Positions 1 through 64,000 of a stretch of 64,000 nucleotides of DNA are shown here, piece after piece (the stretch's first letter is position 1; every line of letters begins with the position of its first letter). Under the pieces are notes generated by a model. The model made no database searches and was not told where the DNA came from. It worked only from the letters and a program-made list of their open reading frames with translations. Source of the DNA: Amphiura filiformis (taxonomy: Eukaryota > Echinodermata > Ophiuroidea > Amphilepidida > Amphiuridae); the NCBI RefSeq assembly GCF_039555335.1, contig NC_092628.1, forward strand, positions 67,505,292-67,569,291. The letters run 5' to 3'. A program made the position numbers and the translations under genes.

Positions 1-720
1 TCAAGGTGGGTAATTAAATAACATGTTATGAAATTACAAATTATGCGGATAACAGTCATGTTAATTAAATATGTGCAGATATCACTGCAAGAAGGAATCA
101 ATCGCAATGGTAAACAAACCTGCATAATTATCCTAATTGCATTTAACACTTCAGTTACATTGATTTAAATAGAGAGAGAGCAAAGATCATCATCCAGGCG
201 GCTCTAAACTGACCATTTGCTATCAGATGATATCCCATCATGCATATCACCAGCATTTTATACAAATGCAGCAGGAGGTTTTTAATAGATAGAGTTTGGG
301 GGCGGTCTGCAGGTGACCAAAATCATTGATGCTTTGTTTAATAAGAGGTTTATGTCTGTGTGATTTTGATGCAGTTCAAATCAATGTACATGTCATTTAA
401 TTTTTGCAGAAAAAAAAGACACAAACAAGCCTGCAATTGCATTAATATTTGTTTTTTGAAATGTATTTAGTTTTAATGTAAGGTATAGGCCTATCAATTA
501 TTGAGATCAGTAACACAACCATGGCAAAGTATTTTATACTAGTTCAACTCAAAACTAAAGTTAACTGAAAAGTACTAATGCAATCATCCTATGCATCTAC
601 TTACAGCATTATGTTTATTTAGCTTGTACTAATATTAAATGATTCCTAGCACTATTTTTGGATAATATGGATTTAATATGACCTTGTACTTGGAGACTAC
701 TCCTAATTTCAGAAAATACA
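1..720. other. Non-coding stretch
   Basis: AT-rich sequence with no reading frame of note and no splice-flanked exon that I recognise. It contains a short GA run near 171 and nothing else that stands out. Confidence 0.5.
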
Positions 721-723
721 ACA

Positions 724-1037
<314 letters not shown>

Positions 1038-2180
1038 TTTTAAATTGCCAGATGAAACACCTCTACCTTAGTCCTTTACATGTAGTTTGAACTAAGGTGA
1101 AACACAAGTTAAAATTGTATGTTATATTCAATCAATTTCCATATTTTTCATGTTTTCTTACATAACATTCACTAAGTACACTTGGCACAAGTCTAACTAT
1201 TAAAATCATGGGCATAGGCTAAACTGTCAGTCTTGATTTCACTATTGTCTTTATTTTGATAACTGATTTGCAAAGGAGAAGCATAGCACTGGCTTCTGTG
1301 CTGTACTCTGATACCTGTATGATGATTTTCCAACTGTAGGATAGTAGCTACGCTTGGTGCTCCCTTCGGTCGCTATTCGAGAGGCGTCGCGGTTTGTGGA
1401 ACGGGGCTAGTTCTAGTTAGGCTGAAATTAAACTTTAAACAAGTCTTTGGGGTTGATTCCTGTAGTAGGCTACAAGATGTATGTATACCAAAAACACCCT
1501 TAATAAATACATATTTTGGCATTTTTTTCACTAACGTACTGAATATAAAATGCAAGTTATTAGTTTGAACTCAAAGATTGAGGTGTGTTTTTGCGCCTGA
1601 ACTCACTCACTTCTGGGGACACTTGTGTGTTGTTAATTATCATCAAATCACTTACTAACTTGGCTTTGATCTTGTCAATCATTCATTCAATTCATGTGAA
1701 CTTTGAATACATCATACATGTATGTTTCATCTTAAAATCATTCTAAAAATTAAATTATTTCCTCAGGGATTCTGTGCAATTTGTTGATGATGATGATGAT
1801 GATGTTCGTATTCATCAGTTTTAAAAGTTAAAGGTCAAAATGCACCTTGAGTCTTCGAAAGCAAACAAAGCAAACAAAAAAATTATGTAAGAAAGTCTTC
1901 TTTGTTTTGTTGTACTGAGGAGGAAGATCGGTTGTAGGTGTCATTCATGATTCAAAATAAAAGTATTTTAAAAGTAAAAACCATGTTTTTAATATTTATC
2001 AAAGATTTATTCACCTTGCGTGTAACTCCATCATCATCAAACATGTCATCAAACCATCATCACATTTTTTTCTGTCAAATCAATTTGTGCCTTTTATACA
2101 TTCATTGTTAATCATTTGTTTTATTCTGACAATGTTACATACATACATGTGCATGCAAGACATGAAAGCAAGACTAAGGG
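1038..2180. other. Non-coding stretch
   Basis: No gene recognised. A short GAT trinucleotide run lies at about 1786-1806. Short open frames here are chance reading frames in AT-rich sequence. Confidence 0.45.
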
Positions 2181-2829
2181 CTGGGGTATGAACGTTTGGA
2201 CAGTATTTTTTGTAGGACATGAGAGCACGTCAGACATATTGAATTGCATTCTGAATACAAGGAATGTACTTCTGATATTTAACAGTCTTCGAAGTAAACT
2301 TTATAAATCTAATGATATGTATTAAAAGTGCATGTTGCTGGGATGAAAAGCCAATGATCGATCAAAAATGTTGATCTTTCGTATATGGATTTTCCCCCCA
2401 AAACACTCAGTGGCGTGCGCAGCACATTGAAAGTGGGGGGGGGGGGCCAAAGTTGTTAAGTTCCCCCAAATGTAGTCTGATTAGGAGTGTATCCTATTTT
2501 GAGGGGGCAAATTTTGATGTTTTTGCACCGTCAAAAGTGACAGACTCTTTCATAAATACTTCTTTTTCACACCATATGTAAATCTCAGAGTTTCTCAGAG
2601 ATTTTTCCTTCCATGGGACCTTCCAATCTCCCCCGAATGACCAACAAAAGTGGGGGGGGGCTGTGTCCCCTGCCCCCCCTTTAAGACGCCACTGAAAACA
2701 CCAAAAAGTAAGTCTTTTTGGGAAAAATGTATATCTTCAATATGAAAGGTAAATAAAAATTTTCAATTGATAATCGGCTTTTCATCCCAGTATACACTTT
2801 AAAATACATATCATTAGATTTATAAAGTT
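2181..2829. repeat. Fold-back repeat interrupted by a hAT element
   Basis: The two outer parts, 2181-2407 and 2695-2829, match the left and right halves of the long inverted repeat at 28166-28820. Shared landmarks are the GTTTGGACAGTATTTTTTGT stretch near the left end, ATATGGATTTT near the centre, and a right half ending in TTTATAAAG. The two parts are contiguous once the 287-bp insert at 2408-2694 is removed, so the insert arrived later. Confidence 0.8.
2408..2694. mobile_element. Non-autonomous hAT element
   Basis: The ends are inverted, starting CAGTGGCGT and finishing with its complement. The flanks AAAACACT and AAAACACC match at 7 of 8 bases, as expected of the 8-bp target duplication made by hAT transposases. 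The interior is rich in G and C runs and has no transposase frame. A 181-bp relative lies at 20312 and a 584-bp relative at 57684. Confidence 0.85.
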
Positions 2830-2833
2830 AAAG

Positions 2834-3047
2834 GTCCAGACCCGGTCTAAGTGGAATTTAGTTCCATCAAGAGTGGTCCTTTACTCTTATTTCCTTCCAA
2901 GAGTAGCTAGCAAATTTTAAAGATTTAAATGCCAAGTTCAAAAATAATAAAAAATAACTTAAGAAAATGTATTAATAAAAGGAAAATGTCCTATCTCCTG
3001 GTATTAAATTCCACTTAGACCAGGTCTAACTTTAGACCCAGTCTAAC
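2834..3047. mobile_element. Small terminal-inverted-repeat element
   Basis: The left end carries GGTCTAAGTGGAATTTA. The right end carries its complement near 3003-3035, preceded by a second GTCTAA motif. No coding content. Superfamily cannot be assigned because the target duplication is unclear. Confidence 0.65.
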
Positions 3048-4370
3048 TCTTTTGTGCATACGGACTTAAGTATGTAAAAAAATTGACAAAAACATATTGC
3101 ATTTTGACATTCAGGTTTCTGGAATGGTCAAAGCACTTTAGTGAGCTCTTTGCTATATCTATTTCATGCTTGAAAATTAGACAGAAGTCAAAAAGTAATT
3201 TTCCCTTTTCAATGACAAAAACAAATATCCCTAGTGATTCGCCTGTTGCTGTTGTTTGTTTCTCGTTCCATATTGACATTACTAGTAAGTGCTTCTGTAG
3301 ACACATTGTTTGACACTAAAATTTTCTATTTGTATCTTTTGTTACATTTCAAGGAGATAGGCGTTATTCTCATGTGAGGTTCCACTAGCAGAATATCATT
3401 TCAAATATATAATATCATTTGTCCAAGAACTCTTCATATTTTGTATACAATTTGTTGTTTTTCTGAAGTAGAAGAGCGTAGGGAATAGCAGTCTGAAGAA
3501 AATGTCATTGTCCAGACACATAGTGCTTTTTTGTTCAGAAATTAATCAACCACTGCACCAGAATCATAGACCCTGTCTACATAGTCTATGGTACATTGTG
3601 TAATAGCAGCAGTGGCGGCGCTACCGGGGCAAGGGGCCCCCAAATTTTTTTCTTGCCCTCCCCAGTTTGCCATCACCCCCTCCCGTTTTGAGGCAAAAAA
3701 ACCCCAAATTACGTAAATTTCCGCTTCTTGTGGCAATTTTGCACAAAATTGGTCGATTTTGCCTCCCCCCAGAAATTTATTTGCCCCTGCTCCCCCCGAA
3801 AATAGATTCCTGGTGCCACCTCTATGATCAGAGTCAGTGCACTTGCTTGGAACACTGTGTCTGCCATCACAGTCCATTCATAGACTATAGACAGGTGTAA
3901 TACACCATTTCTAACATTTTAACCATTAATTATCTCACATTTGACCAAACACACTCCATTTTGATGTGTATTTATTTTATATATGTGCATGATTATTTCA
4001 ATACAATCCTGGAGTGGAGAGTCACTCTTAAAAATATGGAGGGTGATCGGTTATGCAAGGTGTTGTGAACTATAAAGTGCTGAAGAAGTACTTGATTTTC
4101 AGCAGTGTGTGATATTCAGCATCTATTTTCTGTAATGAGGATTTTAGTTCAACACACCAGTACCAATAACAAACAGCAGCACTTTGCCAAACTCGTATAC
4201 CCCCCAATATTCTCCGTGATTTTTCATCCAATTTGTTCATTTACTTATTCACTCCATTGTCTTCATCTCATTGTTTGCATCTCTGTTTATCTCTCTCATT
4301 CTCCTACTCCTAGTAGATGGTAGATCAGCTAAAAGATGGTGTCTGGGGGAATCTGTTGAGCTGCCCTATA
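3048..4370. other. Non-coding stretch with a G/C-run repeat
   Basis: No gene recognised. Around 3610-3826 lies a stretch rich in CCCC and GGGG with a CAGTGGCG start like the hAT elements here, but its right end and target duplication could not be fixed. Confidence 0.45.
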
Positions 4371-5135
4371 TGAACATAGATCTGATTCATGGGGATTATC
4401 TACCCGACTTCACAGATGATGATGGTGATGATGATGATGATGATGATATTGTAGGGCTAGGTGGGCTTAGAATGAAGCATGATGATAATTTGAAGCATGG
4501 GTGAAGCACTAACTAACAGAATGACTTATTATGAACATAGATCTGATTCATGTGGATTATCTACATGTACCTCGCTTCACAGCTGATGATGATTTTGTAG
4601 GACTAGTTGATATTTTGAAGCATGTGAAGCACTTTGAACAGAACAACTTATGAATATAGATCTGATACATGAAATTATCTACCTCACTTTAAAGATTGTG
4701 ATATGTATGCTAGGTTGGCTTAAAGTTAAGCATGATGATAGTTTGAAGCATGTGTGGAGCATGCTAACTGACAAAACAACTTTTATAGATCCGATTCATG
4801 GGATTATCTAACTTTACAGATGATGATGTTGTAGGGCAAGGTAGGCTTAGAACGATGCACGATAGAATGAAGCATGTATGATGCACTTTTCATTTAAAGA
4901 GCAACTTATGGACATATCCAATCCATGGTGATTCACTGACTTCACAGATGATGTCCATGATATTGGGTTTGGTTTTAGAATGAGAAGCATGTGTGAAGCA
5001 CTTTTACCCTACAGAACAACTTATGAACATATCCAATCCGTGGTGATTCATAGATGATGCTTTTGTAGCCTTGTAGGACTAGGTGGACTTTGGCTGAGAA
5101 TGAAGCATGATGATAGTTTATAAAAAGCATGTGTG
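4371..5135 (+). repeat. Imperfect tandem array, ~100-165-bp units
   Basis: About six diverged units can be followed. Each has GAACATA followed by ATCTGATTCATG or a variant, then GATTATCTAC, TTCACAGATGATGATG, a TAGGGCTAGGTGG motif, GAATGAAGCATGATGATA, and a GAAGCATGTGTGAAGCACTT end. Units start near 4371, 4536, 4655, 4782, 4913 and 5030. A stray copy of the GAAGCATGATGATAG segment lies near 6040. Some units keep short open frames, but these are not shared in phase. Confidence 0.8.
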
Positions 5136-5891
5136 AAGAGACTTTTCAGATGATGATACAGATATCAACAAAGGCAAGGGACTGGTATATCGATATGTGT
5201 GAGCGAACTGCATACAACCTGATAGCCTTATTGAGATGTGGGGGGGGGTAAAAGCATAGGCCCTGAACAAAATATAATGCATGTGCATACTGCCAGGCAA
5301 AAAACAATGGAAATTGTGATGATGCAAGTGCATACTGCCAGGCAATGACGTCAGTCAGAAGTCAACTCATCTATAGGGCTAGATAAAAATGAAGCATTGT
5401 AATTTGAATTAAGTATTTGTGATTGCCTGACTTTAAAAAGGCACAGGCGCAGTGATTTATAGTGCGCTACGTACAGGCACAACGCTTAGACGCTGATCCA
5501 CAAGCCTCAGCACACTTTACGTGTTGTTGCTTACCAATACAGCCCCACTTGATTCCATAAACCATTTAACAACAACTCAGGGACTTCAACTTCAAATTTA
5601 TTTTCCACAATCAAACAAACAGACAAATACTTATTAGATACATTATTATAAAAAAGGATTAAACGCAACGATTATGGATGGAAATGATCGAAAGGCCAAT
5701 AAGGCCAGAATTGACTACCCCCTTTTATAAGACAGAAAAAAAGCAAAATGAGAGACTATCACACAAGCCACATAAAACTTAAAAACTTGCTCCAGGAATT
5801 AAACGTATGATGAGGAAAGATGCAATTTGTATTCAAGAGTGCACACCCTAGACATTCCCTAGAATGGTGGAATTTCAAGCTGATTAAATTT

Positions 5892-5980
5892 TTCAACGAG
5901 AGCGTATTAAACCACCACCAGGGTTCGAACCCGCAACCTCTCACACCATAGTCAAACGCCTTATCGATTGAGCTTGACAT
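5892..5980 (-). repeat. tRNA-like SINE head
   Basis: On the minus strand the sequence reads like a tRNA. There is an A-box-like AGCTCAATCGATAAGG, a putative anticodon arm around TTTGACTATGG, and a B-box region GCGGGTTCGAACCC followed by a pairing-compatible 3' arm. It lacks a convincing acceptor stem and terminator, so a tRNA-derived SINE is more likely than a working tRNA gene. Confidence 0.55.
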
Positions 5981-7143
5981 TCAAAGTGATATTATGGTGG
6001 TTTATGCTAGTTTTTAAAGCATATTTAGCTTGGCTTTGAATGAAGCATGATGATAGTATTTTTTTAAGCATGTGTATTTAATGAATTGAATAGATACCAT
6101 GTATCATATAGGATCCAAGATTGCCTCCCTCACCTTTCCTGCCCAATTGGACTACTTATGCCTCAGAAAAAAGTATTTAACCACATCTTTCTGAAAAAAG
6201 TTGGGCTACCTGCCACTACATCTAGTTTCCATGGTATGACCCCAACAACATGTATGTGATACTATGTCAATTCCCCTTTGTTTTATTTTAAAACCCATTG
6301 GACATCCATATACATACATGCCAACACTTGATGATTGTTCCACATTTGAAGGATAAAAATCATGAAATTTGCGCGTTGTGGTTTCATGACATTATAGCAA
6401 ATCTGCCTGGAGTGACTTTGGATTTTGACTGCATGATTCCCAAGTTTGTTTGGTTATTTTTCAGGCCAAGTCATTGCAAAGCCACTGTCAAAGTTGGAGC
6501 AAATTGCCAATATGTAGCCCAATTTCTAATGTTGAATTCTTCTTCTAGGTATAATAAATGCATTTTTATTCTGTGATTATACTTCCACTGGAAAAGCTAC
6601 TAGCCCTTGAAATAGACATGAAGGTAATCCTGTGTTACATTATGTTAGTTCCTTTGTTCACAAAATTCACATTAACCTTTTGTAAAGAAACATGCTTTGG
6701 ATACTAGGTTCAGATAAAGAGTTTTTAGAGAATTATGTCAAATAATTATGAAAATGAATCCACAACAATTTAATTTTATAAATAGGCACGGTACATGTAA
6801 CTTTGTATCAGTCGGACATAAGGCAAGACCTTGTTTGAAAGAAATTGTTCATTTGTATAGAAATCCAACTTTACCAATGATAACCTTTGTTTGTCAAGAA
6901 GTCTACCATAAAAATAACATGGTGACCCATGTGAGAATTGTAATCAAGAATTAATATGCATGTATATTTTAGGACATTGAGATTAAAAACCCCATTTAAA
7001 TTGATGTTTTGTTTATTATATTATTACTAAATGATACACCCAATTTGGGCTTCTTTACACATTACTATGTTTTGATGAATCCAAGCATGTGAAAATATTG
7101 GACCCAGAACATAATAATGATAAAATTGGATGCTTTACGCCCA

Positions 7144-7241
7144 ATATTTATTGGTCTCGCTATGAGTTCTAAAATATTGGACTCGACTACGTATCAGTAT
7201 CATCCAATATTTTAAAACTCATAGCGAGACCAATAAATATG
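7144..7241. repeat. Near-perfect 98-bp hairpin
   Basis: ATATTTATTGGTCTCGCTAT at the left is repeated inverted at the right end, and pairing continues through TCCAATATTTTA near the centre. Loop of about 15-20 bases. Probably a short palindromic MITE. A CCAATATTTTA motif also occurs upstream near 7095. Confidence 0.8.
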
Positions 7242-7285
7242 ACAGGGAATTGGGTGGGGTGGAAATGTGCTGAGGGTAAGATTAG

Positions 7286-7399
7286 AACTGGCTCAGTTCC
7301 TTGGACAACGAAATGGCGAGGCCGCGCTTCACGTACCCAGCGAGTTCAAGCACTACTTCCAGCGGGTACAGGTCACGGCTCTGGGCCGTCCAGGGCTTG
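7286..7399 (+). CDS. Candidate upstream SH2B exon (weak)
   Basis: A GC-rich island of about 110 bases stands out from AT-rich surroundings and ends at a canonical GTAAG donor (7400). In the frame that leaves one base before the donor, it contains ALHVPSEFKHYFQRVQ. That phase is exactly what the SH2B exon starting at 12762 requires. The HVP..F..Q pattern vaguely recalls a short motif in the linker between the PH and SH2 domains of vertebrate SH2B1 as I remember it. The acceptor (AG at 7284-7285 or 7295-7296) lacks a good pyrimidine tract, and other frames are also open. It could equally be an exon of another gene or a captured fragment. Confidence 0.3.
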
Positions 7400-10300
7400 G
7401 TAAGATGAACCATCTTTAAAACCATGATAGTATTCAAATACGATTCCTGATCACCACAAAATTGACAATTGATACATAAAATTGTCTCAATACAAATGAT
7501 TATTTCTAATTGAATAATCATTTAAAATATATGGGATCAAATTAGCACTGACTGTTTCTTCAACATGTAGCCACTATTATGGTTTCATGGAACAATTTAA
7601 AATAAAAAGAGCCAAGTTGTACCTAAAATTGTATGCTATGGCAACTGTGATAGGTCTGTGTGTGTGTCATATGTGAGTAATATGTTAGTAATTGTAGTGA
7701 CTGACAACCTCTGGCTGCCTTAGTCCTCAGATGAATGAGAGAGTGATGACAGCTCTACAATGGGCAAACTTACTTCTGTAAGACAAAGAAATTACACCCT
7801 TTATTGTAAAGATATTAAAATAGGTGGGTCTATGGGTGGGTTTTTTGTTTCTGCTTTCATGTTTAACACAACCAGCATGAGTGTACACGCATGAGAAGTG
7901 CCATGATGTTCTTAGTGTTCACGTTATACAAGAGTAGACAAGTCCGGTTGATATGTTAACAAGCAATTCAATTATTTTCTTGGGGATGGTTAACTTTGGA
8001 TTACTCCACCGTGGGATCACCCCTTATTTTAAAGGGTTAGAGTTAGGTTTAAGGGTAGAAATGAGAATTAAGGATGCAGTTCAGGTTAAGGTTATCTTGC
8101 ATTATTTGATAAGGTGTTGATTTTTGTTTTCTTTCCTCTGTGTGTGTAAGGGGGTTTGTTGGGGGTGTGTGTGTGTGGGGGGGTGTACATGTATGAATGT
8201 GTGGGGTGTTTTGTAAGGTCTCCTTAGAAAAAGACAAACAACTCTTCTTTTTTAATTTGCAAGTTGTTCCATACTTGTTTTCTATCAATCTAAACAGAAA
8301 TATATATTCAGCCAAGGTTGAGGTTTTGCTGATGTTTCTGAAGTGATGATGGTGTTTATGGTGTGATTCGTAACCAACATGGTTTCTTTCCAGGATCTGT
8401 GGTGGGATGAAGTTGTGAACTTTAAAACCAAGATGTAGAAATGCTCTCTCATCATGTCATATAAATTGAAACATACACTTAATGACAGCGTACATTTCCA
8501 CTGTTATTGTGGCGATCACCTCTAGCATTCAGAGAAATTACACCAAGTGTTTATTTTATCTACTTCCCTGTTGCTAGATTTCCTGTTATGTGTGTAAGCC
8601 TGTGGCTGTACTAACTTGTGGGTCAAGCACAGTTCAATTGCTACAACAACAAGTCTTCTTACATTCGTCTTACTCAATCTTTTTCTTGTCTAGCATGTTC
8701 AAGACACAGACAGATGAATCACATTGTCTAGCATGAATTTGTAGAAAAGTTGACTGTATGATGGTAAAGGAGGCCTTAAAACATAAAAAATGTAGATATG
8801 AAAACAGAAGGTATAATAGGTTAGATGAGGTATCAACAATAATTATGCACATGAAAAACAAAATCATACTGGTTGCTCCTTGAAGGTGTTTGCTTGACCC
8901 ATATATTCAAGAAGATGTTGAGAACACCTATTTTATTGATGTAGCACAAAAGTGAACTAAAATGAGGGCAAATTTGTATCAAGAACAGACATTGTAATAA
9001 CAAACATAAGTGGTGGATGATGCATGATTCAGTATTAAGCAAACAACTTGTTTTTTATTTAGCAGTCATCATTAATTATCCACATTACTTTATTATCTTC
9101 TTCTGTTTGCTGTACAGTAAAACCTTGGCACAATATATGTAAATGCCATTATACTTGTGCCAATTTCACCTTTAAGTCGCTGACTCCCTATACCATTTAT
9201 AATAAACAAAAATCACTATACCATTGTAATACACAGTTTAGATGGTCAACTTGAAAACTAAGCAGGTTGAGGGGCATTGTTTCTTTTACCTGCCCTTTGT
9301 ATATGTATACAAAGTATGTGTATATTACACAAACTTACACAACATTTGTATCCACAGCATACTTTTGTTTAGTTCTTACATCCCTTCTCAGAGCCATCAG
9401 TAAGCAAGAGACAGTCTACTTACACCAAATCTTCACAATATACCAAGCTCTTTTCAGAGCCACTGGTATTCAAGGGGCAGTCTACATGCATTACCCTAAA
9501 TAGCTTTTATTCCATGTCTGTTGTCTAGACTATTCATCACCAAAGCATATATCATAAAATGTTAGCAAGAGAATAATAAACTTTTTTCACAATCATGCCC
9601 ATTCAGTTATTTGAACAGAGAACAGACAGTTTGTTCTTAATTTGAATCAATATTATATTGTACATTTGTCAAGTTGCAATTTGTTTAATCATGAAAATGT
9701 GATATGGGTTTATTTTATTCATAACAATATGTCTGTCCTGTACGTTTGACATCTACTTGGAGAAAGTTAAAAATAGACTTGTGTTTAATAGAGGAGTCAT
9801 TCACATCAAATCAAATCAAAGCAAATTAATGGAATGGTTAAATCAGAGAAAATGTATTCATCATGTCAAATCATCCATGATATTAACTCTCTGCTGTCCT
9901 TATACATTAAAATGAAAAGAATATGATATTAAAATAACTAAAAATAAGTTCAAATTTTAATCAAAATTATGTAAAATAAAAGTCTTTCATCTGCTATTGC
10001 ATTAGGCTTGCATGCATACGTACAGCAGTACATATGTACAGCTGAAGCCCCCTGCACTTTGTTAAAAATCATGTAAAATCAGCCATTTTTTGGCGATTTT
10101 AGCCATTAAGTCCCCCGCATAACTCTGAAAGCCCTTCTGAGCCCTCCGCAGGAACAGATCCTGGACCCGCCGGTGTACACTGAAATTTGAGGTGAATAGC
10201 AAATACAGGGTATATATGTTGTTTTTAATGTATTTATGGATTTCAAAATATGATAATGAATGATAATATAAAACTATAATCATTTTTGGAGGGTAATCAT

Positions 10301-11986
10301 CTGCTTGAAATGCAAAGGTTAATGAGTTCTGAAGCTAAGTCCAATATTCTATGTAGGACAGTAATGTCAATGACCAAGAAGACATTGACATTATCTTTGC
10401 TACATAAAATGACATGCATGCTGTCAGGACAGTCTGTGCAGATAACATGAGCTGTGTTCACACATGATGTCTGAGTCTGGTAGTTTGGAAAACCTGGAGT
10501 TTACATTATCAAGTTTGTTAAAAGAGTTTGTAACTGTGTTATTCACAGTAAAGACTTGCTGTTTACTGCCGTGGATGCTAAACCTATCAGTTTGGAAATC
10601 CTGAGAGTTTGTCATAAGGACATTAGCTTTGTTCAGAGAAAATACTGGACCTCCATATTTTGAATGAGATATGAGATTGTTTCTTTCAATTTTCTAGCAT
10701 TTAATTAGAGCCTTGTGAGATATTAAGACTAGTGCTAGCTTAAGTCTAGTGACTAGGGCACAAACCACAGCACAAACCCTTTGATCGCTGAAGTCCTGTG
10801 ACTACCCCATCCTAATGATCATGTTGCAAGTCTTCTAATTAGTTGAGTTGAGTCCATTAAGTACATCTCCAAGAGTGTTGGTTATTTGAGGACTGTTCAT
10901 ACATAATATTTTCTTATCAGCGTTTCAACCATTCAAAGTTTACTGCTCATCTGAGCCTGAATATCATTTCCTGTGGCCTCTCAACTCCTTTGCCTGAAGT
11001 TGACTTTCTGTGTTAGCAAAACACAGCACTGTTGACAACTGAAAAGTAGTCTTTTTTGTGTGATTTACTTTTCGTGCTACAATAATTCCATACATTTTAA
11101 CATGTTTCAGTATTTGCTATGTCTTTAAGTTTGCCAAGTAGCCATACACATAAACAAAACACTTTCCCACACATGTAATTTGTATAAAGCTTCAAAGAAT
11201 ATAATGTGAAAATTATTGTAGCGCAAAAGTTTCTACTTTTACGGTTAAATGTGCCATATGGCGCATCAAGGAATAACAATGATGGTGTAGTTCAACATGT
11301 CTCTTCATTTGTTTGCATCAATTCAATGAAAGCTAAACTTGAAATAACACATACTTAAAATTCTGAATAAAATTACAATTCTGAAAAAACAAACCAGTAC
11401 TTGTTATAAAATGAGTTACTTTCACTGACAATTAATTAAGTGAAATATGTTGGTCTGTCATTAATATACAATGGCAATTTGATCGAATTGGAGTATCTTG
11501 CACAAAGTCACAAGATTAAAATGCTTACATAAATAAACTATCTTACAGTGGTTTCTACGATATTTGATAAATCTGTTCTGTGTGTGTTGTTCATCTGTAT
11601 ATTTGTCTGTTCTTCCCTTGGTGTGGTTTTCTTGTTGCATCTGAATTCATCATTCAACAATGACATGGTTTATGCAAGATAAGGTGCATATCTACAGCAA
11701 TGCATTGTCCTGCCAGGTTTTTTCGCTTCGCTATCCACTGCATGATGAACAATTGATTTGTTTACTCAATGGGAGTTGAACCTGGAACAGATAGAAATTG
11801 ATTGTTGCCTGTCATTTGAATAAAATTGCATGCCCTAATTTTACCTTTAAAACATTTTCTGATACCATAATTCTGCAGTCCATTGGGGGGTTCAAAGAGT
11901 TCAAACATATGTTGCTATGGCCTTGTTTGGCAAATTTGTTCAACTAAAAAGGTTAATAGCCTTTCGCAACACCTACAATTATAATG
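7400..11986. other. Long non-coding stretch
   Basis: About 4.6 kb with no recognised gene, upstream of the SH2B exons and possibly intronic to that gene. Small repeats include GT-rich sequence around 8130-8200 and a G/C-run repeat remnant around 10110-10180. Short frames on both strands show no domain. Confidence 0.45.
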
Positions 11987-12300
11987 TCATTCATTCATTC
12001 ATTCATTCATTCATTCATTTTATTTGGATGCGAAGCAGGCAACTACAAAGTTTCTCATGTACTACTATTTGAAGTCCCAAAGTGGTAATGGCATCTGATA
12101 GTAAAAAGTTGTCAAAGTCCACCAGCCGTTTTTGCACATAAGACAAGTAGGATGTTCTTTGCCTTCCAGGTCTTCTTTTACTATGCAATGGGGTGTAGAG
12201 AGCATATCTTCAGTATAGTTCATCTTCCTGCATCCTCAGGATAGATGTCCCAGGAATCGTAGTTGTTGTGACTTGACAGAGTTGATAAGATTGTAATGTA
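11987..12300 (-). pseudogene. Decayed non-LTR retrotransposon 3' end
   Basis: On the minus strand, residues QQLRFLGHLS continue after a frame shift as LRMQEDELY, a stop, and then LHSKRRPGRQRTSY and LSYVQKRL. This layout (RLR-FGH-RM, then an arginine-rich GRP/GRQRTSY stretch) is typical of the extreme C-terminus of LINE reverse-transcriptase polyproteins. Downstream on the same strand comes AATAAAATGAATGAATGAAT, a tandem TGAA tail at 11987-12019, resembling the simple-repeat 3' tails of some LINE clades. The element is broken by at least one frameshift and one stop, and its 5' part is missing. Confidence 0.75.
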
Positions 12301-12761
12301 CATTGTAGCATCTATCAAAGGCATACATATTGCCCGGTCCTGGATCAAACTTCTCGTCTAAAATGACGGGCAGACAGGTGGCTAGCTAATTAATACTGAC
12401 CTGGAACCTCTTTATACAGCAGAGGCAAAGATTTCATTAAATGTACCATACTTCTATCTTTATATGATGTACATAGGAATACACAGAGTATATACAGACA
12501 TTTAATATTGAAGTGTTGAACTTATTTCTTTTGTCATAGAATTTAAGTGGAGTGACTGTTCTTAAGGTAGGTATTTGTTCAAGGCATGCAGCAGTGGAAT
12601 GGGACTCCACCATGAGTGATTTCTCATTATAATAATAACATAACACATTAAGGTATTGGCCTCTGATGCATGGCTTTGGATATGAAAACTGAATGCATAT
12701 GAAATGAATTTTCTAAAACACATGGAATAAATTGGATTTCTTTTTTGTTATCAACTTGCAG

Positions 12762-14932
12762 GTCCTACAGGAGTAACCTCACCCAATGACAGAAGTCCTC
12801 ATTCACCCGACCATTCCACAGGAGGGATGAGTAGCCGAGATCCAACACCACCCCCATCACCACCACCCCAGGTCCCACCAAGAAGAGCCCATAGTAATGG
12901 GCCAGTACAGAGAGTACCCAGCAACGCATCTGATCAACCTCAACCTCAACCTATTACTAGATCTCCTGCAACCCAACGAAGTAGATTAGTGCCAGGTGAG
13001 TTCAAATATAGGAGCTTACCAATGAGGTCACTCTGCTATCACAGGAAGGATGAGACCCATACCAACGTTTTCACCACCATCACCCCAGGTTCCACATAGA
13101 ATAAACCACAGTAACGTGGCAGTTCTAAAGAGTACCATATTAAACCTACTTTAACATCCTAGGGTTAAGGCCATCAATTTCAGGAGTGCTTTTAAGTTAT
13201 GAAATGAAAGTTACAAATGGAATTAATATACATAATTCAAAATACAGTGTATGAAGTCATCATCATATCATAAAGGTTTACTTTTATTCTGACACTTGAC
13301 ACATTCTACATAGAATAGTCTGGTACAGAGAGTGTACCAAACAAATGCATCTGATCTAGCAATTCCAATGGATCTTCTGAAAACTCCAGTGACATGTGAT
13401 TTTATAACATGGAAGCTTTGGTTATGATGCACACTCCCTTCTTGCAGTGCCATCCCTTGTTCCCATTGAAGAGTATATGGTAGTAGTCTTTAACAGCATT
13501 ATGGAGGAGCCTCGTACCATTGCATATTATCCCATTCTTCTAAAGGCTGGATTATTTCAGAGATTCATTATTCTGAAAAATATCACTGAATTAGTTGTTT
13601 GTTTTGCTTTCTTTCAGATGGTTCCAGCCATCCTACAAACAACAATCCTGACAGCAGTAGCCCTAATGCTGACCACCCTCTGTCAGATTACCCATGGTTC
13701 CATGGGACATTATCAAGAATTGATGCAGCTCAGTTGGTCCTTCAAGGAGGTGGTCCAAGACATGGTGTATTCCTAGTCCGGCAAAGTGAAACCCGTAGAG
13801 GAGAGTGTGTGTTGACATTTAACTTTCATGGCAGACCTAAGGTAGGAATACCGCCTAATTTACAAATTCTTTATTGGTTACAATCTGAAGAAATATTTAT
13901 TTATCCCAAGGAGATTAGACAGATCCGGACTATGCCATGTTTGCATGTTACTCATGGAGAGTAATGTATAATGAAAGACAGAGATAAAAAGACTAGTTTG
14001 TGTCTGAAATTCTGACAACTAGACAGAAAATGCAGTACTGCGCAGGATGGCAACCAATCACAGCGCGGCTTTGCCCTGACATCGGATGCCAACTAGTCTT
14101 TTTATCTCTGTCTTTCATTATAGTGTACCTCCAGAATATTTCAACATGTGGCCATTATACATATATAGTTTTTTTTTTCGCATTCTGTGTGTAACACAAA
14201 TTAAGTGCTTCATGCATAAACCATGCGTTATGAAGACTGGTTATCGCTTGGATTTGGCCTCTAACCCCATACATCAGAACCAGGGTTTTCTTAAATGCTC
14301 AAATAACACAAATATATGTGCTCATGCATGATACCCCTTCAAGTCCAAAATTTTGAAAACGTATGTGTTGAAATATTTCATGATTTGATGTAGAAAGACC
14401 TGATACTTTCATCTGGGATTGCTCCCCCCCCCCACACACTTTTTAGATTCTTTAGCACACTGTGCATACTTTCAAATATGTTCAAGTTGTTTGTAGATAT
14501 TTTGACAATCCTTTGTTTTAATCATTTCCACAGCACCTGCGGTTAACACTTGACACAGATGGTAGATGTAAAGTTACACACATGTGGTTTGAAAGCATAT
14601 TTGATATGCTAGAACATTTCCGATCGCACCCCATCCCTCTTGACAGTAGGGACGGTGCCACACAGCCGGATGTCACACTAACTGAATATGTCCCAAATGC
14701 GCAGTCGGTCAGCACACCAAGTACGCCGCTGACCCCACAGAGTCCAGAAGAGATGAATCAAAACATGGATCCACTCATGACTGGAGCTGAATTTGAAACC
14801 GCTGGAGGTGGTGAATTTCCATTGACCATAAATGGGGCAGCACCACCACAAGGTCACTCATCATTAGATGGACAAGGAGGACCAACGAGAGGATCCAGTC
14901 GGGCTGTGCGGAACCAGTATTCTTTTGTATAA
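12762..14932 (+). CDS. SH2B: SH2B/APS/Lnk adaptor protein, C-terminal exons
   Basis: Three joined exons, 12762-12995, 13618-13841 and 14534-14932, give the last 284 residues. Each boundary has AG/GT and matching phase. The first exon is rich in Ser, Pro and Gln. The SH2 domain starts at [10 protein letters not shown]; its [12 protein letters not shown] carries the phosphotyrosine-binding Arg of strand B, and it ends near LTEYV. These match vertebrate SH2B proteins closely. After a Thr/Ser/Pro-rich tail the protein ends [10 protein letters not shown]. This fits the known APS-family motif RA(V/I)xNQY(S/T), which when phosphorylated binds the Cbl kinase-binding domain. The family scaffolds insulin, JAK and other receptor-kinase signalling at the plasma membrane. 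The N-terminal dimerisation and PH domains must lie in exons upstream, which I did not find with confidence. Vertebrates have three paralogues; I cannot say which one this best matches. Confidence 0.95.
13025..13412 (+). pseudogene. Decayed copies of the SH2B proline-rich exon
   Basis: The intron after the first SH2B exon contains sequence homologous to that exon. 13040-13133 aligns with about 12810-12920: shared ACAGGA.GGATGAG, then CACCCCAGGT.CCAC and a final AGAGTACC. A second piece at about 13306-13400 aligns with about 12880-12975: TACAGAGAGT.TACC, GCATCTGATC, then GATCT.CTG. The second piece shares CTACATAGAATA with the first piece rather than with the intact exon. Both lack an open frame joined to good splice sites and look non-functional. 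Confidence 0.7.
13967..14122. mobile_element. 156-bp palindromic MITE in SH2B intron
   Basis: Perfect inverted repeats of about 31 bases start TATAATGAAAGACAGAGATA and run to GACTAGTT, with TA at both outer ends, as in Tc1/mariner-type insertion. It lies in the intron that divides the SH2 domain coding sequence. No coding content. Confidence 0.9.
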
Positions 14933-15699
14933 GTGCAAAATACTTTGTAAAAGTGGGCATTTGAGACATACACTTGATTCAAAATTGATGAGTCTCTTTA
15001 AAAAGGGATAACAGATTGTTTATATATATATGAATTTGATAATGAAGAAGATTGAAAAACAAGTGTTATGAAAATGTACCATTTGTACTTTATTTTCATA
15101 TAAAGTTCTGTATTAAAATACCTTCAAGAAGCATCACGCTCAAAAGAGCCACATATGATTACAAAACAATTGACCGAACAAAGTATTTCTTCTTGTAATA
15201 TGCAGAGATTAATTGTAAAGATAAATAGATGTCATGTTATTTTTATACTCATTATACTTAGTGATGATGAAATACATTGTGTACAAACAAAGAGTGGTGC
15301 ATTGAATTGAATGTAAGAATCCTGTCCATAACTATGCATGCTGTTATCAACCAGGTCTATCTGGTTTGACTTGATTCACAAAGATGTGTCTTAGTGCTTT
15401 GTGACATCTCACTTAATCTTGGATATTGCAACACATGGCTTATCATAAGACCAATCTTACTTATAGCGGGGAATTGTCACAAACTTTTACTTTTCACACT
15501 TAATTTAAAACCCCTTATAGCTTCTAAAAATATTTTTGACAAATGTTTGTGTAGCTGTTTAAACCGCAAATTAGGGAAATGCACAAACTGTCCAAAACAT
15601 TTAAAATCTTTAAAAGAATTGATAGCACTTAGGTATCTGGCTATACAGTATATACCAGGATCTATCTTATTGTACAATAACATCACCTAATTATATTGG
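14933..15699 (+). other. Probable SH2B 3' untranslated region and flank
   Basis: The sequence after the SH2B stop codon has no gene. AT-rich sequence with several ATATAAA and ATTAAA-like hexamers (for example near 15103 and 15112) could serve as poly(A) signals. The true end cannot be chosen from sequence alone. Confidence 0.4.
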
Positions 15700-15948
15700 T
15701 ATACAAGGTGTCTCATAATGATAAGTACCATTAGTATTATATGCCACAACTGTTCAAAGATGTGCTGATATCAGTACAACTAAAAGATTATTGACTTCAG
15801 TTTTGAAATAAACTGGATCTTGCGGTGCAAGTTGAGAAAAAAATCTTGTTATCTTCATCATTTTTAAGTTAAACTTCAAAATACCATGAGAGTGTCACAG
15901 TGGATGTATACTTGTGGATGTGTACTTATCATTTTGGAACACCCTATA
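15700..15948. mobile_element. Mariner-type MITE
   Basis: The ends read TATACAAGGTGTCTCATAAT and the complement of TATAGGGTGTTCCAAAATGA, sharing ATGATAAGTAC further in. A TATA sits at both borders. The GGGTGTTCC-type ends followed by an inward arm resemble mariner ends. No transposase frame within its 249 bases. Confidence 0.75.
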
Positions 15949-16696
15949 TTTTTGATGTCTAAGACGAGTCTTATCATGTTCACACTCTTAAGTAAATATT
16001 TTACTTCATACAAATGATTCAACCAGAAAAGTATAAAAAGTATAATGTATGCAGAACACTGTCCACAGGTGCTTAATTAATTCAGGACTATTGGTCAGCA
16101 ATTTTATTATTAACTTTATTGAAATAGAAATTGAAAGAAATGAAAATCTTAGTGTGTCAAACTGTTAGGATTTTTTGTATACCACTCTAGCTACCAAAGT
16201 TTTTATCAGTAATTTTTGTTTTGAATTTCATATCACCCTGAATGAATATTTTATGCCCACCATGAAGGTGTATTTGTAATATGTCACATTGTGGAGTCTT
16301 GGTTGGATGGTGCTCAGACAAATTACAAGTAAAGCAAAGTCTTACAGGATTAAGCTATTTTTAATCTAGAGAGGTAATACAGGAAGGGGGCAAGGGAATG
16401 GTTTATTAGAGTAACCAGACAGTACCTCTTTAACAGGATGAATCACCGTTGCAACTGAAACATTTAGTCTTTAGCAGGAATATGATAATTTAGATCACTT
16501 CAATCTGCTGGCAATGCCCTTTTGCACCATGTCATATCTGTGCAAGAGGTTAGCTCCCTCCACTTGGATTGTCCCTCACTCACATTGATTTTAAACAAAG
16601 ATGGAACATAATTTAAGGTAATATCATCACCACTCTGCTTTAGACAACAGTTTCAGTCACAACCTTGGTTCATTCTGTAAAATGTATACACGTACA

Positions 16697-17306
16697 TACG
16701 AGGGGGTATCCAAAAGTTTTTGACATCACCAAGAAGCGAAGGAGCTATATCGATGAAATTTTGTCAGTGCAATTACTGGTCCTTCTCTACATTATGGTCC
16801 AAAAATGGTCTCATAAGTATGTTTACTTTTTTTACAGGTGGCGCTAGATGGGCAGTAGGAGCATAACCTGTAAAATGGTGAAAATTGAGGCACGCATAGC
16901 GTGATTAAGTTCCTGCATTTGAAGGGTTAGGCCTATAATGCTCAGAAAATCTATGATGAAATGAAAGCTATCTCCGGTGATGATTGCTCATCATATGGCA
17001 CACTGTTGCTTTTTGTAAAAGGAATTTCCAAACTGGCCACATGTCCCTCACAGATGAGCCAAGAAGTGGACGCCCATCACTTTCGGATGATGCGCCACAG
17101 TGAAGAAATTCAAGAAAGTGGAGGATCTTATCATGAAAAGGTTATGCGCCTACATCTAGCGCCACCTGTAAAGAAAGTAAACATACTTATGAGACCATTT
17201 TTGGACCATAATGTAGAGAAGGACCAGTAATTACACTGACAAAATTTCATCGATATAGCTCCTTCGCTTCTGGGTGATGTCAAAAACTTTTGGATACCCC
17301 TTCGTA
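16697..17306 (+). mobile_element. Internally deleted mariner element with transposase remnant
   Basis: Long inverted repeats of about 150 bases, each beginning CGARGGGGTATCCAAAAGTT inside a TA target duplication, flank a short core. The core on the + strand encodes pieces of the N-terminal DNA-binding half of a mariner transposase: an AQKIYDEMK-like helix in broken frame, then FQTGHMSLTDEPRSGRPS, with the conserved RSGRP linker. Frameshifts and stops interrupt it, and the DD(34)D catalytic half is absent. It is therefore dead, and could move only if supplied with transposase in trans. Confidence 0.92.
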
Positions 17307-17439
17307 TGTCTGGTTGCTCCGCTGAGGAAGAACCAAAGAGTATCAACTCCGCCATGCTTGTGTATCTCTCATGAAGGGTAAATAGTGTACTGCTGGATAA
17401 TTTTGCTAAACGCCCAGCAAACTTTGATTCACTGAGTGA

Positions 17440-17630
17440 GTTGTTGTTTGCATTTTGTGTGTAACATGTTATGCCAAAAATTTATGTTCAGTGTGCAAAC
17501 CTTTATAAAACTTAAGCTTAAAAATGCAATTATTGCTCCATTTCGGGCACTTGCCAAAAAAGGCTGAAGGTATACCATTTGCCCTCCCACACACAGTATT
17601 TTTGAGTCTGTACTCTTTGGGTCTTTATAA
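17440..17630. repeat. Diverged interspersed repeat, copy 1
   Basis: Shares ordered landmarks with 19655-19830: a C-rich junction followed by CCTTT.TAA, a TTAAA.ATGCAA stretch, ATTCCATTTC-like sequence, ATTTGCCCTC and GTACTCTTTG. The copies have diverged considerably. Confidence 0.55.
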
Positions 17631-18180
17631 TTAATAAAAATATTCTATTGTATTCAACCTTTTCCAGGTCATTGAGAGCCTACACTGTTTGATTGAAAAA
17701 CAAATGGAATGCAAAAGCTTTGGAGTAATCAATTAGGGATATCTACAGGATACATTTGAATTCAGACTAATTTGGACCAATCTTGATTTGGTTCAAATAT
17801 AATGCATCATCATAGAGTTGATCCAAATCAGGCTGCTCAAAATGTAAATTGGCTGCAGGGTTATGCACTTTGCACAGGAAAAAAATTATGTGTAATCATT
17901 ATTTGCTTCCATGCATGGGCACAAGGCACATTCAGTGATTTCCAGGAGAAAAGCACATGTGCGCTTTCAAGTAACATCAGATGGAATGTTGAAGTACTAT
18001 TTGTGTGGTAAACAACATGTTAAATTTCTGAGTCTACTGTGTTTCACCTGACCATCTGCAATAATGAGCATGCACATCTTATGATGCTTCATAAGAAATA
18101 AGAATTTTAGAAATTGTGATTCTTTTCAGTGGTTAAAAAAAATCTTATTACATATGTACTTTTATTATAAATATCCTTAC

Positions 18181-18261
18181 TTGGATTAATGGCACATTTG
18201 GTGACTCTCTAGACCTTAAAGTTCTAGGTCCAGAGAGTCACTTAATGTGCCATTAATCCAA
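18181..18261. mobile_element. 81-bp palindromic MITE
   Basis: TTGGATTAATGGCACATT at the left is inverted at the right, and pairing continues through GTGACTCTCT on both arms with a short loop. Single mismatches interrupt the arms. No coding content. Confidence 0.85.
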
Positions 18262-18519
18262 ATCTGACTAATCCCAACTCAGTCCAGATGAAATTGGATC
18301 CTAATGTAACCTGTAGGTAACACTATATGAACTGATGTTTAAGTGCTGACATAGAAGTGCTAATTTAGCGTGGACCAAATATTATGTGATGTTGTCAATT
18401 GATTATACAATAGAATGCATACTCCATGTTTGCAAGTACCTCCAGTTTATTTGCACTCTATCTATACAACTTCTGTGTCTGTGTAGCTAAGTGATACATA
18501 TACACAAGTATTTTTAGGT

Positions 18520-18905
18520 CATCTGAAGGAAAAGACCTAAGGCATCACAAGTCATGTGTCAGTCAGTCTGTGTGTCGGTCCTGTGTGTCAACAATTAATT
18601 ATGTTTGGCTTTTGGTTAAAATTTGGTCTTATATGATCAGTTCAAATGTTGGGGTCATTAGCTGCATTATGTACACCTTCATGTATTTGGTGGTATCCAA
18701 GGTATACTGAGGTCAAAGGTCATGTGAGGTCAATTTGTAAGTAGGCTAGAAACAAAAAATATTTCACATGAACAGTTTCAACAAACTTGGGCTGTAGTTG
18801 CACTTTGGAAACTTTCATGTAAATGGTGGATCACACACTGAGGTCAAAGGTCATTTGAGGTCAATTTGTACAATAGGCTGAAAATGAAAAAAAAAAGGTC
18901 TCGCA
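18520..18905. repeat. Interspersed repeat with internal 118-bp duplication
   Basis: The segment GAGGTCAAAGGTCATGTGAG at about 18710 recurs with one change at about 18840, each followed by GTCAATTTGTA. The upstream segments of both units share CTTCATGTA and a following TGGTG. The 5' part has GGTCATCTGAAGGAAAAGACC, an imperfect palindrome. This looks like a degraded interspersed element with no coding frame. Confidence 0.55.
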
Positions 18906-20311
18906 TGAATATTTACTATGCGTGATGTTCACTACCCCTATTTCCAGACAACCTATTTGGGACCGCCGTCCCTATTTTTAAACTTCATTGCCTTCTCTAA
19001 GATGCCAATCATTGTTCAATTTCAAAGTTTTTAGTGTGAAAAATACAAACTGGATCAGACTTGCACAGTCTTTGTTCCTGTGTATGGCAATCCAGTCTAT
19101 TTTGTTATTCATCTAGTTCAGATTTCCTCTTAAGAATTCTGTGGTTGATAGAAGATATTTTTTATACCTTCAGAATTTGTGTTTTTCTGAGGGCAGATAA
19201 TTGATATGTATTCATTGTAACAAATATTGTAAACATGATCACTAACTGAAAACTAACATTATATGCTCACATTATGATTGTGATAAAATGTATATCAGGA
19301 AAGGTATTTGAATTGACTACTATCTACAATATTTCTTCCCATTTTTCCCCTTTGACATAAACACTTGCATCCATCCATTTATATAAGATTTCCCAAAATT
19401 AATTTGTGCAGCTGCCCAAACCCTAAAACAAGAAAAAACAGCAATTCATCATATATTCTCATCACCATCATTTCAAAAGTTGAATTAGTATGATATCATT
19501 ACTGATGAGAGAGTTGTCTTTTTACACATGATAATTTGAAATTAACATTTAGTTTTTGAAAATTGGTATAACAGGATAATTTCAACTCTTCTGTTTGTGT
19601 GTAGCTCATAGAAAGCAAAATAGTGTTCCTACGGATTATTTCGGCATTACTTTGCCAAACCTTTTTAATACTCGCACTTAAATATGCAAAGTATCATTCC
19701 ATTTCTGGCTTTAGCCTATAAATGGGGAACTTCACTATTTGCCCTCATTGAGCGACAAACCAAAATGGCTGATTTACCCTAGCATTACACACTGGGTCAT
19801 TTTGAGTTAGTACTCTTTGTTTCTAATCTCTTTGAAAATAATAGAGATTATTCAATAAAGTTTTGTTACTTTTGTTTATTTTAGCATACCAGTAAAGCAA
19901 GTTTCTTTCTAAGCTTCATGTTCACAAAGCAGGGCCAAACCTTAACAAAGCAGATATTCAAATACAGTGCAGTTGTATACAATCATTATTATCATTAATT
20001 TATGTTGGTTTATAAAATAACGCAGAAAGAAAAAAGATGAGAAAATACAAATCAGCAGCTAGTAAGAGAGACTGTGTGTGTGTATAATGCAACCAAATAC
20101 TCTCTATGCTTATCCTATATTTATCATCTATTCACAATGTAACATTTCACATGACCTTATCTTTAATGACCTTAGCTTTAAAAGGGACATGTGGAGATAT
20201 TCAAAATAGTTTACACTTAAAGGTCCTTGACCCGATTGACAGCCTCAGCCCCCATTTTTCTTCATCAAAATTGAGAATTTGGTATCTGAATAAAGCTCAC
20301 ATTTTTCTCAT
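18906..20311. other. Non-coding stretch, includes copy 2 of the 17.4-kb repeat
   Basis: No gene recognised. 19655-19830 is the second copy of the diverged repeat at 17440-17630. The remainder is AT-rich single-copy-looking sequence. Confidence 0.4.
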
Positions 20312-20492
20312 CAGTGGCGTAGCGTAATAGGGGCACGGGGCCACATGCCCCCCCCCCCCCAATCGATCTTAAATTTTTAAAAATCCCATAGGAAAATGGC
20401 CGAAAAACGGCATGTGCCCTCCCAATCAGACCTGGTGCCCCTCCAATCAGACCCGACCCCCCCCCAATCGGATGACCCACGCTACGCCACTG
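20312..20492. mobile_element. Non-autonomous hAT element with perfect 8-bp duplication
   Basis: 181 bases with a 14-base perfect inverted repeat CAGTGGCGTAGCGT, flanked on both sides by TTTCTCAT (20304-20311 and 20493-20500). This is the textbook outcome of hAT insertion. The core contains C-rich blocks and a repeated CCAATCAGACC motif. No transposase. Confidence 0.95.
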
Positions 20493-20500
20493 TTTCTCAT

Positions 20501-22319
20501 TATCCTAGTAAAAATTTTCTTACCCATGATATTTGTTGTTTTGTGTGAACAAAAACATGGTGATTTGTGGTAACCACACCAAGTGTTTGTACTATCCAAT
20601 AGGATATGACTATCCATAGACTCTGATTGTGAGAATCACATGCTAAATTAGAAGCAAGCCATTGGTCGATTCATCAAACCATATATATGGAATACATTAT
20701 GCACCTGAATGTATGAACCTTACCCTTTCTTTGTTGGTCTCAACTCTCCAATCCCAAATTTAAACAGCAATTCTGTTTTGTTTGAAATAGTGGACCATGT
20801 AATGTGTTTACAATGACAAGTACTGATGTTGGAAACTGTTTTAAGAAAATGTCATGTCTGAAAAATTGCTGATTAATTACTAATTATTAATCATTATTTT
20901 CTGTCTCAAAACATGTTTTTGTTATCAATTAGAATAACACAAACACATCAGAATTGCCTTCTATTCTAAAGCAGTGGATACGTAATAAATTGGCAAAAAG
21001 ACAAAGAGTTGAGATAACACTTTTGAATCATGATATGTCAAAATGGATCATATAACAAATCATCGAACTATTTGACAGAATTAACATGAAAATGGTTGTT
21101 GATAATGCTAAAGTTGATGACTGATATGAGAATGTAAAAAGCCTACAAGAATTTTTAAAGGAATTTTGAAAGATATTCTTTTGCAGTTACTTTATGTTGC
21201 TAAGATTATTGAAACAGGTTATAAAGATATAGTGTTTGGAAAATAAACATTACTCACCATTTTGCCATAAAAATGTGGTGCAGTCTCAACCTCTAAGGTT
21301 AAATTCATATATTCTCATATGTCTTCTTGCTCTGCATGATCAATGCTCAACTGCTGGGTACCAAGATTGTACCCAGAAGTCTTAATTTACCTTTGAATTG
21401 GCCTCTGTACATGAGACTAAATTACATTGTGTACTTATAGATATTGAGTTACACAAACAAAATATTCTATAAAATTCTGAAGAAAAAAATACTGTAAATT
21501 ATATAAATACTATTTTTGTATGAATTACTATTTGCGAACAATTAAACTTTGTGTTATCATTTTGTTATAATTTGTGTAATGTGCATTAGCTTAACACAAT
21601 TTGAGTTCTATAAAAATATTTTAATGCACAAAGTGAGTTGAAAATGTATTTTGTTTTTTATTTTGTGTTAGACAGATGTTAAGTTGAAATGATATATATC
21701 TATATATATTATGCAAACTAAACCATCAATAACTATTATTATCATCCTGTGTACCAAGAACGGTATCAATATAATGATTAAATATGATATGAATTGATCA
21801 ACTCGGCTTACGGATGCAATTGGGGGAATTGGAGTTGCCACATTCATTTGTTAGCCGTCTTTTGAGGGATTTTCTGTTACACTTGGCAACCAGCAAATTG
21901 TGTGAATTTGATTTATCAAGTAGATTATGGGAATCTTTCATTGCTTTGTTTACAATTTTTAATTCAATATCATCAAATGGTAAAATTTTGAATCATGATT
22001 TCATTACTTTTTTTCAGATCATGATGTTTCACAACTTTTAAAAGCCTGAATGGATCAAATCATATCATGACTGTAATTTTTCCCTCTCACTCACAATATA
22101 TAACAGTAATGTAAGGGTCCATCTCTGTCTCAATATATTAGTATGATTTCTGTGATATTAACAACTATGTTTAAGTTTTGTTGAAAAATCTGTACATTTT
22201 TGAAAGATATTCTGCATCACTGGAAGATTACATATGTGACTGGCCTGTTAACTTACACAATTTACCATATAATATGATGAGTTTGTGATATCTTAATTTA
22301 CTCTTGCACAGTTGATTAA
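20501..22319. other. Non-coding stretch
   Basis: About 1.8 kb of AT-rich sequence with no recognised exon and no clear repeat structure. Confidence 0.4.
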
Positions 22320-22482
22320 TTGGGCTATTCCACTTTAAATCTATACACACCCTATGAAAGACATGACCTTAATCTCTCACACAGAGAGTGTGAAACTCAA
22401 TTTGAAATTCACACTCCCTGTGTGGAATATTAAGGTCATGTCTTCCATAGGGGGTGTATGGATTTCAAGTGGAATAGCCCAA
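22320..22482. mobile_element. Palindromic MITE, family GGGCTATTCCA, copy 1
   Basis: 163-bp element whose ends are TTGGGCTATTCCACTT and its complement. The arms pair along most of their length, including CATGACCTTAAT and CACACTCCCTGTGTG-like segments. A second copy lies 230 bases downstream. Single-stranded DNA or read-through RNA would fold into one long hairpin. Confidence 0.9.
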
Positions 22483-22710
22483 TGGTTTTGTACCAGCCTG
22501 TGTCAAACTGTCTATCATGTATTTGTGTTTAAATTTAACAAAACAAGTCTAAATAAACATTATTATTATTAAGTGAAAATCAGACTGAGGTACTCATGTG
22601 GCCTTCTATCCCATCTTGTTATTCTTGCCAGATGTGTATCTTGTCCTATTTAATAGACAAAGCATGTCTGTCAGCATCAAGCAAGGAAGCTGCATACATG
22701 CACACTTAAT

Positions 22711-22859
22711 TTGGGTATTCCAGTTTAAATCCATACACCCCTATGGAAGACATGACCTTAATTGCCCACATGGAGTGTAGAATTTGAAATCCACACTCCC
22801 TGTGTGTGAGATTAAGGTAATGTATATTAGGGGTGTATGGATTTCAACTGGAATAGCCC
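22711..22859. mobile_element. Palindromic MITE, family GGGCTATTCCA, copy 2
   Basis: Same family as 22320-22482, with diverged ends (TTGGGTATTCCAGTTTAAAT at the left, GGAATAGCCCC at the right). It shares ATCCATACACCC, CATGACCTTAAT and CACTCCCTGTGTG with copy 1. The left end has lost a C relative to copy 1. Confidence 0.88.
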
Positions 22860-23681
22860 CTTTTAGCCGTGTACTGTAATCCCAAGCTACATTAATTTTT
22901 GCACTTTTCACATTTGAAGTTGGAACTACTAAATTTTCCTTTGTGTATAGAAGAAAGCTTAGAAGTGGGAATTTACACAACAATTTTGACTTCGACAGTA
23001 TTTGATTTTGTTCCAGCTAACCTGTAACCAATTTATCATTTGGGAAGTGAGAAGGCACTTTCATTTTTGTCCAGGAAGTGTGATTCAAGCAGCATTTATT
23101 ATTTTGGTTGCAAACCCTTTCCCTTATCCAAATAATGAGTACCATGTTTCTATTCATGTCCAAGTACATTTTATTACAATTCTTAACTTACAGTTCTCTT
23201 ATTGGCACTAATCTGCAAAGTGCATGTCACTGCAACTTTTGTCACATACTAGATCAGAAGTAATGGAATTTGTTGTTGAAATATGTGACTTTGTGAAAAT
23301 TAAAAAAATGCAAAAAGGTGCTTTTTGAAGCCAAACATTTTTTTTTTCAAAAGTGTAATCTTCTCAGCCAACAAGGTAAGCTTGTTAATTTGTGAGTATC
23401 AAAGTAACGGTTTTTAGTCACAGGCAGCATCCATTTATTCATCATTACAACCCGCCAAATACAACGGCACTATTCCAGTGCTTCTTGTTCATTTCTTTTA
23501 TCGAAGCATTAGTCTTGATCTACATTGAAATGTAGTTTGCTGCCAGCAAGTATACTTTTACTTCAGTTTTTTTTTATTTACTGATGTGCAATTTACCATT
23601 TCAGTTACTTTTATACCCAGTTTTGTCACTTTTCTTTATCACAATTGACAATCTATGCTCTGCGAAGTATAAATATCCTTT

Positions 23682-24191
23682 TAAAGCCTTAATGTACGAT
23701 CTTTTTAAATTTTTAGATTTTTCTTTTTTTCTTCTAAAATGATAATATGCAATCATTATTAAAGTTCCCAATACATTTGGACGCGAAAAAACATTGGGAA
23801 TTTGCAAAGAAACAACATCATAAACTTCACCTCTATCACTCGAAACATATCGCACTATTTGGATCAGGACAGCGAGTGCGGCCTCAGAGTTAGTCTCCTA
23901 CGCGGCCAGTTTGGTTGCGCTCCCTCCACATGTGGAGGGAGCGTAAGCAAGCTAGTTTTGTACGAGACTACGGTTTGCGATCGTGGCCGACATAAAGTCA
24001 TAATCTAAAAAAATTATGACTTTATGTCGGATCAACAGAATCGTCCCGCTTTTACTACAAATAGGACTAATGTGACAGTTTGCTCATAGATTTAAATTAG
24101 AACATGTGTAAGTATTACAAATATGCCAAAAAATCGGTTTTGAAAAAAATAAAGGTAAATTCTGAAAAAAGATCGTACATTATGACTTTAA
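23682..24191. mobile_element. TIR element with two hairpins inside
   Basis: The outer ends are TAAAGCCTTAATGTACGATC and the complement of TAAAGTCATAATGTACGATC. Inside lie an 80-bp palindrome at 23891-23970 (arms beginning TAGTCTCCTACGCGGCC and its imperfect complement, centred on TCCACATGTGGA) and a second hairpin at 23987-24030 (CCGACATAAAGTCATAAT arms). The inner hairpin reuses the TAAAGTCATAAT part of the outer end, so the structure may have grown by insertion of related pieces. Confidence 0.75.
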
Positions 24192-24582
24192 GTAAAGATA
24201 TAAAACCCTAGTTTATTTTACTACTGTCACTATTATGACCCATTTAAGATGAAAAAAGATATATCCTATACTCATTTTGCAATTTATCTTCATTCTGTTG
24301 GTATAACAGGTTACCATTTGTCATGTAAATCTAGGATTACTTTTGTGTCGGAGGTGGCACAGTCAACACTTGAATACAGTCGCTTGCTTATTTTCTGCAT
24401 TCTTATGTCAATGTGGCATATGTGATGGGGGCTGATTTCACCAACAGTTGTGATATACTGTACCACCTCTTATCCATTCAAACTGCCAATAGTTACTATG
24501 GGTTTGGGACTCACGATGCACCACAACTCTGTGTAATTGGCCCCCATTTTCACCAAACCAGGACAATGTAAGCATACTTATA

Positions 24583-25012
24583 TATATGTGACGTGTCATG
24601 TCAAAAGGAGACACTTTTGGGCAGGATCATGAATGGAGAAATAGCCAAAAATCTGCCCTGGGGTGATTTTTTCACAATTTGGGTTTGTTGCAAATTTGTG
24701 ATGTTATTAATGTTAGAAATATTGTCTGATAGTTTCAGACAATATTATAACTGGCATCTTGTATTTTTGGAGACATTTTTCAAGGTAATTCCTATTCTCA
24801 ACATTGTCAATAATATTTTTAAAGGCCGATATCTCAATTTCCAATTTTATAATATCATAACTTACAAATTCAATATCTTCGCTTAGGAATGTCCGATTTC
24901 ATTGGGGGAAACGGCGTTAGGAGCAAAATATCTCTATATTTAAGATATGTAAAACCTCGAAATTGATAACCTGCCCAAAAGTGTCTCCTTTTGACATGAC
25001 ACGTCACATATA
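24583..25012. mobile_element. 430-bp TIR element
   Basis: A near-perfect inverted repeat of about 43 bases, TATATGTGACGTGTCATGTC continuing through AAAAGGAGACACTTTTGGGC, bounds the element. TA-rich flanks hint at TA target choice. A 97-codon open frame inside shows no transposase motif and is probably chance. Confidence 0.9.
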
Positions 25013-25184
25013 CCAGGACCATATATGTATGTTAACTTTAGAATTCCCTATTTAACGTTGTGTATTTGGAGAAATTCATTGCATAGATTTCTCGGAACTA
25101 CATCAGCACTAATATTGAATCCTTCACAAACTATTTTTTCATGTAATGTATGTTTTTACAATTACACAGTTGGTGTTATTTCAA

Positions 25185-25646
25185 AGGTAGTAATCTCCCC
25201 GGGGGGGGGGGGACTTGTATTTCAAGGTGGACACCATGCTCATGTACAAAAACAAGTAAAAAGGGTTGTTTTTCAGCATTGGGCAAGTACAGCACTGTAC
25301 CTGTTTAGGGTGTTAAAAATGCCAAAAATCAGGAAAAAGGGTATACTTTTCCAAGCAAAATACTTGCTTTGGGTACCAAAGTTTAATGGCAAAATAAAAA
25401 AGGGTGCAATAGGCTATGTTTGGCTTTTATCAGAACACATCGTAGGGTAAAATATTAAGAAACTACTAATATTATTAAACAAGAACCTGAACATGAATTT
25501 TTACTTAGTGTTAAAAAAATGGCAAAATACTTGTTTAGGGTATGTTTTGCACGCGCTGAGTAATACTCGTTTAGGGTGCGTTTCAAGAGTCCATACATGA
25601 GCATGGTGTCCATCACGTAATGTAAGTGCCTCCCCCCGGAGTAATC
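25185..25646. mobile_element. TIR element with G-run ends
   Basis: The left end has TAATCTCCCC followed by a G run and then GGACACCATGCTCATGTA; the right end has the same features inverted, ending GGAGTAATCTTCAC. TGTTTAGGGT and related motifs recur inside (near 25301 and 25540-25580). The open frame over the left part has no recognised domain. Confidence 0.7.
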
Positions 25647-26606
25647 TTCACACAAAATGTTGCCGCATTCTTGGTTTTGTGGGGACAAGTCACATATGCA
25701 GAGGTTATTTGCATATTCAGTTGGTCATGAATGTTTGGCATATCGTTAGTTGATCTCGGAAAGAAATGTACTAGTCATGACACATCTGCAAGGTTTGTTG
25801 CTGTGATTTTAACATCATGTGTGAACACCGAAGAATCTTGGATGATTATTTAAGATATATTATTTTATCATAAAAGGGTCAAATGCTTTGTGTAAATTGC
25901 AATGGTTGTTACTACACAGGAGATGGAATCATTAATAAACAGTTACTTATATCACTGAACCAAGTTGTATGTTTCATTCATCATTCATAATAATTGCATT
26001 GGTACAGAAGGGGAGATTGGAGAGTATTCGCCCTATTTTTTTCTGACTAGCCTAGCGATGTCAATTTTAAGGGTAAAAAGAACCTGATAGGACTATGTGA
26101 AAGCCCTGTCTTTGCTACAAACGACCCTAATTGCATAATGTGTTGGGCAAATTGTTCACCTTCCAAATTAATATACAAACAAAAACTCTCTGCAATGTTT
26201 CAAGATTATTATAATATTACTAATTCAAAAAGATGTTAACTTCCTAGACTCTGAAACGTTTTTTTTGACGATAATTTCTGTGGCGACATGTCTTGGACTG
26301 TCTTGTTGTCTTGGGTACTTAACTGCGATGTGTGCCAGCTAATTATATTATCATTGTACTTTCCCAGCAGTCAGAAGATCAGACACATGTGGTGGGCAGA
26401 CTTGCCCTGAGGGCGGACACTCTCCGGTGTCCTATGTGTGCTAGTATTTTTATATACTTTGATTATGTGCTGGGGATTTACTCCATGAATACAGTAGTTT
26501 TATTGCACAGTTACGAAGAGATCAACAATACTTTTAATTCTGTTTCATATTTCGGATAAGGATCAATCAAGGTCCAACGCTCTTTAACCTTTCCCAGTTT
26601 TAATTA
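25647..26606. other. Non-coding stretch
   Basis: No gene recognised. A 75-codon frame near 26332 has no domain or splice context. Confidence 0.4.
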
Positions 26607-26740
26607 GAGGTTAATAACTTTGCATCGGTTATTTGGAGGGCATTGTGAAAAATCTAAACATTTTGCCATTGGAACCGAGGGATATTCGGAGGTCCAAAGC
26701 AAAATGTTTAGATTTTTCACAATGTCCGACATATTACCTC
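26607..26740. mobile_element. Palindromic MITE, family GAGGTTAATAAC, internally trimmed copy
   Basis: Same family as 32851-33002. The left arm is complete. The right arm lacks about 17 bases (GATGCAAAGTTATTAAC), deleted between two CC dinucleotides. Homology to the DCTN5-intron copy continues beyond the right end, so the full repeat is longer than the palindrome. Confidence 0.88.
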
Positions 26741-27072
26741 ATTCATAACCGTCACTTTAATCTCGTCACAAGTTTATAAAAATAGATGATTTTTACATCT
26801 TGCCTTTCCAAAAATCGATCAGACGACCAATAACAAAAGTGCGTATCACAATCTATGCAAATATGGTAGCGTGCAATCCAAATTCAGCAGCCAGTGCGTG
26901 CGCAGTTTGTTTGACGCACAACACGCAAACGCCGGTCAATTGTGTGTGAATTATGCATTTTGCGATCAATTGTGAGATATTAATGACCTCGATTTGCGTT
27001 CGCGTTTTCATAAATAACTAAATGTGATTGGATCGCACGCATCGCGTTTATTAATGAGGTTATGAATGAGTT
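26730..27072. repeat. Larger repeat bounded by inverted CTCATTCATAACC
   Basis: CCTCATTCATAACCGTCACT at the left is mirrored at 27053-27070 by GAGGTTATGAATGAG. The interior shares CTTGCCTTTCCAAAAATCGA and ACCAATAACA.AAGTGCG with 33070-33130. Relative to most of the window it is CpG-rich near 26890-27040. Confidence 0.6.
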
Positions 27073-27216
27073 TTAAAGGACTGCTACATGTATAAATGAA
27101 TATACAAATTCACACTTGACTTCAACAGTTCTTATGTTTATTTGTACTGAAGGGCAAAATAAATAAATAACAGCATAGAGGCTTGAACAAAGTGACATTT
27201 ATATTGAGAGAAAGAA

Positions 27217-27292
27217 CAATTCGGAACCAGCAGGGACTCGAACCAGTGCACTCACAATGTCCAGCTATGAGCTATGCCACTGTACCACATAT
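27217..27292 (-). repeat. tRNA-derived SINE head, minus strand
   Basis: The minus strand reads TGGCATAGCTCATAGCTGG (A-box like), then GAGTGCACTGGTTCGAGTCC with a good B box. The arms do not complete a standard cloverleaf. The unit at 28026-28088 is related and points the opposite way, heads facing each other. Confidence 0.6.
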
Positions 27293-28025
27293 ACCTGTGA
27301 TGATTAAGTGGATCATTTTGTGCTACTATGTACTCAATTAACTTGGACATGCAATTTTAACAAGATATCATTAAAAATCCTTTTCATATCGCTGGAGCTA
27401 AAGAATTCTAAATTTGAATGTTACCAAAATCTTGAAATCTGGTCAAAAGCTCTAAAATATGGTTAACTTGAATAGAAAGGACATGTAGAAATTAATTTCC
27501 TGCTGTAGGAAATGAGAAAACATGTTAGGCCGCATAATGTGAACTTTCATTACATTTTTAGAAACAATACAATGTCCACTAAGCAAAACCTAATGTCCAA
27601 GTTAATTGAACACATAATTGCTGATTATTCTTTCTCTGACATTTTGATCAAAATATTTTATTTACAAGATGTGTCCATGTGTTTTATTTTTGGAAAGCAA
27701 GACTGCAAAGCACAAACTATGACTTCTAAGGACCAAAATAACATGTTATCCATTTGGGAGAAATACAGAACATAATATGGCTTCCCAGGCATTTGTTAAT
27801 GGCACGGACAGTATTGGACACACTTCCATTGATTCTCCTATCATGTGGTAATCCATCAGCTTAAAGTTAACTTGGGTTAACTTGATTTGAACTGTGAAAT
27901 TCCTATCAAAAAACCTAGCCCTCTTCCAAAACCCTCTTTATGCCAAGTGAGCAAGCCATGTTTTGTGTATACCCTGTTACAAGCAATGATTCTCCAGTGA
28001 GTCTCAGCATAGACATTTGAGGTGT

Positions 28026-28088
28026 TGTGGTATAGCTCCTAACTGAAGATTGCGAGCACATTGATTTGAGTCCCCGCTGGCTCTATTT
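28026..28088 (+). repeat. tRNA-derived SINE head, plus strand
   Basis: TTGTGGTATAGCTCCTAACT followed by GATTTGAGTCCCCGCTGGCT gives a degraded A box and B box at tRNA-like spacing. It is more decayed than the unit at 27217-27292. Between the two lies an inverted CAATTAACTTGGACAT motif (27335-27353 and 27590-27610). Confidence 0.5.
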
Positions 28089-28165
28089 CTCCTTTTTATC
28101 ACTGCTTGCCAGAGCTTAACACTACGATTGATTTCTGTAATGATCATCCATTTTTATGGACCTCA

Positions 28166-28820
28166 TTAAGAGATCTGGAATGAGCGTTTCGACAGTATTT
28201 TTTGTGGGACATGGGAGCACATCAGACATATCGAATTGCATTCTGAATACAAAGAATGTCTTTCTGATATCAAATAATTTTCATTTTTGAAATTCACGAT
28301 ATAATACAAATTTTATGACAAATTATTAAAATTTGATATTTTTCACATTTTGATATAACAGTCCTCAAAGTAAATTTATAAATCTAATGATATATTCTTA
28401 AAGTGTATGTAGCTGGGAGGAAAAGCGGACTATCAATTGAAAATGTGGACCTTTCATATTGAAGATATGGATTTTTTTCCCAAAAGACCTAATTTTTTTT
28501 GGTACTTTGGGAAAAAAATCCATATCTTCAATCTGAAAAGGTCAAAAGTTTCAATTGATCATCGGCTTTTCATCCCACCTACATACACTTTAAGTATAAA
28601 TCATCAGATTTATAAAGTTTACTTCGAGTACTGTTAAATATCAAAAATATCAATCTTTAATCATTTGCCATAAAATGTGTATTTCATTGCAAATTTCAAA
28701 AAATCCAAATTATTTGATATCATCGGGACATTCTTCGTATTCAGAATGCAATTCGATATGTCTGATGTGCTCTAATGTCCCACAATAAATACTGTCCAAA
28801 CGTTCATACCCCACCCCTTA
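28166..28820. mobile_element. 655-bp fold-back element
   Basis: The two halves are inverted copies nearly end to end, pairing from CGACAGTATTTTTTGTGGGA near the left through AATTGCATTCTGAATAC, TTATAAATCTAATGATAT and ATATGGATTTTTTTCCCAAA at the centre. No coding content. The repeat at 2181-2829 is a second copy split by a hAT element. Confidence 0.9.
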
Positions 28821-29167
28821 ATGTACAATATTTGTGTTTTGCATTCTCTTGCACACTGCTAGAGCAAGTATAATTGACATTTGATATTAGATTACAGCTT
28901 CAGAATATAAACAGTATTCCGGACTTACTTGTAGTATGTTGAATTACATAAGTGTAACATGAAAACTATCTTTCATGATAAGCGAGTATATTGTGTTGCT
29001 CAAGCGAGTATATTGTGTTGCTCAACAAACAACACAATTTCCATATTACATGCAGTACAGTTTAATACAACTTCAAGAATACATGATTATCATTTTTAAA
29101 GTTCTGCTGCAATAGATATAGAATAATTGTTGCCATTATTATAATAATTATTTTTATGATAAAATAA

Positions 29168-29642
29168 TCCGTTTTACTAGATGAAACAGCTCAATCCCGA
29201 TCCTTTAGTTTGACCTAACAAATTTTGGAATGAAAGTTTAAATTCCATTTGAAATCAATTTTCGAGGGACAAAATGCCCGAAATATGCATTTTAAGGTGC
29301 TTTTTCTTTGTACACTAAAGCAATCTACAGAACAACTTTTACATGTTTAACAATAATTTAGTTCAATTTATTTTTTGAATAGGTGTTTCATACTCTCACT
29401 TTAAAATTTATAAAACAATTTTGACCAAAAAAAAAGAAGAAGAAAAGATGATAAATGATATTTTAACCACCGTGTGTGATTTTGAATCTCAGAAAGTCTG
29501 TGCATTTAAAGAAAACATGACAAATAAGGGTTTTCAGCCCTTTTTTTGGTCCAAAAAGTGATTGAAACTGAAATACTACCTATATTCCCAGTTAGGTGAA
29601 ACTAACAGATTCCAAATCAGCTGTTTCATCTGGCAAAACGGA
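29168..29642. mobile_element. 475-bp TIR element
   Basis: TCCGTTTTACTAGATGAAAC plus AGCT at the left matches, at 22 of 24 bases, the complement of the right end (TCCGTTTTGCCAGATGAAAC plus AGCT). No transposase. Open frames inside have no known motif. Confidence 0.82.
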
Positions 29643-30622
29643 ACAACTTTTGAATTCAAAACTTTTAGCGATGTATTTTCCTGACATAGCGAGCAGGGCT
29701 TGCACATAATTTACTATATGTGTAGATGTATGAGTTTTGTAACCCGACATTTGGGTCAATTTAAAGGCCTGCAGAACAAGAGGCCATTTTGGTAAACCGT
29801 AGTAGCTGGTCCTGAAACTCATAATTGGAGGGTTTGGTCTAGTTGACACAGAGTAAAATATCACAAAAGATATTGGGCTTCATAAATCATATGGATTATG
29901 GTACATTTGCTTCCCCATGAAGATAATAAGACTTTATTTTGTCAATAATCTAATATTTCAATAACAAAACATTAAAAACACAAGCATGCAATTGCTATAG
30001 TAAATCACCACCTGACAATGTGAAGTAACCAGTAAAAACAATATGGACATAAATTTGATCTTTTTTTCACATAAATTACCTTTGACTGAAGCCAGTACAT
30101 TTCTTAGAACCAAAACAGCCTTTCATAGAAAAAGCTACTGTAACAATTGAAACTATAAATAAAATAAAAAAATTCGAAGAAAACTATCATTTGGAAATGA
30201 AAACACATTTTCTTTTGAAAGCTTCGAGGAAGATCTTGGCATAAATAATATTACGTTTAATATTTTAGATCTATATGTAAATGTGAAGGGATTCACTATG
30301 TATCAATATTCAGATTTAAATAAATAAAAGCATTATATTTTAATAATTCTTTACATTGTTTACAGGTAAGATTATTGAATTAGTATAGATACACATTCCC
30401 ATTTAAACACTGAAGGCTGACATATCTTGAAAATTGCTATGTGGGAAGTGCTAATTAGATTGGGTGAATAGTGGTGATTATGGTTGTAAAACCCACAGCC
30501 AAAATGTAAGTAAGAAATGTTTTGCCCAACAAAGGCTATTAAATTGACTAAATTTGTGAAAAGTATATATCACCAGATCTTCTCACCCAAAATACCCAGA
30601 CACTGCAAGGTCCTCTTATGAG
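29643..30622. other. Non-coding stretch
   Basis: No gene recognised. AT-rich, with simple AAAT-like patches. Confidence 0.4.
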
Positions 30623-30877
30623 CAGGGACAAATGATTTGCACGGGAAAAAAGTTCTGCGCAATCTCCGCGCAATTGGCTTTTTTTCCCCTATGGGCAGGG
30701 ATACATGATTTGCACTGAAAAAGTTCCGCGCAATTGGCTACTTTTTTCCTATGGGCAGGGATACATGATTTGCACTGAAAAAAAGTTCCGCGCAATCGGC
30801 TATTTTTTTCCTATTTTCAAAAAGTTCAGCGCAATCTCCTCGCGGGTACTTTTTTCCGCGCAAATTATTTGTCCCTG
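30623..30877. mobile_element. Non-autonomous hAT element with tandem core
   Basis: 255 bases. The ends are CAGGGACAAATGATTTGC and an imperfect complement ending GTCCCTG, flanked by perfect 8-bp CTTATGAG duplications (30615-30622 and 30878-30885). The core holds about three tandem units of roughly 75 bases around TGATTTGCACTGAAAAAGTT and CGCGCAAT.GGCT. This family is different from the CAGTGGCG elements. Confidence 0.95.
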
Positions 30878-31365
30878 CTTATGAGCAATAAAGGGAAATC
30901 TGTAACTTGGATGATTGAAAACCTAGAGTCACAAGTTGGAATTTCCACAAGGGCATAAAGCAAATTCTTTAATTAACCCCTACTCATGAATTCACCTATC
31001 TAGTTAACACATGTTCATTTACACAGCTCCTTCAAACAGTGTCAAAAACATATATGACAACTTGAACTTGATCATATGTACATGACCTACTGATGGTGCC
31101 AGTCTAGCTAGGTCACACCTAGAGGCTCCTCCTCTCCTGATGAATTTTGCTGAATATGATTATAGCAAATATCAAGCAATATTCCAAGTAAAAGAAAATA
31201 ATAAAATCAGTGGGAATAATGTAAAAACCTCATCCACATAAACCTTTCAACCCTGTTTACATCTGACCAAAATACATGCTGGAATGGTGCTTCACTTTTT
31301 GGTCTATACCACAATAAAACAAAATATTACAAGATGACTTCCTAAAAGAGTTGTTGTTTGTAAGT

Positions 31366-34300
31366 TCATTTCACTTCTGCAACCGGTACAAAATGTTGGT
31401 AGTATCCCCGTGTGAGATCAATCATCAGATCTTGTGTACATTCAGGTAATTCTCCAGATACCACTCCTGCAGAAAATAATGAGAAAATACTTATTATATA
31501 TTATATTATTATATATTATATATAAGCTAACAGAATGGTTGGCTGCAGATCCGTCGGATAATGCTTTTTCAATGGGAAATGATGATATCACAATGAGGTT
31601 AGTTAGGGTTAGGGTTTAGGGTTAAGGAGCATATTCCGACGGATCTGCACTCGACCGGCTCACTGATGGTCTGGTATGAATAATTTATTAACAGGATGGT
31701 CTAGGATATTGATAGGATAATTATCTCAGATAAATAGTCCAGATGATTAGATCTAATCTATTTTCAAATTTCACCTTCTACCTGGATGTAACAATTCACT
31801 AATGTCTTTTAAGCATGATAGTTAAAACTATCATGGTTAATGTGTCTTATTTCTCACAACTTCAAACTAAATCGCCAATTATCTGTCACTTTTGGCCTTT
31901 GTCAAAAAGTATTTTAATACTTTTTGACTCTTAAAAGAGTATATTATCTTGGTGTCCACAAAACACTAATATGATGGCCTTTCTATAGCATTACACATGA
32001 AGCTGCATAAAGTTTGCTTTCTCCAGTCGACCAATTTAGATCTAAGGTATGTGCACACAAAATTACAGAAATACAAAACACTAGGGGTGCATGTCTTCTC
32101 CCTATCTATGAATACTTCAATTACCTGGTGAGCCAGAATAGACAGTAAATGGTGGCACTACTGTCTCTGGAGGCAGATAAGTATTATCAGCTATTGCACA
32201 ACAGTCCTTTAACACACAACGACGACCCTGCAAACAAATCACAACATTAACCATCTTAATGTTATATGTTTCTATCATTTGTTATCATTGATTTAGTTTT
32301 TAGTTATTGTTTTACTTTTGAATCATTTCTACTTTCTAACAGATGTTAATGTGAAGGTACACACACGCTATTACTACACAAATCATTGTTTACAAAGGAA
32401 ATACAAGGAAGAGAACCCATTTCACTGGGGATTCTTTTTTTTTTCTCATTTGAAGTTTGACTCAAATTCTAACCTACTATAGTTAAGATAATCCTTTGAT
32501 ACACCTGTTTTGTTTAGTTTTATTGTTACAATTACATTGGAGACAGAAGTATTTATTCAACCATAAATGCAACAATGGATAAAAGAATACAGACATAATA
32601 AAAGAAATCATACTTACTATAACACAGTTCTTTCCAATATGTACAAATGACCCAACTTGTGCAGCATTAACAACACAGTCCTCTTCTATATACACATGGT
32701 CACCAATATGCAATGGGAAAAATGCAACACTGGGGAGAGAAGGAGACAACAACATTATGCTTAGTATGATTATTACTTAATGGTAGCGATGACCTCATAT
32801 GAAAAACCTTCCTAAAGCTCTGATTCCGGATGGCGATGATTAATTAGTTAGAGGTTAATAACTGCGCATCGGTTATTTGGAGGGCATTGTGAAAAATCTA
32901 AACATTTTGCCTTTAGAACCAAGGGATATTCCAAGGTCCAAAGCAAAATGTTTAGATTTTTCACAATGCCCGACATATTACCGATGCAAAGTTATTAACC
33001 TCATTCATAACCGTTACTTTCATCTCTTCACTTTAACAAAATAATACACCATTTTCCTAAAATTTTACGTTTTGCCTTTCCAAAAATCGATCAGGCTAAT
33101 ACAGGATGACCAATAACAGAAGTGCGAATAACAATCTGTGCAAAGTACTTGTTTATGACACAACATCCAAAGTACTTTGATTTCTTACAAGTTTCTCATT
33201 TCAATGAATCATAAGGTTATAGGAACAGGTCAAAGTTCAAAGTTTATTTGTTTTCAATCAAAACACATTAAAAAAACACCAAAATATATCAAAACAAAAA
33301 ATAACAACAACAGAACAGAGGTGCAACGATAGCCTGAAAGAGTACTTAACACCAACAAACAACCAAAGTTCAATTTACTTACCCTTTACTGAATTTTTTA
33401 AATGGAGGCCTTATCACAGTTCTCTGTCCAATAACACAGTGTCTGCCAATCCTTACATTTGCTAAATCACCTCGTATAATGCAGTCTGAGTGAATAATAG
33501 ACTGTGGCAAAGAAAAAGAAAAGCAACTCATCAAATACAACATTTATTACAATCGGGACTGGTACTATCAAAAATTTTACATCACCACAATCACATTACA
33601 GTCCAACCTCCCTTTTCCGGACCACTTTTATATCTCTTTTTTTTATATCTCTTTTATCCTTTATCCTGATGTCTGACCTTCATAGAAAAACCTGTTTGTA
33701 ATGCTTTGAAAGTTTGGTTTCGAACACTGAAGCTTTCATAGAAAGACATTTATTGGCATACATTGTACATCACTCATCATATACCATCTTGCAATGTTAT
33801 TGCGAGTAATTTTGCTGTCTCAATGTTAGCACTTCAGACATTTGATGCAGAATTACATGTAATTCACTTACCCTGGATTTCTCACTTACCTGGCCAATGC
33901 TTGGTCCCATCATGGCCAGATAAAAGAGGTTGGACTGTATTTGAAATTATTAATAAACTGTCTTCCTGCAGCAAAGTGGATGTCAGAGTACACCCCCACT
34001 CTGTTTTCCACAGGATAATAATGTATGTCTGCTCCTTGCAAAAAATATGTATCTCATTTCTATTTTACGTAGTTAAAGAGAAGATTGCTGCCGTTGCCAT
34101 TAACCATATGTTAAACTAATGTATTTTCAAATAAAAATGTAAACAAACAGATTAATTACTGATTTGATGGTTCACTTACCTTTCCATTAAGAACAATATT
34201 CTGACTCCCACACAGCACTGATTGACGACTCACTTTATTTCCTGAGGCCTGCAATTTAAAAGATTGTCTGTTATAACAAGTTGTTTGGATTAATTCACAT

Positions 34301-36454
34301 TAAGTCAACAAGGTTTGTACATTTAGCTAGGATTTGACAAGTACCTGTCATTTTCAACAAACTGCCTGACCAAAACTTGACCCTGAAAACATAACCAGAC
34401 CTCTGCACCTTGGGATTCAGTCAATTTAAATGGATATTGCTATAGCCTTGATCCATTACATTGTAGTCTGATCTTGTTTTGAGTTCACAGAATTGATTCA
34501 GGCATTATTTTTAGAATTTAACATCTACTGTATGCTGTTATTTTCACGAGGGTTTTATTTTCGCGAATTTCATGAGTGGGTGTGAAAGCGCGAAAATATA
34601 TATTTTATATAGCGTTAATTATAATTTGACAACAATCCGCGAAAATTAACAACAAGCGAATTTCCTAAAAAATCAAAATCGCAAAAAAAACTGTAAGCGA
34701 AAATTACAGAGTACCGTATACAGTATATGTTGTCATGTATTAATTTTTCCTGTCCCAGGAGCAAACTGCCCATCCAAAATGACAGGTGAGACAGGTGTCC
34801 AGTTAACACCCCCCTCCTGGGCCGGGCATAGGTTCAGATTGCACACCACAGCCCTTAAAAGTGTACTAAATGTAATATTTTGTGTTCTTATAACCCTAAG
34901 GGGCTGTGCAATAATTATGAGCCCCCCCACCCCCCGAGGGGGCGGGGTAAAATAAACTGCTCGCCAAAAATCGCTTGCCCCCTCCCTCCCGGCCTGCCAA
35001 AAATTGCTTCCCCCTCTTGGCCTGCCAGAAATTCTTTACCCCTCCCTTGCGCATGCCAAATTTTTGGGATCCCAATTTAGTCTTGATACATGTTGCGAGC
35101 GCAGCGTGCAGGAAAATTTGCACATTTAAGCGTTTCCGTTGTAGACCGTATACTGTTTTCCTTTTTAAAGCCTTTTTAGAGCATTTTATTTAAAAGGCGC
35201 CCCATGAATGTGTGCCAAAAATCACTTCCCCCTCCTCTCGGCTTTCCAAAAATTTCTTGCCCCCCCCCCCTTTTGGCTTGCCAAAAAATTCTTGCTCCCC
35301 ACTCCCCCAATTTTACTCTCCCCCCAAAAGGAAAAAAAAAGGAGAAAACAAAGAAGTGACACTTGTACCCCCGGGAATTGAACCAGGGACCCCTCCACAC
35401 AAAGGTGCGTAAATAACAAAGGTTTGTAATACAATACGCAAATAAGCTCATTAATATTCATACATGCAAATTACATGACAAAAGCATATCAGGCTACCAT
35501 ACATGTTCTTTCACGATACCAAGTTTGAAGTTGATAGGTTATTGCATTTAAAGGTGGGGGGGGGGTAACCCTATTGGTTTAGGATATGGATTCTCTTCAA
35601 ACTTGCATACATTGTCAAATATCGTCCCCTTTATGCATCTATGTGAGAAAACAGGAACAATTTCAGCGTAAGTGAATAATTAGCATAATTAGCAAGCCAA
35701 TACTTTGGTACGCGTGAATTGCATTCTGGTTAGGCATCCCGAAACAACGGCCGAGACAAAAGTGCATGTCCCAATGGAAACAGGAAGTGTTTCGCTGTGG
35801 CACTGACAACCAGCTCACGCCTGTACACTTTTATACCAGTCATTCTTGACAAGATACCTCATGCTGTATTTATTTCGCTTAATTATATCTCTATTTTTAG
35901 GTATATCACGACATAGCAGAGTGGATATGGATGTAGGCAGAATATATGCAAAAAATATATTATAATAACTCATTAATATTCATGCAAATAACACGACACA
36001 TAACTACACAGCACATCAAGCCACCAAATTGAATCCCCCATACCAAGTATGAAGTTGATCGGTCACTGGCTTGCGATTAAGGGTTAAGCTCTGAACCATA
36101 CAGTACTACTATACGCTTTTAGTTTACGTGTGTTAATTCCGCCGCCATACGCGTTGACGTTCTACGCATTGTGATTTGTCTAATTATATAAAGTTATAAA
36201 CATTGCGGAAGTACTCTCGTTAAAGGTTTACAGCTCATGAGCTACTTACTAGTTTACAAGAACTGAGGATTGCACTGAAGCTTAAATTAATTATTAAACT
36301 TTGAAGGAGTTTCAATATAATTGGAACTGGGCTCCCCTGCATTGCCTTGCCCTTGTATTGAGTCTGTGCTGCACTGGCTGCTTTGCTGCCTTTCTAAATT
36401 TCTTACCGTTTCAATGTACTCGGCTTTCATATAAAGGGTATCTTGGAGTTCCAT
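31366..36454 (-). CDS. DCTN5: Dynactin subunit 5 (p25), complete
   Basis: Six minus-strand exons, in coding order 36407-36454, 34180-34248, 33383-33501, 32618-32729, 32125-32227 and 31366-31466. All have GT/AG sites and matching phase, giving 183 residues against 182 in human p25. The protein begins [16 protein letters not shown], continues [16 protein letters not shown], and ends [12 protein letters not shown]. The middle is a left-handed beta helix of hexapeptide repeats (for example [13 protein letters not shown] and [15 protein letters not shown]). Nearly every stretch matches the vertebrate protein. p25 belongs to the pointed-end complex of dynactin, with p27, p62 and Arp11, which couples cytoplasmic dynein to cargo. 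An in-frame ATG 13 codons upstream exists, but the MELQ start matches the family. Introns carry a MITE, a pogo-like element and an inverted repeat with telomere-like core. Divergent from OGFOD3. Confidence 0.97.
31543..31649. mobile_element. Inverted-repeat element with telomere-like core, DCTN5 last intron
   Basis: TGCAGATCCGTCGGATAATG at the left is mirrored by ATATTCCGACGGATCTGCAC at the right. Between the arms, 31594-31626 has GTTAGGGTTAGGGTTTAGGG, the vertebrate/echinoderm-type telomere repeat. A second, different inverted-repeat structure with a CCCTAA core is at 58475-58602. Confidence 0.75.
32851..33002. mobile_element. 152-bp palindromic MITE, family GAGGTTAATAAC
   Basis: The arms pair from GAGGTTAATAACTGCGCATC through GGGCATTGTGAAAAATCTAA and CATTTTGC, with a ~30-base loop. 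It lies in DCTN5 intron 3. The copy at 26607-26740 has lost part of its right arm. Confidence 0.92.
33597..33939. mobile_element. Pogo/Tigger-like MITE in DCTN5 intron 2
   Basis: The ends are TACAGTCCAACCTCCCTTTT followed by CCGGACCA, and an inverted TACAGTCCAACCTCTTTTAT followed by CTGGCCA, with TA at both borders. ACAGT..AACCTC...ATCCGG ends are characteristic of pogo-group (Tc1/mariner superfamily) elements. 343 bases, no transposase. Confidence 0.8.
34526..34725. mobile_element. 200-bp TIR element in DCTN5 intron 1
   Basis: TACTGTATGCTGTTATTTTC at the left resembles the complement of the right end, TACTGTATACGGTACTCTGT. The interior has repeated TTTTCGCG and CGCGAAAAT motifs giving internal pairing. 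Confidence 0.65.
34899..35330. mobile_element. GGGGCTGTGCAATAATTAT element, truncated copy
   Basis: Starts AGGGGCTGTGCAATAATTAT and then runs as C-rich blocks separated by GCCAAAAAT motifs. It matches, in opposite orientation, the intact 406-bp element at 39681-40086, including CATTCATGGGGCGCC and AATTTGCACATTTAAGCGTT. Its far inverted end is missing. Lies in DCTN5 intron 1. Confidence 0.8.
35350..35412 (-). repeat. tRNA-like fragment
   Basis: The minus strand has a B-box-like CCTGGTTCAATTCCCGGGGG after an AC-rich arm. No convincing A box or acceptor stem. Probably the remains of a SINE or tRNA pseudogene. Confidence 0.35.
35425..36085. repeat. Two solo units of the 61-kb satellite family
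   Basis: 35440-35560 and 35960-36085 share GCTCATTAATATTCAT, ATGCAAAT, a CAGGC/CAAGCCACCA segment and CCAAGTTTGAAGTTGAT with the tandem array at 60945-61890. They are separated by unrelated sequence, so this family exists both dispersed and in tandem. Lies in DCTN5 intron 1. Confidence 0.7.
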
Positions 36455-36937
36455 GGTGGAGTATCTTGGACAACAGATTTTATTAAAATACAATAATCAG
36501 TGGGAAATGGTTATCAGTCTCATCCTTATTGAAAAAACATCCACCACTGTTGCAGGAACCGCACCTTTTGATGAACAATCAATATGGTATGTAGATTACG
36601 TGCCGTTGATGTAAAACTGTATTTTAGAGCCTGTTTTAGAACAAGTGTGTCCCATTAATTGTATTTATGAAGATATCGCTGTTTTATTAAGAAGATAAGA
36701 GTATGAAAAAGGTTATTTTAAAGTCATTTTAAACTTTAAATTAAAGTTTGAGGGACAACAAAAAAGACTCACCAAGTGCTCGTTGATAATGGGTCAAAGG
36801 TTATTCCCAGCAGCTGCAAAATTTTGCACCGAATTAGGTCTTTTTCTTACATTTTAATTCGAGAAATGTAACAAATCACACTTGTTTTACTGACATTTTA
36901 ATATCTATGCATTAAGACTAATATACGTTCTTTCATA
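36455..36937. promoter_or_regulatory. Shared divergent promoter region, DCTN5 / OGFOD3
   Basis: 483 bases separate the DCTN5 start codon (minus strand) from the OGFOD3 start codon (plus strand). Both transcripts must start inside or initiate from this space unless a 5' non-coding exon lies elsewhere. No TATA box or CpG-rich core is obvious and the stretch is AT-rich. Transcription start sites cannot be placed. Confidence 0.6.
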
Positions 36938-38254
36938 ATGCCATCTCACAAACGCAAAGGAGGATCTGGTGCGTCTGGAGACACCGGGAAAACAACGGCG
37001 GAGAATTCAACTAAAAGTGGCGAATCAGCCGACGCAGACCATAAACATGATAAGTCTGGCTCTCGAAAGCGTCGGCATCCAAAGTCAAAGGACAATGACA
37101 AGACTAAGTAAGGTCAAGATGATTTAATTCGGGTTAAGTTTCTGCCTTCTCAGCTCAGTTTTGTTGTAGAATTTTAAATTATTAAATTAAAGCCGAAGCA
37201 TTTAAAAGCACAAGCAAACTTCTGACTTTCTGTACAAATAATTCAACTTATCTTGGATCTTGGATTGGTAAACCTCCTAAATACTCCTGGGGAGTTTAAA
37301 CTTATGCAAATGAATCAACCACAGCTCATTATAACCCAATGACATCACCAGCTCAAATTACATCCCATTGAAATACATGTACAGTGTGTAACTGATGTAT
37401 AAAGTGGAACCAACATTACTCAAATTTCAAGGGCTTTTTGTAAAAAATTACAAGTTTTTCTGAGGTTTTCAAAGTTTTTCTACGGAAGTTTAAGGTTTAT
37501 TCAAAGCGGTAACCGGACATTTCATCCCCGCGCATATTCATCCCCTGGACGTTTCATCCCCTGGACATTTCATCCCCTGTACATTTCATCCCCTCACGTT
37601 AAAACGATATGGTAGGGTTCTTACAACTTGGCAGTGGATCAAGAATGCACATGAATATAATAATTGTTTAGAGTCTTGAACTTAAAAGGAAATAATATAA
37701 GGAATTAATCTGGGAAATTTTAAATGCTAGTAGTAGACGAGTGAGTGAAAAATCGATCAATGTTGAATGGCAGAAGCGTAGGACTAATAATAGGCCTACA
37801 TTGAATGAATGTATCTATTGAACAGTGTATACGTGCATAATGATTCTAATTCAGTAATAGGTGTATTCCGGGGGCGTATTACTCTTATTTGTTTTGTTAT
37901 TATTAACGGTATTAACATTTTGTTATTACCGGGGGTATCGCCAGTTTGTAGGCCCCTACCGTTATCATTATTATTATTACTACTATTATTAATTATATTA
38001 TTTAGGCATTAGTTTTTATAGCATGGAGGTAGAAGTAGTATTAGATTATTATTATAATTATTATTATTATCATTATTATTACTACTACTATTAATAATAT
38101 TATTAGGCATATTATTATTATAATTATTATTATTATTATTATTAGTGTTATTATTATTATTATTATATATTATTATTATTATATCAGTATTATTATTATC
38201 ATTATTATTACTACTACTATTAATAATATTATTAGGCATATTATTATTATTATT

Positions 38255-38290
<36 letters not shown>

Positions 38291-41200
38291 GTTATTAATA
38301 TTATTAGGCATATTATTATTATCATCATCATTATTATATTATTATTGTGTTGCTAAATTGACATCCGCACGTAAAATTGATATATCATATTGCTAGCAGT
38401 TTTCAGTATCTGCCAGGAAAACGAAGAGCTAGGTCCCCCTTTTTTTTAAATGATTATGGTTAGGTTTCCCGATAATATTTTATAGGGGCCTAGGCCCTAT
38501 TATTTTCCATCAAACAATGTACCTGATTTACTAAATTAGTGAAAATATTCCTGGAAAGCGCCGGGTGATGATGGTTTGATCAATGGCACTGTGACGCATC
38601 GAGGAAATATCCGGGAAATATCACTGAGCACGCATAAAAGCGACCATGACGGACCGATGTACGACAAGTCCTCGCGGCGCGACTGGTGGGGGAAAAGGCA
38701 CACAACAAAGATATAGGCCTAAGCCATGAATAAACTTGTTTTGTTACTACCTTTTCACTTGTATTATTTGTCATTATTATTATTGTGTTATTATTACTAT
38801 TATATTATAAGAAGATTTAGAAGCTTATAAAATGTGCAATCCATGTAACATTTATCTCATTTACTTATGTATGTGAAGATGTGAAAATAATACTGTCAAA
38901 TAACGTTCAGTGCAGACCTGTGCGTTTAAGACCAGTAACACGGTATTGATTGTATGTGGGCGATGGTTCTGAAATTAGTCTTGGCTCCCTTGAGGATTAG
39001 CGGTTAGCCTACATGTGATGGATTATGGGTTGCTGTATAGCGTTCATTGATTGGCATTTAACAGATCTCGCTTTAATCACAAAATCAAATCTTTCACGAC
39101 AGGGTTTCATTGGCTATCTTTAATTTATGGGCAGAGTTGGGCCAATCATATACCTTGCTTGCAATAATAGGCCTACACACCTTATGGCATAGCACTAGCT
39201 ATAATTCATGTAAACAACGCAACTGAATCCGCTACCAAATTACCAATGTGACATAAGTAGACCACCCTAACCACGTGGTCGCTCTTATCGCATTAAAGTT
39301 TGTTATTAAAAAACGCTTTTAAAGCGACTGCGTTGATAGACTAAGAAACTTGAAATTAAAGCCTTTGTAGGTCAACAGAGCAAAGTTCGGAAATTCAGAT
39401 CTAGTTCTACCAAGGATTCTGTCCAAATATACTATGGTTTTACTAAATATTCGTTTTACTCACATAATTTCTAGAAAACTACAACATTAACCCCCTAACT
39501 AGTTTGAAACTAGTTTGTTTGGTTCAGTAAAAGTTAGGTCGACTTTTCGAGAAAATGTCATGAATATGCCTATTTATTTCCTTCTATAAAGTTCTAAGTT
39601 CTAGATTCTTAACAATTACTATATATTCATATATATTCTTGATTCACTATCACTCAAAAACTACGCTAAAGTAGCATTTTAAGGGCTGTGCAATAATTAT
39701 GAGCCCTGGGGAGGGTAAAATTGGGGGGGCAAGAAATTTTGGCGAGCCAAAAGGGGGGCAAGCAATTTTGGCAAGGCGAGAGGGGGGCAAGCGATTTTTG
39801 GCACACATTCATGGGGCGTCTTTTTAATAAAACGCTCTAAAAAGGCTTAGGAAAACAGCACGGAAACGCTTAAATATGCAAATTTTCCTGCTGCTCGCCG
39901 CAACATACATCTAGACCATTTAAGGTTTGCAAATTGGGATCCCAAAAATTGGCATGTTCAAAGGGGGGGCAAAGATTTTTGGCGGGCCGAGAGAGACAGC
40001 GATTTTTGGCGGGCGAGAGGGGGGCAAGCGTTTTTGGCGAGCCGTTTGAAATTTTACCCGGGGAAAATAATTATTGCACAGCCCCTAATGTGAGGGGATG
40101 AAGTGTCCACAATGCGCGGGGATGAAATGTCCAGGGGATGAAGTGTCCAGGGGTTGAATATGCGAGGGGATGAAACGTCCAGTATTCATTCAAGCTACTT
40201 GTGTAGGAAGTAAAAGTGGAGACTGTCAAATGTTGATGGACAAAAGTAATATGCATGAGCATTTTTCATAGTCCAGAACAAATTTTCTTGAAAATCCATG
40301 CACCTGATTGGTCAGTTCAGTGCATGGGGTTGTAATGTGAGCAGCTCTGTGTGTGTACTGTTGGTTGGTGGTTTCCCAACTGTAGGTATCCCAGACAAAC
40401 CTTAGTTAACACATTTGCTAGTCAGCGAAATTCGCTGAAACCGGGGCTCAAACACAATGCATATTTACATAGAAATTTGAATTTTTTTCGAGAATAGGTC
40501 GGTGAAGGAAACCTACATAAATTATATGTTTTCTATACTTCACTTTACCCAAATATATGATTTTTATGGTGATAATCAAGTCGCACATGGAATTTTAGAG
40601 GGATTTTGATAGCAGTTTCATTAAAAAAAGCTGCTATCGCCATGAGACTAAGATCTAGAAACACCCCCGAAATGCCGTTTTGGGGAATTTTGCCAGCTGA
40701 ATCTTTTTGATGAAAGTCAATCTTTGACAAGATGTAACTTTGCTGCGGAAAGTGCTATGAAAAAAAGGTTTTCAGTGTTGGCTTTGTTTACTCAAGGGCT
40801 TTAATTTGATATATAAAATGATGCAGTTTGATGGCAAATTTGAATTCACCTAGCATACCTACCAACTGTGCAATTGATCATCATGGTGGTGGTACCTGGT
40901 GTATTCTCTTAATTATTTGTACAGTGCCAATAGTGAAAGTTTGGTTGTGCGAAGATGATCATCATGATTTAGGTATGAGAGGGAAACCTCTAGTGAGCAT
41001 GTCTAGTACAACAAGTCATTGTCTCGGTCCCAGCCGGTTTGTGTTCCTCCGTCACTAAACAAACCGTCTGGCGACAGCCCCGAAATGACGATCACTGATT
41101 GGTTAATGAATTTCCAAATAAAACTGCTTTCAATTGGCTATAGGACGTGACCTGTGAGTAAGTGACACTAAACATCATAGGATAGGCCCTCCACTATTTG

Positions 41201-44200
41201 TAGATACCGCAAACGCAAAATATATGCTAGCTTTAGCAGCCACTGAGGCGCCGATCGTCTGATATCGCCTTTCATGTACACGCGACGTGTGGATTTATGT
41301 AACCGCAAAGCTGTCCATCAACCGATGCATGCGCTGAAGCACAGCGTTGATTGACAGCAAAATTTAACGCCAGTATTTATGGCGTTGATGTTCAGCCAAT
41401 CAGAAAAGACGTACTATGAGGTTGTCGCCAGACGGTTTGTTTAGTGATGAAGGAGCACAAATCGGCTGGGACCGAGACTAAACAAGTCATAGACCGAATA
41501 ATCAGTCGCAAATACATTAAACAAGTCATACCTAGAATATTTTCTCAATTTGAATTTTATCCTTTCAAGGTATGACTGCTTTAAACCGTAAAATTTGCGT
41601 AAATTCCCGATGTCATGATGTGTGCGCCACGTTTTTTGGGCTCCGCGATTGCTGATTAAATCTAGACGAGAGCAACAGGGTCTGGTAACCTGCGAACCTG
41701 TGCAGTACCGGGCTGCTATTCAATTGCGTGGTGCATGGGTGACATGTATTTTCAATGTAATAAAATGCCTATACGGTGATCCACCCAAGATTTTAAAAAG
41801 CACTATATAGATCCCTGTACTAACTAGGAAACCTCAGTTAACACATTTGCTAGTCAGCCAAAATTTAAAAGAACAGCTAGCTCAAGGAAACCTACATAAA
41901 TATGTTGTCTATACTTCACTTGACCCAAATATATGATTTTTTTTGGTGATGAGACAATCGCACATGGAATTTTAGAGGGATTTTGATAGCAGTTCCCCAT
42001 AGAAAAGCTGCTATCATCATGATACTAAGATCTAGAAACACCACCAAAATGCTGTTTTGTTAGCTGAATCTTTTTGATAAAAGTCAATCTTTGACAAGAT
42101 GTAACTTGACGTAATTTTCTGAAAGGGGTCCTAAACTAAAAAATAGTACAAGTCATGTGAATACGTAGAATTTTTTCTCAATTTGAATTTTATTATACAC
42201 ACCCAAAAAAAAAATTCATCACATACTACCCTGAAAAAGTTGCACAGATACAAGATAGATGACATGTTGGTAAAGTGTTAGCATGCATTGCATGGCCAAT
42301 AGTCTCATATTTATTGAGCAAACTTTGCAGCAGCAGAAGATAGTCAGATACAAAAAAATATTTACAGAATGTATGTCAAGTTATGTAAAGTAAAAGAAAT
42401 GTTTGTAAGGGGGGGGGCGGGGAGTTATTTAAAAGAAATACCTTCGGCTTTAATTTTACTACAAAAAATAATGCTAAAGAAATTTAAATTAAACTTCAAC
42501 ACTAGTTTATTGTACGGTAGAGGAATTTGGTTGGACAGGCAGAGTCAGGGGCGGAAACCTGGCCGAGTGTGTAATGCATGCGCATTGCGCAAACAGGCGC
42601 AACACAACAAGGTGCTTAAGTTGTCAAAGCAAACGTGATGAAAGGGCGCTTACTAAATACACAAGACACATTTTGCTTACACCTTTAATACACATCTATT
42701 TTATTATGAATTTAAAATGCACTGGTTGACCTCAAAGTCAAATCCTGGGTTTTTGATACCGGTACTTGCTGTAATTGTATGTGTACTAAAAGGATGGCTT
42801 CAATGGGTGGGTCAATAAATTAATAAAATCAATAAAAGGATATAGCTGCATAATAAAATATAAATAAAACATATTAACAGCATAATGTTATTACTGATGT
42901 AGAGGGTCAAGCTAGCTTTGCTCCAAAGCCAACCTATTTTCCATCCAATTGAAAGAAAAAATGAAAAAACCATGCCATATGCCCTCTGACACTATAGTAA
43001 AGACCGGCTGTCGCTGGCGTCGGTCACTGGACTTTCATGCGGTTGGTGTGTAGGGTAGACCAATATCTCAGGTAGACAGTGATCTATAAGTGGTCCTACT
43101 TTACTTGTTGGTGACTTGTTTATAGTGAAGCTTACCTTCGCAAGCTCTGTACAAATACATGTACTGCTGGGTGATGCATGGGAGTGGTATTAATTTTTTA
43201 CAGAATGGATTGGCCTATATACATTTTCTTTACTAATACTAGTCACTTGCTTGGGTTTATTTTACTTGGGGATCTCTGGATCTTCTAAGGTACTGCGAGG
43301 GCTCTGATCAAGAGCTAGGTCAAGCCTCAGATCAACTGTAAACAAGCAACCAGTATATTACAGGGAATTACGTTGTTCCAGCCAAAATAATAATCAATAT
43401 AATAAAATCACTGGGGCATAAAAACATACACAATAGATGGGAACCAAAACACAATGCAGTAGCAAATAGAAAATGCAACTCTGTCCGAAAGCATCATTTT
43501 TGGAAAATGTGATATTTTTTACCAAAGAAAATGATTTTGGAATTGGAACTACTTTGGGAGGGTAGAAAAACGATTCCTGTATTCACAGGTTTTAAATTTT
43601 CCAAATCAATAAAATGTATATGTCAAATTATGCAAAGAAATGTTTTGTAATTTTAGGGGCAGAGCCCTACTTCTTTTCTTTTATTTAACCCTTTAGCTCA
43701 GAGATTTTACAGGCTTCTGCTTCTAGTTGTGTCTCCTCCATTGTTTTTTATCATATTTTGTTATTTGTATGTTTTAATTTTGATGGAAATAAATTTGATT
43801 GATTGATTGATTGATGCATTGCATTAGACAGCTCTCTGGCTAACACCTTGCATTAGAGAGTATTTTTAACAAGTTTGATGGGGAAATGTTTTGTGCAGTT
43901 CCTAAATTTTATGGAGCACATTTCCTTCAATATTTTGACCAGTTGACATCATATGTTGAATTCTATAATTGTTGGGCAATTGATTCTTTTGCCCATAGGG
44001 CCATAGTACATCCAATGTTGATATTGTTGTTGTGGTTGTTATTTCTTGTTGTTGTTTCCTAAGGTTGTGAAATACATGTTTCTTGAATTGTCATATTTGG
44101 TTTGTTTATTTGTTTGCTGGTTGTTTTTTGTTTTTGTTTTTTTGTTAAATGTTTTTTTTGGTATACCACTACCTGTAGATCAGAAGCCATTCCAGAATCA

Positions 44201-47200
44201 ACACAAGGCTCATCGGGTTCCAGACATCTATCAGCCAGACACATTGCCTTCCGTTTCTTAAGCATACTTACCATAGTACTACTCATACAATGGTACTATA
44301 CACCAGCATCAGTGAAACCATTAGCAGAAGTAGATGAGGATGTAGTCAAACGTACAATGCCAGTAGAATGCTCAAAAGATTTTGCCGAAGACATCAAGAA
44401 ATTTAAAGGTAGACCTAATTATTGTTATCTTGATTGCTATTCTACCACAGATTCCTAAATGGCTCAAAATATGCTAAGGTGTCATATTATAGCCATATAT
44501 TTTGACATCTTTTTTTAAAAATAATAATTATAGAAATGGAATATTTGCTAGTTTAGTGGCAAGTTTAGGTAGTAAAGACATAGCATACACAATTTAAGTA
44601 AAATCCTTTCACTCTAAATAATAAAAATAATAAAAAATAGCTGTAAAAATGCCTATTTTTACACTTTTATTTGTAACATGCCAAGAGACGCCTTTTTTCA
44701 ACAGCTTTTAATTTTTTATAGCTCCTTATAGAACTTCATGTGACCTGTTTCCAAAAATGGTGCAGTAAACCAATCAAAAAAACAGAAAGAGGCATTATGA
44801 ATTATAAGTTAACAGATCAAAAAAGGATTTAAAAGTTTGCCTTTATGATGTTACTATTGTCTGTCAAACTTTTGATTGATTTTGAAGTCCCTCAGTTTTT
44901 ATAAACAAAGACTTGAAGCATAAACTAAAGGGTAAATCTATTGTAAATAACTTCATTTCTCCATATTATAATCAATTTGTAAGTGGCTGCCATCTTTTTT
45001 GAACATATAACAATTTTAAAATTTTTTCTTGAAATGTCTGTCAAATAGTAACATACGCAAGACGGTGCTGTAATTCCTGCTAAACTAGGGTGATACAGCT
45101 AATTATGCTACATGACATAGCATTTAGCTCCACCTAGCTTTGTGGCACTATCACTTTGTGAGGAGAAGCTTTTTGATGACACAATCCATTGTTAAGTGTT
45201 GTCTGTCAAACATTTGTCACATAAGTAACATACATAAGATTTGTATGTGTCTGTCAAAAGTAACATACGCAATACGTTTAAAAAATTAAAAATCACTTGA
45301 TGTTCACATTATGATGATAGTTTAGAGTTTATAAAAGTGTTTTAAAACATGTGATTTATAAACTGCATGTGATCTTTATTCAATTTCCCATCTTGAACTA
45401 CTGTTTTTGCCAAATTATTATTCTGTATGTTACATTTGACAGACGTCTTGCGTATGTTATGGCTTGACAGACACACATATTTTATTTATAACAATTTATC
45501 CTCCTTATTGTAATATTTGGACACATTTTTTTCCACAATCAGTTGCTGTAGGTCCTACACCTAAATAACCACAAAATACCTTATGTAATACTTAAATATA
45601 AATTTTTATTTGATTGCAGAAAATCATCAAAATTGTGTCTGTCAAATATAACGTACGCAAGGGCTAGAAAATTAAATTTGTGAAGTAAATGGTCTATAAC
45701 TTATCTTTCTTTTAGTGTATTATGAACGATATATGTGCATACTATAATTTAAACCTGGTTGGAGACCAAAAGAAAAGAGCTGGAAAAATAATTGTGTGTT
45801 ACACTTTTATGACACCTTAGCTTATTTTGAGCCAAATTCTCCTCAAACTAAACCTATTTACCAATTTTAATTATTGATAGTCCAATAATTCTTGTTATGG
45901 TCAAAATCATGAGAGCAAAGTCTTGACGTGAGTCAGGTCAGTTAAAAAAGATATTCATACATACAAAACTGAACTCCTGAACAAGACAAAGCATTTGACA
46001 AGTGACTTGTAGATGATACAGTATGTTTTGGTTAACTGAACATGATCCTGGTGCAGGGTCTAAAGTTTGTAGGTTGATATGTCATTACTACTTTGCCATG
46101 TTATTTGAAAAAAATAATAAATTGGTAAGTTAAGGTTAGCAACTATTTTAAACTGTTGCAATTTGGTAGTTCACAGCATCTTGCAAATGGTAAGCTTTGG
46201 CACAAATTGCATTAATCATTTTGTAGAGAGGAGAGTGTGTAGAAGAATTCAAATATTTATATACTTTTGTAGGTCCTGTGGTTCTTGAGTTAGGCTGTAA
46301 AGAGGGATGAAACAACAACACTTTTGTAAAACGTACATAACTCATTAACAACAATAAGTTAAGCAAGTTTGCAAAGTATATGATTTGTAGAATGAACTTT
46401 TGCAAACATTGAAGTGTTAATTTTCAATAATATATTGACTTAGATAATGAAAATCAATTTTTGGGCTGCTTCGACCAACAATACCTTGTCTACCCTTAAA
46501 CTTTGGCCTTAAGTTTCATGGCTTCCTTTCTTCTTTATAACATTTCACACACATACACATCCAGATAAAAGTACACACTGTATTTATATATCTTGTGATA
46601 ACCAGTAAGTATCAAATATAATTTTATTTCACAGAATGTGCTCCGAAACGCTGTAGTAGAGTTGTCATGGATCAACATATCAGTGCTGAAGAGGCTAAGA
46701 AATTATTACAGTAAGTACATATATAGAATGATGATTTGTTTGATATCTGTTTAGAATATTGTGATTTGTTTTATATTGTATTTCTATCCTTTCTAATATT
46801 TTTTATTGGAATTTAATTTGTCATAATGTAGTTAGCATTTAATCACTATTCCATTTCTTGTAATTTTTTCCCTTTACAGAATTGCCAAAAGAGGATTAAA
46901 ATATGGGGGCTCAAATGGTGGGGTAAGTCTTTGAAAAATGTAAAAAGTTGGTATTAAACCAATGGTATTATATGTACATGTATTGCCATCTTTTTTAAAT
47001 TTTTATCTTAATTATCTACCATTCCCCATTGTTTGCTGTCAAAATTGATCACTGCCAGGTCAACTGGTTCATGCTGTCTATGCTCAGAAACTGCAATCAA
47101 ATTGATCACAACACAAAGTCAGTGGGTCTGCATACAGGTGTGCAAACCAAGTGTGAACCAGTAACTAAGGTATGACATATTCACTACGGTGGTGAATTGT

Positions 47201-50200
47201 GACAGTATAATATAGAGTACAGGTAGATGTTCAATTTATAATTTTGTATTGTAGAACAATATTGGTTTTTCACATTGCAGATTTATAACAGGATCTCAAA
47301 TGACTGATCATGTTTTTTCCTGTATTCTGTACATGTATCATGGCCTCCCCCCCCCCCACCTGGGCCCCCACCCAGCCACTGCTGTTGAAAGGGTAGGATG
47401 TTAATTTGAAAGAGTTTGTACATAGAAGTTAAACCATGTTTTATTTTTCTGTTTTGCAGGCATCTATTCTTGATCTACACTCTGGTGCATTATCAAAAGG
47501 CAATAAATTTATAGACATTTACAAGTAAGTTTTACAAAAGGATAATAACTTAGTTTGAATATGATGAACAGAGATGAAGGACAGTACCAACATTTCCATC
47601 TTGTTTCCATGTATCTAATTTTGATAATACTCTTGATTCATTATCAAAAGGCAATCAGCAAAATATCCCTCTATTTAAGCCATTTCATGTAGAAATTGGT
47701 CCTGTAAGTAATTAAAAGCCTTTGTTTGAGTTTTTTTCCCATTCTTTTGGCCAATTGCAACTTACCTGACCATGGAGGCTGGTATACTTGAAGATCAAAA
47801 AATTAAATGTGGAAGAGTTTGTCCCAATAGTGTTGGATATCAATAATGGGTGTATAATTCTGTAAATTGAAATATGGGTAAACTGAATTTATTTTCACTT
47901 TTTCTCACAGATATTTAGAAGAAGAAGGCAAGATTAATAGTGTATTCAGAAAAGAGGATTTTGATCTATACAGGTAAGATTAGGCATGTGATATTCAGTG
48001 AAACTCATCATACACTCAAACATTCACAGACATCCCACACATAACATGCCCCCATGTGTAATCATCTCATAATGTGGACACAGTTTAAGACTCTGCAAAT
48101 GTGGACGTCTGATTCCATCTACATACCAAGGATGTTTCCACCATTTTTTATGTGTATAAACATAAAATTTCACTTTGCATCTGTGGATGGTGTATCTAAT
48201 GTACGATGGAGGATTTATCTCGCAAATGCATTTTACATGCCATTGTAGACATTTGCAGACCTCCTTGAAGCAAGAGCAGCCCTTGTTGGAGAGAGTGCCC
48301 AGTTTAAATGTGAAAAGTTGTGTGTGTCCTCATTTGCCGGCAAACATGTATGCACCTCAACACCCAACACACACAAGAGATACATGAATAATAAAAACCA
48401 TCATTACCACTTGGTGTTCTTACCCATGTACCAATACTTTCATAAGTACATGAAAATAAACCATTCAATTATTGAAGCCATGAAGTGGATGATGATGATA
48501 TACATCAACAATATTTGACTGATGGAATCCATATGTGTTTTGTTTGCAGGACAGTATCTCATAAAATCCAGTTAGCCATATCAGGGGAGTATGGAATCCC
48601 TCCAAACAAGCTCTATCTCACACATCCAACATTCTTTTCACGCATGACAAATAAACCAGCTAAAACTATCCATGATGAATATTGGCATGTACACATAGAC
48701 AAGGTAAGAAATTGAGACAGAAAGGGAGAACGATAGCTTTTAAGCTATTAATTTCATTATATACATTTTGTATCAGTGAGGCAGTTGTTTTCATTTCTAA
48801 TTAGTTGGCTATATTATGTGGCATGGCTAGCAATTTCAGAATCAACCTAAAATATAAATGATACTTACCAGGACCAGGCATACTGATACATAATAAATTG
48901 AGACACTCAGCAGGGATTGAACACTGCTAAGTCTTTATTTAACTTGTCAGAAACCAGTTTTAGTTATTCCTTCATATAATTATACACAAAATTAGGGTAT
49001 TGATTAAGCTTAGGGTTATGATTAGCTTACATGAAATACTTACACAAAGGATTCACCAGTTTTAGAGGGTAAAGACCATTTTCAAAAACTTCATATTATT
49101 GCTATTTTGTAGCAAAATTCACTGAAAAGGGGTAAATTTAAAAGCTTTTCCACTCAATCTCCAATGTAGCTGTGGCCCAAAAAGAAGCTGTGGACAATGT
49201 CACATAAAGTCGCCAACAGCACAACCAAATTGGTAACCTTTTCTGTAATGTGTTCATGTGTATACTTTGATCAGCTCATAATCGACGGGCCTTATAACAT
49301 CGCGTATTGATATCAAAATATTTTATTTTGAGAATTTTCTTTTGACATCTCGCCAGCAGCATCACAAATTATTAATTCAAGTCCTATACTTTGTCTACTT
49401 TCTTTAACACACAAAATAAAGACCAGCCAGGTCTGCAAATAGCGCTCTTATCGTGGGTCTACTTTTCGGCGTAGTGGTAAAAGCCTAACATTTCCCGCCT
49501 ATTACGAGCTGATCAAATTATAGTGATGTTTGTATAAGTATTTGAAGTTATTTAGCTTTGTTTATTTCCCATGTACTAGAAATAGTATACTTCTTGGATG
49601 TCTGTTTGGTCCTGATGTCAGTGTGATTTTCGTGAAGATCAGGTTTAGTTCAAATGGCTTATGACTCACACATTTTCATTTTAGTTATTTTTACTGTAAT
49701 AAATCTATATATTTGTTTGTTTTTCAGGAAACATACAAAACCTTTGATTACACATCTCTCCTTTACCTCTCGGACTATGGCTCCGACTTCACAGGAGGGC
49801 GCTTTGTATTTGTAGACAAAGATGCTAATAGAACTGTGGATCCTAAGTTAGGTAAGCAAAATAAAGCAAAGTTAATTGATAGGATCTCTTGTAAAGCACC
49901 TTTTTGTAAAAAAAAGATGCATAATACTTTCACAATTCTTGAGTTCAATCTGGTCCAATCTGGGTAAACAAGTAAGTTGATAAAAACATAAGAGCGCTGG
50001 TGTCCATTTCACTAACATTATGACAGTTCGTAAACCTCAAAATCTATCAACTTGTGATGGTAGCCTTTGTAAGTAATATGGATTTACTTCAGGAGCCCTT
50101 CATAAAGTTATGACTATGGAAAGGATATTCGTAACTTGCGAACAGTTACTTGAGTTATGAATGGTTATTGAGTTATAAATCCAGTAGCATAATGCAGTGT

Positions 50201-50389
50201 AACCATTTGTTTTTATTTATTTACTTTGTGCATACAGGACGAGTATCCTTCTTCACATCAGGTTCAGAGAATTCACACCATGTAGAAAAGGTCACCAGTG
50301 GTACACGCTATGCCATCACAGTCTCATTCACATGTGATAAGGAACATGCTATTAAAGCACCAAAACTTCCAACCAAGTCACAGACATAA
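36938..50389 (+). CDS. OGFOD3: 2-oxoglutarate and Fe(II)-dependent oxygenase domain protein 3, complete
   Basis: Nine exons: 36938-37107, 44179-44408, 46635-46710, 46880-46922, 47460-47524, 47911-47973, 48550-48703, 49728-49851 and 50238-50389. All have GT/AG sites and continuous phase, giving 358 residues (human 319, the difference mostly in the N-terminus). A Lys/Ser-rich N-terminal tail precedes a membrane helix (about residues 79-97, FRFLSILTIVLLIQWYY), so a type II topology is expected. Then come ECAPKRCSR, GGASILDLHSGALS, and the prolyl-4-hydroxylase-like catalytic fold. IHDEYWHVHID carries the HxD iron ligands (probably H264 and D266). H323 in SENSHHVEKV is the distal iron ligand, and R332 in GTRYAITVSF is the likely 2-oxoglutarate anchor. 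Substrate unknown in the family to my knowledge. Intron 1 (7.1 kb) is packed with repeats. The start was chosen as the first ATG that gives continuous phase; I have no family match for the first exon. Confidence 0.96.
37513..37603 (+). repeat. TTTCATCCCC minisatellite, left arm
   Basis: Five imperfect units of about 16 bases, of the form GGACATTTCATCCCCT, with variants TATTCATCCCC and GTTTCATCCCC. An inverted counterpart lies at 40088-40184, 2.5 kb downstream in the same OGFOD3 intron. Confidence 0.88.
37965..38345. repeat. ATT trinucleotide microsatellite with higher-order units
   Basis: Long ATT runs are interrupted by ATTAGGCATATT spacers and TACTACTATTAATAATATT blocks at intervals, giving a higher-order repeat of about 70-120 bases. 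Reading frames through it give poly-Asn or poly-Leu strings and are not genes. A smaller run is at 38765-38810. Confidence 0.95.
39681..40086. mobile_element. GGGGCTGTGCAATAATTAT element, intact copy
   Basis: 406 bases with inverted ends AAGGGCTGTGCAATAATTAT and its complement. The interior has blocks of GGGGGGCAAG alternating with TTTTTGGC. A truncated, oppositely oriented copy lies at 34899-35330. It abuts the right arm of the inverted minisatellite at 40088. Confidence 0.88.
40088..40184 (-). repeat. TTTCATCCCC minisatellite, right arm
   Basis: The inverted counterpart of 37513-37603, reading GGGGATGAAATGTCC, GGGGATGAAGTGTCC and related units on the + strand. The order of the variants (a GCGCGGGG-bearing unit, and a GTTGAATATGCG unit) shows partial correspondence with the left arm. 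Confidence 0.88.
40390..41560 (+). repeat. Interspersed repeat copy A, interrupted by a 461-bp element
   Basis: 40390-40750 matches 41828-42110 in direct orientation: CAGTTAACACATTTGCTAGTC-type start, GGAAACCTACATAAA, ATGGAATTTTAGAGGGATTT, AAGCTGCTATC, ATACTAAGATCTAGAAACAC-type segment and GTCAATCTTTGACAAGATGT. The end of copy B, CAAGTCATGTGAATACGTAGAATTTTTTCTC-like, corresponds to the flanks of the element at 41020-41480. The intervening 40750-41010 sequence is absent from copy B. Confidence 0.75.
41020..41480. mobile_element. Mutator-like non-autonomous element with 10-bp target repeat
   Basis: Inverted repeats of about 58 bases begin GTCTCGGTCCCAGCCG and include CACTAAACAAACCGTCTGGC. The element is flanked by perfect AACAAGTCAT repeats (41010-41019 and 41481-41490). 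Long inverted repeats with a 9-10-bp target duplication suggest the Mutator superfamily. A third AACAAGTCAT occurs at 41519-41528, so an older local duplication might contribute. The interior has CpG-rich segments but no transposase. Confidence 0.8.
41828..42200 (+). repeat. Interspersed repeat copy B
   Basis: Direct repeat of 40390-40750, shorter by several deletions (for example the segment between the CTAGTCAGC start and GGAAACCTACATAAA), but uninterrupted at the position where copy A carries the 41020-41480 element. Confidence 0.75.
42201..43655. other. OGFOD3 intron 1 sequence, nothing recognised
   Basis: Intron sequence with no exon or repeat structure that I can define. A GC-richer patch at 42530-42620 has an open frame of 89 codons with no recognised domain. 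Confidence 0.4.
43656..43816 (+). repeat. LINE-type 3' tail with (GATT)n end
   Basis: An unremarkable AT-rich 3' region ends GGAAATAAATTTGATTGATT followed by two more GATT units, as in the simple-repeat 3' tails of CR1/L2-like non-LTR retrotransposons. No reverse transcriptase frame is left upstream. It is only the extreme end of an element in OGFOD3 intron 1. Confidence 0.5.
44457..45838. mobile_element. 1.38-kb TIR element in OGFOD3 intron 2
   Basis: The ends GGCTCAAAATATGCTAAGGT plus GTCATA and an inverted GGCTCAAAATAAGCTAAGGT plus GTCATA bound the element. Inside, the module TGTCTGTCAAA followed by TAACATACGCAAGACG recurs at about 45033, 45201, 45251 and 45637, and inverted at about 45430-45470. 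No transposase frame. The internal modules may be transposase-binding subterminal repeats. Confidence 0.85.
49261..49521. mobile_element. 261-bp TIR element in OGFOD3 intron 7
   Basis: TATACTTTGATCAGCTCATA then ATCGACGGG at the left matches the complement of TATAATTTGATCAGCTCGTA then ATAGGCGGG at the right. TA at both borders. No coding content. Confidence 0.85.
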
Positions 50390-50412
50390 CCCAAGGCTTC
50401 ATAGCTGTTTAA

Positions 50413-50613
50413 GGGAACAACCCAAAAGTTTGATTAACTAGTTTTGTTTCATAGCAACCACCCAGCCTCCCCATCTGTAATGAAACTGGAAGTGGGCCAA
50501 AATACCATCAATGTTTTTTAAGGGCATAGGAGAAACTATCAACATTTTTAACCCTCTCTCTCCCTGACAAAACTAGTTTTCGTTCAGGACATCAATCTTT
50601 TGGGTTGTTCCAT
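50413..50613. mobile_element. TIR element in OGFOD3 3' UTR
   Basis: GGGAACAACCCAAAAGTTTG at the left pairs with ATCTTTTGGGTTGTTCC at the right, and AACTAGTTTTG is also inverted within (50437 and 50570). It starts 24 bases after the stop codon and before the first good poly(A) signal, so the mature mRNA should carry it as a long hairpin. Confidence 0.82.
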
Positions 50614-50726
50614 AAGAGTTGCAGTCAATCATTCCTGCTTATGTTTTGTCTTTCAATTATTTTTTAACAACTCAAATGTAAACAAATGATTCTACATGTG
50701 TGGTGTAACTTGTTACTTTTCTTCTT

Positions 50727-50732
50727 AATAAA
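50727..50732 (+). terminator. Probable OGFOD3 poly(A) signal
   Basis: The first canonical AATAAA downstream of the stop codon, 338 bases after it, with T-rich sequence immediately upstream. Other later signals are possible. Confidence 0.5.
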
Positions 50733-51050
50733 TTGCCACTTTGCCAGGCATCACCAAATTTTATCAGACATCTGATTAGTGCAGGGATTAATGAGGAGAC
50801 ATGCAAGGCAGTGGGAAAGCTGTAAAAATTGGGTTTCGTATTTTGTTATTATAAATTGGTTGGTGTCACTAGAAGCTTCATCTCTATATTCCATGCAGTT
50901 ACTCCATCAAGAGCTAGGCTATAATCATGATTATATTGATTGCAGTGTGTATGGTCTGTCCGTATAAAACACAAGGCTTTTCACTGACCGTCCTTCATAA
51001 GTATGTAATTATAGCAGATATTTGCTGACCAACAGAGCATATGTTATTTA

Positions 51051-51197
51051 TATAATATTGGATGGGTTTGAGTGTGATATGAGAATATGCCACAGGAGTC
51101 ATGAAAATAGCGACCTAGCCGGAGGCAAGTTCAGTATTTTAATGACTCATGTGGTATACTTTCGTATCGCACAAAAATAAGCCGTCCAATATTATTA
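51051..51197. mobile_element. Palindromic MITE, family TATAATATTGGATGG, copy 1
   Basis: TATAATATTGGATGG at the left and CCGTCCAATATTATTATT at the right are inverted. The centre pairs around GTCATGAAAATA and TATTTTAATGAC. Shares ends and central layout with 61655-61795. Confidence 0.85.
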
Positions 51198-51811
51198 TTA
51201 TTATGTAATATGAAGTTTTTTCGATAGTTTTTGAGTGCCAAAGTACCAAAACAAACATTTGATGCCATATGGAAACCAGTCATTTAGTGTAATAATTTTA
51301 ATCATGTTTGCCGGCGGTACATAATATGCAAAATGTGTGTGCCCATTCAGTATCAGAAAATCATGCACAGTATTACTGGGCAATATTAAAAAATTATGGG
51401 TACAGCTAAAAGCTTCATATTATATGATAATTAATTTATGTGATACCTCAAAGACTTTATGATAAGATTTAGAACTACATACAGAAATAAACAATCAGTA
51501 CCTAACTGTTTCCTAGGAGCGTGTACCATAATGTGTAAAATGTAGTAAGTAAGTGTGAGAAGGTGTTGATTCAGCAAACAACATGCAGATCATGTTCCAC
51601 TGGTCAGCTGAATGACAACCTCAAGCTCTGTGGTATACAGGATTATTGGTAATCAGTACAACTGATGAATTGATAACAAATACATGTATGGTGATGATGA
51701 TAATGAAACAAATGGTTGCAAATATAACACGATTATAACATGATATTTTCTATAATATGAAAATTGAAAGTTTTGGCGATATCTATCCTGGAAGTTCAGG
51801 TTTAGGGAAAC

Positions 51812-51965
51812 AAATTGTATGAACTTGTATTGGTGGATTGGGCAGAAACCATTTTAGTATACTTAAGTTAAGGTATTGTCTTCTAAATGAAACTTGTATG
51901 TACTTGTATTGGTGGATTGGGCAGAAATCATTTTAATATACTTAAGTAAAGGTATTGTCTTCAAA
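51812..51965 (+). repeat. Local ~77-bp tandem duplication
   Basis: ACTTGTATTGGTGGATTGGG and the following CAGAAA.CATTTTA.TATACTTAAGT..AGGTATTGTCTTC occur twice in a row, with about 6 differences and a short unique spacer at the join. Confidence 0.88.
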
Positions 51966-52362
51966 CAATAAGAAAGATCAGGAGAAAAGGAAAAGTTAAG
52001 AAAGAATGAAAGATGCAATGAAGTTGACATATGTGTAATAACATTTGGTGCTACAAGCTTGGCAATCACAAACATTTTGACAGAAGAATTGTCAGATTTA
52101 ATTTCCATTATCCGACTTGAAATCACTAGCAATCACTAGTACTATAAAAGCAAGCTATATTGAGAACTTGTATAAGGACTTATATAGTACTGTTATGATT
52201 GCTTTCAGGTGCATGATATGGCTAGGAGAAAAATGACCTCCAATCAATAAGATTGACTCTGTGAGTCAAGGTGGGTCTGTACATTTCTACGGTCTGAAAC
52301 ATATGACTTTCATCTTTTAGTTCTTTTTCCAAACAACTTGTCAAACCAGTTAGATAAGATGA

Positions 52363-52582
52363 TACCGTAAACGTTCACCTAATGGCGCCGTGGGCTCCCT
52401 TGACATAATTGGAATTTTAGACACAAACTAAAAGTGCCCTCCCATACAAATCCCACCAGCAAATAAGGGTACGTACCCCTAATTCTTGTTGGGATTTTTA
52501 GGAGGGAGCTTTCTAATTTGTACATGAAATTTACCCCAAGGCAAAGGAGCCCAGGTGCGCCATTAGGCGAACGTTTGCAGTA
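52363..52582. mobile_element. 220-bp TA-bounded MITE
   Basis: Inverted repeats of about 40 bases start TACCGTAAACGTTCACCTAA and TACTGCAAACGTTCGCCTAA and continue through TGGCGC and TGGGCTCC. TA is at both ends. The interior is not coding. Confidence 0.9.
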
Positions 52583-53679
52583 TGACAAATTAATAGCCAT
52601 ACCTACATAAATGCATTGATTACTGATCTAAAGTGAGTTTAGTCAAACTTGATGGAACACTTTGATACTCATGTTTTTAAGGATGTCAAAGGGATAAATT
52701 AATTGTGATATTTCTCAACTTGTGTGAGCTTTCATGCTCTGTAGTGATGAAATGTATGTCAAGTAATGTCAATGAAATGTAATTTATTAAGTACAAGAAA
52801 ACAACCAACAGAAGAATAACTTGTGCTGCAGAAAATTACAAATCCGAGCCTTGTAAGTTATTACCTGATGGCACTGGTTAAGCACAAACAATAGATGATC
52901 ATGTACTCAATATTGGGGTTTATGTTACTTCATCCTTCATTTGTTTTGCTAGTGCTAGCCCTATACATTAGTGCTAGCCCCATACATTTTTTTTACATTA
53001 CCATTATACTTATGTGTTGAAACACTATATTCCTACCATTGTTCACACTGAAGCTCCCTGATGTGGCAGTGGTGCCACTAGTGTGTATTTCATTGAGCAC
53101 AGCATCAAATAGCTAGCATTCGCTCAAAGTGCTGGTATACACATGCTTACAAGCAAAACAGCTGCCTCACTTGTTGACATCTCATCAGGGTGAACAATCA
53201 TATAGGTACAGTAGAATTTACTTTAATATCAAATAATTTGTTTGTATATAATATGTGATTTTTGTATATGATCTTGCAATAATGTGGGAGGTGATTTTAG
53301 GTTGGAGTAAGTTAAGGGGATTATGCAATCGGAATAAAGTTTCTTATCTTTATGGAAACACAGTGTTTATATTGTTTGATCTATTATTTCAGCAAATAGG
53401 GATTTTCCCTGATAAAACTTGGCTCCTTTCACAATCAAGAAGTCGCAAACAATTCTTATCTCACCCACATGATAATATGAAGGACTGTCTTTCTTGGACA
53501 CACGAGATGGATGAACCTAATAAATATTTGCACCTAATGGCTGTTGAGACTCAAATGTCAACTAAGGGGAATTCCCACAAACAACTTGATTCCCGCTGAA
53601 TTGCGAAATCACATCAAACTGACCTTTGATTTGTTTGCAAAACCATGGTTAAGCACGTCCAAATTTCAAGTATATTGTA
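52583..53679. other. Intergenic stretch
   Basis: No gene recognised. A short duplication TAGTGCTAGCCC lies near 52951-52981. A 114-codon frame at 53255-53599 has no signal, domain or splice context that I recognise; it is long for chance in AT-rich DNA, but I cannot support it as a gene. Confidence 0.4.
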
Positions 53680-53830
53680 ACCGTGGGCCGATAAGGCCAG
53701 GACCTTAAAGTTTGCCCCCGCGATCCGCGAGTAAATACTGCATAATCCAGGTGCATAATACTGGTCGAGTTACTGTATTAATAGACCCATTTTTAACTGG
53801 TGAGTAATATTAGCCACAAATGCAAATAGG
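53680..53830. repeat. Repeat copy without the TTAA insertion
   Basis: TAAGGCC.GGACC, TTTGCCCCC, CGAGTAA, then ACTGC.TAATCC.GGTGCAT and a following ACTG line up with the two flanks of the element at 55556-56803. The spacing here is about 35 bases shorter than in the interrupted copy before insertion. Confidence 0.55.
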
Positions 53831-53940
53831 TGAATAAATTCTACATTATTTTGTATATCAAGCCCTACCTCTTTCATATTAATTTGTTAAAAACTAATTC
53901 CAAACAATTTCTAAAGACCTAATTCAAAGGCTTTTACGAT

Positions 53941-54813
53941 CTCTGAAAAGCTAGAATGATATTGAGAATCAAAATGCAAAATGATTCAGGGAATTATTTT
54001 GGAACGATCGTGAAAGAGGTCTGGCTTGGATATAGAATTGATACTTGAGCATGCGTTTAGAAAATCCGGAGAACTCAACTTGTCAAGTTGCGATGGTGTG
54101 ATACTCACAGCTACTCACTGCATTTGTGGCTCAATATTACTCTCACCCGATAACATAGGCCCTATTATAGATATAGTAACTCAAAAGACGCTGTGCTTCA
54201 CGGATTGTACCCCACCCCATGTCAAAAAAGAGATCTAATCCTATACTGCTCACGATCGCGAAGTTTCAAATGTGGTTCAAATAATATTGCCCCCTAAAAC
54301 TGTTTCATTTCTTTTAAAAAGAAAAATGTCAAATAATTTTATATTTTATTAAACTGAAAACTCGAGTTTAAATAGTACTCTGAAAAGCTAGAATGATATT
54401 GAGAATCAAAATGCAAAATGATTCAGGGAATTATTTTGGAACGATCGTGAAAGAGGTCTGGCTTGGATATAGAATTGATACTTGAGCATGCGTTTAGAAA
54501 ATCCGGAGAACTCAACTTGTCAAGTTGCGATGGTGTGATACTCACAGCTACTCACTGCATTTGTGGCTCAATATTACTCTCACCCGATAACATAGGCCCT
54601 ATTATAGATATAGTAACTCAAAAGACGCTGTGCTTCACGGATTGTACCCCACCCCATGTCAAAAAGAGATCTAATCCTATACTGCTCACGATCGCGAAGT
54701 TTCAAATGTGGTTCAAATAATATTGCCCCCTAAAACTGTTTCATTTCTTTTAAAAAGAAAAATGTCAAATAATTTTATATTTTATTAAACTGAAAACTCG
54801 AGTTTAAATAGTA
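53941..54813 (+). repeat. Nearly identical 437-bp tandem duplication
   Basis: Copy 1 is 53941-54377 and copy 2 is 54378-54813. The only difference I could find is a run of six A's (54223-54228) against five. Each copy starts CTCTGAAAAGCTAGAATGAT and ends CGAGTTTAAATAGTA. Each keeps a ~70-codon open frame containing DGVILTATHCICGS; downstream of the A-run the frame end differs because of the 1-base change. Confidence 0.97.
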
Positions 54814-55138
54814 GTAAGTTGTTCTGGCCTTGTTATCAGCTGTTCATCAAATCAAAATAGACTGTTAAGCAAATAGCATATGATTTTTGTGTGTAAACAT
54901 GATAAAACTGGAAATTCCCAAACAAATCTGACAGGTTAATAATATGGCACACCTACACACATAAGATTTTCTATTTACTTTCACATTGACAGGTAAAGAA
55001 ACGTGAGGCAAAGTCTAATAGGTTACAGGTTATGATTTCGTTTTGTTTTACAAAGTTGTTATTCTGTTTCAGTATTGCATCAGTAGTGGAGTAGGCCTAC
55101 ATATTAAACATATCGTGTCTAGTATAACATTTTGCAGA

Positions 55139-58100
55139 ATGGGTTCATCATTGAACGCAAACTTAAATATGACTCTTTTTGGCATTAATTTGACGATACT
55201 TCTCATGTATGTGACGATTTTTAAGGCGGAAGGTATGTAACGTGTTTAATCTATCATAAAACTTGTATAATATATTGAAGTTCTTTGATATAAATCGGAC
55301 TTTTGCAACTGTTGTGTAGGTCTGTAAGGGAGGGTTCCAAAGGGAGGGTTCGCTAACATCATTTTCTTTGGGTCTTGAAATTTAAAAAGAAAAAGCTAGG
55401 GTGAAAAGGACACAAAATATACACAGTAAAATGTTTTAATCGAGATCATATTTAAGCTGCATTTTCTTGTTGATCTAAATGTTGATACTACCAGGTGAAT
55501 TAAGGCCGGGACCAATTTGCCCCCACGAGTAACTTATTTTTAAACAATATTTTCTTTAAGTGGGTACTACACCCATTGATTTTTTTTTGCATTTTTTTGC
55601 ATTTTGTGAAGAAATTACAAAAAAATTGGACAAAGTGGTATGCAAAATGAAGGGCAAATCTTCTCGTTTTATTGGTGGCATCGGTATCAACGTAGCTTAC
55701 ATGCTTTTAAAAGTAGAAGCCAAAAGGTGGTACATCACTGATGATTTAAATTCACTTCATTTTGGAAAGCTTAATATCAACGGATTTCGTTAAAATTTTG
55801 GATACTAGTATGTGTTGCTAACACGTTAGGGAAATAAAGTTGATATGTAAAATGGGAATAAGTGGTTCCTGATTTCTTTTATGACTTCATGAACTTGGTG
55901 CTCCACAACTATCAAAAAAGGAACTGGTTAAAATGCTTCTATTTTCAATATTGAGCTATATTTTGTATTTTTAACTTGCGACATTATTTCACTGAAACTT
56001 AATTAAGCCATAGGTAACAGGTTACCACAACCATACTACAGCAATGTTGAAAAAATTGTATTTCTTGTCACCTATACCACCATATTGGGTAGTTTTCCGT
56101 AAGCTTAGCTTTTGTGATTTTGGTAACTATTTTATATTTATTTGTGAAATCCATCTCAACTAGGCATTCTAAATTGTACTCACCATTTACATCCCAAGGT
56201 ATATTAGTATATCCACCTTGCACTTCTCGATATATATCCAGTTAAAGACAGAATATCAAAATTATTCCTCATTATGATACATTTTGTATCACAGACTCTC
56301 ACATGTGTATTCAAAATTGATGCTTAAATTTGACCTGAACCAATTGACCTATAACCTGACATACGGTGACCTAATAGCCTTTTCTTCTCCTAACAACACA
56401 TCAATAACAACATCAATATCAAATTGACTAATGACTATGCATCTATTGTGTAAGTGTTTATTTAATTTATTCAGTGTTATATATTTTGCAAGCACCACTA
56501 GATTTTCTATAGAGAGTATAACAAAGGATTTAATGTATTCTATTCATGTACCCTACTTGAACATGTTGAAAAGAATAAATTATGGTTTGTTATGAAACAC
56601 GCATCTGAGTTACCAGGATACGGTAAACAAAAAATATATAGGGCTAAAATGACTTACTATACAATGGTTTAAAAACACCTTTTTTATTTATTTTTTAAAT
56701 TTTTTTTTATTTCACATGATCCGTGCATATATCGCCTCGCTATAAATGAAAAAATATTTTTTTAGACCAATCAAACCAATATATGGGTGTAGAACGCCCT
56801 TAAACTGCGTAATCCGGTGCATTAATCACTACTGACTGGGTGAGATACTGTTTAGTAAATCATTTTAATGTAGATTCTACTTGAGCATATTTTCCTTATG
56901 CATTTTCGTTAAAAATAAATTTTGATACTGCTAGGTTAATTATTCGGCTTTATCAATGTTTAACTAATAAATGCACCAGATCTCATCCGGGTTTCTCTTA
57001 TTCATGTCATAGGTGTTTACCACATGCCTTTATGCCTATCTTAGATATTAATGGCACACTATTATGTACAGATAGTAAAAAATTAGACTCCGGGAATTAG
57101 ACATTGAACTGATACTGGGAAGACTTTGATTGTAAATACATACCGATACTAATCAAATCATGATCAAATTCCAAAATATGATATTTTCAATTTGCATGAG
57201 TGGCTAGCTGTATTTCCACCAATGAGAATTGAGAAGGGTAAGCTATGTATAAAAGAAAAAAGAAAAAAAAGAAAAAAGGAAAGATCATGTAGGCTCATAG
57301 TTACCGCTGTTTTCTGTTGGTTTGTAGGTTTTTTTGTTTTTCATGACATTGTGCAAAATTTCAGGCAAGATTATGTTAAGAAACGAAGTAAAAAGAATAG
57401 CAGATATTTTGATGAAATAGTCAAACTTTACGGTTTATCAAGCTGAAATAATATAAAATAGGACATGCTGCTATATGTGATGTCACATCAGGACCCTTCA
57501 CTTGGATTCCATATCCTTTTTTTGATCACGCTTCACTAGCAGGTCCAGGCGGACTTAGTACAACTTGGACATTTGCCGTACAGCGCCCGAAAATATAAAT
57601 GTATGAAGCGCGCGAACCATTCGATATTCGCAAAGGCTTTATTGCAAATAATAAAGGAGGATGCATCATACCTCAAGTTAAATCAGTGGCGTAACTTTGG
57701 GTCAGGGTGCCCGGGGGGGGCGAAAGTAAATCGGGAAGGGTGTGCATGTGCAGAGCAAATCAGTTTAGGTATTGAAAGCCATAGACCTACCGAATAACTT
57801 ACAAATCAGTGTTTCAGATCAAATTTATTTCATGTTTCAATGAACTTCATATTAATCATGTTAATAAAAAAAATCTTCATTTTCTCCATGGTCTTTACAT
57901 TTGAAGATTCGTCACTAGCTGCATTGACGTAGCTATTGGTTGTGGCGCCTGGGGGCAAGAATACAAAATAACCCATCTTCTCAAAACAATTGTGCGCGGG
58001 CGCGCAAAAATGTGCATAAATACAATTTGGTATAATCAAGTTGAACTTCGGTCTTAAATGACAATTTATGTTTAAAATGCGCGCGAAGCGCGCTAAAATT

Positions 58101-61100
58101 TCGTGTTGAAGAGGGCACCCAAATGAAGAGCAATTCTATGCATGGTGGGTAAAGGTTTTCCACTTGTTTCCTATAACAAAGTATTATCGTGTCAAAAGGA
58201 TATCCAGGAATGGGTGCCCCCTTAGCCCGGGGGCGCGGCCCCAGAGCGCATAGGAGTTACGCCACTGAGTTAAATTACAGTTTTGGGTCGATTTAGTCCC
58301 AAGTTTTTTTAAACTTCAGAGGGCCAACTCCCGGGGGCCCAATTCCCCCTCCGTATATGCTCATGGTATATCACCAACCAAGATAGAAACAATACCTGAC
58401 GTTAATGAGATCAGGATATCAGAACCATTAAGATTACAAGAAAACATGATCATTATTTATACAACCGATTGAAAGGTAAGCGATGTCTTCCAACAGCGGA
58501 ACCCTAACCCTAACCATTCCTAACCCTAACCCTTATAACCCTAACCCTTAACTAACCCTAACCCTAAATTCTGCCTCCGGTGGTTGTAAGACATCGCTAA
58601 CCCGACTGAAAAGTTGTTATGGAATGATTACCATCGAGATCCAGTGAGAAAAAATGTCAGGTGGTGCAAATTACTCTTTATTACTCTTTCTTTACGCGGT
58701 CGCAAGAAGGTCATCGTGCACTTATGTCCACGGCAAATTCACCGTGACCTTTCCAGCCATTAACCTGCTTAGTGAAGATTAAACCGCACACAATTAAACC
58801 GAGATATGCAGTACTAAACCATTATAGTAATCGATTGTCCAACGCAAATTTATTACCACGTGATAATATTAATCCAATGAGCGATCGAATTGTCCGCTAT
58901 ACGGTCGACTAATCCAATCGATAATGACGCTATTGACATGTATGGGCGGAGCTCCACTGACTGAGTTTTGGGGTATTTTTTCACTGATTTGCTGTCATTT
59001 ACTCATCAAGGCGGTCCACCGTTATTATAAGGACTATGCTAATGATTTTAAAGATTGACATGTAGAGAATAAACCATACTTGATTGACAGAAAGTACTAA
59101 ATTTGTACCTATTACGGTTTCGTGACACCCCTCTTGCAAATGTGGCCAAGCCAGGGCGGCACGGTGAAGCAAAATGTGCATTGGAACTTGACACGGGAGT
59201 TTGGATATAGATGGTATATTTCTTTTTCATACAAATGTATGGTCCCCCCCCCCCCGTTATTAAAGCTTGTACGGGGTTGAAAATTCAGATATTTTTAAAA
59301 GAATAAGAAATTGAAACATAGAGAAAGTACTAAAATCATAGCTTTTATACTTTTTCATATATGACGCTAACTAGTTCATCTCATATATCTACAACACAGC
59401 GCTACCAGTAGGGTTCAATTGCCTATTCGCCCCTGTGTTGTGTGCATACATGTACTGCATGATGTTGTGGTGCTAAGGTATCTTGGGGAGACCTCCAGCC
59501 GGGAGCCGGCCCGCGTTAAGTTAGCCTGCAGTGGGTGGCTCATGTCATGAAGATCATGATCAGATCATGGCTTACCTACTACCCATAAATCAAATATTTT
59601 TTGTTTTACCAGCGTTTGTCATGTTCAATCCTGACCCAGTAGTCTGCGAACTTCGGCCACCAGAGAGCATTGCACTTCCGAATGCCAACAACGAATCCAT
59701 TACAGTGCAATGGACACACCCAACAGCAGAGATAGGACACCGTGTCTGTAATCAGGACGACCAAGGAATATTTTATGAAATCCGTTATTGGCGAGTTAAT
59801 AGAAATAAGACAGCTAGTAAAGTTGAAGTCAACACCACACAAACCAGATACCAACTTACAGGATTGAAATCTCGCAAATATTATTCTGTCCAGGTATATA
59901 CGTATAATAGGTCTTTTTTCACTGTATCTTTAAATTAAAAATGGTTATGAAATGTAAAACAACTCGAAACCGAAATGGGTTGCCAATGTATTTGATTTGG
60001 CTGCATTCTTGCATCATTTGCGCCAGAAATATAAATGGATGCAAACAACGAATAGCCTATATCAAGGCTACAAAGGGAGCTGATAGATCTCTTCTCAACA
60101 TGGACACACTTCCAAAAAGAATTATGAGCATGATCATTTAATAGTACAGTATTTACTTGATATATTTTTATATTGGTCCTTTGGTCCTAATAGCTCCTAA
60201 TGGCAGGACTTTCATAAAATTTTCCAAAGGTCCACCGTTGGTGAAGACGCGAATTGATTGGTCATTGCACGGTTTCAATGCATACAAACTCTATAGAGTT
60301 CAGAGTGTTCTGCAAGGAATGCTTTTGAAATAACTTCATAGAATGGTCTCTTTGTAGGGGCGATAGAAAAACCTTTCAGTATCATTATTGTAGAGTCAAT
60401 GAAGTAATGTATACGTGTCTTTCAAGTCTATTTTCAGTCTTCTGGGAGATTCCATACGGATGTCTTTCTTGCAAAGGCGTAAGCATTTTAAGTCTGCACT
60501 GGTCTTTCTAAATTGTCTTGTATCTTTACATGGGCATTCAAGGTTCAGTTTAAATCAGGCAGAATTTTGTTCACAGGACTCCGATGTCGCAGATTTGTTT
60601 AACAAGTTACATGATGTCTCAGTCTCTAGTTCTACATGTTTGTACCGACAATACAAAATTATATGATAGTTTCTCGTTTTAATTTTGTTCTTTGAAGATG
60701 AGGTTATCACAGCGAATTGGAATATCCGATGTGATTAGTAGTGCGTGGAGTGAAGCCCTGACACACGGTGCTGTAGACGGTGGTAAGTTCTAACATTAAT
60801 GCTGATCTTGGTTATTACCAGTTAACGATTAGGCCTATGAGGAATTATGACAAGGAATGCCCTCCTTGTATTTTTTTGCAATCATGCAAGATATCTTCTG
60901 GTCCTTTTTCTTTCCAAAAGCCCTACGTTATGTAGGCCTACTTAAATACTAGAATTACGCGGTTCGTAATTAAAAAACTATACACCACATGAGGCCACCA
61001 TATATACTATCACAATACCAAGTTTGAAGTTGATCGGTGATTGCGTTTAAGCTGGAGAGTGGATTAATGGGAATGAAGGCAAAATATGCAAATTAGCTCA

Positions 61101-63888
61101 TTAATATTCATAAATATGCAAATAAAATGACACAAAACTATTCAGCACATCAGGCCACCATATCCTATCACCGTACCAAGTTTGAAGTTGATCGGTGATT
61201 GCGTTAAAGCTGCAGAGTGGATTAATGACAATGTAGGCCAAATATGCAAATAAGCTCATTAATATTCATAAATATGCAAATAACATGAAACAAAAATATA
61301 CAGCACGTGAGGCCACCATATCACCGTAGCAAGTTTGAAGTTAACCGGTGGTTGCATTTAAGCTGCAGAGTGGATTAACGACAATGTAGGCAAAATATGC
61401 TAATGAGCTCATTAATATTCATAAATATGCAAATAATGCGACACAAAAGTATACAGCACATGAGGCAACCATATACTATCACCGTACCAAGTTTGAAATT
61501 GATCTGTGATTGCGTTTGTGCTGCAGAGTGGATTAAGGACAATGTAGGCAAAATATGCTAATGAGCTCATTAATATTCATAAATATGCAAATAATGCAAC
61601 ACAAAACTATACAGCACATGAGGCCACCATACCCTACCTCCGTACCAAGTTTGATATAATATTGGATGGCTGAGCATGATACCAAACATATCGGATGAGT
61701 CATAAAAATATCGGACGAGCCAACGGCGAGTTCGATATTTGTATGACGAATCCGATATGTTATGGTATCATGCGAAATAAGCCATCCAATATTATCATTA
61801 TTAGGCTTTCTTAACTCCTAATAACCCTGAAAACATAATAATGAAGTTGATCGGTGATAGCGTTTAAGCTGGAGAGTGGATTAATGAATTTGCTTCCGCC
61901 CGGACAAACAAAAAAAGAAACAAACAAAGAAACAAACAACGCAAACAAACAACCATCTGGATGATAACATAAGCCCCACATATATGTGGGGGCCAAAAAT
62001 AATAATAAAAAACAATAAGCATTATCTCGTTGACTTTTAAAGTTCCAGATGAACCCCAAAATCTGTCAGCCCCTGATGACGAGAAAAAGGAAACCAGCAT
62101 CGTCCTTAGGTGGAACGCACCTATTAACCCTAATGGACACATCTTGAAGTACACGGTAAGTATTATTTTAACAGATATTCTTAACAGAATGAGCATTAAA
62201 CTGTTCGTGGGCTCGCCGTTCAAAGGTTGACCCATTTTCGTCAAAATTTTAAACAGTATTTATTGCATACGAATTTATAAAACATTTGAACTAAACTGAA
62301 TAATTTATTATAATTAGTTAATTATTTCGATCCTTGCGCTATTATTGCCAGATTTCTTATCAGATGAAATCAGCTGAACATTCCAATACACCATTACGAA
62401 GTCTGAACATCAACCATGTCAACGACACATCTGCCACGCTTCACCACTTAGAAGAAGGCACTTCATACAAAATCTTGGTGACAGCGGGGACGAGGTTAGG
62501 AATGGGATCACCCGCCACATTAACTGTCGACACAAGAAATGATAGTATGTTCTGATTTGTTATATATATTTTGTTTGGCTTGATATTTTTGTTTGGTTTA
62601 TTTCATTTCTTGGATACCGAAATTCCGTGTTATTCTATTCTCATTCCAGTTTTGCTGATCATTGTTTTTCAGGTAGCCGAATAAATCTTGTTGTCATTTT
62701 TGGACTAAGTATCGCTGCTGTTGCTTTCATATTTATTGTTATTGCGATTGGAGTAAAAAGACATGTATCTCAGAACGTGAACACATGCGAAGTGAGTATG
62801 AATAGTTAGTATAAATCAAGAACACAAATTATGCAACACTGAAGCTATGAGTTTTGACGAAGTCGAACACAGCATTTTAAAACTTACAGCGAGTCCAATT
62901 AATTTGTGCAAGGTCCGAAAAAACAATCGATTCCATTTATATCATTATTATGTTTTCCGAATGTTAGTTGAGTAGGCAAATGAGGCTAGACGCTGTCCAA
63001 GTGGTGAAATAGCTGATAAACTAGTATGATATGTACAAAGGTATAGGATGCAAGATTCTGAAAAAATAATAATGTGAAAAAACTTGCCCTGTGTCACTTG
63101 GAAAAATGTCCAAACTTGACCAAAAACGGCAGAAATGACGATTAGGGGTGGAGAGTCAACCCCCGAACAAGCTCAAATATGCCTCTGACCCCCTCCAAAT
63201 AAGCCTCCAACATTCCCCCATTTATCCTTGCTTTTATTTGTTCTCCAGTTTAGCCCCTAGTTGATCATTTCAACCCCATGACATTGATTAAAGATCTGTA
63301 GTGGTTCAAAAAGCAGCCCACTGCCTCGGATATTGTCGGACAATACTTGGAAGTCTCTCTGGCACCAACCTTCATTATGTTCCTTTCTATCTCGCAGGAA
63401 CCACAATGTAGACCCAATAGATATGGGAGTGTAGAACCTGCTGACAATAAAATGCACCCAGAATCTCCTTGGACTATTAGCATGAACCAACTAACATTCG
63501 GCAAAGAAATAACCAAACATACAGGATATTACCAAATACGCAAAGGAAAATTCACGAGCCTTCGTGGCCAGACGACATCGGTTGTTGTTAAAACATGTGG
63601 TGGTAGGTATCAACGTTGCTCTCTTTGAATCGGGGGAAATATTGGGATTAATGGTATTGTAAAAAGGAAAAGGATAAAAAGAAAACGAGACAGATCTTCA
63701 ACAAACTGTACTCAATTATTGTTATATGTCATATTTGCATTGACCATTACTTTATATAATTATGTTCTTGTCTTCAGTTGCAGCTGATGTTGATACAAGG
63801 AGAAAACTGCAGAATGAATCGGAAATACTGAAATTAATTGGAGAATGTTATAACATTGTACAACTGATGGGTACATGCGAAAATCAAG
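55139..63888 (+). CDS. Receptor tyrosine kinase with two FN3 domains, 5' part
   Basis: Eight exons with GT/AG sites and continuous phase: 55139-55232, 59613-59893, 60698-60782, 62043-62155, 62352-62544, 62673-62791, 63398-63602 and 63778-63888. They encode about 400 residues and run off the window. A hydrophobic signal peptide (LTILLMYVTIFKAE) is followed by two fibronectin type III domains, each split over two exons (domain 1 from about PPESIALP with core ITVQW; domain 2 from VPDEPQNLSAP with IVLRW and GTSYKILVTA). Several N-glycosylation sequons are present. A membrane helix lies at about residues 259-283. The cytoplasmic part has WTISMNQLTFGKEI, a VVVK lysine (K360), and NESEILKLIGECYNIVQLMG, which aligns with the FGFR-type C-helix (Glu377) and following strand. 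The glycine-rich loop is abnormal. The subfamily is unknown to me. A PPG-like acceptor directly before the ATG suggests a spliced 5' non-coding exon. Confidence 0.92.
55556..56803. mobile_element. 1.25-kb TTAA-flanked TIR element
   Basis: TTAA lies at both borders (55556-55559 and 56800-56803). The inverted ends read TTTAAGTGGGTACTACACCC and the complement of TTTAAGGGCGTTCTACACCC. TTAA target sites are used by piggyBac and Kolobok transposases. The 77-codon frame at the left has no transposase signature. It lies in intron 1 of the receptor kinase gene. Confidence 0.72.
57684..58267. mobile_element. 584-bp non-autonomous hAT element
   Basis: A perfect 13-base inverted end, CAGTGGCGTAACT, is flanked by a perfect 8-bp duplication AGTTAAAT (57676-57683 and 58268-58275). 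The interior has GCGCGC-rich patches (57992-58010 and 58079-58092). It belongs with 2408-2694 and 20312-20492. Receptor kinase intron 1. Confidence 0.95.
58475..58602. repeat. Inverted repeat with telomere-like core
   Basis: GGTAAGCGATGTCTTCCAAC at the left and an inverted GGTTAGCGATGTCTTACAAC at the right frame 58500-58568, which holds about ten CCCTAA units with small errors. The enclosing arms argue for a mobile-element context rather than a chromosome-end relic. Confidence 0.85.
60945..61890. repeat. ~157-bp satellite array, five units, with MITE inserted
   Basis: Unit landmarks GAGGCCACCA occur at 60991, 61151, 61309, 61462 and 61620, giving spacings of 160, 158, 153 and 158 bases. Each unit has ACCAAGTTTGAAGTTGATCG, GAGTGGATTAATG-like sequence, and two ATGCAAAT motifs flanking CTCATTAATATTCAT. 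The last unit is split after CAAGTTTGA by a MITE-bearing insert and resumes at about 61840. It lies in the third receptor kinase intron. Confidence 0.92.
61655..61795. mobile_element. Palindromic MITE, family TATAATATTGGATGG, copy 2
   Basis: TATAATATTGGATGGC at the left and GCCATCCAATATTAT at the right are inverted; the centre pairs across ATATCGGACGAGCC.ACGGCGAGTTCGATAT. It interrupts the satellite unit, and the rest of the insert to about 61838 is AT-rich. TGA appears at both insertion borders. Confidence 0.85.
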
Positions 63889-64000
63889 GTATTATATCTT
63901 TAATTATGTACGAGGGTTGGTCAATAATATCCCGCAACCATTATTTATCTCCGCTCAGGCATGACTTAGATGACTGTTACTTACGATCAATAAAGTTTAT

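Follow-up and report, generated by a model that had tools for sequence, protein, structure and literature searches.

At the end of the window analysed (64,000 nucleotides of DNA from Amphiura filiformis, forward strand), a gene was recognized that appears to encode a receptor of the tyrosine-kinase type in which the glycine-rich loop of the kinase domain has lost its usual pattern. The question raised by this locus is whether such a receptor would still hold ATP and transfer phosphate, or would signal by other means. The original prediction, a receptor pseudokinase or a kinase with an unusual mode of ATP binding, is the natural reading of what the N-lobe suggests.

To describe the gene, splice sites and reading frame were followed on the forward strand from 62043 to 63888. 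Five exons are joined by four GT-AG introns, and the joined product comprises 246 residues in a single open frame with no stop codon, confirming that splice sites and phase are sound and that the exon carrying the loop is open. The first exon (62043..62155, donor GTAAGT) encodes the N-terminal half of the membrane-proximal FN3 domain (PDEPQNLSAP...ILKYT); its 5' border is uncertain by 6 bases, with two candidate AG sites, the other one ending at 62048. The second exon (62352..62544, acceptor TTGCCAG, donor GTATGT, end phase 1) encodes the C-terminal half (ISYQMKSAEH...VDTRND), and Pfam fn3 recognized the complete domain at residues 2-91 of the joined product (E 8.7e-14). The third exon (62673..62791), supported by hydropathy and exon borders, contains the transmembrane helix LVVIFGLSIAAVAFIFIVIAIGV (approximately 62687-62755) and the stop-transfer residues KRH, which directly follow the helix; the Kyte-Doolittle mean peaks at 3.13 (19-residue window) over LVVIFGLSIAAVAFIFIVI.

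Exon A (63398..63602, acceptor ...CTCGCAG, donor GTAGGT, end phase 1) carries the juxtamembrane region, beta-1, the degenerate loop, beta-2, and beta-3, and exon B (63778..63888, acceptor ...CTTCAG, donor GTATTA), with 111 nt and phase 1 at both ends, carries helix C and beta-4 and completes the V of VAADVDTRRKLQNESEILKLIGECYNIVQLMGTCENQ. Exons A and B joined read ...SPWTISMNQLTFGKEITKHTGYYQIRKGKFTSLRGQTTSVVVKTCGVAADVDTRRKLQNESEILKLIGECYNIVQLMGTCENQ and are continuous with the three exons upstream (FN3, FN3, and transmembrane). An alternative donor of exon A, cutting after GTAG and before GTATCA, was rejected, as joining it to exon B leads to a stop within 4 codons (by hand). An alternative acceptor of exon B (TTGCAG), 6 bases in, keeps the frame and loses 2 residues, leaving the loop unaffected. 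The juxtamembrane stretch between the transmembrane helix and the kinase N-lobe measures about 40 residues, and the domain order in one frame is FN3 ectodomain, single transmembrane helix, juxtamembrane region, and kinase N-lobe. The kinase domain is known here from its N-lobe, while the hinge, HRD, activation loop, and DFG lie beyond the window end at 64000.

A further FN3 domain was detected upstream on the same strand (59657..59914; Pfam fn3, best stretch at residues 3553-3638 in the frame that begins at 49001, with the coordinates worked out by hand) and is likely an ectodomain exon of the same gene. In the gap before the two membrane-proximal FN3 exons, a tandem array with a 158-base unit is present at 60974-61654 (4.3 copies, 86% matches), and a 45-base part of this unit occurs again at 61842-61886 (98%).

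The kinase identity of the N-lobe was assessed by comparison of an 83-residue query with PDB sequences. The query matched PYK2 (E 0.0014), KIT and FES (both E 0.005), FGFR4 (E 0.015), and CSF1R (E 0.02), and the best 60 of the 202 distinct sequences at E ≤ 10 were all tyrosine kinases, judged by name. With a variant of the query that contained a single spurious Gly where the two exons join, FGFR4 was the top match (E 0.0007; best 60 of 159 sequences at E ≤ 1). The Pfam profile PK_Tyr_Ser-Thr, run on the N-lobe alone, gave 19.4 bits (E 6.9e-4), below the family cut-off of 23.1 bits, and no kinase match for exons A and B was obtained in a Pfam scan of whole 5000-residue frames at E 0.5. By sequence alone the kinase homology can be called real, though modest. 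The identification is based on this homology together with the place of the region after the FN3 and transmembrane segments, the LTFGKEI stretch, the V-x-V-K motif, and the C-helix, in which NESEILKLIG stands in register with SEMEVMKLIG of FGFR4. In our judgement, the assignment to a receptor tyrosine kinase is secure, the locus holding the 5' part of the gene for a single-pass animal receptor; any placement in a family is tentative, because the non-receptor kinase PYK2 scores slightly above the receptor matches.

The segment TKHTGYYQIRKG (63512..63547) stands in place of GxGxFGxVxKG and reads, with its flanks, KEI-TKHTGYYQI-RKGKF. In an ungapped alignment with FGFR4 through the whole loop, made with the query variant that contains the spurious Gly, T, H, and Y stand over the three glycines. 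In the PYK2 alignment YYQI lies over FGEV, and the Pfam alignment begins with Y44 at profile position 12 or, in a second run, with Y45 at position 13. Positions 12 and 13 of the profile are presumably the loop F and the third Gly. If the register is anchored on FGxV in this way, glycines 1, 2, and 3 correspond to K40, T42, and Y45 of exon A, with T39 as one extra residue ahead; only the third position is program-aligned, K40 and T42 being counted back by hand. In both registers none of the three glycines is kept, and the sole Gly of the loop, G43, occupies no conserved position, so that the predicted loss of the loop pattern, with at most one glycine where three are expected, was borne out in full, and the GxGxxG loop of active kinases is absent.

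The remaining N-lobe residues are better preserved. VVVK (63581..63592) aligns with VAVK of FGFR4 and PYK2, and the first E of NESEILK (63816..63818), which we take to be the C-helix glutamate, stands in the alignment over SEMEVMK of FGFR4. The lysine and the glutamate had been described as kept and both are; the replacement of the VAVK alanine by Val in the same motif had been overlooked. A second change missed in the first reading is the presence of Ile at the small spine residue of beta-2. The VAVK alanine lines the purine pocket, and CK2, an active kinase, also has VVVK, so the Val alone does not imply inactivity. The beta-2 spine residue is normally V, A, or G, as tabulated in PMC7586955, and with both positions changed an alteration of the nucleotide pocket becomes more likely. 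An AlphaFold2 single-sequence model of exon A placed strands at residues 32-42, 45-53, and 59-67 with a tight turn at 43-44, its low confidence (mean pLDDT 52.9, pTM 0.34) making it too unsure as evidence.

To look for a restored loop, the pattern GxGxxG was searched in all six unspliced frames of 62793-64000 and was absent, and GxGx[FY]GxV was found in none of the 1607 six-frame ORFs (≥ 25 aa) of the window. It is thus unlikely that the loop is restored by a frameshift or a hidden exon, and another exon with GxGxxG, the finding that had been named as contrary to the original prediction, was not seen in the unspliced frames of 62793-64000; frame scans of this kind are blind to a motif split across a splice junction. 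One such arrangement would be a main transcript that omits exon A and uses instead a mutually exclusive exon with a canonical loop, and a motif divided by the junction would have escaped the scan. This exon would be expected between the transmembrane exon, ending at 62791, and exon B, starting at 63778, where the unspliced frames contain no GxGxxG, and exon A joins both of its neighbours in phase; we consider this arrangement highly improbable.

With regard to a second kinase gene, the same 1607 ORFs gave no match to DFG, none to APE, and 7 HRD-like matches. A Pfam scan at E 0.5 of the three forward frames of 34001-64000 also found no kinase, a weak result given that the same scan missed exons A and B. 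Other features of the window are an exon of an SH2-domain protein at 13590-13961 on the forward strand (Pfam SH2, E 6.5e-10) and an exon of dynactin subunit 5 at 32486-32776 on the reverse strand (Pfam DCTN5, E 1.1e-19). The ORFs 12731-13096 and 14522-14929, for which no supporting Pfam match was obtained, are by eye what we take to be the rest of an SH2B-type adaptor. A forward ORF at 49665-49964 with YLSDYGSDFTGGRFVFVDKD resembles by eye a 2-oxoglutarate/Fe oxygenase and gave a weak Pfam Oxygenase-NA match (E 0.015) under the cut-off. Microsatellites are located at 727-1037 (AAAG, 78.5 copies) and 38045-38346 (ATT, 101 copies), and no Rfam matches at gathering scores and no tRNAs (ARAGORN) were detected in the window.

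Relatives were also sought by pattern searches, which gave 3 matches in viral contigs and 71 in prokaryote genomes, with no confirmed relatives in either; since these collections are made up of viruses and prokaryotes, animals being outside them, absence in animals is not implied. No description of a receptor kinase with such a loop was found in the titles and abstract openings of the papers listed by the literature searches.

Taken from the N-lobe, the best reading of this locus is that it probably encodes a receptor pseudokinase acting as a binding or allosteric partner. It is favoured by the intact five-exon frame, the order FN3, transmembrane helix, and N-lobe, the loss of all three loop glycines with no GxGxxG found, and the change of the VAVK alanine to Val; loss of at least one canonical motif, characteristic of pseudokinases, is seen here in the glycine loop and in this alanine. 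The reading is weakened in that active kinases likewise have the kinase lysine and the C-helix Glu seen here, that HRD, DFG, and the remaining kinase domain are outside the window, that the Pfam score is under the cut-off and the loop is known from one sequence, and that loop degeneration alone excludes neither ATP binding (ILK) nor activity (WNG1).

In a receptor pseudokinase of this kind, the retained beta-1, beta-2, and beta-3 strands, beta-3 lysine, and C-helix glutamate could allow the fold and an active-like position of the C-helix to persist. The loop would be unable to fold around the phosphates of ATP as it normally does, since Lys, Thr, and Tyr replace the three glycines, and the purine pocket would have a bulkier ceiling, with Val for Ala in beta-3 and Ile for a small residue in beta-2; ATP binding may accordingly be weak or absent. 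The FN3 ectodomain would bind a ligand, and the receptor would signal through a partner, with no phosphate transfer of its own, either as the pairing partner of an active receptor kinase, which it would switch on allosterically, or as a substrate and docking platform of that kinase. Receptor pseudokinases are described in PMC13259870 as signalling by non-catalytic means. If this were true, two roles of the N-lobe would be split, the active shape held by the lysine-glutamate pair and the grip on ATP, lost with the loop, and a receptor keeping the pair without the loop would serve as a natural experiment on which of the two receptor signalling needs.

A receptor kinase that has kept its catalytic activity, other features making up for the absent loop glycines as proposed for Toxoplasma WNG1, is conceivable though unlikely. 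The basic residues K40, H41, R48, and K49, together with ATP repositioned by the Val in VAIK, would then replace the backbone contacts of the glycines. According to PMC6442604, WNG1 is active even though the Gly-loop is missing from WNG kinases, which make use of basic residues near its former site; Val is preferred at their VAIK alanine, where a bulkier residue usually hinders ATP binding, and the V344A change left about 20% of activity. The loop described here is likewise basic, with no glycine in register, and is followed by VVVK. However, WNG kinases are reported there to lack beta-1 and the whole loop structure, replaced by a helical extension, and to have other compensating features, located in the DFG motif and in a helical lid. 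In the present gene no such replacement is seen: LTFGKEI (beta-1) aligns with FGFR4, and the low-confidence AlphaFold2 model likewise puts a strand there; the DFG lies past the window, and a single Val with some basic residues may easily arise without such a role. That an animal receptor tyrosine kinase with none of the three loop glycines should be active and hold a shifted ATP, a case of convergence on the solution of WNG1 in a metazoan receptor, is quite unlikely. It is doubtful, too, that the receptor is an inactive pseudokinase of the ILK kind, with ATP bound through loop side chains as a structural cofactor, a sub-case whose probability is counted inside the pseudokinase reading. ILK, in which loop glycines 1 and 2 are both Asn, uses these side chains to bind ATP at micromolar affinity and is inactive (PMC4718504). 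Lys, Thr, and Tyr differ from Asn, and Tyr is a bulky residue in the place of glycine 3.

Alternatively, the loop may have drifted once constraint was relaxed, in a gene at an early stage of decay or in a shortened paralogue of a normal receptor kinase. This would agree with a visible part limited to the N-lobe, with the Pfam score below the family cut-off, and with a codon usage that fails to single out the frame of exon A (0.067 in its own frame against 0.124 in another, from 359 training codons). The exon A score was reached by 69 of 5000 random windows and by 84 of 832 open random 204-nt frames, that of exon B by 344 of 5000 windows, and the low score of the transmembrane exon, scored one base out of frame, by 4522 of 5000; codon usage is uninformative for coding status. 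Against decay stand the 246 codons open over five exons with four GT-AG introns, for which a rough hand calculation gives a chance of about 2e-7 (stop frequency 0.060 per codon in 60001-64000; the exons were chosen open), as well as the retained lysine and C-helix Glu. General decay is further disfavoured because the strand pattern and the R-K-G-K-F after the loop are both kept, and we regard early decay or truncation as improbable.

With the pseudokinase reading preferred, the receptor was compared with known kinases. The helix C and beta-4 exon of FGFR and KIT genes also has 111 nt, and the ectodomains of FGFR, KIT, and CSF1R have Ig domains. These kinases are the best receptor matches by sequence, FGFR4 sharing in register the W-x6-L-x-x-G-K lead-in, V-x-V-K, and helix C, but the present gene differs in the FN3 of its visible ectodomain, the absence of loop glycines, and the change of the VAVK Ala to Val. 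They belong to the FPVR subgroup (FGFR/PDGFR/VEGFR/KIT/RET), for which PMC8662651 describes a conserved hinge asparagine, the 'molecular brake'.

VRK3, ILK, and the Tribbles proteins, which belong to different kinase groups, are non-receptor proteins, in contrast to the present one, and are similar to it in the degree of glycine replacement. In VRK3 two of the loop glycines are Thr and Asp, the purine pocket is filled, and no nucleotide is bound (PMC4718504), a parallel that favours the pseudokinase reading. The Tribbles loops read EREHVS in TRIB1 and EGDHVF in TRIB2 (PMC7586955). The WNG kinases, alike in the missing glycines, the Val, and the basic residues near the WNG1 loop, are secreted parasite kinases without beta-1, WNG1 having been shown to be active (PMC6442604).

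The plan of ectodomain, transmembrane helix, and kinase domain with altered nucleotide motifs is common to PTK7, ROR1/2, RYK, STYK1, HER3, EphA10, and EphB6, for which changes in HRD and DFG are known, while the present gene is seen from its N-lobe. Following Table 2 of PMC13259870, the VAIK alanine is likewise exchanged for a larger residue in PTK7, RYK, STYK1, and HER3, and each of the 8 human receptor pseudokinases retains at least two of the three loop glycines, compared with none here. None of these 8 proteins has a loop as degraded as the one described here. Receptor pseudokinases and glycine-free loops are each already known, and this receptor carries an extreme loop of a known kind.
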